From an uncultured Clostridia bacterium (GTDB taxonomy: Bacteria; Bacillota; Clostridia; Christensenellales; Borkfalkiaceae), in the NCBI GenBank assembly GCA_944343275.1, contig CALVMH010000002.1, positions 1-64,000 on the forward strand: a stretch of DNA of 64,000 bases, written 5' to 3'. This document shows, piece after piece, positions 1 to 64,000 of the stretch. A model generated the notes under the pieces. It did not search any database and was not told the origin of the DNA. It worked only from the letters and a program-made list of their open reading frames with translations. Each line of letters begins with the position of its first letter. The first letter of the stretch is position 1. A program made the translations under genes and the position numbers.

Positions 1-218
1 ACAAGAATGCAGTCGAAGGGGCGTTTGTAGCTGTCCTTGATCATGCGCTGGAATTCGGGGCGATGGTCTGTCTTTGCCGACTGCGCCCTGTCTATGTAAT
101 TCCCGATGACCTCTATCCCGTTGAAGTTGGCGTACTCCATACACTCGCGGAGCTGCCCTTCAATACTCGCCTCATTCTGCTTTTCCGAACTAAATCGGGC
201 GTAAATTACGGCTTTCAT
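1..218 (-). CDS. Serine recombinase, N-terminal part (runs off the left edge)
   Basis: Only the first 72 or so residues are in the window. They begin MKAVIYARFSSEKQ, the usual start of the large serine recombinases (resolvase fold), with the catalytic serine expected at residue 10 or 11. The later QLRECMEYA and DRAQSAKTDHRPEFQRM segments match the family pattern around the conserved arginines. These enzymes integrate and excise mobile elements by cutting both strands and rotating subunits. A GAGG lies a few bases before the ATG, and the upstream PIN-like gene ends 7 bases before it, so the two are probably co-transcribed. The C-terminal zinc-ribbon and coiled-coil part cannot be checked here. 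Confidence 0.88.
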   Translation of the reverse strand, partial: MKAVIYARFSSEKQNEASIEGQLRECMEYANFNGIEVIGNYIDRAQSAKTDHRPEFQRMIKDSYKRPFDCIL

Positions 219-225
219 GGCAACC

Positions 226-708
226 TCATTCAATTAAATCTGAAAGAATTTCCATAAACTCTTCATAACCGATGTAGGGAACATTATACAATTGACAAAT
301 GTTAGGAAGTTGTGCGGAGTTTGCTTTTGGTTTTTCTATTGTTACAATTGTTGCATTTAAGGCTTTAGCTTTTGCCACCAAATACACATCAGCAGATGGT
401 CTATTCTCTAAAATATTTTTGAGGTGAATGGATTCCTGCATTTTTTTACTAGCAAAAATTGACTTTATTATCAAGGACTCTTCGTTTGTCGGATTTAGGA
501 ACATACTTTTTTGCTTGTTAAGCCAAGCCATATTCTTGCTTTTGGAATCAAATTGTTTTTCTAGTTCATTATAGCATTCGTCTACTGAAAAAATTTCTGA
601 ACCGATAAGCCCCTCAATTTTTTGCCAAACCTTGACAAAATATGTGCCCTGCTTAGGAAAATGATTCAGCAATTCTCTTAGAACACATGTATCTAACAGG
701 TAAACCAT
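226..708 (-). CDS. PIN-like nuclease (DUF4411 type), probable toxin
   Basis: This 160-residue protein starts MVYLLDTCVL and carries the spaced acidic residues of a PIN-like ribonuclease: Asp6, a Glu/Asp cluster in VDECYNELE, and Asp in RPSADVYLVAKAKAL. The C-terminal IVTIEKPK is typical of the DUF4411 subgroup. Its start codon overlaps the stop of the upstream XRE/ImmA-IrrE gene by one base (TAATG), which implies coupled translation. PIN proteins usually cleave RNA. The neighbour suggests a regulator/nuclease pair, possibly toxin-antitoxin-like. The family call is from motif pattern, and toxicity is inference. Confidence 0.75.
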   Translation of the reverse strand: MVYLLDTCVLRELLNHFPKQGTYFVKVWQKIEGLIGSEIFSVDECYNELEKQFDSKSKNMAWLNKQKSMFLNPTNEESLIIKSIFASKKMQESIHLKNILENRPSADVYLVAKAKALNATIVTIEKPKANSAQLPNICQLYNVPYIGYEEFMEILSDLIE

Positions 709-1868
709 TACTTTATCCCCCTAAAAAACGCAGCCTCTAATTTAGGAAGGTGGTCTACTTTACTATTTAACATTTCTCCAGCACGATATGAATCGATTTT
801 TCCAGAAAAGTATTGATTGAAAACAGCACCTGTATATTGATTCCCTAAGTAAGCAAGTTTTGTAAAATAGTAGTTTCCTCCACTACTGTTCTCGCCAGAT
901 TTAATTTGCTTTGCTCGAATAGCGTCACCATAGAACACTTCTTTCAATGCATTATAGTCATCGGAAGTAATAAGCCTTAACGAATAAAGCTTATACATTA
1001 TCGCCTCTTTACTGACAGAATATATTGTTGATAACTCCGATATTAATGTATCTGACAATACTTTATCCTTAATTTCTAACAGAAAATCATCTGTTGGAAT
1101 CAAAAATTCATTTGCAAAAGTATCACAGTCTTTTTCCGTTACTGCCTGCGTCTCGTTTAAGTAACTATAAAAATCATCTCTTATAATTTCCGCGCCGCCT
1201 GTATTGGATAAAAGATGATACAGTTCGTGAAACAAAGTAAAACTTTGTCTGGGGAAAGACATTGCATTGTTAATAATTATCACAGGAAAATTTACATCAT
1301 ATACGCACAGCCCCGAAACTGAATTATCGCCAAAAGCATCTTTGAATACGTATATACCTTGCTCATAAAATTTTTCGCGAAAATATTCGAACACAATCTT
1401 AGCATTCCTGCGCTGCTTTTGTGCCTTAATTGGAAAAGCTAACCGATATCTAATATTTTGAGATAAAGTAGCAATATCTGTAGGAAGAGTTGCTTTGTCT
1501 TGTAAAATACAATAGCGAGTACCATATAATTCTTGTAAATTCAGCTGATACGCTTTTGCTTTTTCAAATTGCTGTATAATTTGTTTGCTAAAGGAAGAGG
1601 TTACGCTGTTTGGTAGGGTACGCAGTTCCCCATTAATTTCAGGCAAATTAGGTGGGGCGGGAAAAAAGAATAATGCACTTGGCTTTTGAAAAACATTACT
1701 GATCTTCTTAAGCATGGCATATGTCGGGAAGTCTTCATTATTTTCCCATCTCTCATAACGCTTTGCATCTATGCCAATGGCATGAGCAGCCTCTACTGTT
1801 GACATATTGTAACGTTCGCGCGCCCATCTAATCATTGTCCCGTTTACGCCTGTTAGTATCTCTGCCAT
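708..1868 (-). CDS. XRE-family HTH protein with ImmA/IrrE zinc metallopeptidase domain
   Basis: Residues 10-65 form an XRE helix-turn-helix (STVEAAHAIGIDAKRYERWEN). The middle holds an ImmA/IrrE-type peptidase with the zinc motif HELYH near residue 214, followed by the acidic CDTFANEFLIP segment that normally supplies the third zinc ligand. Proteins of this kind sense a signal and cleave a repressor, or act as the antitoxin/regulator of a linked toxin. Translation is coupled to the PIN-like gene through TAATG. It lies 28 bases after the AAA ATPase gene in the same direction. At 386 residues it is a normal length for the fused form. Confidence 0.82.
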   Translation of the reverse strand: MAEILTGVNGTMIRWARERYNMSTVEAAHAIGIDAKRYERWENNEDFPTYAMLKKISNVFQKPSALFFFPAPPNLPEINGELRTLPNSVTSSFSKQIIQQFEKAKAYQLNLQELYGTRYCILQDKATLPTDIATLSQNIRYRLAFPIKAQKQRRNAKIVFEYFREKFYEQGIYVFKDAFGDNSVSGLCVYDVNFPVIIINNAMSFPRQSFTLFHELYHLLSNTGGAEIIRDDFYSYLNETQAVTEKDCDTFANEFLIPTDDFLLEIKDKVLSDTLISELSTIYSVSKEAIMYKLYSLRLITSDDYNALKEVFYGDAIRAKQIKSGENSSGGNYYFTKLAYLGNQYTGAVFNQYFSGKIDSYRAGEMLNSKVDHLPKLEAAFFRGIK

Positions 1869-1896
1869 AAATAACCTTTTTAATCTGTAATAATTT

Positions 1897-3111
1897 TCAA
1901 ATCTCTTCGCCCAACAAAAAATCTATTGCGTTGATCGTTTTTACTCCGTCGTGGTCTGGAACAAAATAATCATCAAGAGTAATGATATACTTCGGATAAT
2001 TATCTTTGATCTCATAAAAGGGACGAAGTTCCTGTTTGAGTTTTTCTTCTTCCAAAACGGTAACAGCAACTTGAATGTATTTCATTTGATCGCTTGTATC
2101 TTTTACGATAAAATCAACTTCTTTGTCGTCCACTTTGCCTGTTGCGACTTTGAATCTTCGCCGCTTGAGTTCAAGGAAAATAAGATTTTCAAGAATTTGC
2201 GGTATTTCCAGCGTTTTATTGTTCAGAATATAATACTTGAACCCGAAGTCGGTCACATAATATTTATTTATGAGCTTCAGATATTCCTTGCCGACTACGT
2301 CGTAGCGGTCCGCCTTGTAAATAAAATAGCAATCCTGTAATGTATCAAAGTAACTATCTACCGTATTATAAGCGACCTTTGCTGCATTTGAGTTGATATA
2401 ATCTGTAATGCGCTTTACCGTTGTCATACAGCCGATATTATATATGAGATAACTCAAAATATGTTCTACGAGTTGCTTGCCTGCCCTCGAATTTCTCTTT
2501 AATACATCTTTTTCAAGGATCGTTTTATACACGCCTTCGATATATTCGCGCTGTTCGGAAGAACCTAAATCAAACATAGTCATACCGGGCATTGCCCCGT
2601 AGGTGATATAATCCATAAACAGCGCGCGCTTATCTTTTCCTGTAAATTTATAATGCTCGCTGTACTCTTTAAAAGATAGCGGGAGCACATTGATTTCGAT
2701 ATAGCGCCCTGTAAGCACAGTCGCTATCTCCGACGAAAGAAACTTTGCATTCGACCCCGTAATATACACGTCAATATTCGGCTTTACAAATAAACTATCG
2801 ACGACTTCTTCAAATCCTTGTACGACCTGAATTTCATCGAGAAACACATAAAGCATTTTATCGGATCGAACTTTTGAAATAATGTATCGATACAGCGCCG
2901 TCTTCTCTCTTAACGGCTCATTCTCCAACTCTTCAAAATTGATCAGAATAATTTGGTCATCGGATACCCCGTTTTTTTGAAGCTCTTCCATATAGAGATC
3001 AAAAATTTTAGATTTCCCCACCCGGCGAAGCCCTGTTATTACCTTGATCACCTGTTTGTCTCTATAACGATTTAGCCATTGAATGTAATCGTTGCGTTTA
3101 ATTAAATTCAT
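1897..3111 (-). CDS. AAA ATPase with DUF4143 C-terminal domain
   Basis: The 404-residue protein has a Walker A motif GLRRVGKS near residue 27, a Walker B motif YVFLDEIQ near 90, and the arginine-rich sensor TGSNAKFLSSE typical of the AAA_14 group. The C-terminal third matches DUF4143 (restriction-endonuclease-like fold; DKEVDFIV resembles its acidic core). These ATPases are widespread in anaerobes and in mobile elements, but their substrates are mostly unknown. An AAGGAGT ribosome site lies before the ATG, and a TTGACT-17-TATACT promoter lies just upstream, so this is the first gene of the operon running into the recombinase. Confidence 0.85.
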   Translation of the reverse strand: MNLIKRNDYIQWLNRYRDKQVIKVITGLRRVGKSKIFDLYMEELQKNGVSDDQIILINFEELENEPLREKTALYRYIISKVRSDKMLYVFLDEIQVVQGFEEVVDSLFVKPNIDVYITGSNAKFLSSEIATVLTGRYIEINVLPLSFKEYSEHYKFTGKDKRALFMDYITYGAMPGMTMFDLGSSEQREYIEGVYKTILEKDVLKRNSRAGKQLVEHILSYLIYNIGCMTTVKRITDYINSNAAKVAYNTVDSYFDTLQDCYFIYKADRYDVVGKEYLKLINKYYVTDFGFKYYILNNKTLEIPQILENLIFLELKRRRFKVATGKVDDKEVDFIVKDTSDQMKYIQVAVTVLEEEKLKQELRPFYEIKDNYPKYIITLDDYFVPDHDGVKTINAIDFLLGEEI

Positions 3112-3130
3112 ACATTACTCCTTGTTCAAT

Positions 3131-3159
3131 AGTATAGCACCTCATAACAAAGAAGTCAA
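3131..3159 (-). promoter_or_regulatory. Sigma-A promoter for the ATPase/ImmA/PIN/recombinase operon
   Basis: On the minus strand TTGACT and TATACT are separated by 17 bases and lie about 20 bases before the ATPase start codon. Confidence 0.7.
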
Positions 3160-3274
3160 CGGCAAAATGAAAACTTTTTTATGTTTCTCGAAAAGTTTTC
3201 AGATATTAAAGTTGACAAGTTAAACTCTCCCGTTATGATTGCCAATAATTTTGCAATTGGAGCTTGTTTATTCA

Positions 3275-3314
3275 AGCACATCCCCCGAGCCGAAATCGGC
3301 TCGGGGGATGTGCT
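3275..3314 (-). terminator. 19-bp perfect hairpin just after the XRE repressor gene
   Basis: The arms (AGCACATCCCCCGAGCCGA and its complement) are perfect over 19 bases with a two-base centre, directly abutting the repressor stop codon. No clear T-run follows on either strand, so it is a strong hairpin but a poor classical terminator. It may be an RNA stabiliser or a protein site instead. Confidence 0.4.
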
Positions 3315-3605
3315 TTACAAACTCTTCAAAAAGGCGACCAGAAGTTGGCGTTGGGAGGGTGAGAGGGATGCGAGACGGAATGTGTAATTTTCTTCCTCGT
3401 TGGGATAGTCAAAAAATTCTTTAAGCGTCAGCCCAAGCCCCCAACAAATGTGATCGAGATATTCGACAGTTGGGCTCTTTTCGCCGCGCTCTAACTGATA
3501 AATATATGTCGGAGACACGCCGGCTGCGTTTGCCAAAGCGTTTTGCGTCATCTTTTTTGCTTCCCGCAATTCTTTGATCCTGTTGGCAACTTCGCTTTTT
3601 TCCAT
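3315..3605 (-). CDS. XRE-family transcriptional repressor
   Basis: Residues 5-60 form a canonical HTH_3 domain (RIKELREAKKMTQNALA, then GVSPTYIYQLERGE). A short C-terminal tail is rich in Glu and Ser and carries no effector domain. I placed the start at MEKSEV because a GAGG sits 9 bases before that ATG; upstream GTG and ATG codons would overlap this ribosome site. It is transcribed away from the methyltransferase remnant. The 18-bp palindrome in the shared intergenic region is the natural candidate for its operator, so it probably represses itself and perhaps the element genes. Confidence 0.85.
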   Translation of the reverse strand: MEKSEVANRIKELREAKKMTQNALANAAGVSPTYIYQLERGEKSPTVEYLDHICWGLGLTLKEFFDYPNEEENYTFRLASLSPSQRQLLVAFLKSL

Positions 3606-3626
3606 AACCATAGCCCTCACAAACTA

Positions 3627-3644
3627 AAACTATAGTTATAGTTT
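3627..3644. promoter_or_regulatory. 18-bp palindrome, candidate operator
   Basis: AAACTATAGTTATAGTTT is an 8-2-8 perfect inverted repeat about 20 bases upstream of the XRE gene. Its position and symmetry fit autoregulation by that repressor. Confidence 0.5.
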
Positions 3645-3679
3645 ATTCCTTTTAAGTACCACATATTAAAACTTTCGTG

Positions 3680-3726
3680 TTGACGTTCTTTTACTATTGT
3701 GTTATAATATTATCACGATAGTAAAA
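3680..3726 (+). promoter_or_regulatory. Promoter with a second inverted repeat over the -10
   Basis: TTGACG (3680) and TATAAT (3703) are 17 bases apart. A 13-base inverted repeat with one mismatch (TTTTACTATTGTG at 3689, CACGATAGTAAAA at 3714) brackets the -10, as an operator would. It drives the plus-strand methyltransferase remnant. Confidence 0.65.
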
Positions 3727-3735
3727 AGTACGCAC

Positions 3736-4368
3736 ATGGATATGAACAATAGTACAACAAGAGGACAAACCAAATCGAAAGAGCGCGTGCGCGACCACGG
3801 GGAAGTATTCACGGCAGAACGGGAAGTAAAGGCAATGTGCGACCTCGTAAAAGACGAAACCGAGCGTATCGACAGCCGATTTTTAGAGCCTGCCTGCGGG
3901 GACGGCAATTTCCTCGCTGAAATTCTGATGCGAAAACTTGCCGTTGTGCGCAAAAAGTACGGAAAAAGCCATTTAGACTACGAAAAAAACGCCGTACTTG
4001 CGGCAAGCAGCATGCATGACTTTGTCAATGCGTCAGATTGCTTCACGGGCGTAGAAATAAAAGGGGGTGTCTGCTATTTTCTTTGGGATAGAGATTATCA
4101 CGGCGATTGTACCGTTTTCTCTCATTCGGGAAATAAGATCATTTCTACAATGTCCCGTCCATTGCTTGAAAAAAACTGCGATACCTTTATTCGCTATAAT
4201 GATGCGATTCAAATTTTACGTAAAGTGCAGGCATTACAAGAAAAGACTTTCGATACAATGGTGAGCGCGCGAAAACCTTTTGGTTTTGCAACAGATTTCC
4301 GCAATTATGCAAAGAATGTAGATATGGCACATTGCATAAAATTATATTACATTTGTCAGATACAATGA
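3736..4368 (+). pseudogene. DNA adenine methyltransferase remnant with internal deletion
   Basis: The N-terminal part (HGEVFTAEREV, then FLEPACGDGNFL) is the SAM-binding start of an N6-adenine DNA methylase of the restriction-modification type. The reading frame then jumps, after NAVLAASS, straight to HDFVNASDCF and GVEIKGGVCYFLWDRD, which belong near the end of such enzymes. The stretch that should carry the NPPY catalytic motif is missing, and the protein stops early. An in-frame deletion of several hundred bases is the simplest reading. I start at the ATG at 3736 because an earlier in-frame ATG lies inside the promoter. It cannot be active as a methylase. Confidence 0.75.
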
Positions 4369-4386
4369 TGTTAGGATGCGCCGCTC

Positions 4387-4896
4387 ATGAACGACGCCAT
4401 TTTCAAGTTCAAGCGGTACGAAGATTCGAGCCTGTCCTATACGGGCATTGAAAAGCATATTTCCGATGAGGTCGGCGGTTGGGATACCACCATCCGTCGC
4501 GAGGAATACGAAAAGCTGTTCTATAACCAACAAGCCACGATGGAAGCGCCCGCCTTCGATGAAGAGGTCGCGGCGGCTGCCGCGGTCAGCGCCCGCGTTT
4601 CGGAAAACGAGGATAGTTTTGAAGAAGAAGAGACGGAAACCGAGCTCACGGAAATCAATGCCGCGCATCCTGCCGTCTATACGACCATTGCCGAAGAAAA
4701 GCCCGAAGAACAGATGCCCGCATTCGACCTTTCTACCCTTGCGGAAGGCGATATTGTTCTGCACGCCAAGTTCGGCGAAGGGAAGATCGTCAGGCTCGAT
4801 AAGTCGGGCAAATATATCCATGTCGCCTTCTCTGTCGGTGAAAAAACCTTTGCGGGCAGCGCCTTTGAACAGGGATTTTTGAAATTGAAGGAATAA
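4387..4896 (+). CDS. C-terminal fragment of a large element protein (unknown function)
   Basis: I do not recognise the whole protein. The first 45 residues (FKFKRYEDSSLSYTGIEKH) look like the interior of a longer protein and follow the methylase remnant by only 18 bases. The middle is an acidic, low-complexity linker. The last 50 residues (VLHAKFGEGKIVRLD, then VAFSVGEKTFAGSAFEQGFL) resemble the small beta domain found at the C-terminus of UvrD/PcrA-like helicases and other element proteins. The same deletion that damaged the methylase may have removed the N-terminal part. It may not be expressed. Confidence 0.45.
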   Translation: MNDAIFKFKRYEDSSLSYTGIEKHISDEVGGWDTTIRREEYEKLFYNQQATMEAPAFDEEVAAAAAVSARVSENEDSFEEEETETELTEINAAHPAVYTTIAEEKPEEQMPAFDLSTLAEGDIVLHAKFGEGKIVRLDKSGKYIHVAFSVGEKTFAGSAFEQGFLKLKE

Positions 4897-4921
4897 ATTA
4901 CAAACATACGTTCGTATTTTG

Positions 4922-4950
4922 TTGACAACGCGAAGCAAGGATGCTATAAT
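4922..4950 (+). promoter_or_regulatory. Consensus promoter for the structured leader and mob region
   Basis: TTGACA and TATAAT are both perfect and separated by 17 bases. No long reading frame begins for 700 bases downstream. Confidence 0.8.
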
Positions 4951-4955
4951 GCAAG

Positions 4956-5605
4956 AGTATAGGCGGAAAACTGCCTGTATTCTTTTGTCATGTCGCAGAG
5001 TTGGCATGAAAGTATCTCCTTGCAATAGGGAGAACTGCGCGGAAGGTATGCGTTCCGCGTTTGCGGAACAAGTTCTCCGCGATGTTTCGGTGCACCAAGC
5101 GCCGCACCCGAGCCGTTTGAAAAAACGAGCGATGACAGGCTTTTTCGTTGTACGCATTTTTAGAAAGTACGCCGCTGTCATTGCAAGTTTTAGAACGCGC
5201 CGCGATGGGCTTTTTAAGTGTACGCTTTTTTTCGGAAAGCGCGGCCCTGAACGACGGAAATATGACTACAATTTAACAGAATGGTTGACCACCATAGAGC
5301 GGAAAAAACCGCTAAACAAGGTCAAAGTCGGTGACGAGGAAAGAGCAGTCAGCGGCTTTTTTGCGTCCTTTTAAAGCTGTCGTGCCCATACCTCTTTGGC
5401 GTGGGATAAGGATAGAAAAATACAATTTTGGGAGGAAAGTTATGAGCAAGCAACCGACGATCAGACCGCCATAATAGCTATCACATAGCGCTGACTTACG
5501 GCAAATATAAAGCCTCCTTTCGGGAAGCAACTACTTTTTGTGCCGACGAAAGTATAGCCCACTATACTTCGTTCCGAAGTTTCGTGGGCTCTGCGAGGCT
5601 TTTTA
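4956..5605 (+). ncRNA. Candidate long structured RNA or leader upstream of the relaxase gene
   Basis: Downstream of a consensus promoter there is about 650 bases with no convincing gene but many hairpins. Examples are GTTCCGC-GTTT-GCGGAAC near 5052, TCTCC/GGGAGA near 5020, and AGGC/GCCT near 4957. Two related segments near 5129 and 5199 share the order GCGATG, GGCTTTTT, TGTACGC and a T-run, suggesting an imperfect internal duplication. A GGGAGG-led 10-codon frame (5442-5474) may be a leader peptide or a gene remnant. The last part folds AAGCCTC with GAGGCTT before TTTTTA, like a terminator, 30 bases before the relaxase. I cannot assign it to a known RNA family. Confidence 0.4.
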
Positions 5606-5654
5606 TCAAAGAAATAATAAGGAGACATAAATTATAAGCTATTTAGTTTGTCAC

Positions 5655-6699
5655 ATGAAAAAGTATCACAAGACGGACATCGCGCCCGTCGAACAGGAGA
5701 ACGAGCGGGATGAAACCTATCGGGCGAGCAATCCGCAGATCGATTGCAGGCGCACAGGCGGCAATTATCACATTGTCAAGCGGCAGCGCAGCTACACGCA
5801 GTTCATCAACGATAAGATCGAGGCTCTTGACCTGCCGACCAAAGTGCGCAAGGACGCCGTTCTGATGTGCTCCTTCGTCGTGGGCTCGGACAGGAAATTC
5901 TTTGGCGAGCTATCGACAAGCGAGCAACGGCAATTCTTTGCCGAGTGCACCCGATTCTTCGCGGAGCGGTACGGAGAGGGCAATATCATCTCGGCGGTCG
6001 TTCACACGGACGAAACTACGCCGCACCTGCACTTGAATCTGATCCCGATAGCGGACGGCAGGCTGTGCGCGAAGAAGTTGTTTGACAGAAAAGCGCTTAC
6101 CGCATTGCAGACCGATTTGCACCGAGAAGTCGGCGCAAAATGGAGCTTGCTGCGCGGCAAAGAAGGCAGTCAGGCAAAACACCTTGATACGGCGGAGTTC
6201 AAGGCAAAGAAAATCGTCGAACAGGCGCATGGGAAAGCGGACAGCATCATTGCCGAAGCAGATCACAATGCGGAGCGCAAAGTGAAAATCGCGCAAATTC
6301 ATGCAGACGGCATTGTGGCAAGTGCGGAACAGACGGCGGAGAAAACAAAGCAACACGCGCAGGAGTATCTGGACGGCATCGTGCGGAGCATCGAGGAGGA
6401 GCGCAGCAAACCTACACCGAAGCGAAAACGGCAAGCCGAGGAAGAACTATCTGCTCTTCGCACGGAGAATGCCGCCCTGCGGCAATCGAAGGCTATCGCC
6501 GACCGCGACCGCAGCGACTTATTCGAGCAGTTGCAGAAAGCCGAGCGGCGCCGCCAAAGGCAAGGAGCAAGCGTTCGGGATGGTAAGCGATATGCTCGCC
6601 GCCTATCCCGACGAGTTCGACGCTCTCTTAAATAAGTCGCGGGCAAAGAATTCCTCCACGTCGTTCAAGTCGCACGGCAACGACCGCGGCGGCAAGTAA
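5655..6699 (+). pseudogene. MobV/Pre-family relaxase, frame-shifted
   Basis: The N-terminal 170 residues are a MobV (Pre/Mob) relaxase: NERDETYRASNPQID, then the metal-binding HTDETTPHLHLNLIP. A coiled-coil middle follows. Near position 6545 the frame is lost; the +1 frame then gives a natural end (AFGMVSDMLAAYPDEFDALL) stopping at 6699. Upstream of the ATG the frame reads SYLVCHM, the normal MobV start, but the codon in the initiator position (5634) is ATA, with GGAG 9 bases before it. The residue before NER is Glu where MobM has its nucleophilic His. All three points suggest an inactive or crippled mobilisation gene. Confidence 0.75.
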
Positions 6700-6758
6700 A
6701 AACTGAATAACCGAATATAAGGAGAAAAGCTATCGAGCAAATTACATAACAACGGGGA

Positions 6759-6920
6759 ATGACGAGAAGAAACAAAACGACAAGCACTTCAAACTGCGAG
6801 CTTGACTCGCTCGCGCGGCTTCTGCTGCCCGCGATCCGCGCCTATATGGCGGACGAGGAAAACCAACGGGCCTTTGAAAAGTGGCAGGCAGAACGCGCTT
6901 TACAGCCAAATCGCAAGTAA
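6759..6920 (+). CDS. Small mobilisation-region protein (53 residues)
   Basis: This short frame is MTRRNKTTSTSNCELDSLAR followed by LLLPAIRAYM and an acidic, helical tail. I recall similar small proteins directly after MobV-type relaxases in clostridial elements, but function is unknown. GGGGA lies immediately before the ATG and an AAGGAG lies 35 bases upstream. It is probably the last gene of the mob operon. The following 137 bases, up to the hairpin, contain only a possible stub (MTVKKVR then stop) that I cannot identify. Confidence 0.55.
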   Translation: MTRRNKTTSTSNCELDSLARLLLPAIRAYMADEENQRAFEKWQAERALQPNRK

Positions 6921-7057
6921 GAATATCCGATTGAAACCATACGGATGACCGTGAAAAAAGTACGGTAAGAGGCCGCCGCTTAAACGTGCTGCGGGATATA
7001 AGTCTATTTATCAGAATCATCAGGTTGCGCCGAAACTTATAAACCTTGATAAACGGC

Positions 7058-7095
7058 AGCGGCGGGTGCTTCATACGAAGCCACCGCCGCTTTTC
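7058..7095 (+). terminator. Terminator at the end of the element
   Basis: AGCGGCGG...CCGCCGCT hairpin followed by TTTTCT on the plus strand. Confidence 0.65.
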
Positions 7096-7115
7096 TATGT
7101 TCTGAAACATACAAT

Positions 7116-7155
7116 AAAGGCGAATCCGTCTCCTAATAGAAACGGGTTCGCCTTT
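7116..7155 (-). terminator. Hairpin after tRNA-Glu
   Basis: AAAGGCGAA...TTCGCCTTT forms a long stem 9 bases beyond the encoded CCA of the minus-strand tRNA. The U-tract is weak. Confidence 0.55.
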
Positions 7156-7163
7156 AACTTGTT

Positions 7164-7238
7164 TGGTGACCTTGCCGGGAATCGAACCCGGGATTGCGCC
7201 GTGAGAGGGCGCCGTCTTAACCTCTTGACCACAAGGCC
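7164..7238 (-). tRNA. tRNA-Glu(CTC)
   Basis: The minus strand folds as a full cloverleaf: acceptor GGCCTTG with CAAGGTC, anticodon stem GCGCC/GGCGC, loop CTCTCAC giving anticodon CTC, and T-arm CCGGG/CCCGG. The CCA end is encoded. A promoter lies 20-50 bases upstream. It marks the boundary between the mobile element and the chromosome, though I see no duplicated tRNA end that would make it the attachment site. Confidence 0.95.
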
Positions 7239-7258
7239 TCATTGCAAAAATCTCTATG

Positions 7259-7287
7259 ATTATACCATACAAACCCCTTCTTGGCAA
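7259..7287 (-). promoter_or_regulatory. Promoter of tRNA-Glu
   Basis: TTGCCA and TATAAT with a 17-base spacer, about 20 bases before the tRNA 5' end. Confidence 0.65.
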
Positions 7288-7317
7288 TCGTTTTTTGCAG
7301 CAAAATACAAAATTTTT

Positions 7318-7341
7318 GCGGGAAAGTTTACACTTTCCCGC
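7318..7341 (-). terminator. Hairpin after the InlB-repeat lipoprotein gene
   Basis: GCGGGAAAGT-TTAC-ACTTTCCCGC lies 25 bases after the stop codon; the T-run is interrupted by A residues. Confidence 0.5.
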
Positions 7342-7365
7342 AATCTTCGCAACCTTCCCCGCCCA

Positions 7366-9444
7366 TCACGACGCGCCCTGCGTCACGATCGAGTTTACCT
7401 GCAAAAAGATGCCTTCGCCGCCCAGACCGATGAAATAGGCATCGCGCGCGAACGTCTCTCCGAGCGACGTCACGGTGAACGTCACCACGCTCACCGCACT
7501 GCCGCTGCCGACAAACACGGCGGTCAGTGTGATCTTCTCTCCGACCCATGAAAACGTGAACGTCGCCAAAACTCCCGTCTCGCTGCGCACGGAATTGAGG
7601 AAATCCGCGTCCATCCCGGAGGAAAGGAGCGCCTCCACGTTCCATCCTTCCGCCGCGGCGCAGCCCTCCCATGCGCCGTTGCAGCGAAACAGGCTGTAAT
7701 TTTCCGCGCCGCCGAAGAGGTAAAGAACGGGGACCTGCCGCGTGCTCTCCCCCTTTGCGTGCAGTGTTCCGCTCACGGTGATGGTGGCGCCTTGCGTGAG
7801 AGGCACCTGCCCGCCGCCCGTCCATGCGGGCGCAAAGGCGCAATCGGCAAGCGAACAGGACGCATCGCCGATGACGGGGACATGAAGCTCTGTGGAGGGC
7901 GTCGGCGACGATGCATCGGACAGCAGAACCGTACGCAGGCTAAGATGCATGCCCATGCAGTCCAGCCCGATCGTACACCCCTGCGCAAAACTCCCCGCCT
8001 TGGGAGTGATCGCATAGATGACGGACCGCACCGCGCCGTCCGCCCCGACGATGTGCGCGGAAAGCACAAGCGTCCCTGCGCGCGTGGCATCAAAGACGAT
8101 GCGCACGCCGTATTCCGCGGGGCCCTCCGAAAAGTCCGGTCCGCGGTAGCACGTCTGCGTGACGGACCACTCCGACGGCGCATGCACCTCCCCGTCCCCG
8201 ACGGGAAACTGCGCGCTTGCCTGCGCGGTTTGCAGCGTCAGCCGGACCGTTCCCGCCATCCCTTCACAGGTGAACGCACCACCCTCCATGACCGCTCTTT
8301 GCCCGACGGGAAGTTCTCCCGTCCATGCGCCGTCATCCGGAACATCAAGCGGATGCTCCGCCGAATATTTCCCCCAAACGGCGGTGAACACAACGTCTGC
8401 GCCGGGGTCGACCTCGTACATGGTCCCCGCCGAAGCCGTCCCGCCGTCCGTCGTCGTCCATCCTGCGAAATAACTTCCGACGGGCGCAGCGCACGCGGGC
8501 GCAGGCAGAGCAACGTGATAGCACGCCTGCGCCGCATCCCAGACGGGCACTGCGGAGACATTCTCCGCACCGACAAAAGAGATGTCGGGCGGAACAGGTT
8601 CCCACACTGCCTGCAACGAAAGTTCCCCCAGACATCCCGCCGTGCCGACGATGGGGACGCCGTCCGCCGTCCAACCCGCAAAGGTGTACCCCTCCCGCGC
8701 GCCGGGCGCAGGCAGAATGACCTCTTCTTCCACGGTGTATTCCGTGACGGCGGGCGCAGCTGCACCGCAAAGACCGCCGTATACGATGGGATATGCCTGC
8801 GCGCAGAAGTGCGCCGAGACGGTCATGTCTTCCGTCAGCAGCACCTTCTCCGCAACGGGCGCGCCGTCCGAATACCAGCCATCAAAGCGATACCCCGCCG
8901 CAGCGGCGGGCGGCGCGGGCAGCGCAACGGACGTGCCAACATCCTGCGTGACGGAAACGGGCGCCTCCTGCAAGGCGGCATGCTCCCCGCAAAGAAACGT
9001 CACGGTGCATTGCCGCACCCACTTTGCCGTGCAGACAACGGGCGCGGTGACGGGCGTCTCGCCGAATAGGAAGGCACCGCTCTCCCAGCCGTCAAAGCGA
9101 TAGCCGCTGCGCGAGGGCACCGCCGCGCGCTCCTCGCCGACCGTCTCCCCTTCCGCCGCCGTCAACGTAAACAGCGCATTCCCGTCGGCAAACACGCCGC
9201 CGTTTGCGTCCAGCGTCACCGTGAACACAGCGGGCGCAGACGGCTGTGGTTCCACGGGCGGCTCCTGTTCCGCGGGCGGCTCCTGTTCCGCGGGCGGCTG
9301 TGGTTCCGTGATGTCTTCGGGCAGCGGCTCCAAAGAGGGACTTTCCGTCACTGCCGAGGGGCGCCCCTGTTCACATGCGCAAAGCGCGCCCGCCGCGCAC
9401 AGCAACAACAACGCCAACAGGGTACATGCAAAACTTCTCTTCAT
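7366..9444 (-). CDS. Lipoprotein with InlB B-repeats
   Basis: From MKRSFACTLLALLLLC the protein has a lipoprotein signal peptide (lipobox near LCAC), then a Pro/Glu spacer made of PPAEQE repeats. Four Listeria-Bacteroides (InlB B-type) repeats follow over roughly residues 75-390; each ends in a YRFDGW or similar turn and a TAKW-like strand. The remaining 300 residues are beta-rich and not recognised. It should be anchored outside the cytoplasmic membrane and may bind surface glycans or proteins. The start at 9444 is chosen because the longer frame has no signal peptide. A terminator separates it from ilvE upstream, so it is a single gene. Confidence 0.85.
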   Translation of the reverse strand: MKRSFACTLLALLLLCAAGALCACEQGRPSAVTESPSLEPLPEDITEPQPPAEQEPPAEQEPPVEPQPSAPAVFTVTLDANGGVFADGNALFTLTAAEGETVGEERAAVPSRSGYRFDGWESGAFLFGETPVTAPVVCTAKWVRQCTVTFLCGEHAALQEAPVSVTQDVGTSVALPAPPAAAAGYRFDGWYSDGAPVAEKVLLTEDMTVSAHFCAQAYPIVYGGLCGAAAPAVTEYTVEEEVILPAPGAREGYTFAGWTADGVPIVGTAGCLGELSLQAVWEPVPPDISFVGAENVSAVPVWDAAQACYHVALPAPACAAPVGSYFAGWTTTDGGTASAGTMYEVDPGADVVFTAVWGKYSAEHPLDVPDDGAWTGELPVGQRAVMEGGAFTCEGMAGTVRLTLQTAQASAQFPVGDGEVHAPSEWSVTQTCYRGPDFSEGPAEYGVRIVFDATRAGTLVLSAHIVGADGAVRSVIYAITPKAGSFAQGCTIGLDCMGMHLSLRTVLLSDASSPTPSTELHVPVIGDASCSLADCAFAPAWTGGGQVPLTQGATITVSGTLHAKGESTRQVPVLYLFGGAENYSLFRCNGAWEGCAAAEGWNVEALLSSGMDADFLNSVRSETGVLATFTFSWVGEKITLTAVFVGSGSAVSVVTFTVTSLGETFARDAYFIGLGGEGIFLQVNSIVTQGAS
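9256..9291. repeat. 18-bp tandem repeat inside the lipoprotein gene
   Basis: Two perfect copies of GGGCGGCTCCTGTTCCGC plus partial copies encode the PPAEQE spacer. Copy number could vary by slippage and change spacer length in frame. Confidence 0.75.
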
Positions 9445-9464
9445 GCGACACCGCCTTCTCTTTT

Positions 9465-9500
9465 GTAAAGACATGCCGCTGCACCAAGTGCAGCGGCATG
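9465..9500 (-). terminator. Terminator of the tyrS-yigZ-ilvE operon
   Basis: CATGCCGCTGCAC-CAA-GTGCAGCGGCATG is a perfect 13-bp stem followed on the minus strand by TCTTT, 40 bases after ilvE. Confidence 0.75.
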
Positions 9501-9540
9501 AGGTCGCGGCTGCTCTCCCCAAACGAGAAGCCGAAACAAT

Positions 9541-10602
9541 TCAACGGACGGGTTTGCGCCAGCCGTAAGGGTCGGGAGCGGTCCCGTACTGGATGCCCGT
9601 GATGGTATCATAGAGCATCTTGGTGACGGGTCCCATCTTGCCCCCGCCGATGACGTAGTCGGTATCCTTGTAGCGGATGAGCCCGACGGGAGAAATGACT
9701 GCCGCCGTGCCCGTGCCGAACGCTTCGTCAAGCGTGCCGTCTTTCTGCGCGGCAAGGACCTCATCGATGGAGATACGGCGTTCCGAAACGGGAATGCCCT
9801 TATCTTTGAGGACCTGAATGCAGCTCTTGCGCGTGATGCCGGGAAGGATGGAACCGACGAGCGCGGGGGTGACGACCTCGCCGCCGATGACGAAGAACAT
9901 GTTCATGCTGCCCACTTCTTCGACATACTTCTTCTCGTTGGCGTCCAGCCAGAGCACCTGATCGAAGCCCTTTTCCTCCGCCTCCTCGCCCGCCTTCATG
10001 GACGCGGCGTAATTGCCGAGGCACTTTGCCTCCCCCGTGCCGCCGATGGTGGCGCGGGTATACTTGTCCTCAACGATGAGTTTGGTGGGTTCCAGACCGT
10101 GCGCATAATAGCTGCCGACGGGCGAAAGGATGATGAAAAAGAGATATTCCGTCGATGCATGCACGCCGAGCATGACGCGAGTCGCAACGATGGTCGGGCG
10201 GATGTAGAGCGCCGTGCCGGGTTCCGACGGGACCCAATCCGCATCCAGCTTCAAAAGCGTCTCCAATCCCTCCTGCGCAAGTTCTGCGGGGAAGTTGGGG
10301 ATGCACATGCGCGTTGCGGAACGGTTCATGCGCGCCCAATTCTCATCGGGACGGAAGACGCAGATCGACCCGTCCTTCTGACGGAACGCTTTCATTCCCT
10401 CGAAAATGCCCTGTGCGTAGTGGAAGATGCTCGTGGCGAGGTCGAACGCCTTGGGTTCGTTGGGCTCCACCTTGGCATCGTGCCAGCCCTTTCCCGCCGA
10501 ATATTTCATCGTGAACATGTAGTCGGTGAAATATTTACCGAAACCGAGCTGCGTGCCCTTGGCGGGCTTGTCTTTGAGTTGCTGCCTTTTGACGATTTCC
10601 AT
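9541..10602 (-). CDS. ilvE: Branched-chain amino acid aminotransferase
   Basis: This PLP enzyme makes or breaks down Leu, Ile and Val by transamination with 2-oxoglutarate. The 353-residue protein matches the eukaryotic-like BCAT group: FHYAQGIFEGMKAFR near the N-terminus, GSYYAHG, and the PLP lysine (about residue 193) in GTGEAKCLGNYAAS, with EEVGSMNMFF and a C-terminal FGTGTAAVISPVG. I use the MEIVKRQQ start because GGAGG is 8 bases before it. It is the third gene after tyrS and yigZ with no terminator between, so it may share the tyrS attenuator. BCATs often also accept aromatic amino acids. Confidence 0.95.
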   Translation of the reverse strand: MEIVKRQQLKDKPAKGTQLGFGKYFTDYMFTMKYSAGKGWHDAKVEPNEPKAFDLATSIFHYAQGIFEGMKAFRQKDGSICVFRPDENWARMNRSATRMCIPNFPAELAQEGLETLLKLDADWVPSEPGTALYIRPTIVATRVMLGVHASTEYLFFIILSPVGSYYAHGLEPTKLIVEDKYTRATIGGTGEAKCLGNYAASMKAGEEAEEKGFDQVLWLDANEKKYVEEVGSMNMFFVIGGEVVTPALVGSILPGITRKSCIQVLKDKGIPVSERRISIDEVLAAQKDGTLDEAFGTGTAAVISPVGLIRYKDTDYVIGGGKMGPVTKMLYDTITGIQYGTAPDPYGWRKPVR

Positions 10603-10645
10603 AAGAACGCCTCCGTTCTGGATTTTCATTCAATTCTCTTGCCGC

Positions 10646-11275
10646 TTATTTGCCGAGCGGGAAGGGTGCGAGCGCACAGCTTTGACGGACGATCTCCAAC
10701 CTGCCGCACAGCGCATCCGAAAGCGATGCGCAAAACGCCTGTTCCTCCGCCGCCCGCACGCGGATAAGAAAACGGGCTTTTTCGGAGAATTCCCGCGAGA
10801 CGAGCTCGCATCTGCCGTTCACGGCGCGCATGAGCGCATCCACTTCCGCATATTCTGCAATCAGCTGCAAAAACGCGCATTCCTCCCAGCGGGCAAGCGG
10901 CGCCTGTTCCAGACATTCCGACGCACACCCCGCATAGGCGCGCGTCAGTCCGCCCGCGCCCAGCTTGACGCCGCCGAAGTAACGCACCACGGCGACCGCC
11001 GTTTCGCACAGCCCCCTGGCGCGCAGAACGCCCAGAATGGGCATGCCCGCCGTCCCCTGCGGCTCGCCGTCGTCTGAAAATCGCATGAGATTCCCGAGGC
11101 GGTCGGCGACATACGCGTGGCAGACGTGCGTAGCGAGCGGGTGCTCCCCGCGCACAAAGGCGAGGAATGCGCGCGCTTCCTCCTCCCCTGCGACATGATC
11201 GCAGTACGTGAGAAAGCGGGACTTTTCAATGACCTTTTCCGCACAATGCGGCGCGGCGACGCTCAGAAAGCTCAT
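10646..11275 (-). CDS. YigZ/IMPACT family protein
   Basis: The 209-residue protein has the UPF0029/IMPACT fold: KSRFLTYC at the start, the THVCHAYV strand, and the signature [16 protein letters not shown] followed by [16 protein letters not shown] smaller C-terminal ferredoxin-like domain follows. Members have been linked to translation control in eukaryotes, but the bacterial role is not settled. Its ATG overlaps the tyrS stop codon (ATGA), so translation is coupled. The longer upstream frame is an artefact of reading through tyrS. Confidence 0.9.
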
Positions 11276-12465
11276 CCGACAATGACGTTGAGGCGCACCT
11301 TCTTCCCCTTGAACAGGGTGAAGGGCGAGGCGGGAAGCGCGGCGTTGACGTCCGTCACCTTCTCGCCGTTGATGCTCACGCCGCCCTGCTCGACAAGCCT
11401 GCGCGCCTCGCCGTTGGACTTGCACAGCCCCGTGGCGAGCAGCGCGGCAAGCACCGTCTGCGTGCCTGCGGGCACCCGCTTTTCGGGCATCTCCCCCTCG
11501 CCGCCGAAGGCTGCGCGCGCCTCTGCCTGCGCCGCAAGCGCCTTCTCTTCGCCGTGCACCATCTTGGTGAGCTCGAAGGCGAGCACCTCCTTGGCGCGGT
11601 TGATGCGCTCATCTTGAAATTTTGTGAGCTCCGCGATCTCCTCCAACGGCAGGAAGGTGAGGAGCTTCAGGCACTTTTCGACGTCGGCGTCCGCCGTGTT
11701 GCGCCAATACTGATAAAACTCATAGGGCGAAGTCTTGTTCTCGTCCAGCCAGACGGCGCCCTTTTGCGTCTTGCCCATCTTCTTGCCCTCGCTCGTGGTG
11801 AGCAGGGTGAAGGTCATGGCGAACGCCGCCTTGCGCTCCTTTCTGCGGATGAGGTCGGCGCCCGCCAGAATGTTGCTCCACTGATCGTCCCCGCCAAGCT
11901 GCAAGAGGCACCCGTACTTGCGGTTTAAGACGAGGAAGTCATACGCCTGCATGAGCATATAGTTGAATTCGAGGAAGGTGAGCCCCTTCTCCATGCGGGA
12001 GCGGTAGCACTCCGCCGTGAGCATCTTGTTGACGGAAAAATACACGCCCACGTCACGCAGAAAGTCCACATAGTTGAGGTCCAGAAGCCAATCGGCGTTA
12101 TCCACGACGACGGCGCCGTTCTCCCCTTCGAAGCGGATGAAGCGCGCCATCTGCTTTTTGAAGCACTCGACGTGATGCTTCACCGTTTCGCGCGTCATCA
12201 TCGAGCGCATGTCCGTCCTTCCCGAGGGGTCGCCGATCATGCCCGTGCCGCCGCCGATGAGGATGATGGGCTTGTGCCCCGCGTCCTGCATGTGCTTCAT
12301 GGCGACGAGCTGCATAAAGTGCCCGACGTGCAGGCTGTCCGCCGTCGGGTCAAACCCGATATAAAAGGGAACGCACTCCGTTCCGAGCTTTTCGTAGAGC
12401 TCTTCCTCGTAGACGGTCTGCTTGATAAATCCCCGCGCACGCAGGGTGTCCATGACGTTTTGCAT
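11272..12465 (-). CDS. tyrS: Tyrosyl-tRNA synthetase
   Basis: Class I synthetase charging tRNA-Tyr. The HIGH motif appears as HVGH at residues 46-49 ([12 protein letters not shown]), and the KMSKS loop as KMGKT near residue 230. The tyrosine/tRNA pocket segment [13 protein letters not shown] is intact. The last 60 residues form an S4 RNA-binding domain ([18 protein letters not shown]). The start at MQNVMDTL is set by AAAGGAG 6 bases before it. The 397 residues are a normal length for the TyrRS type with that loop. Expression appears to be controlled by the leader-peptide attenuator upstream rather than a T-box. Confidence 0.97.
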
Positions 12466-12489
12466 GTGTGCTCCTTTCTGCCGCATATC

Positions 12490-12608
12490 AAAAAACGGTC
12501 TGCGCCGCGCGCAAACCGTTTCATCCACCTTGTCTACGCGCGGAAACAATATTACGCAAGAACGTAATACGCGTAGCCGTAAATTGCAACCGCAAGCGAA
12601 TGTTTCAT
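12490..12608 (-). promoter_or_regulatory. Tyrosine attenuator in the tyrS leader
   Basis: On the minus strand the transcript encodes an 18-residue peptide with four Tyr codons, overlapping RNA segment 1 (12563-12576). Segment 1 can pair with segment 2 (12534-12556): CTACGCG with CGCGTAG, and TATTACG with CGTAATA. Part of segment 2 (CCGCGCG, 12537-12543) can instead pair with CGCGCGG (12505-12511) inside the terminator. The terminator stem AACGGTTTGCG/CGCAGACCGTT (12490-12520) ends in six T. A ribosome stalled at Tyr codons would free segment 2 to block the terminator. This is the logic of the his/trp attenuators. It is read from sequence only. Confidence 0.75.
12552..12608 (-). CDS. tyrS leader peptide (Tyr-rich)
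   Basis: The reading frame is [18 protein letters not shown], with Tyr at 10, 12, 14 and 15. Its ATG lies 6 bases after the -10 box, so the mRNA probably starts at or within a base of the ATG and is translated leaderless. It ends inside the hairpin segment that competes with the tyrS terminator. It has no other recognisable function, and its size, codon content and place are what a transcription-attenuation leader needs. Confidence 0.75.
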
Positions 12609-12614
12609 GACCTT

Positions 12615-12643
12615 ATTATACGACGCGGAAGGACAAAAGTCAA
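12615..12643 (-). promoter_or_regulatory. Promoter of the tyrS operon
   Basis: TTGACT, 17 bases, TATAAT on the minus strand. Confidence 0.8.
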
Positions 12644-12746
12644 ACGCTTGCACGGCATTTCCCGCCAAAAGCGGCAATTTATTTGAGAAAGCGAAAGATG
12701 CGCGCAAAGAAAGCGCCCTGCTTAGACGGCAAATTTCAAGCACTGT

Positions 12747-12935
12747 TTAAACGCATGCCGCATCCGCGCAGGCAAGGCGCTCCTTTGTATTGAGCCCCTC
12801 CAACGCATGCAGTGCCGCGAGCGCCCCTTCCGGCGTGCGCAGCTGCGAAAGGCGGGCGCGCAGCGCCGCATTGCGCCGTTCCCGTTCGCGGCGGCGCAGG
12901 GAGTTTTGTACTTCTTCCATAGAGAATGCTTTCAT
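12747..12935 (-). CDS. Small hypothetical protein (62 residues)
   Basis: The frame MKAFSMEEVQNSLRRRERER is followed by an Arg/Ala-rich helical stretch and ends ACADAACV. I recognise no family. GGGAG lies just before the first ATG; a second ATG five codons later is also possible. It is divergent from the WYL regulator, sharing a 90-base intergenic region. Its existence as a gene rests only on the open frame, a helical amphipathic composition and the ribosome site, so it could be spurious. Confidence 0.35.
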   Translation of the reverse strand: MKAFSMEEVQNSLRRRERERRNAALRARLSQLRTPEGALAALHALEGLNTKERLACADAACV

Positions 12936-12958
12936 ACTCCCTATGATACGCATAATTG

Positions 12959-12987
12959 TTGACAGATATTGTCATATATGCTACAAT
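12959..12987 (+). promoter_or_regulatory. Promoter and candidate operator of the WYL regulator
   Basis: TTGACA, 17 bases, TACAAT. The inverted repeat TGACA-GATAT-TGTCA (12960-12974) overlaps the -35, suggesting autoregulation. Confidence 0.7.
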
Positions 12988-13028
12988 ATTTTCCGCAATT
13001 TCAAAAAAATTTTCGGAGAACGTGTCGG

Positions 13029-13949
13029 ATGAAGTATCAGATCATGATCGGCATCCTGTTCCGCCTGCTCATGCGCAGGCACATGACGGCACAGGAACTT
13101 GCCGCGCACTTCGACATTTCGCCCCGTTCCGTCTACCGCTATGTCGAGGAGATGATCGTCTCCGGCGTCCCCATCGACGTGGCGCGCGGTCCGGGCGGCG
13201 GCATTTACATTTCGGACGCCTACAAATTGCCGTGCGGATTTTTCACGCGCGAAGAGTACGAGAGCGCCATACAGGCAATGAAGGCAATGGAACGCGAAAT
13301 GAGCGGCACGGCACTCTCCGCGGCGATCGCCAAACTTTCGGCGCAGCGCAAAGCGGAACGGCACAGCGAGGCACTGACGGGCAACATCCTTGTGGACAGC
13401 GGGGCATGGGGCAGCGGACGGCAGTTTTCCGAGAAACTCGCCCGCATCGAACGCGCCGTCAACGAACGGGAAGCCCTCGAAATAGACTATGTCGACCGCG
13501 CGGGCAATCATACGCACCGCGTCATCCTGCCCCACCTGCTCGTTTACAAACAGCGGCTTTGGTACGTCTATGCCCACTGCCGTCTGCGCGGAACGTTCCG
13601 TCTCTTCAAAGCAGGGCGCATGCGCACCATCATCGGCACGGGCGAGACGTTCGAACGCATTCCCTTTTCGCGCGAGGACGTTCCGCTCTCCTTCTGGACG
13701 GACGACGAAAAGACGGTGGAAGCACGCTTTGCACTCGAACGGGACGCCGTTCCCTTTGCCGAAGAATGGCTGGGCGTGGAGGCGGTATACGAAAAAGACG
13801 GCAAAAAATACGCCGAAGCAATTTTGCCCGACGATGAATCCCTGTTGGGCAAGATCTTGTCGGCAGGCGCGGGATTTACCGTGCTTGCCCCCGCCGCGCT
13901 TGCCGAACGGGTACGGCGGGAGGCGGAAAAGATCGCGGCGCGCTATTGA
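13029..13949 (+). CDS. HTH/WYL-domain transcriptional regulator (YafY type)
   Basis: Residues 1-60 are an HTH_11 winged helix (MTAQELAAHFDISPRSVYRYVEEM), with a wing reading GPGGGIYI. A helical linker leads to a WYL domain around residues 140-220, where the signature is changed to LWYVYAHC followed by RTFRLFKAGR-like basic residues. A WCX-like C-terminal extension ends the protein. WYL domains bind nucleotides or DNA breaks and often control defence or repair genes. I used the ATG at 13029 because the promoter lies inside the longer frame and GGAG precedes this codon. At 306 residues it is full length. Confidence 0.88.
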   Translation: MKYQIMIGILFRLLMRRHMTAQELAAHFDISPRSVYRYVEEMIVSGVPIDVARGPGGGIYISDAYKLPCGFFTREEYESAIQAMKAMEREMSGTALSAAIAKLSAQRKAERHSEALTGNILVDSGAWGSGRQFSEKLARIERAVNEREALEIDYVDRAGNHTHRVILPHLLVYKQRLWYVYAHCRLRGTFRLFKAGRMRTIIGTGETFERIPFSREDVPLSFWTDDEKTVEARFALERDAVPFAEEWLGVEAVYEKDGKKYAEAILPDDESLLGKILSAGAGFTVLAPAALAERVRREAEKIAARY

Positions 13950-13976
13950 CGCGCTCCTCCGTCCGCATCATACAAA

Positions 13977-14010
13977 GCGGGCGCGCCTGCCGTATGGCAG
14001 GCGCGCCCGC
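13977..14010. terminator. Bidirectional hairpin between the WYL gene and proA
   Basis: A perfect 15-bp stem (GCGGGCGCGCCTGCC-GTAT-complement) between convergent genes. Confidence 0.7.
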
Positions 14011-14016
14011 TCCTGT

Positions 14017-15255
14017 TTATTTCCGGATCTGTCCGTTCCCGCGGACAACGAATTTATAGGAAGTGAGCTCTTTTAAGCCCATCGGACCGCGCGCATGGAG
14101 CTTCTGCGTAGAGATGCCCATTTCCGCCCCGAACCCGAACTCGAACCCGTCCGTAAAGCGCGTGGAGGCGTTCACATAGACGCACGCCGAATCGACCTCG
14201 CGCAGGAAGAGCTCCGCCGCCCCGTCGTCGGCGGTGACGATCGCCTCGCTGTGATGAGTGGAGTGCTTATTGATCCAACTGACCGCCTCGCGCACGCCGT
14301 CCACGATCTTGACGGAGAGCTTCATCGCAAGATATTCCGTGAAATAGTCCTCCTCGCAGGCGGCGCCCACGAAGGGCACGTAGCGGCGCGCCCGTTCATC
14401 CCCCACAAGTTCCACGCCCTTCTCCCGCAGGGGCGCAAGCAGGTCTGCAAGGTGCTCGCGCGCGAAGGCGTCGTCCACAACGAGGCTCTCGCAGGCGTTG
14501 CACACGCTGATGCGCTGCGTCTTGGCGTTCAAGAGGATGGTCTTGGCCATTGCAAGGTCTGCACTCTTTTCCACATAGACGTGGCAGTTGCCCGTTCCCG
14601 TTTCGATGACGGGGACGGACGCGTTCTCCAACGTGCTTTGGATGAGCGCCGCACCCCCGCGCGGGATGAGCACGTCGAGCGTGCCCTTCTGCCGCATGAA
14701 CTCGCGCGCGCCCTCGCGGGAGGTGTCCTCGATGAGCTGGATGAATTCGGGGTCGAACCCGCCCGCGCGGATGGCGTCTTTCATCACACGCACGATGGCG
14801 GCGTTGGAGCAGAACGCGTCCTTGCTGCCGCGCAGAACGACGGCGTTCCCGCTCTTTAAGCACAGCCCGACGGCGTCCGCCGTCACGTTGGGGCGCGCCT
14901 CGTAGATGATGCCGACGACGCCGAAAGGAACGCGCACGCGGGAGACGTCCAGCCCGCCCGCCGTCGTGAAATGTTCGATGACTTCCCCGACGGGACAGGT
15001 GAGCGCGACGAGCTGACGAAGCCCCTCCGCGATCCCAGCGATGCGCTTTTTGTCGAGCAGCAGCCGGTCGCGCAGCCACGCCTCGCGCGTGAAGCGGGCA
15101 AGGTCCTCCGCGTTCGCCGCAAGGACCTCCTCCTCGCGCGCAAGCAGCGCGTCCGCCGCAAGCATAAGCATGTTATTCTTCTCCGATTCGGAAGAAAACG
15201 CTGCGGCGTTTGCGTGCTCTTTCGCAAGCCGGCAGGTTTCGGAAATGGTCATCAT
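14017..15255 (-). CDS. proA: Gamma-glutamyl phosphate reductase
   Basis: NADPH-dependent enzyme of proline synthesis, reducing gamma-glutamyl phosphate to glutamate semialdehyde. The 412 residues match ProA throughout: GVVGIIYEARPNVTADA, the nucleotide loop VVLRGSKDA, the catalytic cysteine in QRISVCNACESLVV, and the C-terminal FGAEMGISTQKLHARGPMGL. Usually it pairs with proB, which is not next to it here; it stands alone with its own strong promoter. The start MMTISETC could also be the second Met. Confidence 0.96.
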   Translation of the reverse strand: MMTISETCRLAKEHANAAAFSSESEKNNMLMLAADALLAREEEVLAANAEDLARFTREAWLRDRLLLDKKRIAGIAEGLRQLVALTCPVGEVIEHFTTAGGLDVSRVRVPFGVVGIIYEARPNVTADAVGLCLKSGNAVVLRGSKDAFCSNAAIVRVMKDAIRAGGFDPEFIQLIEDTSREGAREFMRQKGTLDVLIPRGGAALIQSTLENASVPVIETGTGNCHVYVEKSADLAMAKTILLNAKTQRISVCNACESLVVDDAFAREHLADLLAPLREKGVELVGDERARRYVPFVGAACEEDYFTEYLAMKLSVKIVDGVREAVSWINKHSTHHSEAIVTADDGAAELFLREVDSACVYVNASTRFTDGFEFGFGAEMGISTQKLHARGPMGLKELTSYKFVVRGNGQIRK

Positions 15256-15291
15256 GGCACCTCTTTTTCGTATTCTGACGATGATAACAAA

Positions 15292-15320
15292 ATTATATCA
15301 AAATTCCGCGCCGCTGTCAA
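15292..15320 (-). promoter_or_regulatory. Promoter of proA
   Basis: Perfect TTGACA and TATAAT, 17 bases apart, 37 bases before the proA start. Confidence 0.8.
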
Positions 15321-15337
15321 ATCAACGAAAACCACAC

Positions 15338-15374
15338 AAAAAAGCCCGCCGAACCCTCCTCCGACAGGCTTTTC
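15338..15374 (-). terminator. Terminator of the accessory operon
   Basis: AAAAGCCTGTCGG...G-rich loop...complement, followed on the minus strand by TTTTTT. It lies 70 bases after the SRA-like gene. Confidence 0.7.
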
Positions 15375-15379
15375 AGAAG

Positions 15380-15400
15380 CATTATGTCTGACATAATACT
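15380..15400. promoter_or_regulatory. 17-bp palindrome, repeated in the thrS leader
   Basis: ATTATGTC-T-GACATAAT is perfectly symmetric. A near copy (19 of 21 bases with its flanks) lies at 25599-25619. It is a possible shared binding site of unknown protein. Confidence 0.35.
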
Positions 15401-15445
15401 ATCATTGATTGGGAATTATGCGAATTACAGCCCCTTTTCGTGCCA

Positions 15446-15919
15446 TCAACCATCTACCAAATCAACACGTTCTAACCTAAACTGGTATTCGTTTCGAAGT
15501 TTTCCATCCGCCCCACGATCTTTGGTATATTCAAAATCTGTAACATAAAACATTCCTTGTTCATAAAATACCTTCTCGCCATCTTTTATATTATCCTTGC
15601 AGTCGTACACCAGCAAACGAACGGGCCTTTTTTCATGAATTGCATCCATCAAAGCCTTGTTGCCCCTCGTTAGCTTTTGATCGCCGAATTTCCCTTCTCC
15701 AGAGTAACGATAGACGCCTTCATCAAACCACCGATCATTATAAACATATCCAGATGAATTGATTACCGAAATTACTATGATTTCCGTGGCCGTAATATTG
15801 ATTCCTCTTGACCGATAATCAAAATCCCTTGGTATGTAAACATGATTCGACAGCCATTCCAACGTTCTTGGCGTATCATATTCATAATATAAATCATTTA
15901 ATCCTATGAATCCAGACAA
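15446..15919 (-). CDS. SRA/YDG-like DNA-base reader protein
   Basis: The core VYNDRWFDEGVYRYSGEG followed by GDQKLTRGNKAL and PVRLLVYDC resembles the SRA/YDG fold, where a loop flips out and reads a modified cytosine or related mark. No nuclease motif is visible in 157 residues. AAAGGAG stands 8 bases before a TTG at 15919, which I take as the start; an ATG at 15991 would overlap the previous gene by 44 bases. It closes an HTH-VWA-InlB/EVE-like operon. The fold assignment is by eye and moderate. A role in sensing modified DNA is inference. Confidence 0.6.
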   Translation of the reverse strand: MSGFIGLNDLYYEYDTPRTLEWLSNHVYIPRDFDYRSRGINITATEIIVISVINSSGYVYNDRWFDEGVYRYSGEGKFGDQKLTRGNKALMDAIHEKRPVRLLVYDCKDNIKDGEKVFYEQGMFYVTDFEYTKDRGADGKLRNEYQFRLERVDLVDG

Positions 15920-15947
15920 ATCCGCGTTCTCCTTTTTATAGATATTT

Positions 15948-16910
15948 TTATAGGGTGAAATCGTACTCGTTACTTGCTCGCATTTGCTCAAAAATGTCCT
16001 TTATAAAGCCAACCCCTTCAAGCTCCCTGTTTCTCCCTACAAGCAGCGACAAGAACATGTGCGCCAAACGCTTTGGGCAATTATAAAGATACCCTTGATT
16101 TCCCGTTCCGTTGATATTAAACGGTGAATTAGACACATTCCTACAATATTCCTTGATTTTTTCTCTATATCGCCTTGTGACAACGGGAAACATTGCTTGA
16201 TGCGCGTCAATATCAATCGCCCTTGCATACGGACCATATTGATACCACGCGCCCGCCCAACGTGGCATAGAGATTCGATATTCACTTCCAAGCGCTTCAC
16301 TGACAGCAACAATTTCCCCATTCGAGCAATGAAGAATGATATCCCCTTTTCGCACCTCGCTCATCCTTTCCCAATAGTGAAAATAGCGATCTATCGGAGA
16401 ATATGGCGCAAATATAAACCCTTCAAGCAACATCCGCTCAGACGTCTTTCCTTGAAATACAAAATAAATTCTTCGATGGGAAGCAGGACGAGGCGGTTCG
16501 GCACACTTCCACTTTGCAGTAAAGCGCACATTACCCTTGACGACAAAATCCGCTCCTGCGGGATATGTTTGAAGTCCATCATCCCAACCAAGAAAAGTAT
16601 AATTTTCCATTCCCCGAGGTTCCTCTGGCAACTTGATCACCTCTCCGGAAACACTCTTGATTTCCTTGGGCGCCTCTCCCGCTCCATGATCACCAAGGGA
16701 AAATGTAATGATAAAATTTAATTTTGCAAGAATATACCCTTGAACATTTTCACGAACAGCACGCAGCGTCTTGGAAAATGCCACCCATATAAATTGCGTT
16801 ATTTTAACCGGAAACCTGATTTCAACTTTTTCGGGAAACACATTTATTATTTCCCCTTCACCATACATTGTTGAAACAACCTTTTCACCGATGAGTTCCT
16901 TGTCTGTCAT
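15948..16910 (-). CDS. InlB-repeat protein with EVE/PUA-like C-terminal domain
   Basis: Three parts can be seen. Residues 1-60 are a small beta domain (MYGEGEIINVFPEKVEIRF) like that at the end of UvrD-type helicases. Residues 70-135 are one InlB B-repeat (YTFLGWDDG, ending FTAKW). From about 150 a domain with YWERMSEVRKGDIILHCSNG and EIVAVSEA resembles EVE/PUA or McrB N-terminal readers of modified bases. There is no signal peptide, so the InlB repeat would be cytosolic, which is unusual. The start MTDKEL is set by AAGGGGACAACAA. I do not know a described protein with this order. Confidence 0.65.
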   Translation of the reverse strand: MTDKELIGEKVVSTMYGEGEIINVFPEKVEIRFPVKITQFIWVAFSKTLRAVRENVQGYILAKLNFIITFSLGDHGAGEAPKEIKSVSGEVIKLPEEPRGMENYTFLGWDDGLQTYPAGADFVVKGNVRFTAKWKCAEPPRPASHRRIYFVFQGKTSERMLLEGFIFAPYSPIDRYFHYWERMSEVRKGDIILHCSNGEIVAVSEALGSEYRISMPRWAGAWYQYGPYARAIDIDAHQAMFPVVTRRYREKIKEYCRNVSNSPFNINGTGNQGYLYNCPKRLAHMFLSLLVGRNRELEGVGFIKDIFEQMRASNEYDFTL

Positions 16911-16935
16911 TTGTTGTCCCCTTATTTGATAACTC

Positions 16936-17592
16936 TTATTTATTTTCATTGTTCTTCTTTTTGCAACCAGTGGCGTCGTTGGAGCGCACTACTTCGTTTC
17001 CGTCGCGGGGCGCGCGGACTTCTGAAATAAACTCTGCCATAAGGCAATAACTCTCACGAATTCCCGCGCTGTCCGGCTTCACGCGCACTGCCCGGTCTGC
17101 GGCGATCCCGATGGCTCCCGCAGAACGCACGGCGTCGATCCCCGCTCCGTAAAAAAGAAATTCCCCTGAATATTTATTCTTCTGATGCTCGATCATCTCC
17201 TTTACCCGATCGACGGTATAGCTGCAGCTCGCGTTTTCCAACCCGTCCGTGGTGATGACGAAAATGACCTTCTCGGGGCGCTCCGCCTCGGGGGTTGCCG
17301 CAAGGCGTTCTCCAACGCTGTCGATGGTCTCTCCCACCGCATCAAGAAGCGCCGTTATGCCGCGCGGATAATATACCTCATCGGTAAGAGGCGGGACCTC
17401 GTTGATGTCAACGTTGTTATAGATCATTTCGTACGCGTCGTCAAACAGCACCGCCGTGACGCGCGCCTCCCCTGCTTCGGCGCGCTGCTTTTCGATGAGC
17501 CCGTTGAACCCGCCGATGGCGTCCTGCGCGAGTCTTCTCATGGATCCGCTGCGATCGAGAATGAACACCAACTCCGTCAAATCGTGCTTCAT
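16936..17592 (-). CDS. Cytosolic von Willebrand factor A domain protein
   Basis: The 218 residues are a single VWA domain. The MIDAS metal site is visible as DRSGSM at residues 13-18, with the conserved Thr in YYPRGITALLDAVG and the Asp in TTDGLENAS. The C-terminal tail is short and basic. VWA proteins bind partners in a metal-dependent way and often work with AAA ATPases or as scaffolds. No signal peptide is present. GGAGG precedes the ATG. It sits 24 bases after the HTH gene and overlaps nothing vital of the next gene, so it belongs to the same operon. Confidence 0.88.
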   Translation of the reverse strand: MKHDLTELVFILDRSGSMRRLAQDAIGGFNGLIEKQRAEAGEARVTAVLFDDAYEMIYNNVDINEVPPLTDEVYYPRGITALLDAVGETIDSVGERLAATPEAERPEKVIFVITTDGLENASCSYTVDRVKEMIEHQKNKYSGEFLFYGAGIDAVRSAGAIGIAADRAVRVKPDSAGIRESYCLMAEFISEVRAPRDGNEVVRSNDATGCKKKNNENK

Positions 17593-17616
17593 GTTGTTTC
17601 CCTCCTGTAAATTTTC

Positions 17617-18048
17617 TCAGACATCTTCCCGCCGTATCAGTTCCAATTGTGATAGCGAACGCAGAAGACGTCTGCAAATATCCTCTTTTTCTTCTTCCGC
17701 CTTTCCGGGTGCGCCGCGCACCGCCTGAAAGACAAATCTGCATTCCTCCGCCGTAAACCGTTTGCTCTCCATGTAGTAACCACCCACACCCTTTCGGATA
17801 GGATAGCCGAATCGCTTCAAGAGGGAGAGGTTCCGCCCCATCGTTTTACGATCACACGCAATCCCGAAATCGGCGAGCCAGCCGACAAGCATGTTCTGCG
17901 TAAACGGTCTCGTCTCATCGGAATATGTTTGTAAAATAAGCGCTGTGGCGAGAATTCCCAAACGCTTGGGATATGTCGATATTGCCATTCCGCTATTCAT
18001 AAATGAATCATCGCACCATTCATCAAAAAATATTTTGTCATCATACAT
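17617..18048 (-). CDS. HTH regulator (WYL-less, YafY N-terminal type)
   Basis: The middle CDRKTMGRNLSLLKRFGYPI is the recognition helix and wing of an HTH_11/DeoR-like domain, and KRFTAEECRFVFQAVR is the linker helix that normally leads into a WYL domain. The WYL domain is absent; the protein ends 35 residues later. It is a paralogue of the product of 19617-19964. The start is uncertain: the first ATG has no ribosome site, and MNSGMAIS lies 17 codons later. As first gene of the VWA/EVE/SRA operon it probably controls it. Confidence 0.7.
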   Translation of the reverse strand: MYDDKIFFDEWCDDSFMNSGMAISTYPKRLGILATALILQTYSDETRPFTQNMLVGWLADFGIACDRKTMGRNLSLLKRFGYPIRKGVGGYYMESKRFTAEECRFVFQAVRGAPGKAEEEKEDICRRLLRSLSQLELIRREDV

Positions 18049-18086
18049 CTGTTATTTCGCAAAAAACTTAAAAAATCCTTTTTTAG

Positions 18087-18115
18087 ATAAAATTTTCCAA
18101 AAAAGATTTTGTCAA
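18087..18115 (-). promoter_or_regulatory. Probable promoter of the HTH-VWA operon
   Basis: A perfect TTGACA is followed after 17 bases by TTTTAT on the minus strand; the -10 is weak. It overlaps the end of the upstream membrane-protein gene. Confidence 0.45.
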
Positions 18116-18714
18116 TCCTCTTTTAACAGATTTGTGTTCTCCTTCGCTTCAGAAGATGTCGACGAAAGCAGCACGTTCCGCAATGCCTCATAATCGTCAT
18201 CGTCCTCTTCCTCTTCGCCTTCGGTGAATAAGTCGTCCGAACACACATCGTTCGGATCGTCGTCAGGTGAACCGAACAGATCCTCCGTTATCTTGTCGTC
18301 ATCCTCGTCCAAATCCATAAGGAACAGATTTTCTGTCTCTTCCTCGTCCTCCGGAAACAACTCGTTCTCTTCCTCGTCTCCGCCCAAAAGAAACATCTCG
18401 TCCTCTTCCTCGTCTCCGTCTAAAAGATACGGCTTGTCCTCTTCTTCGTCCCCGTCCTCCGCATTGTCACTATTCCGATAGACGACGCGTCGTATTCCGC
18501 TCCGTTCTTCTCTTTTTTGCCGTTCAAGCTCCTCGGAATCCTTCTTCCACTTTTTGATCATGGGGATGCCACCCAAAAGGAACAAAATCAACATGACCCA
18601 TACGAAAGTAACTATAGCACCGTGTCCGATTCCCAGCCGGTCGCACAGCCACCAGGAAAACATCCCTGTCCCGAGAAAAAACGCGATCCAGCTGATCGCC
18701 TTCAAAAATCGCAT
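18112..18714 (-). CDS. Membrane protein with acidic repeat tail
   Basis: Two membrane helices (ISWIAFFLGTGMFSWWL and VTFVWVMLILFLLGGI) occupy residues 5-55. A basic stretch follows, then about 110 residues dominated by Asp and Glu in imperfect repeats of the form LLDGDEEEDE. The tail should face the cytoplasm. I recognise no family. The ATG at 18714 is preceded by AGGGGG, which overlaps the stop of the previous gene, so translation is coupled. Another small membrane protein with an acidic tail lies at 20394. Confidence 0.7.
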   Translation of the reverse strand: MRFLKAISWIAFFLGTGMFSWWLCDRLGIGHGAIVTFVWVMLILFLLGGIPMIKKWKKDSEELERQKREERSGIRRVVYRNSDNAEDGDEEEDKPYLLDGDEEEDEMFLLGGDEEENELFPEDEEETENLFLMDLDEDDDKITEDLFGSPDDDPNDVCSDDLFTEGEEEEDDDDYEALRNVLLSSTSSEAKENTNLLKED

Positions 18715-18725
18715 AACATGTCCCC

Positions 18726-19604
18726 CTATGCGCGGAACGTCCACGGAACGAGCGGAAGAACATGCTGCGGGACTTCAAACCCCTGCGGAAGCCAGATCTC
18801 GGGGGCGCCCCGCATCGGCCGATAGCCGTCGAAATACAGCCGCAGCAATTTGAGATCGTACTTCCTGTCGATGAGCCACGTCTCGTAGATATCGATGCAG
18901 TTGGGCTGCTCGCGGCAATGACTGGAGCCGCGGCGCACAAGATGTCCGTAAAGAAAGTGGCGCCCCTGCTTGGCAACGACCATTTCCCCGCCCCTGCCTG
19001 CAAGCAGCGGGATCACGTTCATGGCGATGGATGCGTCAAGAAGATTTCCGCCGCGACAGCCCATCGGATCGGAAACGCTTCCGCCCCTTCCGAAAGGTCT
19101 TATATCCTCTTTGGGCAGGTCTTCAAGTTCCGCAAGGACGCAGCGGATAAAGTCGCAATATGGCATGAACAGATTGACACATTCCGTCTTTAAGCCGTAT
19201 ATCAGATGATACGCCGCTTTGACGGGCTCGTTCATATAAGCGTATACCGTGCCGAGCTGGATATGCCAATTCCCGATCTCATGAAGATACATTCCGTACG
19301 CCTCATTGCTCCCGGACGCCTCCCCCGAAAATCCTGCCTCCTGCATCTTTTGCAGATAGTGCAGACACCCCGCTTCCGCCGCCTCCGGATCGACACGCAT
19401 CCCGTAGGCGCCGAATGTCAGTCCAAAAATCATACGATGCAGGTCGACCACGGGGACATCGCACCCCGCGATGACATCCTTGATCGTCTTACTGCGATCA
19501 AACGGCGGGAGCTTGCGCATAAAAGTCGCCTCAAACCATCCGTTTACTTTTTGGATCTCCGCAAATTTTTGCTTGTCCATCTCCATTCCCATAAACCCAA
19601 TCAT
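18726..19604 (-). CDS. Protein of unknown family in the accessory island
   Basis: I cannot place this 292-residue protein. It is soluble, with no signal peptide or membrane helix. The central part (EIGNWHIQLGTVYAYMNEPVKAAYHLIYG, shown here only in outline) has the helix-turn-helix spacing of a TPR-like repeat, and the C-terminal third has many His, Cys, Trp and Tyr residues. GGGAGGAAGG precedes the ATG. It is placed 13 bases after the second HTH gene and its stop overlaps the ribosome site of the acidic membrane protein, so these three form an operon. Confidence 0.75.
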   Translation of the reverse strand: MIGFMGMEMDKQKFAEIQKVNGWFEATFMRKLPPFDRSKTIKDVIAGCDVPVVDLHRMIFGLTFGAYGMRVDPEAAEAGCLHYLQKMQEAGFSGEASGSNEAYGMYLHEIGNWHIQLGTVYAYMNEPVKAAYHLIYGLKTECVNLFMPYCDFIRCVLAELEDLPKEDIRPFGRGGSVSDPMGCRGGNLLDASIAMNVIPLLAGRGGEMVVAKQGRHFLYGHLVRRGSSHCREQPNCIDIYETWLIDRKYDLKLLRLYFDGYRPMRGAPEIWLPQGFEVPQHVLPLVPWTFRA

Positions 19605-19616
19605 CTTCCTTCCTCC

Positions 19617-19964
19617 CTATTTTCTTCTTCGGTAAATTTTACACAGCAGCTTTTCCAGACGGGATAAAAGCTGCTTTTTCTCTTCCTCCGGTTTTCCCGT
19701 CGCCTCGCGCACCGCTTGCATAATAAACTGTGTTTCCTCAACAGTAAATTGTTTCCCAGCCATATAGAATCCGTACGCTGTCTTGACGATGGGATAACCG
19801 ATCTCCTGCAAAAATGTGATGTTGCGCCCCACGGTCTTGCGGTCGCACGGATAGACTTCGGATACCTGCTCGGCAATTTTGATCTGCGTGAGCGGATGCT
19901 CGAGATCTGTATTTGTTTCGAGGATCTTCAGGATCAGAATGATAAGATATTTCTTTCCCGGCAT
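19617..19964 (-). CDS. HTH regulator, paralogue of the 17617 gene
   Basis: CDRKTVGRNITFLQEIGYPI is the same winged-helix core as in the 17617 product, followed by a matching linker (KQFTVEETQFIMQAVREATG). No WYL domain follows. I use the MPGKKYL start, with a GGGTGAAGG just before it; the longer frame runs through the promoter. The promoter carries TGACA-N5-TGTCA, the same symmetric element as the full-length WYL regulator at 13029. It probably regulates the operon 19964-18112. Confidence 0.78.
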   Translation of the reverse strand: MPGKKYLIILILKILETNTDLEHPLTQIKIAEQVSEVYPCDRKTVGRNITFLQEIGYPIVKTAYGFYMAGKQFTVEETQFIMQAVREATGKPEEEKKQLLSRLEKLLCKIYRRRK

Positions 19965-20047
19965 GCCTTCACCCTTTTGGTCTTTCGGTGTTCTTCTTAT
20001 TAAATTTTGAAGTATATGGATTTTCGGGCATTTTTTGAAAATATAAA

Positions 20048-20076
20048 AATACAGGAAATATGACAAGGATTGTCAA
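20048..20076 (-). promoter_or_regulatory. Promoter and candidate operator of the second HTH operon
   Basis: TTGACA, 17 bases, TGTATT. TGACA-AGGAT-TGTCA (20061-20075) overlaps the -35 exactly as at 12960. Confidence 0.55.
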
Positions 20077-20116
20077 GATTTTTGCCAGAATTTACCTTTA
20101 TCTACCGAAAAACGAC

Positions 20117-20149
20117 AAAAATAAAAAGGATATCCGCAAAAAATATCCT
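20117..20149 (-). terminator. Terminator directly downstream of an orphan promoter
   Basis: AGGATAT...ATATCCT with a TTTTTATTTTT tail on the minus strand. The repeat-borne -10 at 20158 lies about 10 bases before it. Confidence 0.6.
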
Positions 20150-20157
20150 CTATAAAT

Positions 20158-20194
20158 ATTATATCATGTCCGTTGTACCAAAAATCGACCATGC
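20158..20194 (-). repeat. Copy A of a promoter-bearing repeat
   Basis: The 20-bp block GTACCAAAAATCGACCATGC (20175-20194) lies 12 bases from a TATAAT on the minus strand. The same block and spacing recur at 20655-20691. No gene fits between this promoter and the terminator. Confidence 0.6.
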
Positions 20195-20393
20195 AATCGG
20201 AAAAATAAAAATAATGATCGGAATCGACGCTTTGACGCCGCGAAGCCGAAAACTTTAGCGTCATTGAATGCCGTTCCGCCCTATCCTGTTCCGGAACCGC
20301 CCGAACATCGATCCGACTGCCCGAAACACCCTGATCAAGAAAACATGATAAAGAAAACTTTACATAATTTCATGCAAAAAATATACCCTCATC
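20195..20393. other. Noncoding stretch with nothing recognised
   Basis: About 200 bases without a plausible gene, RNA or repeat. It follows the end of the small membrane-protein gene. Confidence 0.5.
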
Positions 20394-20627
20394 TCATTCA
20401 TCCTTCCCGTCTTCATCGCGTTCATCCGATTCCTGATTTTCGTCGTCATCTTCTTCCTTCTTATCCCGATCTTTATGATAACGATGTACAATATAAAAAG
20501 TTACGACCATACACATGACCAAAGAGAACATAACAAATTCAAACCAATCTTCAGTCGTGGTGACCGTCATGACAATGCAGAATGCCACAATTGCATAAAA
20601 AATTAACAAAGAAATGACATACTTCAT
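20394..20627 (-). CDS. Small membrane protein with charged tail
   Basis: The 77-residue product has two membrane helices (residues 2-22 and 28-50) and a cytoplasmic tail of alternating Lys/Asp/Glu. I recognise no family. The start MKYVISLL follows a GAGG by 8 bases; the longer frame would include the promoter. It resembles the 18112 product in design: two helices and an acidic tail. It is the most upstream gene of the island and has its own repeat-borne promoter. Confidence 0.6.
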   Translation of the reverse strand: MKYVISLLIFYAIVAFCIVMTVTTTEDWFEFVMFSLVMCMVVTFYIVHRYHKDRDKKEEDDDENQESDERDEDGKDE

Positions 20628-20654
20628 AAACATGCCTCGGAATGCGTTTATTTT

Positions 20655-20691
20655 ATTATAACATGCATGCCGTACCAAAAATCGACCATGC
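20655..20691 (-). repeat. Copy B of the promoter-bearing repeat
   Basis: Same 20-bp block (20672-20691) and the same distance to TATAAT (20655-20660). This copy drives the small membrane-protein gene. Confidence 0.6.
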
Positions 20692-20728
20692 GTCAAGATG
20701 AATTCCAAAATATCGAAAAATTCTGCAT

Positions 20729-20761
20729 AAAAAAAGAGTTTGGCGACCATACCAAACTCTT
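20729..20761 (-). terminator. Terminator of the infC-yebC operon
   Basis: AGAGTTTGG...CCAAACTCT followed by seven T on the minus strand. Confidence 0.85.
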
Positions 20762-20782
20762 GTTTCTGATAAGAGATAAAAC

Positions 20783-21523
20783 TTACTCTTCGTCCTCTTC
20801 CTCGGGAAGTTCCACGTTGTGCCAGACGGTCTGCACGTCGTCGTTTTCTTCCAGCTTATCGAGCATCTTCCGGAATGTTTCGAGCTTGTCATCGGGAAGC
20901 GTGATCCTGCTCTGCGGGAACATGCCGAGTTCTGCCGAAAGGAAGGTGAGCCCCTTCTCCTCCAAAAACTTGCGCACGTCGGAGAACGCGGGAACGGAGG
21001 TGTACACCTCATAGACGTCCTCCTGCGTGACGACGTCGTCCGCGCCCGCCTCAATGGCGTAATCGGTGATGGTGTCCTCGTCAAGACCGGGCACGCGCTC
21101 CACCACGATGAGCCCCTTGTTGTCGAACATGTACGAGACGCTGCCCGTCGTCCCCAAAGAGCCACCGTGCTTGGACATGATGGCGCGTACATCGCCCGCC
21201 GTGCGGTTGTTGTTGTCCGTCAGCGTGGAGATGATGACCGCCGCGCCGCCCACGCCGTACCCTTCGTAGGTGAGTTCCTTATAGTCCTTATCGCCCAGCT
21301 CGCCCGCGGCGCGCTTGATGGAGCGCTCAATGTTGTCGTTGGGCATGTTTGCCGCCTTCGCCTTGGCGATGACGTCTGCGAGCTTGGAATTGGTGGAAGG
21401 GTTGGGGTTATTGCGCGCCGCAACGGCGATCTCGCGTCCGAGCTTTGTGAACACTCTGCCGCGCGCCGCGTCCGCCTTGCCCTTTTTTGCCTGAATATTG
21501 TGCCACTTGCTGTGTCCCGACAT
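20783..21523 (-). CDS. YebC/TACO1 family translation or transcription factor
   Basis: The protein opens MSGHSKWHNIQAKKGKADA and keeps the family blocks GREIAVAAR, NPNPSTNSKLADVIAKAKA, YEGYGVGGAAVII, TDNNNRTAGDVR and a long acidic C-terminus. At 246 residues it is full length. YebC proteins were described as DNA-binding regulators and more recently as factors that relieve ribosome stalling; which applies here is not visible. AAGGAGA precedes the ATG. It is the last gene of the infC-rpmI-rplT-methylase-yebC run. Confidence 0.94.
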   Translation of the reverse strand: MSGHSKWHNIQAKKGKADAARGRVFTKLGREIAVAARNNPNPSTNSKLADVIAKAKAANMPNDNIERSIKRAAGELGDKDYKELTYEGYGVGGAAVIISTLTDNNNRTAGDVRAIMSKHGGSLGTTGSVSYMFDNKGLIVVERVPGLDEDTITDYAIEAGADDVVTQEDVYEVYTSVPAFSDVRKFLEEKGLTFLSAELGMFPQSRITLPDDKLETFRKMLDKLEENDDVQTVWHNVELPEEEDEE

Positions 21524-21535
21524 AATAGAATCTCC

Positions 21536-22273
21536 TTATAAATGATGTTGCGCCGCCCGCAGGACATACATGAAAATTGCCGCGGAGACCGCCGCATTCA
21601 GGCTCTCCGTGCGGTTGTCCATGGGAATGCGCACGGTGAACGCGGCGCTTGCGCGCACTGTGTCCGAAAGCCCCTTCCCCTCGCTTCCGACGGCGAGGCA
21701 GAACTGTTCGGGCGGAGAAAAAGCAAAGACATCCTCCCCCTTCATGTCCGCTGCAAGAACGGGAACGCCGAGCACGGAGAGGATCTCTTCCCGCGAACCG
21801 TGCATGAGTCGGGCGAAAAAGACGCCGCTCATGCTGGCGCGCACGCACTTCGGAGAGAAGGGGTCGGCGCAGTCCGCAAGATAGATGTCCTCATACCCTG
21901 CGGCGATCGCGGTGCGCACGACGGCTCCCACGTTGGAAGGGTCCTGCACCCCGTCGAGGAGCAGGCAGTTCCCGCGCGGCGGAAGAAGCGGGTGCACGGG
22001 AAGCGCGACCTCCGCAAGGATGCCCTGCGGCGTCTTTTCATCCGACACCGCGGCGAAGGCGTCCGCGCCCAGAACGGCGGCGGGCGGGAGATACGTCTCC
22101 CCCGCATAATCCTCGCGCACGACGACGCGCAGAACGCGCATGCCTGCCGAGAAAGCCTCCCGCACCATCTTCCCGCCTTCGACGAGAAAACTCCCCTTCT
22201 CCCGTCTGCCCTTTTTTTCTTTCAGGGAGGCGAGCTCCTTCACGAGCGGATTTTGTTTGGAGAGGATGACCAT
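21536..22273 (-). CDS. SpoU-type RNA 2'-O-methyltransferase
   Basis: This 245-residue protein has the SpoU/TrmH fold: an RNA-binding N-terminal part (NPLVKELASLKEKKGR, FLVEGGKMVREA), then the knotted SAM domain with LLDGVQDPSNVGAVVRTA, a MSGVFFARL segment, LAVGSEGKGLSD and the final IPMDNRTESLNAAVSAAIF. Members near rplT in Bacillota (YsgA-like) methylate 23S rRNA, but the target is not certain. The start MVILSK follows GAGGGTC. It lies between rplT and yebC in one operon. Confidence 0.93.
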   Translation of the reverse strand: MVILSKQNPLVKELASLKEKKGRREKGSFLVEGGKMVREAFSAGMRVLRVVVREDYAGETYLPPAAVLGADAFAAVSDEKTPQGILAEVALPVHPLLPPRGNCLLLDGVQDPSNVGAVVRTAIAAGYEDIYLADCADPFSPKCVRASMSGVFFARLMHGSREEILSVLGVPVLAADMKGEDVFAFSPPEQFCLAVGSEGKGLSDTVRASAAFTVRIPMDNRTESLNAAVSAAIFMYVLRAAQHHL

Positions 22274-22322
22274 AAAATGACCCTCTGTGTGAAAAAAGCC
22301 TTTTTGCAAAGGCTTTTTTTGT

Positions 22323-22673
22323 TCAGATGGCGGCTTTCGCCTTGTTGCAGATGTCCGCAAACGCGGCGGCATCCGTTACGGCGAGGTCGGCAAGCACCTT
22401 GCGGTTGAGCGTGATGCCTGCGACTTTCAGTCCGTGCATGAGCTTGGAATAGGAAAGCCCGTTCTCCCTTGCGCCCGCGTTGATGCGCGCGATCCACAAA
22501 GAACGCATGTCGCGCTTGCGGCGCTTTCTGCCGATATAGGCATAGTTTAAGGACTTCATCACCGCTTCGCGGGCGATGCGGTAGTTCTTACTCTTGCAGC
22601 CAAAGTAACCCTTGGCGAGTTTTAAGATCTTTCTGCGCTTTTTGACGCCGTTTACGCCTCTTTTGATACGCAT
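22323..22673 (-). CDS. rplT: 50S ribosomal protein L20
   Basis: The 116-residue protein matches L20 along its length: [20 protein letters not shown], the [17 protein letters not shown] segment and [14 protein letters not shown]. It binds 23S rRNA early in 50S assembly and in many Bacillota represses its own operon through the leader mRNA. It lies 15 bases after rpmI. Confidence 0.98.
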
Positions 22674-22688
22674 TGTCGGTTCCTCCCG

Positions 22689-22889
22689 TTAACCCTTATA
22701 GGGGATCATCTGCTTGACGTTGTTCTCCTGTGCCGTGGAGACGAGCGTGTTCTTGCGCAGATTTCTCTTTCTCTTTCTGTTCTTGGTTTCTGCCTTGTGG
22801 TTCTTGCCGCCGTGAGGCCGTTTGACCTTCCCGGTGCCCGTGAGCCAAAAGCGCTTTTTGCTGCCGCTGTGCGATTTCTGTTTGGGCAT
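22689..22889 (-). CDS. rpmI: 50S ribosomal protein L35
   Basis: A 66-residue basic protein, MPKQKSHSGSKKRFWLTGTG, with the family pattern HHKAETKNRKRKR-like core (here NHKAETKNRKRKRNLRK). It sits between infC and rplT as in most bacteria. Confidence 0.97.
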   Translation of the reverse strand: MPKQKSHSGSKKRFWLTGTGKVKRPHGGKNHKAETKNRKRKRNLRKNTLVSTAQENNVKQMIPYKG

Positions 22890-22949
22890 ATTGGTATCCT
22901 CCGTTTTTTCCTTGTTCTATGTGCAGCCGCCCGATGCGCGGCGTGCCTG

Positions 22950-23462
22950 TTATTTTTTGACGGGCCCCAAAATCATGATGAGGTTGCGCCCCTCCTGATT
23001 GACGGGCTTTTCGATGACGGCGATGTCTTTGAGCATGTCGGCAAAGTTCATCATGACGTTCCTGCCGAGGTGCGCGTGCGCCATCTGTCTGCCGCGCAGG
23101 CGGATGGTGACCTTGACCTTGTTCCCCGCTTCGAGGAATTTGGTCGCCTGTTTCGCCTTGACGTTGACGTCGCCCACGTCGATGGTGACGGAGAGCTGCA
23201 CTTCCTTGAGCTCGACGATCTTCTGGTTGCGCCTGTTCTCCTTCTCCTTCTTCGCCTGTTCAAACTTGAACTTGCCCCAATCCATGATCTTGCACACGGG
23301 CGGAACGGCGGCGGGCGAGATCTTGACAAGATTGAGCCCTGCTTCGTCGGCAAGACGGCGCGCCTCGTTGGGCGTCATGATCCCAAGCATTTCCCCCGTC
23401 TCCGAAATGACGCGGATCTCGCGGTCGCGGATGGCTTCGTCCATCTGAATCTGCGTTTTAAT
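22950..23462 (-). CDS. infC: Translation initiation factor IF-3 with an ATT start
   Basis: IF-3 checks the initiator codon on the 30S subunit. The protein has both halves: NEARRLADEAGLNLVKISP in the N-domain and GDVNVKAKQATKFLEAGNKVKVTIRLRGRQ (outline) in the C-domain, ending LIMILGPVKK. The first in-frame ATG (23444) has no ribosome site. Six codons upstream an ATT at 23462 lies 7 bases after AGGTG and reads IKTQIQMDEAIRD, so I take that as the start. Rare start codons on infC allow IF-3 to repress itself in E. coli, and the same is likely here. Confidence 0.95.
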   Translation of the reverse strand: MKTQIQMDEAIRDREIRVISETGEMLGIMTPNEARRLADEAGLNLVKISPAAVPPVCKIMDWGKFKFEQAKKEKENRRNQKIVELKEVQLSVTIDVGDVNVKAKQATKFLEAGNKVKVTIRLRGRQMAHAHLGRNVMMNFADMLKDIAVIEKPVNQEGRNLIMILGPVKK

Positions 23463-23611
23463 GGGTGTTCACCTCGCAAAAAATTTAGGGTCGCACAGAG
23501 TGCGACCCGTGGAAATATCAGGAAACGCATTGCGTTTCAAGCCGAAATTTCATGGACCCGTTCCGCGGAGCAGATACGGGGAGAAGGGTTCGCCTCTGCT
23601 TGACGCATGTT
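23463..23611 (-). promoter_or_regulatory. infC/L20-type leader with attenuator hairpin
   Basis: A 150-base leader follows the promoter. It contains several paired segments and ends in GGGTCGCAC-AGA-GTGCGACCC (23488-23508) followed on the minus strand by TAAATTTTTT, a terminator just before the infC ribosome site. The position fits L20-mediated attenuation known for Bacillota; the exact L20 site is not proven here. Confidence 0.7.
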
Positions 23612-23641
23612 ATTGTAACAGAAAGCGCCCCCGCTTGTCAA
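23612..23641 (-). promoter_or_regulatory. Promoter of the infC operon
   Basis: TTGACA, 18 bases, TACAAT on the minus strand. Confidence 0.75.
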
Positions 23642-23667
23642 GAGTTTTTCGGCTGTATTTTTGATTT

Positions 23668-25575
23668 TCAGAAAATCGTTTTGTCGGCGTCCTCTTGTTT
23701 TACGAGGGCGAAGAAATCGGCTTTTGCCATGCTGCCGATGTCCCCCTCGCCGCGGCGGCGGACGGAGACGGTGCCTTCCTCCACCTCCTTATCGCCGACG
23801 ACCAGCTTATAGGGCACCTTTTCCATCTCGGCGTCGAGGATCTTCCTGCCCAGCTTCTCCTTCCGAAGGTCGGCTGCGGCGCGCAGACCCATCGCGTTCA
23901 TCTCGGCGACGAGCGCCTCGGCATACGCTGCGGCGCGGTCGGTGACGGGCAGCACTTTGACCTGTTCGGGCGCGAGCCACACGGGGAACTTACCCGCAAA
24001 ATGCTCGATGAGGATGCCGATGAAGCGCTCGATGGAACCGAACACGACGCGGTGGATCATGATGGGACGGTGCTTTTGCCCGTCCTCGCCCACATACTCG
24101 ATCTCAAAGCGCTGCGGCAGCTGGAAGTCGAGCTGGATGGTCCCGCACTGCCAGGTGCGCTTGATGGAATCTTCGAGATGAAAGTCGATCTTGGGTCCGT
24201 AGAAAGCGCCGTCTCCCTCGTTTACGGTGTATGCAAGCCCGATCTCGTCGAGCGCGGCGCGCAGCGCCGCCTCCGCCGCGTTCCAATCTTCATCGCTGCC
24301 GATGGAGTTTTCGGGACGGGTGGAGAGCTCGACGTGATATTTGAAGCCGAAGAGCTTGTACGTCTCGTCGATGATGCGCACGACGCCCTTGATCTCCTGC
24401 GTGATCTGTTCGGGCAGCATGAAGATGTGCGCGTCGTCCTGCGTGAAGCACCTCACGCGCATGAGCCCGTGCAGCTGCCCGCTCTTTTCGTGGCGGTGCA
24501 CGATGCCGAGCTCCCCCATGCGGATGGGAAGGTCTTTATAGCTGTGCGGCTGCGTCTTGTAGACGAGCAGCCCGCCCGGGCAGTTCATGGGCTTGATGGC
24601 GCAGTCCTCCCCGTCGATCTTGGTCGTGTACATGTTCTCTTTATAGTGATCCCAATGACCCGACGTCTCCCACAGGGCGCGGTTCAGAATGATGGGTGTC
24701 TGCACCTCGACATATCCTTCGCGGCGGTGGAGCGCACGCCAATAGTCGATGAGGATGTTTTTGAGCACCATGCCGTTGGGCAGGAAGAAGGGAAAACCCT
24801 TGCCTTCGGGCAGGAGCGCAAAGAGTTTCATCTCCTTCCCGAGCTTGATGTGGTCGCGCTTTTTCGCCTCTTCGAGCATCCGGAAGTACTCGTCCATCTC
24901 GTCCTTTTTGGCGAATGCGGTGCCGTAGATGCGGGTGAGCATCTTCTTCTTTTCATCCCCGCGCCAATAGGCGCCCGCGATGGAGACGAGCTTGAACGCC
25001 TTTATTTTTCCCGTCGAGGGAAGGTGCGGTCCGCGGCAAAGGTCCGTGAACGCGCCCTGACGGTAGAAGGAGATTTCCTCCCCTTCGGGAAGGTCCTGAA
25101 TGAGTTCCACCTTGTACTTTTCGTGATACTTGCTCATGAGGGCGATTGCCTCTTCGCGCGGCAGTGTGAACCGTTCGATGGGAAGATTGCTGCGGATGAT
25201 CTTTTTCATCTCCGCCTCGATCTTTTCGAAGTCCTCCATCGTGATGGGCGTCTTGAAGTCGACGTCATAATAAAAGCCGTTGTCGATGACGGGTCCGATG
25301 GCGAGCTTGCAGGTGGGATAGACGGTCTTCAACGCCTGTGCCAGAACATGCGCGCAGGTGTGGCGGTAGACGTCCAGCCCCTCCTTGTCTTTGAGGGTGA
25401 CAAGTTCGAGCGTGTCCCCGTCCGCGAGCGTATGCGAAAGGTCGGCAAGATGACCGTTCACCCTTGCCGCCACCGCTGCCCGCGCAAGCCCTTCGGAAAT
25501 TTTCTGCGCCGCCTGCGCGCACGTCGTGCCCGTTTCGGCTTCCAGAACATCGCCGTTCTTTAAGATAATTTTCAT
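23668..25575 (-). CDS. thrS: Threonyl-tRNA synthetase
   Basis: Class II synthetase charging tRNA-Thr. The 635 residues show a TGS domain (1-60), the editing domain with HTCAHVLAQALK and the metal/proofreading YRQGAFTDLCRGPHL, the catalytic core (MNCPGGLLVYK, RMGELGIVHRHEKSG, RCFTQDDAHIF, then FGSIERFIGILIEH), and the anticodon-binding C-terminus. The start MKIILKNGD follows GGGAGG; the longer frame is the T-box leader read through. It is transcribed alone after ytxC and controlled by a T-box. Confidence 0.98.
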   Translation of the reverse strand: MKIILKNGDVLEAETGTTCAQAAQKISEGLARAAVAARVNGHLADLSHTLADGDTLELVTLKDKEGLDVYRHTCAHVLAQALKTVYPTCKLAIGPVIDNGFYYDVDFKTPITMEDFEKIEAEMKKIIRSNLPIERFTLPREEAIALMSKYHEKYKVELIQDLPEGEEISFYRQGAFTDLCRGPHLPSTGKIKAFKLVSIAGAYWRGDEKKKMLTRIYGTAFAKKDEMDEYFRMLEEAKKRDHIKLGKEMKLFALLPEGKGFPFFLPNGMVLKNILIDYWRALHRREGYVEVQTPIILNRALWETSGHWDHYKENMYTTKIDGEDCAIKPMNCPGGLLVYKTQPHSYKDLPIRMGELGIVHRHEKSGQLHGLMRVRCFTQDDAHIFMLPEQITQEIKGVVRIIDETYKLFGFKYHVELSTRPENSIGSDEDWNAAEAALRAALDEIGLAYTVNEGDGAFYGPKIDFHLEDSIKRTWQCGTIQLDFQLPQRFEIEYVGEDGQKHRPIMIHRVVFGSIERFIGILIEHFAGKFPVWLAPEQVKVLPVTDRAAAYAEALVAEMNAMGLRAAADLRKEKLGRKILDAEMEKVPYKLVVGDKEVEEGTVSVRRRGEGDIGSMAKADFFALVKQEDADKTIF

Positions 25576-25850
25576 GATATCCTCCCGTAAAACAACGCCA
25601 TTATGCCTGACATAGTACTGTGCAGCATGCGCAAAACAACAAAAATGCGCCCCTAAATCCCCTTTTTTGGGAAATTTAAGGACGCAGACGGTTCCGCGCG
25701 GTTCCACCTTAATTGCCGAGAATAACGGCCGCTCTTTTTTTGCAATTGGTAAAATCGGATGGTTTCGCCCGCCGCCCGCCTTTGCGCGCCTTGCAGCCGA
25801 GGGACGCGCTCTCTGAAAAAAGCCATGCGGCACTACTTGTTCCGAAGTAC
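25576..25850 (-). promoter_or_regulatory. T-box riboswitch of thrS
   Basis: The leader contains the conserved AAGGTGGAACCGCG (25697-25710, minus strand) followed by a terminator GCGTCCTTAAATTTCCC/GGGGATTTAGGGGCGC with ATTTTTG (25640-25685). Uncharged tRNA-Thr should stabilise the alternative antiterminator. I could not fix the specifier codon with confidence. Confidence 0.85.
25599..25619. promoter_or_regulatory. Second copy of the ATTATG-CTGACAT motif
   Basis: Imperfect copy of the palindrome at 15380-15400, between the T-box terminator and the thrS ribosome site. Confidence 0.3.
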
Positions 25851-25854
25851 CGCT

Positions 25855-25883
25855 ATTGTACTATGCGGCAGAAATTTTGTCAA
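25855..25883 (-). promoter_or_regulatory. Promoter of thrS
   Basis: TTGACA, 17 bases, TACAAT; the -35 overlaps the ytxC stop codon. Confidence 0.75.
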
Positions 25884-26569
25884 GAGAATATCGCGCGTTC
25901 CGCATAATATTTTTGAAGAAAATCGCCGAGCGAGTCCTCGACGTCGCCGAGGCAGTAGATATACCCCGCATCGGAGAGCACGATCTCCGCCTGCGCGTCC
26001 TCCTCGCCCAGAAGGCGGCTGCGGCGCAGCAGCGTAAAGTCGGCGCCGTACACCGCTCCGCCCTTCAGATACACCTTATTGACACTCTCCCCCGCAAGGT
26101 AGGCGCAGAACTTTTTCAGGTCGGCGACGGCAAAGCCCGCGGGGACATAGCGCACGATCCTCTCCCACTTTTCGCGCAGGGCGCCGAGGCGAAAGGCGTA
26201 AACGCCATCCACCGCGCACGTCCTGAACGCGCTCACTTTGCGGCGCACATAGGCGGCGTCCCCCGCATAGTCGGCGGCGATGAGCGCGGCCGCAAGCAGC
26301 CTGCGTTCGCGGACGGGCAGGCTGACGCGCAGCCGCCCTTGGAGAAAGCGGTACTTGTAGCCCACGCACAGCACCTCCGTTACGGCGTCTGCCGCCCGCG
26401 GCAGCAGCGCCTCCGCCTGCGGGACATGCAGCGCGATGACGGCGCGTTCCCCCGAAAAGCACATCTCTCCCCTGCCGCCCGCAGCCACGGCGTCCGCGAT
26501 GAGCGCGTTATAGAGATAGGAAAAGAAGACGGCGTTCTCTCTGCGTTCGGAAAAATACAGCGTTTCCAC
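25880..26569 (-). CDS. YtxC-like sporulation protein
   Basis: The 229-residue product has the shape of YtxC: an N-terminal VETLYFSERRENAVFFSYL, a helical middle, and the C-terminal EIVLSDAGYIYCLGDVED segment. In Bacillus ytxC also lies next to thrS, which supports the call. Its biochemical role is unknown; it is linked to sporulation. The only plausible start is a GTG at 26569. No ribosome site precedes it, but a TACAAT lies 6 bases upstream, hinting at a leaderless mRNA. The longer frame is antisense to leuS and not real. It is somewhat short for the family. Confidence 0.6.
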   Translation of the reverse strand: METLYFSERRENAVFFSYLYNALIADAVAAGGRGEMCFSGERAVIALHVPQAEALLPRAADAVTEVLCVGYKYRFLQGRLRVSLPVRERRLLAAALIAADYAGDAAYVRRKVSAFRTCAVDGVYAFRLGALREKWERIVRYVPAGFAVADLKKFCAYLAGESVNKVYLKGGAVYGADFTLLRRSRLLGEEDAQAEIVLSDAGYIYCLGDVEDSLGDFLQKYYAERAIFS

Positions 26570-26686
26570 AACGATATTGTATGAAGTTTTTTGCGCTTTC
26601 TTGCGCCGAAGGCAAAAATTTCCGCATGCGGCGGGACGCGCACGCAGGGCAACCTGCACGAATTTGGAAAAAGGCGGCAAGGCGGC

Positions 26687-26715
26687 TTGACTTTCTTGCC
26701 CGACAAGAGTAGAAT
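26687..26715 (+). promoter_or_regulatory. Promoter of leuS
   Basis: TTGACT, 17 bases, TAGAAT. The leader is only about 25 bases, so no T-box is possible. Confidence 0.7.
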
Positions 26716-26746
26716 AAAGTGCGACAAACAGCAAAGAGGAGTTTGC

Positions 26747-29176
26747 ATGGATCATCACACGATCGAACGCAAGTGGCAGGCACGCTGGGAAAAGGCGAAA
26801 TTCAACCAATTCGACAGAAAGTCCGACGCAAAGAAGTGGTACGTTCTGGAAATGTTCTCCTATCCCTCCGGCGCGAAGCTCCACATCGGGCATTGGTACA
26901 ACTACGGTCCCACCGATTCCTATGCCCGTTTCAAGCGGATGCAGGGCTACAACGTCTTCCAGCCCATGGGCTTTGACGCCTTCGGCCTTCCCGCCGAAAA
27001 CTATGCCATCAAGACGGGCATCCACCCCAAGGACTCCACGGAGAAGAACATTGCGACGATGGAAGGACAGCTGCGCGCAATGGGCGCCATGTTCGACTGG
27101 TCGGCGGAGGTCAAGACCTGCGAAGAAGACTACTACAAGTGGACGCAGTGGATGTTCCTGCAACTCTACAAGAACGGGCTTGCCTACCGCAAGGAGGCGC
27201 CCGTCAATTGGTGCCCCTCCTGCCGGACGGTGCTCGCCAACGAGCAGGTGACGGAGGGCTGCTGCGAACGCTGCGGAACACAAGTCGTGCGCAAAAACCT
27301 CACGCAGTGGTTCTTCAAGATCACCGATTATGCGGAAGAACTTTTAACGGGGCTGGACACCCTTGACTGGCCCGAGAAGACCAAGAACATGCAGCGCAAT
27401 TGGATCGGCAAGTCCACGGGCTGCGAGATCGAATTTGAATGCGAGAACGGGGAAAAGCTGCGCGTATACACGACGCGCTGCGACACGGTGTTCGGCGTGA
27501 GCTATGTGGTGCTCGCCCCCGAACATCCCCTTGCCCGCACGCTTGCGACCCCCGAACAAAGCGCCGCCGTGGAGGAATACATCGCGCAGGCAGCGAGGTC
27601 CAACGAGATCGAGCGCCTCTCCTCCGCGCGGGAAAAGACGGGCGTCTTTACAGGCAGCTACTGCACAAACCCCGTCAACGGCAAAAAGATCCCCGTCTGG
27701 CTCGCCGACTATGTGCTGGCAAGCTACGGCACGGGCGCCGTGATGGCGGTCCCCGCGCACGACGAGCGCGACTACGCCTTCGCCACCAAGTATCATCTGC
27801 CCATCGAAAAGGTCATCGAGAAGAAGGGCGGCGAGACGGAGCTCCCCTTCACCGAGGACGGCATCATGGTGAATTCGCTGCAATTCGACGGGCTGTTCGG
27901 CGAAGAGGCGCGCGCGGAAGTCGCGGCGTACATCTCCAAGCTCGGCAAGGGCGGCAAGAAGGTCAACTTCCGCCTGCGGGACTGGCTGGTCTCCCGCCAG
28001 CGGTATTGGGGGGCGCCCATTCCCGTGGTCCACTGTCCCAAGTGCGGCGCGGTGCCCGTTCCCGAAAAAGACCTGCCCGTCAGGCTTCCCTATGACGTGG
28101 AATTCCGCCCCGACGGAAAGTCCCCGCTTGCCAAGTGCGATCAGTTCATGCACACCGTCTGCCCCAAGTGCGGCGGCGAGGCGCTGCGCGATCCCGACAC
28201 TCTCGACACCTTTGTGTGTTCGAGCTGGTATTATCTGCGCTACGCGGACGCGCACAACGAAAAAGAGCCTTTCTCGCGCGAAGCGGTGGACAAAATGCTG
28301 CCCGTGGACGTGTACGTCGGCGGCGCGGAACACGCCTGCATGCACCTTCTCTACGCGCGCTTCTTCACCAAGGCGCTGCGCGACATGGGCTATCTCGATT
28401 TTTCGGAGCCGTTCAGGCGCCTTGTCCATCAGGGCGTCATCTTGGGACCCGACGGCAACCGCATGTCCAAGTCGCACGGCAACATCGTCTCCCCCGACGA
28501 ATACGTCGAAACATACGGCGCGGACGCCTTCCGTATGTACCTCATGTTCGGATTTTCCTATACGGAGGGCGGACCGTGGAACGACGACGGCATCAAGGCG
28601 ATCGCCAAGTTCATGGACCGCGTGGAAAAGCTCGTCTTAAAGATCGACGGCTATAAAGCGGGAAAGGACGCCCCTGCGGGCGCGCAGGAAAAGGCGCTCG
28701 CCTATGCGCAGAATTATGCCGTTGACCGCGTGACGAAGGACCTTGAAGCCTTCTCCTTCAACACGGCACTCGCGCGCATCATGGAATTCGTCAACGCCCT
28801 TGCGAAGTACGACGCACTCGAACAGAAAAACATTGCCGCGGAAAAGGCTGCGATGCGCGACCTCGTTCTGCTGCTTGCCCCCTTTGCCCCGCATTTTTGC
28901 GAGGAGCTGTGGGAGCAGACGGGCGGAAAAGGCTCCGTGTTTGAACAGACCTTCCCCGTCGCCAGCGAGGAGGCGCTCCGCCTCGATGAGAAGGAATACG
29001 CCGTGCAGGTCAACAGCAAGATGGCGTGCCGCGCCATGCTTCCCACCTCCCTTGCCGAGGAGGAGGCGAAGGCGCTTGCCCTTGCCCTGCCCGAAGTCCG
29101 GGAAAAGACGGCGGGCAAGACGGTAAAAAAGTGCATCGTCGTCCCCGGACGGCTCGTCAACCTCATCGTGGGATAA
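26747..29176 (+). CDS. leuS: Leucyl-tRNA synthetase
   Basis: Class I synthetase charging tRNA-Leu. HIGH appears in [18 protein letters not shown] near residue 45, the zinc cysteines in NWCPSC and CERCGTQ, the editing domain with [19 protein letters not shown] and [16 protein letters not shown], and KMSKS as [10 protein letters not shown] near residue 573. The start at 26747 follows AGAGGAG; the upstream part of the open frame is noncoding. The 809 residues are a usual length. Unlike thrS and tyrS it shows no leader control. Confidence 0.98.
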
Positions 29177-29187
29177 CAACGGAATAT

Positions 29188-29227
29188 AAAAACAGCCCGC
29201 GGGTAAAAGCCTTACCCGCGGGCTGTT
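29188..29227. terminator. Bidirectional terminator between leuS and the lipoprotein gene
   Basis: AAACAGCCCGCGGGTAA-AAGCC-complement between convergent genes. Confidence 0.8.
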
Positions 29228-29260
29228 TGATTGTCGTTCTGTTCCGATGACTCAGACGCG

Positions 29261-29984
29261 TCACTCGATCGTGGTCTCCGCCAGGAGCCTGATCTCCACC
29301 AGCGAGGTCCCCGACTCGCTGCCTGCGCCGTCGCTTTCATAATCACACAAAATGACGGAAACGGGAAGACTGATCCCCATGGGCTGGTTGACATCCGGAA
29401 CGTTCATCCAAAAATACTCCCTTACGCCGTTCCAGGAAGTCGCAAAACTTGCGTGGCCGCTCCAATTTTCGCCCGACAGCTTTTCGCTCGACAACATCGT
29501 TCCGTCCCGACCCGGGGAAGTGTCGGTGCACGTGTAGCGATACTCCTTGCCGTCGGGAGCAGAAAAGACCACCTCGACCTCATCGCTCTTGCTCCCCACG
29601 GTGACCGTCGCGCCCTCCAACCCGGCATAGATGCCGTGCTCCTGCACGACGGTGTCGATATATGCCATGAACGCTTCGGGACTTGCCTTGTCGTCTTCCT
29701 GCAAATCTCCGAGAATATCGTAGTTATCGCATTCAACGGTATAGTCCCAATCGATCTCGTCAAAATACTTTTCGATCAGATCGCCCACGGGAGTGTCCGA
29801 CTCCCCGTCGGCATACCCCGCACCCTTCTGTCCGTCCCAATCGACGGGCATGGTTTTCCCCGTGAACGTGACCGTCTTGCCATACAGGGAGGTACTGACT
29901 AATCTCCCCCCCGCATCCGACGGACAGCAGCAACACGGAAGAAAGCGTCAGCGCGCCGATGGCAGCCATTACAACTTTTTTCAT
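29261..29984 (-). pseudogene. Lipoprotein interrupted at a G7 tract (possibly phase-variable)
   Basis: Frame 1 starts MKKVVMAAIGALTLSSVLLL and reaches a lipobox cysteine (SVGCGG). Directly after the cysteine codon is a run of seven G. In the present state the frame runs out at 29760. With six G the frame would continue GRLVSTSLYGKTVTFTGKTM into the open frame 29851-29261, giving a lipoprotein of about 240 residues with an acidic beta-rich domain. So the gene is intact but for one base in a homopolymer. I recognise no family. Slipped-strand switching, a true mutation or a sequencing error are all possible. Confidence 0.75.
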
Positions 29985-30040
29985 ACATGCTCCTCCTTGT
30001 CCGCCCTCTCTTTCCGAAAGGGCAGCCTGATGTTAAGAAC

Positions 30041-30069
30041 ATGATACCACACGCGCCGCGATTTGTCAA
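30041..30069 (-). promoter_or_regulatory. Promoter of the lipoprotein gene
   Basis: TTGACA, 17 bases, TATCAT on the minus strand. Confidence 0.7.
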
Positions 30070-30088
30070 TCCCTTTTGATATTTTTTG

Positions 30089-30976
30089 TTATGCAGACGC
30101 GCCGCTTGTCCTTTCGCGCATCGTCCGCAGGATGTGCTCCGCATACAGACGGGCGACGTTGACGCCCGTCACGCGCTCGAACGTGCCGAAAAAGGCGTTG
30201 GAATTGACCTCGCACAGAAGATACCCTTCCCTGCCATAGAGCAGATCGACGCCGCAATAATCCAGACGAAGCGCCGCCGCCGCGCGTTCCGCGATGTCCT
30301 TGGCGGACGCATCGAGCGGCGCAGCCTCCCCTCTGCCGCCCAGCTCGGCATTGGAACGGAAATCTCCCTGCGAAGTACGGTGCATGGCGGCGACCGCCTT
30401 CCCGCCGATGGCGATGACGCGCAGATCGCGCCCCGCGCTTTCCCCGACGAACCGTTGAAAGAGGTGGGGACGTTTTTGCAGTTCCGCGGCGATCTCCCGC
30501 AGCTCGGCACGGCTGCGTGCAAGATACACGCCCTTCCCCAAAGAGCCGTAACACTCCTTGACGACGACGGGATAGCCGAGCAGCGCTTCGGCGCGGGCGA
30601 GCACCGCCTCCGAGACGGGCACGCCGTCCGTGTAACACAAAGGCGCGGCGAGCGTTTCCGGCATGGGCACCTTGCCCGCAAGGGCGATGTGCGTGCGCAT
30701 TTTATCGTCGCACGCTTCCACGGCGTCGGCACGGTTGAAAAGACGCATGCCCGCCTTTTCCAAAAGGCGGGATGCGTACTTGTCCTTGTCGAGATAGACA
30801 CAGAAGTCATATCCCTCGCCGAAGTGCCGTACCCCTTCCGCAATGCAGGCGGGGGCTTCGTTGCGGACGATCTCGCAGGGGACGCCCAGCCCGCCGAGCT
30901 CCTTGCAGAGGCGGCGGGGCTGGTTGAGCTCGTGTTCCGACTGCGTATAGGCGTTGACCAGAATGAATCCTTTCAT
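30089..30976 (-). CDS. RimK-like ATP-grasp ligase
   Basis: The 295 residues have the ATP-grasp layout: an N-terminal Rossmann-like part (VNAYTQSEHELNQPRRL), the ATP-binding lysine loop in PVVVKECYGSLGKGVYLA, QRFVGESAGRDLRVIAIGG, and the metal-binding C-terminus GVDLLYGREGYLLCEVNSNAFF. This is the RimK subgroup, which joins amino acids or similar amines to carboxylates. The substrate is not evident. It begins 9 bases after clpB and shares its transcript. AAGGTCG precedes the ATG. Confidence 0.88.
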   Translation of the reverse strand: MKGFILVNAYTQSEHELNQPRRLCKELGGLGVPCEIVRNEAPACIAEGVRHFGEGYDFCVYLDKDKYASRLLEKAGMRLFNRADAVEACDDKMRTHIALAGKVPMPETLAAPLCYTDGVPVSEAVLARAEALLGYPVVVKECYGSLGKGVYLARSRAELREIAAELQKRPHLFQRFVGESAGRDLRVIAIGGKAVAAMHRTSQGDFRSNAELGGRGEAAPLDASAKDIAERAAAALRLDYCGVDLLYGREGYLLCEVNSNAFFGTFERVTGVNVARLYAEHILRTMRERTSGASA

Positions 30977-30985
30977 AAAACGACC

Positions 30986-33595
<2,610 letters not shown>

Positions 33596-33812
33596 ATCTT
33601 CCTCCTCCGAAGGCGGTCCTCCGCCCCCTGTTCCGTTTCGGCTATATTATACCTCGCATGCCGCCGTTCTAAACAAACCGCCCCCTCTTCCCCGCAGGAA
33701 TTTCCATGAAGCATGCAGCCGCACGCGGCATTCCCCGTCCCGCCATCTGCCATAAAAATTGCGGCGATTTTATTTCCAGCGACAAAGGCGGGGCACGCGA
33801 ACGGTCAAACAA

Positions 33813-33841
33813 TTGACAAACGCCGCAAAGAGGCGTATAAT
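33813..33841 (+). promoter_or_regulatory. Promoter of ilvA-ridA
   Basis: Perfect TTGACA and TATAAT, 17 bases apart. Confidence 0.8.
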
Positions 33842-33869
33842 TTGATGAAAACACACAAAAGGTCGTTCT

Positions 33870-35066
33870 ATGCTCACCATCGAAAAAATTTATGACGCGC
33901 AGCGCGTCCTGGAAGAAGCGCTCTATCCCACGGAGATCATCCGCTCCACGGGGCTTACCGACCGCTGCGAACTCTTCCTCAAAACGGAAAACCTGCAAAA
34001 GACGGGCTCCTTCAAGATCCGCGGCGCGTACTACAAGATCGCCCGCCTCTCCCCCGAAGAGAAGAAGCGGGGCGTCATCGCATGTTCTGCGGGCAACCAC
34101 GCGCAGGGCGTCGCCCTTGCCGCACAAAAGAACGGCATTCCCGCCCTCATCTGCCTGCCCGACGGTGCGCCCATCTCCAAGGTGGAAGCGACGCGCAGCT
34201 ACGGCGCGGAACTTTGCCTCGTCCCCGGCGTCTACGACGATGCCTACAACCGCGCGCTCGAACTGTGCAAGGAGCGCCAACTCACGTTCATCCACCCGTT
34301 CGACGACGAAGACGTCATTGCGGGACAGGGCACCATCGGGCTGGAGATTCTGTCGCAGTTGAAAAACGTGGACGCCGTCATCGTTCCCGTGGGCGGCGGC
34401 GGGCTGATCTCCGGCATCGCGTTCGCCGTCAAACAGCTCAATTCCAAAGTCAAGGTCTACGGCGTACAGGCAGCGGGCGCGGCGAGCATGGTCACTTCCC
34501 TGCACGACGGCAAGATCGAATGCCTGCCCTCCGTCTCCACCATTGCGGACGGCATCGCCGTCAAGCAGCCGGGCGAACACACCTTCGCCTGCTGCAAAAA
34601 GTATGTGGACGGCATGACCGTCGTAACGGATGAGGAGATCAGCGCCGCCATCCTCGCCCTCATCGAAAAACAGAAGATGATCGCGGAAGGCGCGGGCGCA
34701 GCGGCAGTCGCCGCCGTCATGGCGGGCAAGTTCCCCGATCTCGACGGCAAAAAGGTATGCTGCCTTGTCTCCGGCGGCAATATCGACGTCACCATTTTGA
34801 GCCGCGTCATCACGCGCGGGCTCATGATGAGCGGACGGCAATGCACCCTCACCATCGAACTTTTGGACAAGCCGGGGCAACTCGTCTCCGTCTCCAAGAT
34901 CATCGCAGGCTGCGGCGCGAACGTGGTGGGCGTTCACCATGAACATGCCAATGCCGGCAGCGAGGTCATCGGCTGCTATCTGCGCATCGACATGGAGACA
35001 CGCGACTTCGCGCAGATCGAAGACATCAAACGCGCCCTGACGCAGGCAGGCTTCAAACTCTGCTGA
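33870..35066 (+). CDS. ilvA: Threonine ammonia-lyase
   Basis: PLP enzyme converting threonine to 2-oxobutyrate, the first step to isoleucine, through an enamine intermediate. The PLP lysine is Lys49 in TGSFKIRGA, the phosphate loop is VGGGGLISG, and SGGNIDV near residue 310 is typical. The last 80 residues form one ACT domain (CTLTIELLDKPGQLVSVSKI), so this is the 400-residue single-ACT form, usually regulated by ligands differently from the two-domain IlvA. ridA follows 38 bases later. Confidence 0.94.
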   Translation: MLTIEKIYDAQRVLEEALYPTEIIRSTGLTDRCELFLKTENLQKTGSFKIRGAYYKIARLSPEEKKRGVIACSAGNHAQGVALAAQKNGIPALICLPDGAPISKVEATRSYGAELCLVPGVYDDAYNRALELCKERQLTFIHPFDDEDVIAGQGTIGLEILSQLKNVDAVIVPVGGGGLISGIAFAVKQLNSKVKVYGVQAAGAASMVTSLHDGKIECLPSVSTIADGIAVKQPGEHTFACCKKYVDGMTVVTDEEISAAILALIEKQKMIAEGAGAAAVAAVMAGKFPDLDGKKVCCLVSGGNIDVTILSRVITRGLMMSGRQCTLTIELLDKPGQLVSVSKIIAGCGANVVGVHHEHANAGSEVIGCYLRIDMETRDFAQIEDIKRALTQAGFKLC

Positions 35067-35104
35067 AAATCATACCCGCAGGCATATTTGCAAAGGAGAA
35101 CCGC

Positions 35105-35482
35105 ATGACATCCCAACGTATTCAGACCGAAAACGCCCCCGCTGCGATCGGACCCTATTCCCAGGCGGTGAAGGCGGGCGGATTGGTGTTCACCTCCGGA
35201 CAGATCGCACTCGATCCCGCAACGGGGACCGTCGTTGCAGGCGGCATCCGCGAACAGACGGTACGCATCTGCGAAAACCTGAAAGCCGTTCTGGAAGCCG
35301 CAGGCAGCTCACTCGCCAACGCAATCAAGACGACCTGTTTTCTGGTAGACATGAATGATTTTTCCGCCTTCAATGAAGTGTACGGGCAGTACTTTTCCGA
35401 AAAGCCCGCAAGGAGCTGTGTTGCGGTGAAGGTGCTTCCAAAGGGCGTCCTCGCCGAAGTGGAAGTCATCGCCCTCGTCTGA
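35105..35482 (+). CDS. ridA: Reactive enamine/imine deaminase RidA
   Basis: The 125 residues match Rid proteins: APAAIGPYSQAVKAGG, VFTSGQIALDP, and the active arginine in KPARSCVAVKVLPKG with the last EVEVIALV. RidA hydrolyses 2-aminoacrylate and 2-aminocrotonate, the enamines released by enzymes such as IlvA just upstream, and so protects PLP enzymes. AAAGGAGAACCGC precedes the ATG. The gene order makes the functional link plain. Confidence 0.95.
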   Translation: MTSQRIQTENAPAAIGPYSQAVKAGGLVFTSGQIALDPATGTVVAGGIREQTVRICENLKAVLEAAGSSLANAIKTTCFLVDMNDFSAFNEVYGQYFSEKPARSCVAVKVLPKGVLAEVEVIALV

Positions 35483-35550
35483 GTTCCGCGCGGCGATACC
35501 CGCCCCGCAAAGGCGCCCCGGCAAAAAATCACTTTTATGTTCTTGTACAA

Positions 35551-35630
35551 GCGGAGGTTCCCCTGCGCCTCGCAATAAAACGAGAGAGGAGACACGCTCC
35601 TCTCTCGTTTTATGGTGGGGACAACAGGGC
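35551..35630 (-). repeat. 80-bp direct repeat, copy 1 (tRNA-Val 3' end plus terminator)
   Basis: Identical over 80 bases to 35723-35802. It carries the last 20 or so bases of a tRNA-Val gene including CCA, and the AAAACGAGAGAGGAG hairpin terminator, but no tRNA body. Confidence 0.9.
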
Positions 35631-35722
35631 GTTGCCGACACCCCAAAGGGGTCCCCTCGGCAATACCTTCGGTGCGCCCCTCGCCCGAGGCAGTCAAGAA
35701 CAACGTCGGCGTTCTCCCTCGG

Positions 35723-35802
35723 GCGGAGGTTCCCCTGCGCCTCGCAATAAAACGAGAGAGGAGACACGCTCCTCTCTCGTTTTATGGTGGGGACAACAGG
35801 GC
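35723..35802 (-). repeat. 80-bp direct repeat, copy 2 (functional tRNA-Val 3' end)
   Basis: This copy is joined to the complete tRNA-Val and supplies its terminator. The 92 bases between the copies hold only small hairpins. Confidence 0.9.
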
Positions 35803-35861
35803 TCGAACCTGTGACCTCATGCATGTGAAGCATGCGCTCTAACCAACTGAGCTATGCCCCC
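35785..35861 (-). tRNA. tRNA-Val(CAC)
   Basis: Acceptor GGGGGCA with TGTCCCC, anticodon stem CATGC/GCATG, loop TTCACAT giving CAC, T-arm ACAGG/CCTGT, and encoded CCA. It reads GTG codons. Confidence 0.95.
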
Positions 35862-36010
35862 GAACTGTACCTTGTTATTTTACTCTCTGCGCGGACAGTT
35901 GTCAATCGATTTTGATATACAACAAAAAATTATCCCAAAAAAGTGCAAATTTTCTTGTAACGTTCCGCGCCGATGTGATATAATAAAGAAAAAATCCGGA
36001 GTTTTGCCGC

Positions 36011-36253
36011 ATGGGGACGATACGCCGTTCTATGGTCGCCACCGACGCACAGGAGACCTTGGAAGACCTGATCGACGAGATCACGATCGCTTTGGAAGAA
36101 TTGCAGGAAAGCGAGATGAACAATCAGCTTGGTTTATACGGCGAAGGCGAAAAAGCCGCGTATGTGCACATGTTGGGGTTTATTCAACAACGCTGGAAAG
36201 ACAGCGAAAAATTCGGCTTGGACTACGATATCGAACGCCGCTTTCCCGTCTGA
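36011..36253 (+). CDS. Small hypothetical protein (80 residues)
   Basis: An acidic helical protein (TLEDLIDEITIALEELQE) ending WKDSEKFGLDYDIERRFPV. No family is recognised. A TATAAT lies 30 bases upstream and GGAG lies 9 bases before the ATG, so it is probably expressed. It stands alone between tRNA-Val and tRNA-Ala. Confidence 0.55.
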   Translation: MGTIRRSMVATDAQETLEDLIDEITIALEELQESEMNNQLGLYGEGEKAAYVHMLGFIQQRWKDSEKFGLDYDIERRFPV

Positions 36254-36298
36254 GCCGATTTTCCCCGCAAAAGAATTTGCGAAGGCACTGCATTTGCA

Positions 36299-36327
36299 TT
36301 GACAAACGCATCAAAATATAGTAAAAT
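36299..36327 (+). promoter_or_regulatory. Promoter of tRNA-Ala
   Basis: TTGACA, 17 bases, TAAAAT, ending 12 bases before the tRNA. Confidence 0.75.
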
Positions 36328-36338
36328 AACAACGCAAC

Positions 36339-36414
36339 GGGGTTATGGCGCAGTTGGTAGCGCGTTTGAATGGCATTCAAAAGGTCAGGGGTTCGAATCC
36401 CCTTAGCTCCACCA
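36339..36414 (+). tRNA. tRNA-Ala(GGC)
   Basis: Acceptor GGGGTTA with TAGCTCC keeps the G3-U70 pair that identifies tRNA-Ala. The anticodon arm is TTTGA-ATGGCAT-TCAAA, anticodon GGC. CCA is encoded. Confidence 0.96.
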
Positions 36415-36483
36415 AGTCAAAATAATCCGAACCTTTTGGTAACAACCGATTGGTTCGGATTTGTCGTTTCTCCGAAATAATGC

Positions 36484-36510
36484 AAAAACAGGGCGGCTGC
36501 CCTGTTTTTT
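36484..36510. terminator. Terminator after tRNA-Ala and degV (convergent)
   Basis: AAAAACAGGGCGGCTGCCCTGTTTTTTT hairpin usable on both strands (positions 36484-36510; stem ACAGGGC/GCCCTGT). Confidence 0.75.
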
Positions 36511-36532
36511 TATGTTCCTGCGGGATCGGTCG

Positions 36533-37402
36533 TTATCTGTGCCTGCCCTTGAAGAAGAGCGCAACCGTCCCCGCGCCCGAATGGGTGCCGATGACGCTGC
36601 CGATCATGTTCACAAAGAAGTTCCGCGTTCCGAAGCGGTCTTGAATGAGCCCGATGAGATACTCCACATCCTTTGCGCAGTCGCCGTGGCTGATGAATAC
36701 GGGGTCGTCCTTGCCGAGTTCCTGCAATTCCGTCATCCGCTCGACGAGCGCGGCAAGCGATTTTTTCCGCCCCATCGCCTTGCCGACGGGAATGAGGTGC
36801 CCCGCATCGTCCACATGCAGAACGGGTTTGATGTTCAGGATCTTGCCGACGACCGCCGTCGCACCCGAAACCCTTCCGCCGCGCTTTAAGTGGAACAGAT
36901 CGTCCACCGTGAAGAAGTGGCAGATGTGCCCCTTCAGCTCCTCGGCAAACGCCGCCGTTTCTTCAAGCGAGGCGCCCGTATCCGCTTTTTTCACGATGTA
37001 ATCGACGAACAGCCCCTGTCCGAGCGAAGCACACAGCGAATCGACCACCGTCACCTTGGCTTGATAGCGCTCTGCAAGCGACTTGGCGGCAACGCGGTAA
37101 CTCTCGCACGTTCCCGAAAGCCCCGAAGAAAAGGAAATGACGAGCACATCCTTCCCCTCTTTCACATACGGTTCGATGGCGGCTTCCGCCTGCGCGGGCG
37201 TCACCTGAAACGTCTTTGGCATGGCGCCGCCGCGCAGCAGTTCGTAGAACTTTTTGACGTCCATCTGCGCGCCGTCCTCGCCGCCATAGGTGACGCCGTC
37301 CAGCGTGAAGCCAAGCTCAACGCGCGCCACATCATGCTGCACATAGTACTCATCGGGGAGATCGCTGCCCGTATCCGTCATTACCACAAATTGTCTTGTC
37401 AT
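36533..37402 (-). CDS. DegV family fatty-acid-binding protein
   Basis: The 289-residue protein matches DegV: MTDTGSDLPDEYY near the start, the fatty-acid binding serine segment ISFSSGLSGTCESY, VVDSLCASLGQGL, FHLKRGGRVSGATAVVGKIL and the last GTHSGAGTVALFF. DegV/FakB proteins carry acyl groups for phosphorylation by FakA. The start MTRQFVV follows GGAAGGT; the longer frame includes the promoter. Confidence 0.92.
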   Translation of the reverse strand: MTRQFVVMTDTGSDLPDEYYVQHDVARVELGFTLDGVTYGGEDGAQMDVKKFYELLRGGAMPKTFQVTPAQAEAAIEPYVKEGKDVLVISFSSGLSGTCESYRVAAKSLAERYQAKVTVVDSLCASLGQGLFVDYIVKKADTGASLEETAAFAEELKGHICHFFTVDDLFHLKRGGRVSGATAVVGKILNIKPVLHVDDAGHLIPVGKAMGRKKSLAALVERMTELQELGKDDPVFISHGDCAKDVEYLIGLIQDRFGTRNFFVNMIGSVIGTHSGAGTVALFFKGRHR

Positions 37403-37457
37403 ACCTTCCGTCCTTGTTCTTTTTTCAGAACAGACTCTCCCCCCTGTTCCGTCCAAA

Positions 37458-37486
37458 ATTATACACAAAGGAAACTATTTTGTCAA
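37458..37486 (-). promoter_or_regulatory. Promoter of degV
   Basis: Perfect TTGACA and TATAAT, 17 bases apart. Confidence 0.8.
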
Positions 37487-37516
37487 TCGGTTGCGGATAC
37501 ATCGGCGCAACTTTTT

Positions 37517-37744
37517 TCAGGAAAGCACAGTAAAGTTTTTGACGCGCGTGATGCGGAACGTCAGCGTGACGAAGGCGCCGTTTTTTTCCTCGCGCAGCGA
37601 AAAGGACACCCGCCCGTCGAGATCGAAATACTCCTGCGCGACATGCGCGAAATCGCGCACTGCCGCCGCCTCGCACTCCTCGGAAATGAGCGCCTTATCC
37701 CGCCGCAGCAGATTTTCCAGACGCTCGCGCGACCCTTCCTTCAT
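37517..37744 (-). CDS. minE: Cell division topological specificity factor MinE
   Basis: The 75-residue protein follows MinD and overlaps it by four bases. LENLLRRDKALISEECEAAAVRDFAHVAQEYFDLDG (in outline) fits MinE, which stimulates the MinD ATPase and drives pole-to-pole patterning. Its N-terminal anti-MinCD helix is short. The assignment rests mainly on synteny, size and the conserved DKALIS-type and EYFDLD-type segments. Confidence 0.78.
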   Translation of the reverse strand: MKEGSRERLENLLRRDKALISEECEAAAVRDFAHVAQEYFDLDGRVSFSLREEKNGAFVTLTFRITRVKNFTVLS

Positions 37745-38469
37745 CCCTGTCTCCTTTCCCGGTATCCGGGCAGCGCGACCCCCCTGCAGCCGAGGACGGC
37801 ATCCGCCAGCGCGCGGAATGCGCGCGACTTCGGCACGACGTTCTCGGCAAACAATTTATCATCCTCCTGTACCGTTCCGAGCAGCGGAAGGCGCAGCGCT
37901 GCGGCGATATCCTCCGCAGAAAGCAGATCGGCGCGGCGGCGCTCCCTGCGCTGCAAATTGACAACGAGCCCGACGAACGCGAAGCGATAGCCCGACAGGA
38001 TGCCCGTCACACGGTCGGCATCACGCAAGGCAGAGATGTGCGGCGTGGTGACGAGCAGCGCCTCCTCCGCACAGGAAGCCGCGCGGTGAAACCCGTCCTC
38101 GATGCCCGCGGGGGAATCGAGGAGGATGAAGTCAAAGCGCGGGGAAAGCGTTTCGAGAATGAGCCTGATCGCCTGCGGCGAAATGTAGCGCTCGAGAACG
38201 CGGTTGCTCGTCAAGGTGAAGAGCGTCGGATAAGCGGGATGCGGCACCAGCGCCTGCCGCGCGCGGCACCGCCCTTCCGCCGCGTCGAGAATATCGTAGA
38301 CGGCGCGGTTCTCGACGCCGAGCACCACGTCCGCATTGTTGAGCCCGAAATCGAGGTCACAGACGATGACGCGCTGTCCCCGCCGCGCGAGCTGTACGCC
38401 GAGGTTGCAGCAAACCGTCGTTTTGCCGACGCCGCCCTTTCCCGACGTTACCACGATCTTTCTTGCCAT
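37741..38469 (-). CDS. minD: Septum site-determining ATPase MinD
   Basis: A deviant Walker A ATPase, GKGGVGKTT at residues 10-18, with CDLDFGLNNADVVLG, YILLDSPAGIEDGF-like switch (here FILLDSPAGIEDGF) and the VVNLQR segment. These identify MinD and not ParA. MinD normally binds the membrane by a C-terminal amphipathic helix; here the end reads LGCRGVALPGYRERRQG, which lacks the expected hydrophobic face. No minC is adjacent. MinE follows directly. Confidence 0.93.
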   Translation of the reverse strand: MARKIVVTSGKGGVGKTTVCCNLGVQLARRGQRVIVCDLDFGLNNADVVLGVENRAVYDILDAAEGRCRARQALVPHPAYPTLFTLTSNRVLERYISPQAIRLILETLSPRFDFILLDSPAGIEDGFHRAASCAEEALLVTTPHISALRDADRVTGILSGYRFAFVGLVVNLQRRERRRADLLSAEDIAAALRLPLLGTVQEDDKLFAENVVPKSRAFRALADAVLGCRGVALPGYRERRQG

Positions 38470-38605
38470 GTCCCCTCCCGCGCGCGTTTGGAAAAATTAT
38501 ATCACAGGACATGAGGGCGAAGCGGGAAGTCCTTTGTCGGAATTTGACGGCTCGCGGCGAATTTCCTTCGCCCCGCGGAACGCGCCTTTTTCGGAGGCGG
38601 ACGCA

Positions 38606-38637
38606 AAGCCGCCCGCGCAATCAATGCGCGGGCGGCT
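38606..38637 (-). terminator. Hairpin between the 24-residue frame and minD
   Basis: AAGCCGCCCGCGCA-ATCAA-complement; the T-run is short. Confidence 0.55.
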
Positions 38638-38641
38638 TGCT

Positions 38642-38716
38642 TTACTTCTGCAATAAACTTCTGACGTACCGTTCGTATTCCTCATCGGTGAGTTTTTTCA
38701 TCTTCTTCTTTGCCAT
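38642..38716 (-). CDS. Very small basic protein (24 residues)
   Basis: MAKKKMKKLTDEEYERYVRS plus LLQK. GGGGG stands about 8 bases before the ATG and a hairpin follows the stop. It lies after the ABC exporter gene in the same direction. No family is known to me; it may be a real small protein or chance. Confidence 0.4.
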   Translation of the reverse strand: MAKKKMKKLTDEEYERYVRSLLQK

Positions 38717-38765
38717 AGACGCGCCCCCGTATCGATACAAGCAGTATGGACGGCGCGCGGCGTTT

Positions 38766-41531
38766 TTATTCGGTGCGCAGGGCGGTGACGGGGTCCTTCT
38801 TCGCGGCGGACTGCGCGGGAATGAGCCCCGAAATGAGCGTTAACACGACGCTGATGAGTACCATGATGAACGCCGTTCCGACGGGCAGCGCCGCAATGCC
38901 CGCAATCCCCGCAAGCGATTGGATGATGAGATTGATGAAGATGGACAGGAAATAGGCAAGCCCGATGCCGATGAGCCCCGCGGCAAGCCCGATGATGAAG
39001 GTCTCCGCGTTGAACAGGTTTCTGACATCCTGCTTGCGCGCACCGAGCGATCGCAGCACGCCGATCTCCTTGACGCGCTCCACCACCGAGACATAGGTGA
39101 TGATGCCGATCATGACGGAGGAGACGACGAGGGAGATCGCCGTGAACGCCACCAGAACGTAGGTGATGATGTCCAAAATCTGCTGTACCATGCTCATGAG
39201 CATGCCGACGGTGTCCGAATACTTGATCTGCTCCTCCTGCTCGTGCGTGTCGTTCCATGCATCAAGATAGGAGAGCAAACTTTCTTTGCCGTCGAAATCG
39301 GTCGCATAGATGGCGACGGACGTGATGCTGTTATCCCCTCCCAGCGAACGAACGACGGTTTCGCGGTCATACGTGGCAAACACGTTTGCCAGCGACGAAA
39401 AATAAGCGCTGTTGAGATTTTTGGAGGGCGACAGGTAAAACGTCTGCCCGACGTAGTCTTCCAATGCGGCGTTTCCCGCCACCATCCGACTCTCGATCGT
39501 AAACGCGGATTCCTCATTCATCCACTTGACGATGAGCGAACGCATGTTCTGCGCAAGGTATTCCTGCACGAGCGTTTCCGTAAAATTGATGCCGCTGGTC
39601 AGGCACCCGTAGTTAAGCCCCGTTTTCAGCCGCAGAATGCCCGATACGCGGAGCGGAATGCCGTCTTGGCTCGTCGCGCCCTCAAATTCCGCCTTTGTCA
39701 GCTCTCCGTCCTCTTTATAGGTAAATGGATATTTCCCTTGGATCGCGTCGGCAAGCTTGTAGTCGTAAGTTTCGTCCTCGCCCGTATAGGTATCGGACGT
39801 ATAGACGGCATCGTTGTTGAAGAGAACGTAGCGTTTGCCGACGATCTCCTTAAAATCAACGAGCGCGCTTTCGCTGATTTCGTCGGAACCATCCTCGCCA
39901 GCCTCGAAAAGGTCAACGAACTTTTCTTCGTCCAGAAGTCCGAGCTGCGCGAGCGTCAAGTCGCTCACCTCGTTATTCGATCCGACAACGAGCACGATAT
40001 CCCCCGCCCCCGCAGGGAATTCGCCCGCGATGACTTCGTACTGCGACTGCACATATTGTCCGTAATCTTCGGCGGACGGATCCTGCGTGCCCGGCATGAC
40101 ATTGACGACATCGCCGAAAAAGTCGGCAAACCCGACAAGGTCTGCATAGTCGGACGCCTCCGTGCGCACCACGTTGATATAATATTCTTTGAGATTGGAC
40201 AGCGAACGATATGTCTCGTCGAGCTTGCCGTCCCCGTCCTTATCTGCCGTTTTTACACCCGTGAAAAGGTTGTTGACGACGGAAGCCCCGTACCCATACT
40301 GAATGGCGGAATACCACGCGGGATCGGCAGCTTCCAGATAGGAAAGGTATTCATCCGTGATGTTGTTGCGCAGCGTCATGCCCTCGGCAAGGCTTGTGAG
40401 GAATGAATCGACGTACACCTTATCGGTGAGCTTTTCAAGGTCGGGCATATCCTGCGGGGATGTGAAGGACGTCATGATGGACGCCATGTCGAACGCGCTC
40501 TCCGTCACTTTGACGGGATAGTATGAAAGCATATCCTCTTCCGTCTTTTTGACGTAGTTGTTGAAGCCCGCAGAGAGTGCCAGAACGAGACTGACGCTGA
40601 CGATGCCGATGCTGCCCGCAACGGACGTCAAGATGGTGCGCCCCTTTTTGGTGAGCAGGTTTCTGGCGCTCAGCGCAAGCGACGTTAAAAAGCTCATGCG
40701 GGCGCGCGGCTTTTTCTCCCCGCGCCCTTTCCCCTTCTTCGGCGCGCCCTCGGACATGCCCCCGTCCTCTTCGGCTTTTGCGGGAGCCTCCTCGGACACG
40801 GGCGCCTCCTCTTGCGGCACGGGGGCGGGGCACCCGTCTTCGGACATGCTCCCGTCATAGGGCATGGAATCCTCTTCCACCAAGCCGTCTTTGAGCTTGA
40901 CGATACGCGTCGCATATTCGTAGGCGAGTTCGGGATTGTGCGTGACCATGATGACGAGCCGCTCGCCCGCGATCTCCTTGATCAGGTCCATGATCTGCAC
41001 GCTCGTTTCCGAATCGAGCGCGCCCGTCGGCTCGTCCGCCAGAAGGATGGCGGGATTGTTGACGAGCGCACGCGCGATGGCGACGCGCTGCATCTGTCCG
41101 CCCGAAAGCTGGTTGGGCTTTTTGTCGAGCTCATTTCCGAGCCCCACACGCGCGAGCGCCTCGGCGGCGCGCCGCCTGCGCTCCTCCCTGCCGACACCCG
41201 CGATGGTCAGCGCAAGTTCGACGTTTCCAAGCACCGTCTGGTGCGGGATGAGATTATACGTCTGAAAGATGAACCCGATGCGGTGATTGCGGTAGACATC
41301 CCAATCCCTGTCGCGGTAGTCCTTTGTGGAGCGCCCCTGAATGACGAGATCGCCCGACGTATAATGGTCCAGCCCGCCGATGATGTTGAGCAGCGTCGTC
41401 TTGCCGCATCCGGAGGGACCCAGAATGCAGACAAACTCATTTTCCCTGAATTCAAGACTGATGCCTTTGAGCGCATGAACATCGCCGGAAGCGACATGAT
41501 AGTCCTTCCGGATGTCCGTCAGTTTCAGCAT
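38766..41531 (-). CDS. MacB-like ABC transporter, ATPase fused to permease
   Basis: The first 225 residues are an ABC ATPase: GPSGCGKTT (Walker A), [15 protein letters not shown] (signature) and [12 protein letters not shown] (Walker B). A 60-residue Pro/Glu-rich linker follows. The permease part has one helix near 305 ([19 protein letters not shown]), a large external domain of about 400 residues, and three helices at the end in the FtsX/MacB fold ([20 protein letters not shown]). Such proteins move peptides or lipoproteins, or confer bacteriocin or antibiotic resistance. The MarR gene 35 bases upstream probably regulates it. Confidence 0.93.
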
Positions 41532-41566
41532 ATTGACCTCATTGCGCGCACTGCGCGCGGCAAAAC

Positions 41567-42025
41567 TTATTTCTTGTCCGCGTCGATCTTCTTTTTGACC
41601 TTCTCGATCGCCTTATTCAGGTTGTCGTACAGGTTGAAGAACTCCCTTATTTTCTTCTCCCCCATCTCCGCGACGATCAGTGCCATGGTGGCGTTCGCCT
41701 CCCTGCACTGTTCTTCGAACACGGCGCACGCATCGGGGGAAAGTTTGATATAGGCGATCTTCCTGTCCGTGGGGGAATCCACACGGTTGACGATGCCGTC
41801 CTTCTCCATCTTCGTCACGATCTGCGAGATGGCGGAACGCGTGATGCCGAGGCGGCGGGCAAGCTCCGAGGAAATGATGTTGTTCCCCTTCTCCTCTTCG
41901 AGGATGACCTCCCGCAGCAGGCGGAACTCGGTGCGGGAAAGCTCATGCGCGCCCGCAAAGAAGTCGATGCTCTCCATGTTCCGCATCATCTGAAAGCACT
42001 TTACAAGGTATTCGTTGATCTCCAT
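41567..42025 (-). CDS. MarR-family regulator
   Basis: The 152 residues form a MarR winged helix: ELSRTEFRLLREV, the recognition segment SELARRLGITRSAISQIVTKM and the wing VNRVDSPTDRKIAYIKLSP. A C-terminal dimer helix follows. GGAGG precedes the ATG and a perfect promoter lies 55 bases upstream. It leads the operon with the MacB-like exporter, the common arrangement for self-regulated efflux. Confidence 0.93.
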   Translation of the reverse strand: MEINEYLVKCFQMMRNMESIDFFAGAHELSRTEFRLLREVILEEEKGNNIISSELARRLGITRSAISQIVTKMEKDGIVNRVDSPTDRKIAYIKLSPDACAVFEEQCREANATMALIVAEMGEKKIREFFNLYDNLNKAIEKVKKKIDADKK

Positions 42026-42078
42026 AATTGCCTCCTTTGATTATCCGTTTGTATTTTGCTGAACAATTTACCTACTTT

Positions 42079-42107
42079 ATTATAATGCACCGCAGGGAAA
42101 TTGTCAA
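42079..42107 (-). promoter_or_regulatory. Promoter of the MarR-exporter operon
   Basis: Perfect TTGACA and TATAAT, 17 bases apart. Confidence 0.8.
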
Positions 42108-42145
42108 CCCCATGCAACAAGAAACGGGCAAAATTCATCATTTTA

Positions 42146-43267
42146 TCATTTTTTACACGGCGGTTTCCCGAAATAGGAATACAGCGTACAGGCGATGCGC
42201 GCGTTGTAGAGCCTCCGTTTCTTGTCCGCCCTGCCGCCGAAGGCGCGTTCCGCCCCCTCGTATGCGGAGAGAAAGACGCAGCTCCAATCGGGAAGCGCGC
42301 GGTACATGCGCCCGAAATCGGCATACAGCGCGCGCAGATCCTCCTTCATGCGCTCCCCGTAGGGCGGATTGGAGAGAATGATGCCGCAGCGCTCCGACGA
42401 GGAGAAGCGGCGCATGTCCTGCACGCGGAAACAAATGTCCTTCTCCACGCCCGCGCGGGCGGCATGGAAACGCGCCAGCTCCACCGCCTTGCGGGAGATG
42501 TCCGCCGCGAACAGCTCGGGCATGGGCGAGCGGTCAATCACATCGCGCGCCTCCTCGCGCGCACGCGGCGCCGCCTCCTTCGGCACGCACTTCCAGCGTT
42601 CGAAATCAAAGCCGCGGGAGAGCCCGGGCGCAATGCGGCGCATGTAGAGCGCCGCCTCGACGGGCAGGGTGCCGCTTCCGCAGAACAGATCGGCAAACGG
42701 CTTGCCCGCGCGGAAAAAGGAACTTTCGACGATCGCCGCGGCGGTGGTCTCCCGCAGGGGCGCATCGTAAGTTTTGATGCGGTAACCGCGCTTATGCAGA
42801 CCGTCGCCCGACGTATCCAGCGTGAGATATGCCACATCCTCGTGCAAAAAGACGCCGACGACGGCGCGCTCGCCGCGCTCATCCAGGGAAGAGACGCCGA
42901 ACTTTTCTTTAAGGCGCTCGGCGATCGCCTTCTTCACGACGCCGCCCGTCGCCTTCACCGCCATGAGGCGGCTTTTCACGCACTTGCCGTCCATGAGGAT
43001 ACGGCTGTGCGGAGAGAGGAATTGCTCCCACGGGAGGGCGCGCACCCCCTCGAAGAGGGCGTCAAAATCGGGGGCGGGAAATTCTCCCACCCCCGCGAGC
43101 ACGCGTTCGCCCGCCCGCAGGCAGACATTGAGGCGGGCGACGTCCCGCCAATCCCCCGCAAGCACGATCCTGCCGGAGACGGCGGGGCAATCGCCGTAGC
43201 CGAGTTCATGAAGTTGCCGCTTGACGGACGCTTCCACGCCCGTTGCAACGGGAATATACAGTTTCAT
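42146..43267 (-). CDS. THUMP-domain RNA guanine N2-methyltransferase (RlmL/YpsC type)
   Basis: Residues 1-160 hold a ferredoxin-like and THUMP region (FEGVRALPWEQFLS, SRLMAVKATGGVVKKAIAERL). The catalytic half has PFADLFCGSGTLPVEAAL (SAM site), FAADISRKAVELA and the catalytic NPPYGERM. This is the RlmL/YpsC group, which methylates 23S rRNA G2445 or its equivalent. It ends the operon after the two CNNM-like genes, 7 bases after the second. Confidence 0.92.
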   Translation of the reverse strand: MKLYIPVATGVEASVKRQLHELGYGDCPAVSGRIVLAGDWRDVARLNVCLRAGERVLAGVGEFPAPDFDALFEGVRALPWEQFLSPHSRILMDGKCVKSRLMAVKATGGVVKKAIAERLKEKFGVSSLDERGERAVVGVFLHEDVAYLTLDTSGDGLHKRGYRIKTYDAPLRETTAAAIVESSFFRAGKPFADLFCGSGTLPVEAALYMRRIAPGLSRGFDFERWKCVPKEAAPRAREEARDVIDRSPMPELFAADISRKAVELARFHAARAGVEKDICFRVQDMRRFSSSERCGIILSNPPYGERMKEDLRALYADFGRMYRALPDWSCVFLSAYEGAERAFGGRADKKRRLYNARIACTLYSYFGKPPCKK

Positions 43268-43274
43268 CGGACAG

Positions 43275-44330
43275 TCATTCCTGTTCCCCGTCCCCGTCGT
43301 CGGGAACGGGAATGCTCGGATTGAGCGGAGAGGTGACGGGCGTCAGATCGTACTTGTCATCCATGTCGCCGAGGATCTCTTCGATGATGTCCTCGCGCGT
43401 GATGATGCCCACCGTCTCCTGTGCGGACGTGACGACCATCATGTGCTCACGCCCCTGCTGCATGCGCTTCATGAGCGCGGAAATCTTGTCGTCGGCGGAC
43501 GCCGTCGAAACGGGGCGGACGATCGCCGAAAAGTCCTTTTTGCCCGCGAGCAGGTTCTCGTAGAAATCCGCGCGGTACAAAATGCCGACGATGTTCCCCT
43601 TTTCCCCGCGGTAGACAGGCACGCGCGAGAAATTGGTCTCGCGGAACAGGCGGACAACGCGCCGCTCGTTCTCGCCCTCGGGGACAGCCGTCACCCTGTC
43701 GAGCGGGATCATGCAGGACCCGACGTGCAGTTCGTCATAGCGCAGCGTTCTGTGGATGAGTTCGTGCTCCGTTTCGTTGAGCACGCCGTCCTCTTTGACG
43801 TCGGAGACGAGCATCTTGAACTCCGCCTCGGTATACCCCTCTTTCTCCTTGTTCAGGCGGAAGACGAAAAAGACGAATTTTTCCCATCTGCCGAACAGCC
43901 AATTGAGCGGCCAGAGAAGATAGGTCAGAACGAGCAGCGGATATGCCGCAAAGCAGGCGAACGCCTCAGGCACTTCCTTGGCGAGCGTCTTGGGCGAGAC
44001 TTCGCCGAAGATGAGCACCACCACGGTGATGACGACGGTGGAAATGGTGGGACCCAGCCCCTCGCCGAGCAGCGCCACGAAGAGCACCGTGCCGATGGTG
44101 GATGCGGTGATGTTGACGATATTGTTGCCGATGAGCAGCGTCGTCAGGATCTTGTTGTAGTCGGCGCCGAGCTTCAGGGCGACGCGCGCCGTGCGCTTCT
44201 TCGCCGAAAGGCGGCGCATGCGGACGGAGGAGAAACTTGTGTATGCCGTCTCCGTCGCGCTGAAAAAGCCGGAGAGCGCGACGAGAATGACGAGGACGAC
44301 GGTGAGTACGGTGATCGTTACGGGATCCAT
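43275..44330 (-). CDS. CNNM/CorC-like membrane protein with CBS domains (copy 1)
   Basis: A DUF21 transmembrane domain with four helices (residues 5-145, including LSGFFSATETAYTSFS and FGEVSPKTLAKE) is followed by a CBS pair (VGSCMIPLDRVTAV, HMMVVTSAQETVGIITREDI). The usual C-terminal CorC_HlyC domain is absent; the protein ends 25 residues after the CBS pair. Family members are linked to magnesium or other cation efflux. It is a tandem paralogue of the next gene, 12 bases upstream. Confidence 0.92.
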   Translation of the reverse strand: MDPVTITVLTVVLVILVALSGFFSATETAYTSFSSVRMRRLSAKKRTARVALKLGADYNKILTTLLIGNNIVNITASTIGTVLFVALLGEGLGPTISTVVITVVVLIFGEVSPKTLAKEVPEAFACFAAYPLLVLTYLLWPLNWLFGRWEKFVFFVFRLNKEKEGYTEAEFKMLVSDVKEDGVLNETEHELIHRTLRYDELHVGSCMIPLDRVTAVPEGENERRVVRLFRETNFSRVPVYRGEKGNIVGILYRADFYENLLAGKKDFSAIVRPVSTASADDKISALMKRMQQGREHMMVVTSAQETVGIITREDIIEEILGDMDDKYDLTPVTSPLNPSIPVPDDGDGEQE

Positions 44331-44342
44331 CTTCCGCCCTCC

Positions 44343-45377
44343 TTATGCCTGCTGCGGCGCCGCGGGCGGCGTCGGGAGCGAGGTGACGGGCGTCAGATCG
44401 TACTTGTCGTCCACGTCCCCCAGCAGCTCTTCCACCATATCTTCGCGCGTGATGATGCCCAGAACGTTGTCCTCCGGTCCCACCGCGATCATGTGTTCGC
44501 GCATCGTGCGCAAGCGTTCCATGAGTTCGGACACCTTTTCCGTCGGTTCCGCATGGGAGACGGGACGGATGATGTTGTCGAACTCCCGCCTGCCCGCGAG
44601 CATGTTCTCGTAAAAATCCGCGCGGTAAAGGACCCCTTCAATGTTGCGCTTGACCCCCTTGTAGACGGGCAGGCGCGAAAAATTGGTCTCGCGGAACATT
44701 TTATAGACGACGCGGTCGTTCTCGCGCACGTCGACGGCGACCACCCGGTCAAGCGGGATCATGCAGTCGGCGACGGTAAGTTCGTCATAGCGCAGCGTCT
44801 TGCGGATGAGTTCCTGTTCCGTCTCGTTGAGCACGCCCTCCTTGCCGACGTCGGCAACGAGCATCTCGAATTCCTCTTCCGTGAGGCGCGGTCCCCGCTT
44901 GCCGAGCCCGAAAAGGCAAAAAATAAACTTCTTCCAGAGCCCGAACAGCCATACGAGCGGCAGGAAGAGGTATGTACACACGAGCAGCGGGTAGGCTGCG
45001 CAGCATGCAAATGTTTCCGGAACGCGCTTGGCAAGCACCTTGGGCGTGATCTCCCCGAAGATGAGCAGCACGATCGTCAGCACGACGGTGGAAACGGTAG
45101 GACCGATCTCCGCCCCCAGAAGGGATGTGAAGATGAGCGTGCCGATGGTCGCCGAAGCGATGTTCACGATATTGTCTGCAATGAGCAGCGTCGTCAGCAC
45201 CCTGTTATAGTCCGCACTCAGACGGAACGCCATCCGCGCGGATTTTTTGTTTTTCGCAAAACGGCGCATGCGCACCGGAGAAAAACTCGTATATGCCGTC
45301 TCCGTCGCACTGAAAAGCCCCGACAGCGTGACGAGCACCACGAGCGCGATCAACAGTCCGATACATCGACTGTCCAT
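44343..45377 (-). CDS. CNNM/CorC-like membrane protein with CBS domains (copy 2)
   Basis: Same layout as copy 1: LSGLFSATETAYTSFSPVRM, FGEITPKVLAKRVPE, then CBS domains (VADCMIPLDRVVAV, HMIAVGPEDNVLGIITREDM) and no CorC_HlyC domain. The two proteins are clearly a tandem duplication with substantial divergence, so they may differ in ion or partner. They might also form a heterodimer, since family members dimerise through the CBS modules. Confidence 0.92.
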   Translation of the reverse strand: MDSRCIGLLIALVVLVTLSGLFSATETAYTSFSPVRMRRFAKNKKSARMAFRLSADYNRVLTTLLIADNIVNIASATIGTLIFTSLLGAEIGPTVSTVVLTIVLLIFGEITPKVLAKRVPETFACCAAYPLLVCTYLFLPLVWLFGLWKKFIFCLFGLGKRGPRLTEEEFEMLVADVGKEGVLNETEQELIRKTLRYDELTVADCMIPLDRVVAVDVRENDRVVYKMFRETNFSRLPVYKGVKRNIEGVLYRADFYENMLAGRREFDNIIRPVSHAEPTEKVSELMERLRTMREHMIAVGPEDNVLGIITREDMVEELLGDVDDKYDLTPVTSLPTPPAAPQQA

Positions 45378-45449
45378 AGGAAATTACCTTGTACCTCCTG
45401 ACAGGAAAAAATTATGATACGAAGCCCGCCTGCGGGCGTCGGTACACGA

Positions 45450-45881
45450 TCAAAGCGAAGATGCGGGCGCATCCTCTTCCGCGGCGGGCGCGGCTGCGGC
45501 GGAAGCACGGCGGCGCAGCGCGCACAGACGCACTTCCCCCTTCTCCCCGCGGCGGATGACGTGCGGGCGTTCCTCCTGCACGGGCGCGGGCTGCGGTGCG
45601 GACGCCTCGTCCGCCTCTGCCCCTTCGTCCGCCTCGTCCGCGACGGGCGTGCCGAACTTTGCCGCCACGTCCGGTTCGGGCAGCAGCCAATCCGGAACGG
45701 GGTCGGGAACGGGGGCGTTCATCGCCTCCAAAAGCCTGCCGTGCGCCATGGCGCAGGGATACTGTTCCGTGCGCACACAGTAGCGGCAGCGCGCATACCG
45801 CCCGCACATGTCGCAGGCGTGCGCTTCGCTGTCCTTCCACTTTTCTTCGTCGAGGAACTGCTGTAACTGCTTGTTCGTCAT
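45450..45881 (-). CDS. Hypothetical protein with Cys-rich N-terminus
   Basis: The first 45 residues contain CDMCGRYARCRYC and a later Cys (QYPCAMAHG), a possible zinc site. A Pro/Glu/Ala-rich linker and a basic-then-acidic tail follow. No family recognised. A TTGTCA-17-TATAAT promoter lies 30-60 bases upstream. It could be a small zinc-ribbon protein. The tail is low complexity. Confidence 0.6.
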   Translation of the reverse strand: MTNKQLQQFLDEEKWKDSEAHACDMCGRYARCRYCVRTEQYPCAMAHGRLLEAMNAPVPDPVPDWLLPEPDVAAKFGTPVADEADEGAEADEASAPQPAPVQEERPHVIRRGEKGEVRLCALRRRASAAAAPAAEEDAPASSL

Positions 45882-45972
45882 ATCCCGCCTCTTTGCGTCT
45901 TTTTTCTATTATACATCATTTTTGCGCAATTGACAAGGGCAAATGCGCAAAAAACACATGAAATCGCAAAAA

Positions 45973-46788
45973 TTAGTATTCGTCGAGAAAACTTGTGCGC
46001 GTTCCGCCCCTGCGCCAGCCGAGCACGCAGTCCAGCGCAACGTTGTGCATGCTGCGGAACACGTTGTCCGCCGCGGCGGGATTCTCCCGTTCGAGGCGGG
46101 CGAGCAGCTCCTTCATCTCCTTGCGCTTGCTCTCCTCCTCTTTCCCCGCGACGCGCTCCGTAAAGCGGCAGGCGCAGCCGAGAAAGGACAGCCCGTTCCA
46201 CTGCGCCCACGCCACGATGTCCCGCTCGCGCACGGCGTACAGGGGGCGGATGAGCTGCATCCCCGGATGGCTCGTGGAGCGCAGCTTGGGCATCATCGTC
46301 TTCACTTCCGCCCCGTAAAACATGCTCAGAAGCGTGGTGGAGACGACGTCGTCGAAATGGTGCCCGAGGGCGATCTTGTTGCAGCCCAGCGATTTGGCGA
46401 ACTCATAGAGGTATCCCCGCCGCATGCGCGCGCACAGATAGCATGCGGAACCGGAGGTGACGCCGTCCACCACGGAAAAGATGTGGCTTTCAAAGATATG
46501 CACGGGAACGCCGAGCAATTCCGCGTTTTCCTCGATGCGGCGTCTGTTTTCGGGCGTATAGCCGGGGTCCATGACGATAAATTCCAACCCGAAGGCGAAT
46601 TGTCCGTGGCGGCACAGTTCCTGCATGCACTTGGCGAGCAGAAAGGAATCCTTCCCGCCCGAAATGCACACGGCGATGACGTCCCTCTCTTCGATGAGCG
46701 CATACTTCTTCACCGCCTTGACGAAGGGACACCAAAGCTCTTTGCGGAACTTTTTGATGAGGGAACGTTCGACGTCGGCTGCACTCAT
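45973..46788 (-). CDS. TtcA-like tRNA thiolation enzyme (PP-loop ATPase)
   Basis: The PP-loop SGGKDS lies near residue 44 (VIAVCISGGKDSFLLAK). Cysteines in SACYLCARMRRG and FLGCACRFTE fit the iron-sulfur-dependent TtcA/TtuA group, which thiolates tRNA cytidine or uridine. ALGHHFDDVVSTTLL is the usual second motif. The base modified cannot be told from sequence alone. The ATG overlaps the end of the flavoprotein gene. Confidence 0.88.
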   Translation of the reverse strand: MSAADVERSLIKKFRKELWCPFVKAVKKYALIEERDVIAVCISGGKDSFLLAKCMQELCRHGQFAFGLEFIVMDPGYTPENRRRIEENAELLGVPVHIFESHIFSVVDGVTSGSACYLCARMRRGYLYEFAKSLGCNKIALGHHFDDVVSTTLLSMFYGAEVKTMMPKLRSTSHPGMQLIRPLYAVRERDIVAWAQWNGLSFLGCACRFTERVAGKEEESKRKEMKELLARLERENPAAADNVFRSMHNVALDCVLGWRRGGTRTSFLDEY

Positions 46789-47642
46789 GGCTGCTTCTCC
46801 GAAAGATACGCGTGCGCGGAATATGCCGCCGTCAGCCCCTCGCCCGCCGCCTTGACATACTGATAGGGGCGCCCCGTGACGTCGCCCGCCGCAAACAATC
46901 CCGCAAGGTTGGTGCGCATGGCGCGGTCGGTCTGTACATGCCCGTCCTCCGCCGCCAATCCGCCGACGAGCGCTGCGGGCGGCGCCGCATCGCGCAGCAG
47001 GAACACCCCGTCCACAGGCAGCCGCCCGTCCTTTAAGGCGAGCGCCTCCGCCCGCAGCCCTCCCTCAACGGCGAGGGGCGCCTGCGGATGCACGGTGATG
47101 TTCCCGGCATGAAAGCGGGCGTCCCGATAGAGACAGAAGGCGTGTACCTCCTTGGCAAACCCCGCAAGATATTCGACTTCCTCCGCATACTTTTCGGACG
47201 CGACGACGGCGGCGATGACTTTGCCGCGGTAGAGCGCGCCGTCACAGACGGCGCAATAGCTCACGCCCCGTCCGAGAAATGCCTCCTCCCCCTTGACTGC
47301 GCCGCGCTGCGAGACGCCCGTTGCAAGGATGACGGCGTGCGCAAAAAACGTCTGCTCCCCCGCCGTGACGGTGAACGGCTCGCCCGCGTACACGCCGTCC
47401 GCCCGCGCGCGGGTGAAGGAGATGCCCTCCCGTTCCATCTGTTCCCGCAGTCGGGCGGCAAACGCCGCGCCGTTCCCGGAAAAGCCCGGATAGTTGCGCA
47501 CATATTCGGCGGAGAGCAGCTTCCCGCCGAAGAGTTCGGCACCCAGCCAGAGCGTCTGCCGTTTCAAACTTTTCAGGGTGAGCGCCGCGGAATACCCCGC
47601 AATGCCTCCGCCCACCACGATGACGTCGTACACGTTGTCCAT
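46785..47642 (-). CDS. TrxB-like FAD/NAD(P) oxidoreductase
   Basis: The N-terminus DVIVVGGGIAGYSAAL is an FAD Rossmann fold. The disulfide CAVCDGALYRG near residue 130 is the thioredoxin-reductase CxxC, and GLFAAGDVTGRPYQYVKAAGEG closes the FAD site. At 285 residues it is a bit shorter than standard TrxB, and the NAD(P) domain lacks a clear GxGxxA loop (AAVVASEKYAEE stands there), so the electron donor may differ. The ATG is 6 bases after a TATACT, implying a leaderless mRNA. It pairs with the TtcA-like gene. Confidence 0.82.
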   Translation of the reverse strand: MDNVYDVIVVGGGIAGYSAALTLKSLKRQTLWLGAELFGGKLLSAEYVRNYPGFSGNGAAFAARLREQMEREGISFTRARADGVYAGEPFTVTAGEQTFFAHAVILATGVSQRGAVKGEEAFLGRGVSYCAVCDGALYRGKVIAAVVASEKYAEEVEYLAGFAKEVHAFCLYRDARFHAGNITVHPQAPLAVEGGLRAEALALKDGRLPVDGVFLLRDAAPPAALVGGLAAEDGHVQTDRAMRTNLAGLFAAGDVTGRPYQYVKAAGEGLTAAYSAHAYLSEKQP

Positions 47643-47648
47643 GCGGAC

Positions 47649-47678
47649 AGTATAACACATGCGCCGCGCCGTTGTCAA
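47649..47678 (-). promoter_or_regulatory. Promoter of the TrxB-like gene (leaderless geometry)
   Basis: TTGACA, 18 bases, TATACT with a TG extension; the ATG follows 6 bases after the -10. Confidence 0.7.
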
Positions 47679-47733
47679 GCCGCCCGCGCAGCGCCCTTTT
47701 TTGCAGATTTTCAGGAAATCCCGCTGCCGCCGA

Positions 47734-47761
47734 TTGACTTTTTTTGCAGGTGCACTATAAT
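47734..47761 (+). promoter_or_regulatory. Promoter of the Gx-Rnf operon (leaderless geometry)
   Basis: TTGACT, 16 bases, TATAAT; the ATG follows 7 bases after the -10. Confidence 0.7.
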
Positions 47762-47768
47762 GATAGTT

Positions 47769-48317
47769 ATGGAACGTGCAAAAAAAGGCAATACGGGAAG
47801 AAAGGTCGCCGTGCTCGGCATTCTTGCGGGGCTCGGTCTTGCCGCTTTTCTGCTGGAAAGCCTCATCCCCCTGCCCTTTCTGCCCGGCGCCAAGCTCGGG
47901 TTTGCCAACATCTTTTCCCTGCTGGCACTGCTCCTGTACGGGCTTCCGGAGGCGCTCATCGTTGTGACGGCGCGCACGGTGCTCGGCAGCCTGTTCGCGG
48001 GAAACGTTTCCATGCTGCTCTATTCGCTGACGGCGGGGCTTGTCTCCGCGTGCGCCTCCCGCCTGCTGCTCTGTGCACTGCCGCGCCTGAGCTTCGTATG
48101 CGTGAGCGTCGCGGGCGCCGTTGTGCACAACCTCGTGCAGCTCCTTGTCTACTGTGCGCTGACGGGGACCCTGCTGCTCTTCGCCTACTCCCCCTATCTC
48201 ACCCTGATGGGCGCGGGGGCGGGCGTTTTGGTGGGACTTGCCGTCACGCTGACATTGAAAGCACTGCCTGCGCGCTTTGTCCGCGCGGAGGTCATGTTGA
48301 AGGAGGAATCCAAGTGA
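47769..48317 (+). CDS. Gx transporter family protein (HepT-I-like)
   Basis: The 182-residue integral membrane protein has about five helices and the repeated Gly/Leu pattern of PF07456 (LLESLIPLPFLPGAKLGFANIF, outline; then ARTVLGSLFAGNVSMLLYSL). These small transporters often head Rnf operons or sit with prenyl diphosphate genes; their cargo is unknown. No ribosome site precedes the ATG, which follows the -10 by 7 bases. Its stop overlaps the rnfC start (GTGA), so the two are coupled. Confidence 0.85.
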   Translation: MERAKKGNTGRKVAVLGILAGLGLAAFLLESLIPLPFLPGAKLGFANIFSLLALLLYGLPEALIVVTARTVLGSLFAGNVSMLLYSLTAGLVSACASRLLLCALPRLSFVCVSVAGAVVHNLVQLLVYCALTGTLLLFAYSPYLTLMGAGAGVLVGLAVTLTLKALPARFVRAEVMLKEESK

Positions 48318-49594
48318 TCATCAGACCGAAGGCATTCTTCCGCGGCGTCCGCCTTGCGGGGCACAAATTCCCCGCGGGCGCCGCAGAACGTCTGCCTGCC
48401 CTTCCCGAAGTGTTCATCCCGCTTGCGCAGCACGCGGGCGCGCCCGCACTGCCCGTTGTGGAAGCGGGGCAGTCCGTCCGCCGCGGGGAACGCATCGCGG
48501 CGGCGCAGGGCGCCGTCTCCGCCGACGTCCACGCGAGCATCGCGGGAACGGTGACGGGCATCGTCACCCGCCCCGACGGACGCGGGAACACGGCGCAGTT
48601 CATCGCCATTGCCGCAGGCGAAACGCAGGAGGACGCCTTTTTGCCTCCCCTGTCCGACCCCTCCAAGGAGGAAATTTTGCAGCGCATCGCGGCGTGCGGC
48701 ATCGTCGGCATGGGCGGCGCGGGCTTCCCTTCCCATGTAAAACTCGCGCCCCCCGTTCCCGTCGATACCCTCATCCTCAACGGCGCAGAGTGCGAACCCT
48801 ACCTCACCTGCGACGATGCGCTCATGCAGAAAAAGACGCGCGAAGTGCTGCGCGGCGCAAGATACATGATGCAGGCGCTGGGCGTGGAAAAGCTGCTGAT
48901 CGCCATCGAGCGCAACAAGCCGGAGGCGATCGCCGCGTTCGACGCTGCGGGATACGACGTCGTCCCCCTCAAAAAGCAATATCCGATGGGCGCGGAAAAG
49001 CAGCTCATCTACTGCTGCACGGGACGGAAAGTCCCCTTGGGCAAGCTCCCCGCGCACGCGGGCGTCATCGTGCAGAACGTGGCGACGGCGTTCGCCGTAT
49101 ACGAAGCGGTGGAACTCGGAAAGCCGCTCATCGAGCGCATCGTCACCGTGACGGGCGGCGGGATCGCACAGCCGAAAAACCTTGTCTGTCCCGTCGGCGC
49201 TCCCCTTTCGGCGCTTGCCGCGGCGTGCGGCGGCGAACATGACGCCGTAAAGCTGGTGGCGGGCGGTCCCATGACGGGCGCGGCACTGACGGGCACGGAC
49301 GCCGTGGTCACCAAGACGACGGGCGGATTTTTGTTTTTGACCGCGCGAGAGACCGACACCGAAGACCCGACGCCCTGCATCAACTGCGGCAAGTGCGCGG
49401 ACGTGTGCCCCATGAAGCTCATGCCCATGCAGACGGCGTTCTACACAAACGCCAAGGAATACGAGAACGCGGCAAAGTACAGCGGCGTGCTCGCCTGCAT
49501 CGAATGCGGCGCATGCAGCTATATCTGCCCCGCACGCAGACCGCTCGCGCAATCCATCAAGACCGCCAAAGCGGAACTCAGGAGGAAGCCATGA
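48314..49594 (+). CDS. rnfC: Rnf complex subunit RnfC
   Basis: RnfC binds NADH and FMN at the entry of the ferredoxin:NAD oxidoreductase. It shows the Rossmann-like NADH/FMN part (GIVGMGGAGFPSHVKL, ILNGAECEPYLTCDD), the SLBB region and two 4Fe-4S clusters (CINCGKCADVCP and CIECGACSYICP). The start is GTG, read from an AGGAGG 8 bases before it. The ATGA overlap with rnfD shows coupled translation. Confidence 0.95.
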   Translation: MIIRPKAFFRGVRLAGHKFPAGAAERLPALPEVFIPLAQHAGAPALPVVEAGQSVRRGERIAAAQGAVSADVHASIAGTVTGIVTRPDGRGNTAQFIAIAAGETQEDAFLPPLSDPSKEEILQRIAACGIVGMGGAGFPSHVKLAPPVPVDTLILNGAECEPYLTCDDALMQKKTREVLRGARYMMQALGVEKLLIAIERNKPEAIAAFDAAGYDVVPLKKQYPMGAEKQLIYCCTGRKVPLGKLPAHAGVIVQNVATAFAVYEAVELGKPLIERIVTVTGGGIAQPKNLVCPVGAPLSALAAACGGEHDAVKLVAGGPMTGAALTGTDAVVTKTTGGFLFLTARETDTEDPTPCINCGKCADVCPMKLMPMQTAFYTNAKEYENAAKYSGVLACIECGACSYICPARRPLAQSIKTAKAELRRKP

Positions 49595-50640
49595 GAGTTC
49601 TTTCCACCGCGCCGCACATCAAAACGCGGCGCACGACAAAGCACATCATGCTCGACGTGCTCATCGCGCTCCTGCCCGCGACGGCGGCAGGCATCGTCTA
49701 CTTCGGCTGGCAGGCAGCCGTCATCATCGCCGTCGCCCTCGCCGCCGCGGTGCTCACAGAATTCGTGTGGTATCTGATCGAGCACAAATTCTGGCGGGAT
49801 ACAAAAACGGTCGTCGGCGCATGGGCGAAACAGTTTGACTACACCTCCCTTGTGACGGGGCTGCTGCTGGCACTCACCCTTCCCGCGAACATCGACGGCT
49901 GGTACATGCCTCTTTTGGGAAGCGTCTTTGCCGTCGGCATCGTCAAGATGCTCTTCGGCGGAACGGGGAAAAACATCGTCAATCCCGCCATTGCGGGGCG
50001 CATCTTCCTGTTCATCTCCTTTGCGGCGATGACCGTCTATCCCGCGGCGAATTTCGGACCGCTGCTGCCCGATAACCTGTCCGTCTGGCAGACACATCCG
50101 CTCATCAAGCCGACATGGACGCCGCAGAACGCGCTGGAAACGGGCGCGACGCAGCTTGGCAACCTCTTCAACACCAAGCCCCTTCTTTCCAACCTCGACC
50201 TCTTTCTCGGAACGGGGGTCGCGGGCTGCATCGGCGAAACGTGTAAACTCGCCCTGCTTGCGGGATACGTCTATCTGTGCGTGCGCGGCGTCATCAAATG
50301 GTATCTGCCCCTCCTCTATATCGGCGTGACGGGACTGTTTGCCGTCGCGCTCGAAGGGTTCAAATTCGTCTATTTCCTTCCCTCCGTCCTCTCCGGCGGG
50401 CTCATCCTCGGCGCATGCTTTATGGCGACCGACTATGTGACCTCCCCCAAGTCGACGCTCGGCAACATCGTCTACTTCGTGGCGCTCGGGCTGCTGACGG
50501 CGGGGCTGAGAAAGGCGGCGGGGCTGGAAGTCGTCTCCTTCTGCATCCTTTTGATGAACTTCTTGGTGTTCCTCATCGACCTCGCCATAAAGCCCCGTCC
50601 CTTCGGATATGTGCGGCAGAAAAAGGAGGCGAAAAAATGA
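49591..50640 (+). CDS. rnfD: Rnf complex subunit RnfD
   Basis: Integral membrane subunit, about nine helices in 349 residues, with SAPHIKT-type start (LSTAPHIKTRRTTKHIM) and covalent FMN expected at the Thr of ETGATQLG (the SGAT-type site). AGGAGG precedes the ATG, and the stop overlaps the rnfG start. Confidence 0.95.
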   Translation: MRVLSTAPHIKTRRTTKHIMLDVLIALLPATAAGIVYFGWQAAVIIAVALAAAVLTEFVWYLIEHKFWRDTKTVVGAWAKQFDYTSLVTGLLLALTLPANIDGWYMPLLGSVFAVGIVKMLFGGTGKNIVNPAIAGRIFLFISFAAMTVYPAANFGPLLPDNLSVWQTHPLIKPTWTPQNALETGATQLGNLFNTKPLLSNLDLFLGTGVAGCIGETCKLALLAGYVYLCVRGVIKWYLPLLYIGVTGLFAVALEGFKFVYFLPSVLSGGLILGACFMATDYVTSPKSTLGNIVYFVALGLLTAGLRKAAGLEVVSFCILLMNFLVFLIDLAIKPRPFGYVRQKKEAKK

Positions 50641-51257
50641 CCGTAAAAGCATTTTTCAGAAGCAATGCCTTCAAGAGCCTTGCCGTGCTCATCGCCATCG
50701 TGCTCGCCGCAGGCGCGCTGCTTGCCATCTGCAACGACGTGTTCTATATCTCCGACGAGGAGCGGCTCAACCGCACCCTCTCCAAAATTTACGGAGAGAG
50801 CGTCTCGGCGCAGCCCGTGGAGCTCGCAGAAGAGCACGCGCAAAGCAACTACGGAACGGTGAACAGCATCTATTATATCACCGACGACGGGAACTACCTT
50901 TTGAACACGACGGGCGTCGGCGGCTTCCGCGACGGGGCGGGCACCGTCACCCTCTGGACGGTCATCGCCTGTGAAGAGAGCACGGACGGGCTGCGCCTGA
51001 CGGGGATCCGCAAGGTCGTGTACGAATCCAACGAAGGACAGACGTATATCGGTTCCCTGACCGATGCGTTTTACAACGGATTCACGCAAAAGAACGAGCT
51101 CGTCGCCGCGGGCGGATACTTCATTGCCGACAAGAACTCTTCGGACGCGCTCAACAACGTGGCGGTGGGAGCGAGCCAATCCTCCACCGCCGCCTGCAAT
51201 GCGGTGAACGCGGCGCTGAGCTATTTCAGGAGCGCCCTTTCGGGAGGTGTGCAATGA
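50637..51257 (+). CDS. rnfG: Rnf complex subunit RnfG
   Basis: One N-terminal helix, then an external FMN-binding domain (206 residues). RnfG normally carries FMN on the Thr of an SGATxSS motif; here the matching place reads VGASQSSTAA, with Ser for Thr. Ser might still be flavinylated, or the cofactor may be absent. AAAGGAGG precedes the ATG. Confidence 0.92.
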   Translation: MTVKAFFRSNAFKSLAVLIAIVLAAGALLAICNDVFYISDEERLNRTLSKIYGESVSAQPVELAEEHAQSNYGTVNSIYYITDDGNYLLNTTGVGGFRDGAGTVTLWTVIACEESTDGLRLTGIRKVVYESNEGQTYIGSLTDAFYNGFTQKNELVAAGGYFIADKNSSDALNNVAVGASQSSTAACNAVNAALSYFRSALSGGVQ

Positions 51258-51937
51258 ACGCAAAACGATACGGCAAGATCGCATACGACGGACTCATCAC
51301 CAACAACGCGACGTTCAAGCTGGTGCTGGGCACCTGCGCGACGCTCGGCATGTCCACCTCCGCCGTCAACAGCTTCGGGATGGGCATCTCCGTTACCGTG
51401 GTGCTGCTTTTGAGCAACGTGCTCATTTCGCTGCTGCGCAAGGTCATTCCCAACACCGTGCGCATCCCCGCGTTCATCGTCATTATTGCGACGATGGTCA
51501 CCCTTCTTCGGATGGTGCTGGAAAAGTACATTCCCGACCTCTATGACGCCATGGGCGTATTTTTGCCCCTCATCGTCGTCAACTGCGTCATTTTAGGACG
51601 CGCGGAGGCATTCGCCAGCAAAAATCCCGTGTTGGACAGCGCCGTGGACGGCGTCGCCTCGGGGCTGGGGCTCACCTTTGCCCTGACGCTCATCGGCGTC
51701 ATCCGCGAATTTCTGGGCAGCGGGAGCTTTTTCGGAATGCAGATCACCGACTTCAAGATCGGGTTCTTCACCAATTCCGCGGGCGCGTTCTTCGTGTACG
51801 GCATCTGCATCGCCCTCTTTGTGCTCATCACGGACAGGGTGGAACAGGCGCGCCGCGCAAAGCGGGCAAGGGAGCTGCGCCGCCCCGCAAAGGACGCACC
51901 CCTTCCGTCGGTCGAAGCAGAAAGGGAGGTGAATTGA
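51254..51937 (+). CDS. rnfE: Rnf complex subunit RnfE
   Basis: Six-helix membrane subunit (227 residues) of the NqrD/RnfE family: ITNNATFKLVLGTCATLGMS, FLPLIVVNCVILGRAEAFA, and VIREFLGSGSFFGMQ. Its paired relative RnfA follows one base after its stop codon. Together they form the core that carries sodium or proton flow. Confidence 0.95.
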   Translation: MNAKRYGKIAYDGLITNNATFKLVLGTCATLGMSTSAVNSFGMGISVTVVLLLSNVLISLLRKVIPNTVRIPAFIVIIATMVTLLRMVLEKYIPDLYDAMGVFLPLIVVNCVILGRAEAFASKNPVLDSAVDGVASGLGLTFALTLIGVIREFLGSGSFFGMQITDFKIGFFTNSAGAFFVYGICIALFVLITDRVEQARRAKRARELRRPAKDAPLPSVEAEREVN

Positions 51938-51938
51938 C

Positions 51939-52553
51939 ATGGCGGCGACCATCCTTCTCATCGTCATCTCCGCAGTCTTTTCGCAGAACTTCATCCTTGT
52001 GAAGTTTTTGGGCATCTGCCCCTTCCTGGGCGTATCCAAAAAAGTGAACAGCGCCCTCTCCATGGGCATTGCCGTCACCCTCGTCATGGTGCTCGCCACG
52101 TTGGTGACGTGGCCGCTCTACACCTATATCATGGTGCCGCTCGGCATCGAGTATCTCGAGATCATCTTCTTTATCTTCGTCATCGCCGCCCTTGTGCAGA
52201 TGCTTGAAAAGATCATCGAGAAACTCTCCCCCGCGCTCTACCGCTCGATGGGCATCTATCTTCCGCTCATCACCACCAACTGCGCCATTCTGGGCGTTGC
52301 CGAACTGCTGCTCGTTGCCGACCTTGCGGGCGTCGTCCCGGGTCTGGAAGCAGGCATTGCCATGAACCTCGGCTTTGCCCTTTTGTATGCGCTGTGCGCG
52401 GGCATCGGCTTTACGCTCGCCATGGTCTTAATGGGCGGCGTGCGCGAAAAATTGGAAAAACTTCCCGTCGCAAAATGCATGAAGGGCTTCCCCGTCACGA
52501 TGGTCGCGGCATCCTTTATGGCGATGGCGTTTTACGTCTTCTCCCTTTTGTGA
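51939..52553 (+). CDS. rnfA: Rnf complex subunit RnfA
   Basis: Six-helix NqrE/RnfA subunit (204 residues): FSQNFILVKFLGICPFLGVS, YLPLITTNCAILGVAEL, GVREKLEKLPV. The two symmetric Asn-Cys helices hold the membrane 2Fe-2S cluster together with RnfE. Confidence 0.95.
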   Translation: MAATILLIVISAVFSQNFILVKFLGICPFLGVSKKVNSALSMGIAVTLVMVLATLVTWPLYTYIMVPLGIEYLEIIFFIFVIAALVQMLEKIIEKLSPALYRSMGIYLPLITTNCAILGVAELLLVADLAGVVPGLEAGIAMNLGFALLYALCAGIGFTLAMVLMGGVREKLEKLPVAKCMKGFPVTMVAASFMAMAFYVFSLL

Positions 52554-52562
52554 GGTATCGGC

Positions 52563-53381
52563 ATGACGAATTGTTTATTGGCGCCCGTTCAGTGGGCGCA
52601 GGTCGGCATCGTGCTCGGCGTCTTCGCCGCCATCGCCCTCGTTCTTACCGTCTGCATCCTGCTCGTTGCGAAGTTCTGCAAGACGAACGCGGATGAAAAG
52701 GCGGAAGCCATCCTCTCCCATCTTGCGGGTGCAAACTGCGGCGGCTGCGGCTGCACGGGCTGCGCGGGGTTTGCCGAAAAGCTCGCCAAGGGCGAGGCGT
52801 CGCTCGCAGACTGCCACGTCACGGAGGCGGGCGAAAAGGCGGAGATCGCCAAAGTGCTAGGCGTTCCGTTTGCGGCGTCCAAGCCCACCGTGAGCGTGTG
52901 CCGCTGTTCGGGCGGCGTTCACGCAAAGGATGCGTTTGTATACAGCGGCGCCGCAGACTGCACCGAGGAAAATAAATTTGCAGGCGGACATAAGGTGTGC
53001 AAATACGGCTGTCTGGGCGACGGAAACTGCACGCGCGTGTGTCCCGAAAGCGCCATCGCGCTGCCCGGTGCATGCGCGGACGTCGACCCCGACAAATGCA
53101 TCTCCTGCGGGGCGTGCATCCTGAACTGCCCCAAGGGACTGTTCATGCGCATCCCCGCCGATGCGAAAGTGTACATCGCCTGCGCCTCGCACGAGCGCGG
53201 CAAAGCCGTGATAGATGCCTGCGAATACGGCTGCATCGCCTGCGGAAAATGCGTCAGAACATGCCCGGAAGGCGCCATCTCCATGCAGGACAACCTGCCC
53301 GTCATCGACTATGAAAAATGCATCAACTGCGGCAAGTGTGCCGAGGCCTGCCCCCGCCGTACCATCCGGGTACGCTACTGA
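52563..53381 (+). CDS. rnfB: Rnf complex subunit RnfB
   Basis: Ferredoxin-accepting subunit. An N-terminal helix is followed by the 4Fe-4S domain (ANCGGCGCTGCAGFAEKL), then several cluster motifs (CKYGCLGDGNCTRVCP, CISCGACILNCP, CIACGKCVRTCP, CINCGKCAEACP). At 272 residues it is the clostridial long form. It closes the rnfCDGEAB order, and a terminator follows. Confidence 0.95.
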   Translation: MTNCLLAPVQWAQVGIVLGVFAAIALVLTVCILLVAKFCKTNADEKAEAILSHLAGANCGGCGCTGCAGFAEKLAKGEASLADCHVTEAGEKAEIAKVLGVPFAASKPTVSVCRCSGGVHAKDAFVYSGAADCTEENKFAGGHKVCKYGCLGDGNCTRVCPESAIALPGACADVDPDKCISCGACILNCPKGLFMRIPADAKVYIACASHERGKAVIDACEYGCIACGKCVRTCPEGAISMQDNLPVIDYEKCINCGKCAEACPRRTIRVRY

Positions 53382-53394
53382 AGGCAATAATTAT

Positions 53395-53421
53395 CCACCG
53401 GCATAGCCGGTGGTTTTTCAT
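53395..53421 (+). terminator. Terminator of the Rnf operon
   Basis: CCACCGGC-AT-AGCCGGTGG followed by TTTTTC, 14 bases after rnfB. Confidence 0.85.
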
Positions 53422-53569
53422 TTTACTTCGCCTGCGGCTCGTGCCGCCATAGGCGGGGCGGGCTGTAAGCCCTCATATTACCGGCAGCGCGCAAGTCGCG
53501 CCTGTGACGACCTGGCAGTCACGCATTTGTTACTTGTTACCCGTAAACGGGTCTCATGCCTTCCCCCGA

Positions 53570-53693
53570 GGGGGTGAGCCGCGCATTATGCGCACCACCA
53601 CGGTGTGGTGTGCGCGCGTGGCGAACTGAGGTTTTTGCCATTGTAGGCAAAAACCGTGACCGCTGGCGGCGTCGCTCCTTGCGCCGCCGAGAC
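53570..53693. repeat. 124-bp structured intergenic repeat, copy 1
   Basis: Part of a 750-base stretch without genes. The copy holds three hairpins in series: CACCAC/GTGGTG, GGTTTTTGCC/GGCAAAAACC and GGCGGCG/GCGCCGCC. The related copy lies at 53823-53946. Confidence 0.8.
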
Positions 53694-53822
53694 GGGTGTC
53701 ACGAAGTGACGGATGAGGGGTTGCGCTCGGAACTCGTTTCTTTGCCATCCCCCTCATCACCGCCTTCGGCGGAGCTTCCCCCCAAGGGGAAGCCATCCTC
53801 TTCTCTCGCCTCCCCTGTGCAA

Positions 53823-53946
53823 GGGGGTGAGCCGCGCGTTATGCGCATCACCACGGTGTGGTGTGCGCGCGCGGCGAACTGAGGTTTTTGCCATCGTGGG
53901 CAAAAACCGTGACCGCTGGCGGCGTCGCTCCTTGCGCCGCCGAGAC
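53823..53946. repeat. 124-bp structured intergenic repeat, copy 2
   Basis: About five differences from copy 1, most in loops or edges, and none breaking the long hairpin arms. Between and around the copies are further C/G-rich small hairpins (CCGCCTTCGGCGG, CTTCCCCCCAAGGGGAAG). Confidence 0.8.
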
Positions 53947-54128
53947 CGTGGCAGGCGATTGAAAAGAGCAGACGGAAGGGTTGTCATGCCCGCGCGGTTC
54001 TTTGCACTACAATCCCCCCTTTACACAAGGGGGGAAAGACTCGCTACACAATTCTCTCCTCCAATTCAGTTCTGCTCATCGGCAAAACCTCTCTTGAACC
54101 CGCCGACGATCCGCCGGTTTTCTTATAC

Positions 54129-54166
54129 AAACAGAGCGCCCCGCCATTCGGCGGGGCGCTCTGTTT
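54129..54166. terminator. Strong terminator after the small membrane protein gene
   Basis: AAACAGAGCGCCCCGCC-ATTC-complement, 6 bases after the stop codon on the minus strand. Confidence 0.8.
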
Positions 54167-54171
54167 GAAGG

Positions 54172-54690
54172 TTATTTCAGACGAGAAAGAAGAAGCGACA
54201 CACCCGTGACGATGCCGCCCGCCATGACGAGATAGGCACCCGCCGCGGGGATGAACTCAGTGCTTACGACGCTCCCCACATCGACGTCGATGACGGACTG
54301 TGCCGCATACGTCGCCGCAAACGTGATGACAAGCGCGGCAACGGCAATGACGAGGACGGCGAACAGGAGCTTGAGGAGCCCCTTGAAGCGCAGAACGCCG
54401 AGCTTGCCGAGCACGACGAGCACCGCCGCCAATGCCGTCAGAATGAGCGAAATGATCGCAAATGCCTGCACGAGCCCGATGGTGAGGTTGCCTTTCATGG
54501 CGAGTTGCACCCCTTCGTAATTATCGAACAGTCCCATGTTGACTGTTCCGCCGCCCACCGCGGTATCCGTCGTCCGCGCGAAGAAGGGAATGCAGATGCC
54601 GACGATGGCGAGCACCAGCCCGACGAGCGCCGCAAGCATCATGATGAGATCGAACAAGCCGATCTTTTTTGCCTTTTTCTTTTTTGCCAT
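54172..54690 (-). CDS. Four-helix membrane protein of unknown function
   Basis: After a lysine-rich start (MAKKKKAKKIG) the 172-residue protein has four membrane helices at about 13-36, 72-95, 104-128 and 148-168, with an external loop between the first two. No family recognised. It is a single gene with its own terminator, next to glf. Confidence 0.7.
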   Translation of the reverse strand: MAKKKKAKKIGLFDLIMMLAALVGLVLAIVGICIPFFARTTDTAVGGGTVNMGLFDNYEGVQLAMKGNLTIGLVQAFAIISLILTALAAVLVVLGKLGVLRFKGLLKLLFAVLVIAVAALVITFAATYAAQSVIDVDVGSVVSTEFIPAAGAYLVMAGGIVTGVSLLLSRLK

Positions 54691-54800
54691 ACCATATTCT
54701 CCTTTTCGGATTTTTTTCTATTATACTATATCCCGCGCGAAAATGGAATACTTTACGGCAAAATTTTATTGTTTAATTTATTACTTTACAAAGTGGACGT

Positions 54801-55904
54801 TCAGTGGGCAAGTTCCCTTTTGACGAGCGAGAGCGCCGCAGCGACGGTATCGTCCATGTCGAAATACCGATACTGCCCAAGCCTTCCGCCGAACGCCACC
54901 TTCTCTTCCCGCTCCGCAAGGGCGCGGTATTTTTCGTACAGCGCTGCATTCTTTTCGTCGTTGACGGGATAATACGGCTCGTCCCCCCGCTTCCATTCCG
55001 CCGAATACTCGCGGGAGATAACGGTCTTGGGCTGTGTGCCGAATTCAAAGTGCTTGTGCTCGATGATGCGCGTGTAGGGAACGTCCGCCGCCGTATAGTT
55101 GACGACCGCATTCCCCTGATAGTTCGGCATATCGAGGACTTCCGTCTCGAAGCGCACGGAACGGTATTCGAGCGCGTCGAAGCGGTAGCCGAAATAGGCG
55201 TCGACGGGTCCCGTATAGATGACGCGCCGCGCCATGGCGAGATACTCTTCCCGCCCTTCCAAGAAGTCGCAGCCGAGGCGCACGTCGGCGTCGGCGAGCA
55301 TCCCCGCGATGAGTTTGGTGTATCCTCCGACGGGAATGCCCTGATAACGGTCGTTGAAGTAATTGTTGTCGAAGGTGAAACGGACGGGCAGGCGGCGGAT
55401 GATGAAGGCGGGAAGCTGCGTGCACTCCCTCCCCCACTGCTTTTGCGTATAGCCCTTGATGAGTTTCTCGTAAATGGTCCTGCCGACAAGGTTGAGCGCC
55501 TGTTCCTCAAGGTTTTTCGGCTCTTTGACAAAGTCTTTTTTGCGCTCCTCCTCGATGCGCGCCGCAGCCTCGGCGGGGGTAAAGACATCCCGCCACAGCT
55601 TGGTGAAGGTGTTCATGTTGAAGGGCAGGTTGTAAAGCTCGTCCCGATAGCGCGCGACGGGCTGGTTGACATAGTTGTTGAATTCGGCGAACCTTCCCAC
55701 ATAGTCCCAGATCTTTTTGTCCGACGTATGGAAGATGTGCGCGCCGTAACGATGAACATGGATGCCCTCCACGCTCTCCGTATAGACGTTCCCCCCGATG
55801 TGTCCGCGCCGTTCGATGACGAGCACGCTGTGCCCCGCGCGCGTAAGTTCATAGGCGCACACCGCGCCGAACAAGCCGCTTCCGACAATTAAATAATCGT
55901 ACAT
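54801..55904 (-). CDS. glf: UDP-galactopyranose mutase
   Basis: Flavoenzyme converting UDP-galactopyranose to the furanose form for surface polysaccharides. The FAD motif is YLIVGSGLFGAVCAYEL, followed by GGNVYTESVEGIHVHRYGAHIFHT, NLPFNMNTF and the C-terminal GRLGQYRYFDMDDTVAAAL. The 367 residues are standard. It stands alone with its own promoter. Galactofuranose in the envelope is therefore likely. Confidence 0.96.
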   Translation of the reverse strand: MYDYLIVGSGLFGAVCAYELTRAGHSVLVIERRGHIGGNVYTESVEGIHVHRYGAHIFHTSDKKIWDYVGRFAEFNNYVNQPVARYRDELYNLPFNMNTFTKLWRDVFTPAEAAARIEEERKKDFVKEPKNLEEQALNLVGRTIYEKLIKGYTQKQWGRECTQLPAFIIRRLPVRFTFDNNYFNDRYQGIPVGGYTKLIAGMLADADVRLGCDFLEGREEYLAMARRVIYTGPVDAYFGYRFDALEYRSVRFETEVLDMPNYQGNAVVNYTAADVPYTRIIEHKHFEFGTQPKTVISREYSAEWKRGDEPYYPVNDEKNAALYEKYRALAEREEKVAFGGRLGQYRYFDMDDTVAAALSLVKRELAH

Positions 55905-55950
55905 GTTTTCTCCTTATCCCATGGGACGCGCCGCCCCGTAACCACATCAT

Positions 55951-55979
55951 ATTGTAGCAGATATGCCGTTTCCTGTCAA
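55951..55979 (-). promoter_or_regulatory. Promoter of glf
   Basis: TTGACA, 17 bases, TACAAT. Confidence 0.75.
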
Positions 55980-56118
55980 GATGTTGCAAAAAAATCCTGC
56001 GGCGCGCCGTGTTTTTCGCCGAATTTCAAAAAATTTCACGCAATTGTTATAAAATGAAGATATATTGAAAACATAAACTGTTTATAATCCGAATCAATCA
56101 AGGAAGGGGGAACCCGGT

Positions 56119-57561
56119 ATGCAACGCACAAAAAAACGCATCCTCGCCGCTGCGGCGGCAGCGTGCCTTGCCCTGCCGCTGTTGGGCGCCTGTACGCAGG
56201 CGACCTATGTGACGTCCATCGTCAAGAGCGGAACGAACGACGAAGGCACCCTGTACACCATCACCTATTCGGACGGCAGCACGGACACCCTCACCGTCTC
56301 CGACGGCAAGGATGCCGACATCCTGTCCGTCTATGAAGCCTATCTGCAAGAGACGGGCGAGGAGGTCTCCTTCTCCGAATTCCTCCAAACCTACCTGACG
56401 CTGACGACGGACACCTCCTCCGCCATCAACGAGAGCCTGCTCTCCGTCGGAAAAATTTATGCGGAATCCGTGGAGACGCAGCAGGGCATGGGCTTTGACC
56501 CTTCGACGGCGCGCCCGACGCTCACCGAGATCTCCGACATCGCCGTTTCGACGGGCGCGGCGGTCATCTACCGCATGGATGGCGATACCGCCTACCTCGT
56601 CACGGACTATCACGTCATCTACAACAACGACGCCGACGCCGAAAAAAACGGCGGCAGCAAGATCGCCCGCAGCATCCATGCCTATCTCTACGGCAGCGAA
56701 GGTGCCCCTTCCGCCGTGGACAAGGACGGCGACGGACAGGCGGACACGGACAAGGACGGATACACCGTCTACGAATACGGCGGACAGGCGATCGAACTCA
56801 CCTATGTGGGCGGGTCCATCACCTATGACATCGCCGTGCTGCGCGCCGACGCCGCCGACATCCGCGCCGTCAACCCGGACGCCAAGGCGGTGACGCTCGC
56901 CGACGATTACTATGTGGGAGAGACGGCGATCGCCATCGGCAACCCCGAAGGAGACGGGCTGAGCGTAACGCAGGGCATCATTTCGACGGAGAGCGAATAC
57001 ATCAATCTTCAGATCGACGATACCGTCCGTTCCTACCGCTCCGTGCGCATCGACACGGCGCTTTACAGCGGCAATTCGGGCGGCGGACTGTTCAACAAGG
57101 AGGGGGAACTCATCGGCATCACCAACGCGGGCAACAAGACCGACCAGAACATCAACTATGCCGTGCCCCTCGAAGTGGTGCGCGGAACGGCGGATTGCAT
57201 CATCGAAAACGCTTCGCACAACGTAACACGCCTCACGTTCGGCATCACCGTCAAGACCCAGAATTCGCAATACGTCTACGATGCGTCCCTCGGCTACGGC
57301 AGCATCCGCGAGGAGGTGATCGTCGACACGGTAACGGACAACTCCCTTGCCGGGTCGCTCGGCTTGCAGAAGGACGACCGGATCGTCTCCGTCACGCTGA
57401 ACGGAACAACCTATTCCGTTGACCGCTCCTTCGACATCGAATCGGTCTCCTTCCTTGTCCGTTCGGGCGACGCAGTGTCCGTCACCTATGAACGCGGCGG
57501 AGCACACCAGTCGAGCAGCCTGCACACCGTCTCCGCATCCGACCTTTCCGCCGTCGCCTGA
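56119..57561 (+). CDS. HtrA-like lipoprotein serine protease with PDZ-like domain
   Basis: A lipoprotein signal (lipobox LLGAC) leads to an N-terminal region of about 130 residues. The trypsin-like domain has His165 (TDYHVI), Asp237 (YDIAVLR) and Ser320 (GNSGGGL), a complete triad. A PDZ-like C-terminus follows (DNSLAGSLGLQKDDRIVSVTL). Between His and Asp an insertion carries DKDGDGQADTDKDG, a dockerin/EF-hand-like calcium loop. It should degrade or guard misfolded proteins outside the membrane. The ribosome site is AAGGAAGGGGG. Confidence 0.9.
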   Translation: MQRTKKRILAAAAAACLALPLLGACTQATYVTSIVKSGTNDEGTLYTITYSDGSTDTLTVSDGKDADILSVYEAYLQETGEEVSFSEFLQTYLTLTTDTSSAINESLLSVGKIYAESVETQQGMGFDPSTARPTLTEISDIAVSTGAAVIYRMDGDTAYLVTDYHVIYNNDADAEKNGGSKIARSIHAYLYGSEGAPSAVDKDGDGQADTDKDGYTVYEYGGQAIELTYVGGSITYDIAVLRADAADIRAVNPDAKAVTLADDYYVGETAIAIGNPEGDGLSVTQGIISTESEYINLQIDDTVRSYRSVRIDTALYSGNSGGGLFNKEGELIGITNAGNKTDQNINYAVPLEVVRGTADCIIENASHNVTRLTFGITVKTQNSQYVYDASLGYGSIREEVIVDTVTDNSLAGSLGLQKDDRIVSVTLNGTTYSVDRSFDIESVSFLVRSGDAVSVTYERGGAHQSSSLHTVSASDLSAVA

Positions 57562-57575
57562 CTTGAATGCCGTGG

Positions 57576-57616
57576 CGCAGCGCGCCGCCGCACAAACCGT
57601 GCGGCGGCGCGCTGCG
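57576..57616 (+). terminator. Hairpin after the HtrA-like gene
   Basis: CGCAGCGCGCCGCCGCAC-AAACC-complement; the following TTCC gives only a weak U-run. Confidence 0.6.
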
Positions 57617-57621
57617 TTCCA

Positions 57622-57650
57622 TTGACTTTTTTTTGCATACGCGGTATAAT
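57622..57650 (+). promoter_or_regulatory. Promoter of rarA
   Basis: TTGACT, 17 bases, TATAAT. Confidence 0.75.
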
Positions 57651-57690
57651 ATGCACAACAGCTTACCGACACCTACGGCGGAGTACAAAC

Positions 57691-59013
57691 ATGATGGAAC
57701 AGGCAACATTGTTCGATGACGGCGCAAACCAGCCGCTCGCAGCGCGGCTGCGCCCGCGCACGCTGGAAGAATACTGCGGACAGACGCACCTTCTGGGGCA
57801 AGGAAAGGTGCTGCGCCGCCTCATTGAAAACGATCAGGTGGGGTCGATGATCTTCTGGGGTCCCCCGGGCGTCGGCAAGACGACGCTTGCGCGCATCATC
57901 GCGCGCAGGACCAACGCCGCCTTCATTGATTTTTCCGCCGTGACGAGCGGCATCAAGGAAATCAAGCAGGTGATGGAACAGGCGGAGAAGAACAGACGCT
58001 TCGGCGCCAAGACCATTTTATTCGTCGACGAGATCCACCGCTTCAACAAGGCGCAGCAGGACGCCTTTTTGCCCTATGTCGAAAAGGGCAGCATCATCCT
58101 CATCGGCGCGACGACGGAAAATCCCTCCTTCGAGATCAACGGAGCGCTCCTGTCACGCTGCAAAGTGTTCGTGCTGCATGCGCTCTCCGAAGAGGAACTG
58201 TGTACGCTGCTGCGGCACGCCCTGACCGACCGGCGCGGCTTCGGCGGACAGAACATCGATATCTCCGACGAACTGCTCCGCGCCATCGCCGTATTTGCGA
58301 ACGGAGACGCGCGCAGCGCCCTCTCCACGCTGGAAATGGCGGTGCTCAACGGCACGTTCGACGGCGAAAAGACCGTCGTCACCGCCCAGACCATCGAGGA
58401 ATGCACTTCCAAAAAATCCCTGCTGTACGACAAGCAGGGCGAGGAACACTACAACCTGATCTCCGCCCTGCACAAATCCATGCGCAACTCCGACCCCGAC
58501 GCCGCCGTCTATTGGCTGGCGCGCATGCTGGAAGCGGGCGAAGACCCCGTCTACATCGCGCGGCGCATGACCCGCTTTGCGAGCGAGGATGTCGGGCTCG
58601 CCGACCCGCGCGCGCTCGAACTGTGCGTCGCCGCGTTCGAAGCGTGCCGCCTCATCGGGATGCCGGAATGCTCCGTTCATCTCACGCAGGCGGCGGTCTA
58701 TCTCTCGCTCGCGCCCAAATCGAATGCCCTCGACGTCGCCTATGCGCGCGCCAAAAAGGATGCGCTCACCATGCTCGCCGAACCCGTTCCCCTCGCCATC
58801 CGCAACGCGCCGACCAAGCTCATGAAGGAGCTGGACTACGGCAAGGGCTATCAGTTCGCGCACGACAGCGCAGACAAGCTCACGAACATGCAGTGCCTTC
58901 CGGACAATCTGGCGGGAAGGACATACTACTCCCCCACCGAAGAAGGGCTGGAAGCACGCTTCAAAGCCCGCCTCGAAGAGATCAAGGCATGGAAGGATGC
59001 CCATAAACCGTAA
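57691..59013 (+). CDS. rarA: Replication-associated recombination ATPase RarA
   Basis: AAA clamp-loader-like ATPase (440 residues): PLAARLRPRTLEEYCGQTHL, Walker A WGPPGVGKTT, Walker B ILFVDEIHRFNKAQQDAFLP, sensor GATTENPSFEINGALLSR, and the MgsA C-terminal tetramerisation part (DYGKGYQFAHDS). It acts at stalled replication forks. The start is the first of two Met codons after GGAG; the longer frame is promoter. Confidence 0.96.
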   Translation: MMEQATLFDDGANQPLAARLRPRTLEEYCGQTHLLGQGKVLRRLIENDQVGSMIFWGPPGVGKTTLARIIARRTNAAFIDFSAVTSGIKEIKQVMEQAEKNRRFGAKTILFVDEIHRFNKAQQDAFLPYVEKGSIILIGATTENPSFEINGALLSRCKVFVLHALSEEELCTLLRHALTDRRGFGGQNIDISDELLRAIAVFANGDARSALSTLEMAVLNGTFDGEKTVVTAQTIEECTSKKSLLYDKQGEEHYNLISALHKSMRNSDPDAAVYWLARMLEAGEDPVYIARRMTRFASEDVGLADPRALELCVAAFEACRLIGMPECSVHLTQAAVYLSLAPKSNALDVAYARAKKDALTMLAEPVPLAIRNAPTKLMKELDYGKGYQFAHDSADKLTNMQCLPDNLAGRTYYSPTEEGLEARFKARLEEIKAWKDAHKP

Positions 59014-59044
59014 ACCCCCGTCCTCCGCAGACGAGGGCTTTTTT
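59013..59044 (+). terminator. Terminator of rarA
   Basis: CCCCCGTC...GACGAGGG followed by CTTTTTT. Confidence 0.7.
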
Positions 59045-59071
59045 ATGCGGCGCGCGGCGATGCGGATCGCG

Positions 59072-59686
59072 TCAGGACGCCCTCTCCGAAAGTTTCGGCG
59101 CCGTACAATGCTTGAAAATGACAATGGCGGAAACAACGGCGCAGGCGACGGCAAGCGCCGTAAGATGCATACACAGGGCAATGACGGCGCCCGCCGCCCC
59201 CGCAAGCGCAAAGGAGACGATGGTCCTTGCCGTGTGGGAACGGATCTTCAGCGGCAGCGAAAAGACGAGATAGCACACGATGAGCGGGAGGACGACGGGC
59301 GAGACAGGCAAGGCGCCCGCCAGCACGCCGAAGGATACGGAAATGCACTTTCCGCCGTGACCGCGGTTGAAGATGCCCGCGGCATGTCCGAGAACGGGCG
59401 CGATGACGACGAGCGCATACTCCCACGCCGAGGCGTCCAGCACGAGCGTTGCAATGAGAACGGGAACAAATCCCTTCAAAAAATCGAGAAGGAAACAGAC
59501 AAATCCCCACGTTCTGCCGCAGGCATGGAAGGTGTTTGCCGCACCGGGGTTGCCGTCCTCGCCCGCTTCGCACACATCTTTCCCCGTCCGCCATGCCGTG
59601 ATGAGTTTTGCAAAATAGACGCTCCCCGCAAGGAAGCCGCCGGCAATGAGCGCGGTCCACAAGAGCGCCGTCATCAGGGCGTTCAT
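59072..59686 (-). CDS. PlsY-like glycerol-3-phosphate acyltransferase
   Basis: The 204-residue membrane protein has six helices and PlsY-type motifs in altered form: GSVYFAKLI, GNPGAANTFHACGRTWG (for the usual GATN), DFLKGFVPV, and GHAAGIFNRGHGGKCISVSFG. PlsY moves acyl groups from acyl-phosphate to glycerol-3-phosphate. The changes suggest a divergent branch, so another acyl acceptor is possible. The start overlaps the glycosyltransferase stop, after AAGGAGGAAGA. Confidence 0.75.
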   Translation of the reverse strand: MNALMTALLWTALIAGGFLAGSVYFAKLITAWRTGKDVCEAGEDGNPGAANTFHACGRTWGFVCFLLDFLKGFVPVLIATLVLDASAWEYALVVIAPVLGHAAGIFNRGHGGKCISVSFGVLAGALPVSPVVLPLIVCYLVFSLPLKIRSHTARTIVSFALAGAAGAVIALCMHLTALAVACAVVSAIVIFKHCTAPKLSERAS

Positions 59687-60969
59687 TCTTCCTCCTTGAC
59701 GGCAAACGCGATGCGCGCCGTCTCCTGCCATTCCCCAACCTCCTTTTCCGTGCGGCTATGCACATAGATGGGGATGTATTCCAGAAGATGGAACGGGTGA
59801 ACGAATGCGAGCCGCAGCCTGCGCGCCCTGCCGAGCGGCGCGAGCACGTCGCGGTAGGCATGCATGGCGAGCAGTCCGTAGACGAACAAAATGCAGTATG
59901 TGACCCCCAGCGGCAGGGCAATGAGCAGGAGCAGGGCATACGCCCACAGCGTCCCGCCCGCGAACACGCCCGTTACGAAGAGCGCAACGCCGCCGCACAG
60001 CGCGGCGGTCAGCCCCGCCATATACACATAAAACGCATCTTTGAAGTGCAGAAAGTCAAACCGGACGGCAAGGGACGCCTCGTCGCGGCGGATCTTTTCC
60101 TTCACGCGCTTTTTGTATTTTCTGTCGCACTGCGAATAGCCGCGGAGCCAGCGCAGGCGGCGCCGATAATTTTCCCGATACCCTTCCGCCTCTTCCGTAT
60201 AGAGGACGGCATACGGCCAGAACATCGACGTGAACCCGCGCAGATAGCCGTCCATTTTGAGTTCGTAATCCTCCGTCAGGCTGCGGTACGGCCAGCCGCC
60301 CAGCTCCTCGATCACGCGGCGGCGCACCATCATCCCCTGCCCGCAGAAGTTGAGCGGGACGTTCTTTTCCGTGCGGTAGGCGTTTCCGAGCTCGTCGAGA
60401 ATGGGATAGGTGAGCGCGGAACAGTCGCACGCGAGCGTCCCCGCGCCCTTCCCCGCGAGATAGTTTTTGATGTTCTTGCGCGTGACGAAGATGTCCCGAT
60501 CGTATTCGAGCGCATTGTTGAGTTCCTCGACATACCGTTCGGAGAGGACGGCGTCGGCATCCACGATGACGAAGGCGTCATAGCGTTTGAGCGCTTCCGC
60601 GGAAAGGCTTTGAAAATAGCCATCCAGCGCGGCGCCCTTGCAGGTCTGCTCGGGAACCACGAAGACGTTCGCCCCGATGCGCTCCGCCATGGCACAGGTG
60701 GGATCGGCGGCATCCTTTACGATGACGTTGACGTCAAAACGGCTGCGCGGATAGGTCTGACGCGCAATGCCGGCAAACAGCGCGCCGATCGTTGCGCTCT
60801 CGTTGCGGGCGGGAATGACGAGCGCGATGGTGCGCTGCTCATTTGCGCACCTGTGCACGGGCTTTTTGCGCGCGCCCGCAAGCTGCGCGAATTTCGGAAG
60901 ATATAAAATCGCCGCGAGCAGCGTGCACGCGCCGAAGAGTGCGAGCAGGCCGTAGATGAAAGACAGCAT
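59683..60969 (-). CDS. Membrane glycosyltransferase, family 2
   Basis: An N-terminal membrane helix is followed by a GT2 domain: LVIPARNESATIGALFAGIA, the metal site DADA in FVIVDADAVLSERY, the TEDYEL acid motif and RRRLRWLRGY (Q/RxxRW). Three helices close the 428-residue protein. This is the processive or lipid-linked type. With the PlsY-like gene it forms an envelope lipid or glycan operon whose promoter carries a response-regulator-like box. Confidence 0.88.
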   Translation of the reverse strand: MLSFIYGLLALFGACTLLAAILYLPKFAQLAGARKKPVHRCANEQRTIALVIPARNESATIGALFAGIARQTYPRSRFDVNVIVKDAADPTCAMAERIGANVFVVPEQTCKGAALDGYFQSLSAEALKRYDAFVIVDADAVLSERYVEELNNALEYDRDIFVTRKNIKNYLAGKGAGTLACDCSALTYPILDELGNAYRTEKNVPLNFCGQGMMVRRRVIEELGGWPYRSLTEDYELKMDGYLRGFTSMFWPYAVLYTEEAEGYRENYRRRLRWLRGYSQCDRKYKKRVKEKIRRDEASLAVRFDFLHFKDAFYVYMAGLTAALCGGVALFVTGVFAGGTLWAYALLLLIALPLGVTYCILFVYGLLAMHAYRDVLAPLGRARRLRLAFVHPFHLLEYIPIYVHSRTEKEVGEWQETARIAFAVKEEE

Positions 60970-60993
60970 GGGACCCCTCCTTAATCTGCCTTC

Positions 60994-61026
60994 ATTATAC
61001 GTTGCGCATATTAAGAAAACGTTAAG
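60994..61026 (-). promoter_or_regulatory. GT2-plsY promoter with TTAA-type direct repeat
   Basis: TATAAT (60994-60999) has a poor -35, replaced by TTAAG-N6-TTAAG (61011-61026, plus strand) 11 bases apart, typical of an OmpR/PhoB-class activator. The same arrangement lies before the response regulator gene. Confidence 0.65.
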
Positions 61027-61057
61027 CGTCCGTCAGGCTTCTGTAAAGTTTCCGCAT

Positions 61058-61097
61058 GCAAAAGCGCGGCGGCGCACGAGCTGTGCGCCGCCGCGCT
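61058..61097 (-). terminator. Terminator of the two-component operon
   Basis: AGCGCGGCGGCGCAC...complement followed on the minus strand by TTTTGC. Confidence 0.75.
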
Positions 61098-61108
61098 GCC
61101 CGTCCCGG

Positions 61109-62170
61109 TCACAGCGTCACGGCAAAAATGCTCCCCTCTCCGGGACGGCTGACAACGGAGACGGACGCGCCGTGAAGCGCAGCGATCCGCCGCACGAGCG
61201 CCAGCCCCAGCCCGTTCCCCTGCGTGGCGTGCGAGGGATCTGCCTGATAAAACTTGTCGAAGGCGTGTTTTGCCTCTCCCTCGCTCATGCCACAGCCGCT
61301 GTCCTTTACGGTGACGACGGCATGCCCCTTCTCCTCTTTCAGCCGCACCTCCACACTGCCGCCCGCGGGCGTGAATTTGAAGGCGTTGGAAAGCAGGTTG
61401 TTCCAGACGATCTCCATCAGGCGCTCGTCTGCCGCGACCGTGCAGACCTCGCCGAGGTCGGCTTCCACATCGATGTGCTTTTCCTCCCAGACATGTTCGA
61501 AGCCGAGCACGCAGCGGCGCAGCTGTTCACTCAGATCGTAACGTTTTTTCTGCACGGCGATCTCCTGATTTTCCAGACGGCTCAGCTGCAGAATATCCGT
61601 CACAAGCGACGACAGCCGTCTGGACGCCTCGGCAATGCGGACGGCGCAGTCCACGCGCTCCTCTTCACTGAGCGCATCCGTCTGCAACATGGTGGAAAGG
61701 CTCTGAATGGCGGCAAGCGGCGTCTTCAATTCATGCGAAACATCGGCGACGAAATCGCTCTTCAAAATTTCCGTGCTTGCAAGCTCTGCGACCATCGCGT
61801 TGAAATCGTCGTACAAGACCTGGAATTCGTCCTTTTTTCCGTCCTTGCGGCGGGGCGGGATGCGCACGGAGTAGTCCCCCGCCGCCACCTTGCGCGCCGC
61901 ATATTTGACCTGCGCGATCGGGCGGATGGTATACTGCATATAGATGATCCCGACCGCAAGGGAAAGAAGCGCGCTCACGAATACGGTGAACAAGCCGAGC
62001 AACAGCGCCACGATCTGCCCCGGGAGCCGGCATCCCCATAAAAATTCCGCAAAGAACAAAAATCCCACACTGACCGCCGTACAGACGCACAGAACGACGA
62101 AATAGACGATGAAACGGTGCCCGCGCAGCGTGATGCGGCTGTCCCGTTCGAGAAGGCTGAGCCGCTTCAT
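61109..62170 (-). CDS. Sensor histidine kinase
   Basis: Two membrane helices (about 20-45 and 48-72) with almost no external loop, a HAMP domain (YTIRPIAQVKYAARKVAAGD), the phospho-acceptor H-box (ADVSHELKTPLAAIQSL), N-box (VWNNLLSNAFKFTPAGG), and G-boxes (VKDSGCGMSEGE, GNGLGLALVRRI). The lack of an external sensor domain suggests it senses membrane state or a partner protein. Its start overlaps the response regulator stop. Confidence 0.93.
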   Translation of the reverse strand: MKRLSLLERDSRITLRGHRFIVYFVVLCVCTAVSVGFLFFAEFLWGCRLPGQIVALLLGLFTVFVSALLSLAVGIIYMQYTIRPIAQVKYAARKVAAGDYSVRIPPRRKDGKKDEFQVLYDDFNAMVAELASTEILKSDFVADVSHELKTPLAAIQSLSTMLQTDALSEEERVDCAVRIAEASRRLSSLVTDILQLSRLENQEIAVQKKRYDLSEQLRRCVLGFEHVWEEKHIDVEADLGEVCTVAADERLMEIVWNNLLSNAFKFTPAGGSVEVRLKEEKGHAVVTVKDSGCGMSEGEAKHAFDKFYQADPSHATQGNGLGLALVRRIAALHGASVSVVSRPGEGSIFAVTL

Positions 62171-62838
62171 CGGAGCACCGCCTTATACCCCAGCCCGCGC
62201 ACGGTGCAGATGTCAAACCCGTTACATGCCGCAAGTTTCTGGCGCAGGTTGGTGATATGCACATCCACGGAACGCAGCCCGCTCTCGCTCTCCAATCCCG
62301 CAAAATCGTCGATGAGCTGCCCGCGCGTGAATGTCTTTCCCGGATAGGAGAGCAGCTTGAACGCGATCTGAAATTCGCGCAGCGTCAGCCCCGCATCCTG
62401 CCCGTTCACGGACGCCGTCAGCGCGTCCTCATCGAGGACGAGGTTGCCCGCTTCCAGCCGCTTGCGGGCGGAAATGTTTGCGCGGCGCAGGAGCGCCATG
62501 ATGTGCAGGAGCAGTTCGTCGAGATCGACAGGCTTTGTAAGATAGTCGTCGATGCCGAGGCGATAGCCCTTCTCCTTGGAGAGAAAATCGTCGCGCGCGG
62601 TGAGAAAGAGAACGGGAATATGCTTATCCTGCGCGCGCACTTCCCGTGCAAGGGCAAAGCCGTCCATGTGCGGCATCATGATGTCGGAAATGATGAGATC
62701 GTACCGCTCGGCATAGAGTGCCGCAAGCGCTTCCCGCGCGTCCGAGACCCCTTTTACGGCATAGCCGTTGTGATCGAGATGTTTACAGACGGCATAGTTC
62801 AATGTTTCGTCGTCCTCTGCGACGAGAATGCGGATCAT
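62167..62838 (-). CDS. OmpR/PhoB-family response regulator
   Basis: Receiver domain with ILVAEDDET, the phosphorylated Asp in DLIISDIMMPHMDG, and the conserved Thr/Lys (FLTARDD, LTKPVDLDE). The C-terminal winged helix contains LTLREFQIAFKLLSYPGKTFTRGQ (outline) and RSVDVHITNLRQKL. The start MIRILVAED follows GAGGAAG. Its promoter holds the same TTAA direct repeat as the GT2 operon, which argues for autoregulation. Confidence 0.94.
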   Translation of the reverse strand: MIRILVAEDDETLNYAVCKHLDHNGYAVKGVSDAREALAALYAERYDLIISDIMMPHMDGFALAREVRAQDKHIPVLFLTARDDFLSKEKGYRLGIDDYLTKPVDLDELLLHIMALLRRANISARKRLEAGNLVLDEDALTASVNGQDAGLTLREFQIAFKLLSYPGKTFTRGQLIDDFAGLESESGLRSVDVHITNLRQKLAACNGFDICTVRGLGYKAVLR

Positions 62839-62882
62839 GTTCTTCCTCCGTGAAATTTTCCGGAACGCCGGTGACCTCTGCA

Positions 62883-62915
62883 ATGATATCACAAAATCGT
62901 TAAGAAAGTGTTAAT
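62883..62915 (-). promoter_or_regulatory. Response regulator promoter with TTAA-type direct repeat
   Basis: TATCAT (62883-62888) and TTAAG-N6-TTAAT (62900-62915). The repeat starts 17 bases from the -10, exactly as in the GT2-plsY promoter. Confidence 0.65.
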
Positions 62916-62917
62916 CG

Positions 62918-62947
62918 ATAAAGACCGCCGGCGCATGACCGGCGGTC
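62918..62947 (-). terminator. Terminator of the ribokinase gene
   Basis: GACCGCCGG-N7-CCGGCGGTC followed on the minus strand by TTTATC. Confidence 0.75.
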
Positions 62948-62962
62948 TGACAAAAAGTTTTG

Positions 62963-63883
62963 TTACACATCTACGCCCGCCCGCTTTGCAAACGCCTCGG
63001 CTTCGGTACGGGTGGGAATGGCGCACTGTGCGCCGCGGCGGGTGACCGTCACGGCGGACGCCGCACTTGCAAAGCGCATGGCGGTCTGCACATCCGCCCC
63101 CTCCGAAAGGCGGGTGACGAACGCGCCCACATAGGTGTCGCCCGCGGCAGTGGTATCCACCGCCTTGGCAGGCACGATGTCCGCACGGCGGAACACGCCC
63201 CCGCTCACACAGGCAGAGCCCTCCGTCCCCAGCGTGATGAGCACGTTCCCGACGCCGCATGCACCGAGCTTTTCCGCACAGCGGCGGATGCTCTCTTCAT
63301 CCGAGGGATAGATGCCCGTATAAAATTCCGCCTCCGTCTGATTGGGCGTGAACCAATCGCAGTCACGGTAGACCTCGGCGGGCAGCACGGCGGCGGGCGC
63401 GGGGTTGAGCACGGTGATCATGCCCTTCGCTTTCGCCGCTTTCAGCGCATACGCCACGGTGGGAACGGGGATCTCCAGCTGCACGAGCAGATAATCCCCC
63501 GCCCGCGCGTCCGCGAGCGCCCTGTCCACGAGTGCCTTATCGGGGCAGGCGTTGGCGCCCGCGTCGAGGATGATGCGGTTATCGCCGCCCGCCACGACGA
63601 TGACCGCAATGCCGCTGGGAACGTCCTCCCGTCGGACGACATAGCCGTCATGCACGCCGTAACGTCCGAGCGCGTCGAGAAGTTCTTTGCCGAACGCCGT
63701 TCCGACGCATCCGACCATATACGCCTCGCCGCCCAGCTTGGCGACCGCGACCGCCTGATTGGCGCCCTTGCCGCCCGGATTCGTCATGAACCCTTCGCCC
63801 GTGAGCGTCTCGCCCCCCTCCGGAATGCGCGGCGCGCGGATGACGAGGTCCATGTTGAGACTTCCAACAATATAAATACGCAT
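62963..63883 (-). CDS. rbsK: Ribokinase
   Basis: PfkB-family sugar kinase (306 residues) phosphorylating ribose. It shows VGSLNMDLVIRAPRIPEGGET, the GGKGANQAVAVAKLGG motif, and the catalytic base in DTTAAGDTYVGAF. The start MRIYIVG follows AAGGGGG. No ribose transporter is in the window; genes to the right are cut off. Confidence 0.94.
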   Translation of the reverse strand: MRIYIVGSLNMDLVIRAPRIPEGGETLTGEGFMTNPGGKGANQAVAVAKLGGEAYMVGCVGTAFGKELLDALGRYGVHDGYVVRREDVPSGIAVIVVAGGDNRIILDAGANACPDKALVDRALADARAGDYLLVQLEIPVPTVAYALKAAKAKGMITVLNPAPAAVLPAEVYRDCDWFTPNQTEAEFYTGIYPSDEESIRRCAEKLGACGVGNVLITLGTEGSACVSGGVFRRADIVPAKAVDTTAAGDTYVGAFVTRLSEGADVQTAMRFASAASAVTVTRRGAQCAIPTRTEAEAFAKRAGVDV

Positions 63884-63905
63884 ATTGCCCCCTTTTTCTG
63901 CTTTA

Positions 63906-63934
63906 TTTATAGCATATCGGCGGACATTTGTCAA
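63906..63934 (-). promoter_or_regulatory. Promoter of the ribokinase gene
   Basis: TTGACA, 17 bases, TATAAA. Confidence 0.7.
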
Positions 63935-63970
63935 CAAGTGTGCGGAAAATTCCTGCCCCGCGCGCCGCCG

Positions 63971-64000
63971 AAAAAAGACCGCGGATCGTATCCGCGGTCT
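63971..64000 (-). terminator. Terminator of a minus-strand gene beyond the right edge
   Basis: AGACCGCGGAT-ACG-ATCCGCGGTCT with a TTTTTT tail on the minus strand. Confidence 0.7.

Follow-up and report, generated by a model that had tools for sequence, protein, structure and literature searches.

In Bacillus subtilis, the charging of tRNA(Tyr) controls tyrS through a T-box that binds the tRNA directly, without translation, and acts on a terminator. How is tyrS controlled in the uncultured Clostridia bacterium studied here, for which an earlier note on a 64,000-nucleotide stretch of DNA (the window) had proposed a tyrosine leader-peptide attenuator ahead of this gene? According to the excerpted text of a 2005 paper, T-boxes govern most synthetase genes of the Firmicutes, and classical attenuation governs none of them (PMC1262725).

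Organization of the tyrS leader

All elements of the leader lie on the minus strand at 12490-12643, and the coordinates and pairings of the earlier note proved right. A sigma70-type promoter, TTGACT-17-TATAAT (12615..12643; 11/12 consensus matches, 0.3 expected in the promoter scan), consists of a TTGACT box at 12643-12638 and a TATAAT box at 12620-12615, separated by 17 nt and followed by AAGGTC. The ATG of an 18-codon leader-peptide ORF (12552..12608; ATG at 12608, stop codon at 12554-12552) is 6 nt past the −10 box. Its four Tyr codons, which the note had picked out, are codons 10, 12, 14 and 15 (12564..12581) and form the putative sensor. Segment 1 (12563..12578) spans Tyr codons 12, 14 and 15 and pairs with the next segment as described, segment 2 (12533..12556), whose 3' part, CCGCGCGUAGA, is the 5' strand of the antiterminator. 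Segment 3 (12505..12519) is both the antiterminator 3' strand and the terminator 5' arm, and segment 4 with a U6 run (12490..12505) is the terminator 3' arm.

The 2:3 antiterminator pairs CCGCGCGUAGA at 12543-12533 with UUUGCGCGCGG at 12515-12505, and the alternative pairing of CCGCGCG with CGCGCGG noted before is contained within this helix. The terminator has a GC-rich stem of 11 bp (12519-12509 with 12505-12495) followed by six T at 12495-12490; as noted before, it is placed between the leader ORF and tyrS (11272..12465, minus strand; TIGR00234 420.6 bits, cut-off 113.8), the putatively regulated gene, whose ATG at 12465 is preceded by an SD-like AAAGGAG at 12477-12471. This hairpin is absent from the list of a mechanical terminator scan; the longest stem of the hairpin, we infer, consumes part of the U-run. 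The three local hairpins are near-equal in energy (1:2, −17.5; 2:3, −17.3; 3:4, −18.4 kcal/mol). The leader RNA folds better than its dinucleotide shuffles (z −3.07; 1/200 shuffles equally good), and we regard the leader as not a product of chance mainly because it is conserved: a covariance model of the full leader, built from 37 aligned leaders (alignment A1), matches 41/103 genus genomes, in every one of them ahead of tyrS and with no fewer than two Tyr codons.

Downstream on the same strand lie yigZ (10646..11269; TIGR00257 174.7 bits, cut-off 167.95) and ilvE, a branched-chain aminotransferase gene (9541..10629; PRK13357 471.6 bits, cut-off 307), the possible second and third genes of the unit. 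The promoter scan gave no promoter-like site between tyrS and ilvE, in keeping with the co-control suggested for both genes, but yigZ follows tyrS about equally often without a leader (38/45) as with one (32/41); control of yigZ and ilvE by the tyrS leader is only plausible.

Conservation of the leader and competing explanations

We found tyrS in 149/151 genomes and read 180 upstream regions (86 from the genus, 28 from other families of the order and 66 from GenBank-named records), four of which have less than 200 nt upstream. A short ORF with its ATG 3-12 nt past a promoter-like site is present in 48/180 regions. In the genus 37/86 regions have such an ORF, 35 of the 37 with at least two Tyr and two (G071, G082) with none. 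We kept the leaders of 39 of the 48 regions: the 35 from the genus plus L122, L131, L140 and L180. Four (G082, L137, L142, L194) were dropped for having fewer than two Tyr, and five (G071, G102, L144, L170, L179) were excluded individually; two of these, L170 and L179, do contain two Tyr or more and were set aside as distant by judgement. L179 (Clostridium sp. cel8) carries the promoter-proximal ORF MIIYKLVNWLIYIYNGYNVL, with five Tyr, 142 nt before tyrS, which may be chance. Alignment A1 contains 37 of the 39 leaders, L140 and L180 being counted outside it. The 41 model matches in the genus are the 35 known leaders and six from outside the model, each of which has a promoter-proximal ORF with Tyr codons ahead of tyrS, such as MFSQRKNNLSYVYAYSRIGNTVFCA and MNTLPNNGMRPYYRLG.

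A total of 46 leaders were found before tyrS, with 39 distinct peptides in seven clusters at <50% identity. The peptides are 14 to 27 codons long and divergent in sequence, and Tyr is kept throughout: all 46 hold at least two Tyr, and 36/39 hold at least three (three to six). In 37/37 aligned leaders, 21-29 nt separate the end of the last Tyr codon in the cluster from the antiterminator core (in L131 the cluster, 23 nt away, was counted and a further Tyr only 2 nt from the core set aside), a near-fixed spacing at which a stalled ribosome would cover segment 1 and not segment 2. In six cluster representatives the reading frame holds 20 Tyr codons, the two other frames hold 0 and 3, and shuffles hold 3.5 ± 1.8, a count that is somewhat circular and somewhat overstated, since the representatives had been kept for having Tyr. 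The stop codon falls into two main classes of position. It is 13-17 nt before the segment 2 core in 27 leaders (14 nt in our own species) and inside the core (CGCGUAA or CGUGA) in nine leaders with peptides of 24-27 codons; in L122 it is 6 nt before the core. Both classes fit a ribosome that spares segment 2 when stalled at Tyr and reaches segment 2 at the stop codon.

These data bear on the possibility of an arrest peptide, in which the nascent chain would stall the ribosome on free tyrosine or another ligand and the tyrosines would act as residues, not codons. The leader peptide is highly conserved among the closest relatives, as such a peptide would be, but distant leaders share little except their 2 to 6 Tyr (MKKQFPKTYFSYRPL, MKNASFAATYRYYRIG, MNTLPNNGMRPYYRLG, MKKSACVYFTGEYSVL), in the aligned leaders the distance between Tyr codons and antiterminator is more constant than any motif of the peptide, and the aroF leaders of the order (see below) mix Tyr and Phe codons freely. 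We consider an arrest peptide quite improbable.

The promoter motif TTGAC[AT]-17/18-TATAAT precedes 37/39 kept leader ORFs, with TAAACT in L131 and L180, and the leader ATG is 6-10 nt past the −10 box in all 39. The pattern TTGAC-N17,20-TATAAT-N4,11-ATG occurs at 32 sites in our own genome (two share one promoter), for example at 47734-47771 on the plus strand of the window, versus 0 when read backwards. Of 30 such loci, 29 could be read, at 28 promoters, and frames of at least 142 codons are open at 13/28 of them, some of these resembling diaminopimelate decarboxylase, MetK, shikimate kinase and EPSP synthase (names assigned by eye). Leaderless or near-leaderless transcripts therefore look ordinary in this genome, and near-leaderless mRNAs look common in the genus; the tyrS leader ORF is probably leaderless, as several other genes of this genome look to be. 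In the excerpted part of a 2011 survey, leaderless genes were reported in 56/209 Firmicutes genomes, concentrated in Lactobacillales and Mycoplasma (PMC3160421). Elsewhere in our own genome (locus L219, C11:19580-19618), a short promoter-proximal ORF, MKKAVFSCRKRQMKQSG, followed by a T-run, lies before a purE-like gene (by eye).

We then examined the alternative pairings in A1, where both-sided changes are partly inherited, so that they cannot be counted as separate events. Pairing in the terminator is 97.5%, 7/11 of its pairs are changed on both sides, and 0/500 shuffles are as high on any of five measures. The inner 1:2 helix is 90.7% paired with 5/8 pairs changed on both sides; its covariation score and changed cells exceed all shuffles, while its number of changed pairs is reached by 61/500. 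The 2:3 helix is 97.3% paired, a value reached by 3/500 shuffles, with both-sided change in only 1/7 pairs (reached by 60/500) and nine further pair types (17/500), the changes being mostly one-sided; in the more distant genome G397, the antiterminator strands GAGCAAA/UUUGCUC have changed in concert (by eye). The outer 1:2 helix is 83.5% paired, several of its measures are equally high in shuffled or slid versions, and it has no clear covariation support among the 37 sequences. When one partner was slid by 1-3 columns, paired cells fell to at most 48% for the terminator, 59% for 2:3, 54% for inner 1:2 and 63% for outer 1:2. The covariation that the earlier note had proposed to look for was thus seen in the terminator and the inner 1:2 helix but not clearly in the outer 1:2 helix, and in 2:3 the change is mostly one-sided. 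The 1:2, 2:3 and 3:4 pairings are mutually exclusive, 1:2 excluding 2:3 only through its outer, least supported part.

A conserved promoter-proximal terminator behind a spurious ORF, setting tyrS low by constant partial termination, would not be expected to keep such pairings. Five relatives (G019, G071, G082, L128, L130) do keep a terminator-like hairpin and, by eye, have lost the Tyr ORF and segments 1 and 2, which we read as decay of the leader. Two Tyr are also not rare in themselves, being present by eye in 3/12 other promoter-proximal short ORFs (7-39 codons) of our own genome; 0/12 of these have three, as compared to the 36/39 tyrS leaders with three or more. Against constant termination stand the conservation of both 1:2 and 2:3 and the in-frame Tyr codons of all 41 genus genomes matched by the full-leader model, none of which keeps the hairpins but loses the Tyr, the outcome that the earlier note had named as fatal to its proposal; we regard a constant terminator as very improbable.

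We looked for a better explanation by a T-box and found none. RF00230 was searched at E ≤ 0.001 in the 1.98-Mb assembly of 92 contigs and matches five places, two above the cut-off and one before thrS. The earlier note had assigned a T-box to thrS, and a divergent match is indeed present in the window at 25675-25852 (minus strand), but its 61.2 bits are below the Rfam cut-off of 93. No match was found at tyrS at this threshold, though the search found the divergent thrS T-box. Rfam gave only chance-level matches far below cut-off at 12200-12800, and at gathering scores across the window only three tRNAs and no amino-acid leader family. Upstream of tyrS in other families of the order, 20/28 regions have no Rfam match at E ≤ 0.1, in a search run with no positive control. 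Direct sensing of uncharged tRNA(Tyr) by a T-box or another riboswitch, beside an incidental ORF, is hardly credible, common as T-boxes are on synthetase genes of the phylum (PMC1262725, as excerpted) and present as one is before thrS, because no match at E ≤ 0.001 lies at tyrS, the promoter-to-U-run transcript of ~120 nt compares with a T-box model of 219 positions, and the Tyr codons are kept in frame.

A proposed switch and its folding

The comparison of leaders from relatives supports the proposal of a Tyr leader-peptide attenuator, and tyrS is very probably controlled by a classical ribosome-mediated transcription attenuator that senses tRNA(Tyr) charging. We are less confident of how a ribosome at the stop codon releases the terminator. 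In the proposed mechanism, the leader ORF would be translated from a leaderless mRNA that begins at or next to the leader-peptide ATG, and transcription into tyrS would respond to tyrosine as follows. When charged tRNA(Tyr) is scarce, the ribosome would stall at the Tyr cluster (codons 10-15) and cover segment 1, leaving segment 2 free. The freed segment 2 would pair with segment 3 once that is made, the 3:4 terminator would be blocked, and RNA polymerase would continue into tyrS. When Tyr-tRNA is plentiful, the ribosome would proceed to the stop codon and reach into or cover segment 2, and 3:4 would terminate transcription.

The earlier note had recommended folding the leader with part of it masked; we folded the leaders with a ribosome masked at each codon. 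The automatic terminator finder worked for 36/39 leaders; the hairpins of G009, G062 and G064 were set by hand, and those of G023 and L180 were redefined. In the complete leader at equilibrium, the terminator falls below 50% in ten species once the ribosome occupies the last two Tyr codons, and in eight of these (8/39 species) it recovers to above 60% at the stop codon (3% vs 95% in G029, 0% vs 97% in L122). In 24/39 species, our own included, the terminator stays above 50% at every ribosome position; the switch must therefore be kinetic in these species, and for many species it must make a difference which helix folds first.

When transcripts end ahead of segment 4 and the ribosome sits on the last two Tyr codons, segment 3 forms six or more pairs with upstream sequence in 38/39 leaders (5.9 in L140). 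At least six such pairs also form in 31/39 leaders with no ribosome and in 34/39 with the ribosome at the stop codon, with means of 11.9 pairs at Tyr, 9.7 free and 8.7 at the stop. Since antiterminator-type pairing forms in 31/39 with no ribosome, 1:2 does not prevent the antiterminator at equilibrium. A ribosome at the stop codon weakens the 2:3/upstream structure by at least 3 kcal/mol in 30/39 leaders if 12 nt are protected past the A-site codon and in 13/39 if 9 nt are protected; its effect on 2:3 is clear where the stop codon is inside segment 2 and depends on the footprint assumed in the class with 15-19 codons.

Distribution, aroF leaders and known attenuators

The remaining 62/103 genus genomes have no match to the covariance model; where their upstream regions were read, the leader is in many cases simply short and lacks an attenuator. 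Besides the 41 genus genomes, the whole unit is found before tyrS in L122, L131, L140, L180 and G397, the last a member of another genus of the family with the leader MLKRNSHNFIAYAYFYRSDRIVLA. Across the order, an even sample of 396 genomes searched with stricter filters gave seven model matches, four of them in the genus, and a tyrS leader outside the genus occurs in one genome only; the tyrS leader is therefore largely confined to the genus and its near relatives. Two matches were rejected as leaders. One, in G268 (L234), has no leader ORF, only a repeated terminator-like sequence in which the hairpin and its flanks occur twice in tandem; the other, a second, weak match in G028 from the search of the genus, precedes an acetyltransferase-like gene and has an ORF with one Tyr. 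The named loci closest to this one come from metagenome-assembled genomes of uncultured Clostridia, a number of them recovered from the guts of sheep and deer.

A TyrS tree of 102 rows, of which 44 carry the leader, requires at least 12 leader changes (seven forced by well-supported branches; shuffled mean 33.2). The tree was midpoint rooted and 35/98 of its inner branches are weak, so that it does not distinguish gains from losses. We read the scattered distribution as an old leader that may have been lost repeatedly.

Another of the seven matches, that in G286 (E 0.0077), precedes a gene for DAHP synthase (PRK08673, 485.6 bits), and the frame after that gene looks by eye like tyrA. This aroF leader, MTVKMFAREAYFYFRFIGSVDKACCCA, is preceded by an SD-like sequence. 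In family f4 of the order, to which G286 belongs, 20/29 loci hold a Tyr/Phe-rich ORF upstream of aroF as compared to 0/29 reverse complements and 0.9% of 580 shuffles, by a criterion of five or more Tyr/Phe within ten residues, including at least one Tyr; the threshold was chosen after the leaders had been seen, so the count is exploratory. The loci are L253-L277 and L279-L282, 29 of 30 fetched, L278 being dropped as a fragment; L256 has only 114 nt upstream. Most of these leaders are followed by a T-run. Together they look like a second, larger family of predicted attenuators on aromatic amino acid synthesis. At 20 related loci (18 aroF, 2 tyrS), matches to Rfam families all stay below the family cut-off; the cut-off also misses the thrS T-box, so this null leaves room for divergent T-boxes at the aroF and tyrS loci. 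In our own genome there is no match to the G286-type aroF leader and no Tyr/Phe/Trp-rich leader upstream of the DAHP synthase gene, and pheS has only a sub-threshold match.

Classical ribosome-mediated attenuators, such as the trp, his and pheST leaders of E. coli, act on amino acid operons and on synthetase genes. The tyrS leader resembles them in its leader peptide of cognate codons, its exclusive 1:2, 2:3 and 3:4 hairpins, its intrinsic terminator and its position before a gene for the same amino acid. It differs in the pairing of tyrosine with tyrS, in apparently leaderless initiation and in its Bacillota host, sequence relation having been compared through Rfam only. With the B. subtilis tyrS T-box it would share the control of tyrS by tRNA(Tyr) charging via a terminator; the T-box differs in binding tRNA directly without translation, and no T-box match was found at tyrS here. 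Leaderless polycysteine short ORFs of mycobacteria reportedly act as attenuators, to go by the title of Canestrari et al. 2020; the likeness, also by title, is of a leaderless ORF of cognate codons serving as an attenuator, in mycobacteria and for cysteine.

An earlier paper, as excerpted, saw no conserved terminator hairpin in the mycobacterial cys leaders, and it lists Streptomyces trpS2 and leuS as candidate attenuators with predicted leader peptide, antiterminator and terminator (PMC1262725). These are likewise predicted attenuators before synthetase genes in a Gram-positive host, and differ in serving Trp and Leu in Actinobacteria. The nearest synthetase case is uORFC-8-2 before cysS in Rhodobacterales, described in the excerpted text with cognate codons usually at positions 14 and 15, a terminator and proposed read-through on stalling (PMC8632094); it too is a uORF of cognate codons with a terminator before a synthetase gene, but for cysteine and in Alphaproteobacteria. 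Within the Bacillota, His leader peptides were predicted in 2010 to lie ahead of hisS* and hisZ in Bacillus (PMC2965389, as excerpted), and a 2022 paper, which also describes his operon attenuation, assigns predicted His attenuators to the his operons of several Firmicutes groups (PMC9413887, as excerpted). These are predicted attenuators in the same phylum, on synthetase paralogues and in place of a T-box, and differ in serving histidine in other orders, with no leaderless start described in the same excerpts.

No Tyr leader on tyrS was found in the literature searched, whose coverage lies mostly outside subscription journals. Earlier predictions of leader-peptide attenuation in Bacillota thus already cover his genes and the hisS/hisZ paralogues, and what look new are tyrS, tyrosine and the leaderless start. 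The tyrS leader would be a mechanism of a known kind in a new amino acid, gene and lineage, probably with leaderless initiation.

Taken together, the leaders suggest that in several lineages of Christensenellales leader-peptide translation may control the supply of aromatic amino acids where other Bacillota use T-boxes. A leaderless Tyr leader, on which the ribosome would load at the emerging 5' end, would act on tyrS, and Tyr/Phe leaders would act on aroF-tyrA; the tyrS leader would be ancestral in its clade and lost many times, with two stop-codon designs in which the ribosome would either approach or occupy the antiterminator strand. We give this joint reading even chances, slightly less than at first because in the order-wide sample the tyrS leader was found in only one genome outside the genus. 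If the tyrS leader acts as proposed, tyrosine and tyrS would join the amino acids and synthetase genes proposed to be under leader peptides, in a phylum where the T-box is the textbook solution, and leaderless translation would be joined with attenuation in Bacillota. A leaderless leader peptide may be a simple means to synchronise ribosome and polymerase, and the evolution of attenuators can be tested directly on dozens of natural variants, some of which have the leader, with the stop codon in either of two places, while others lack it.
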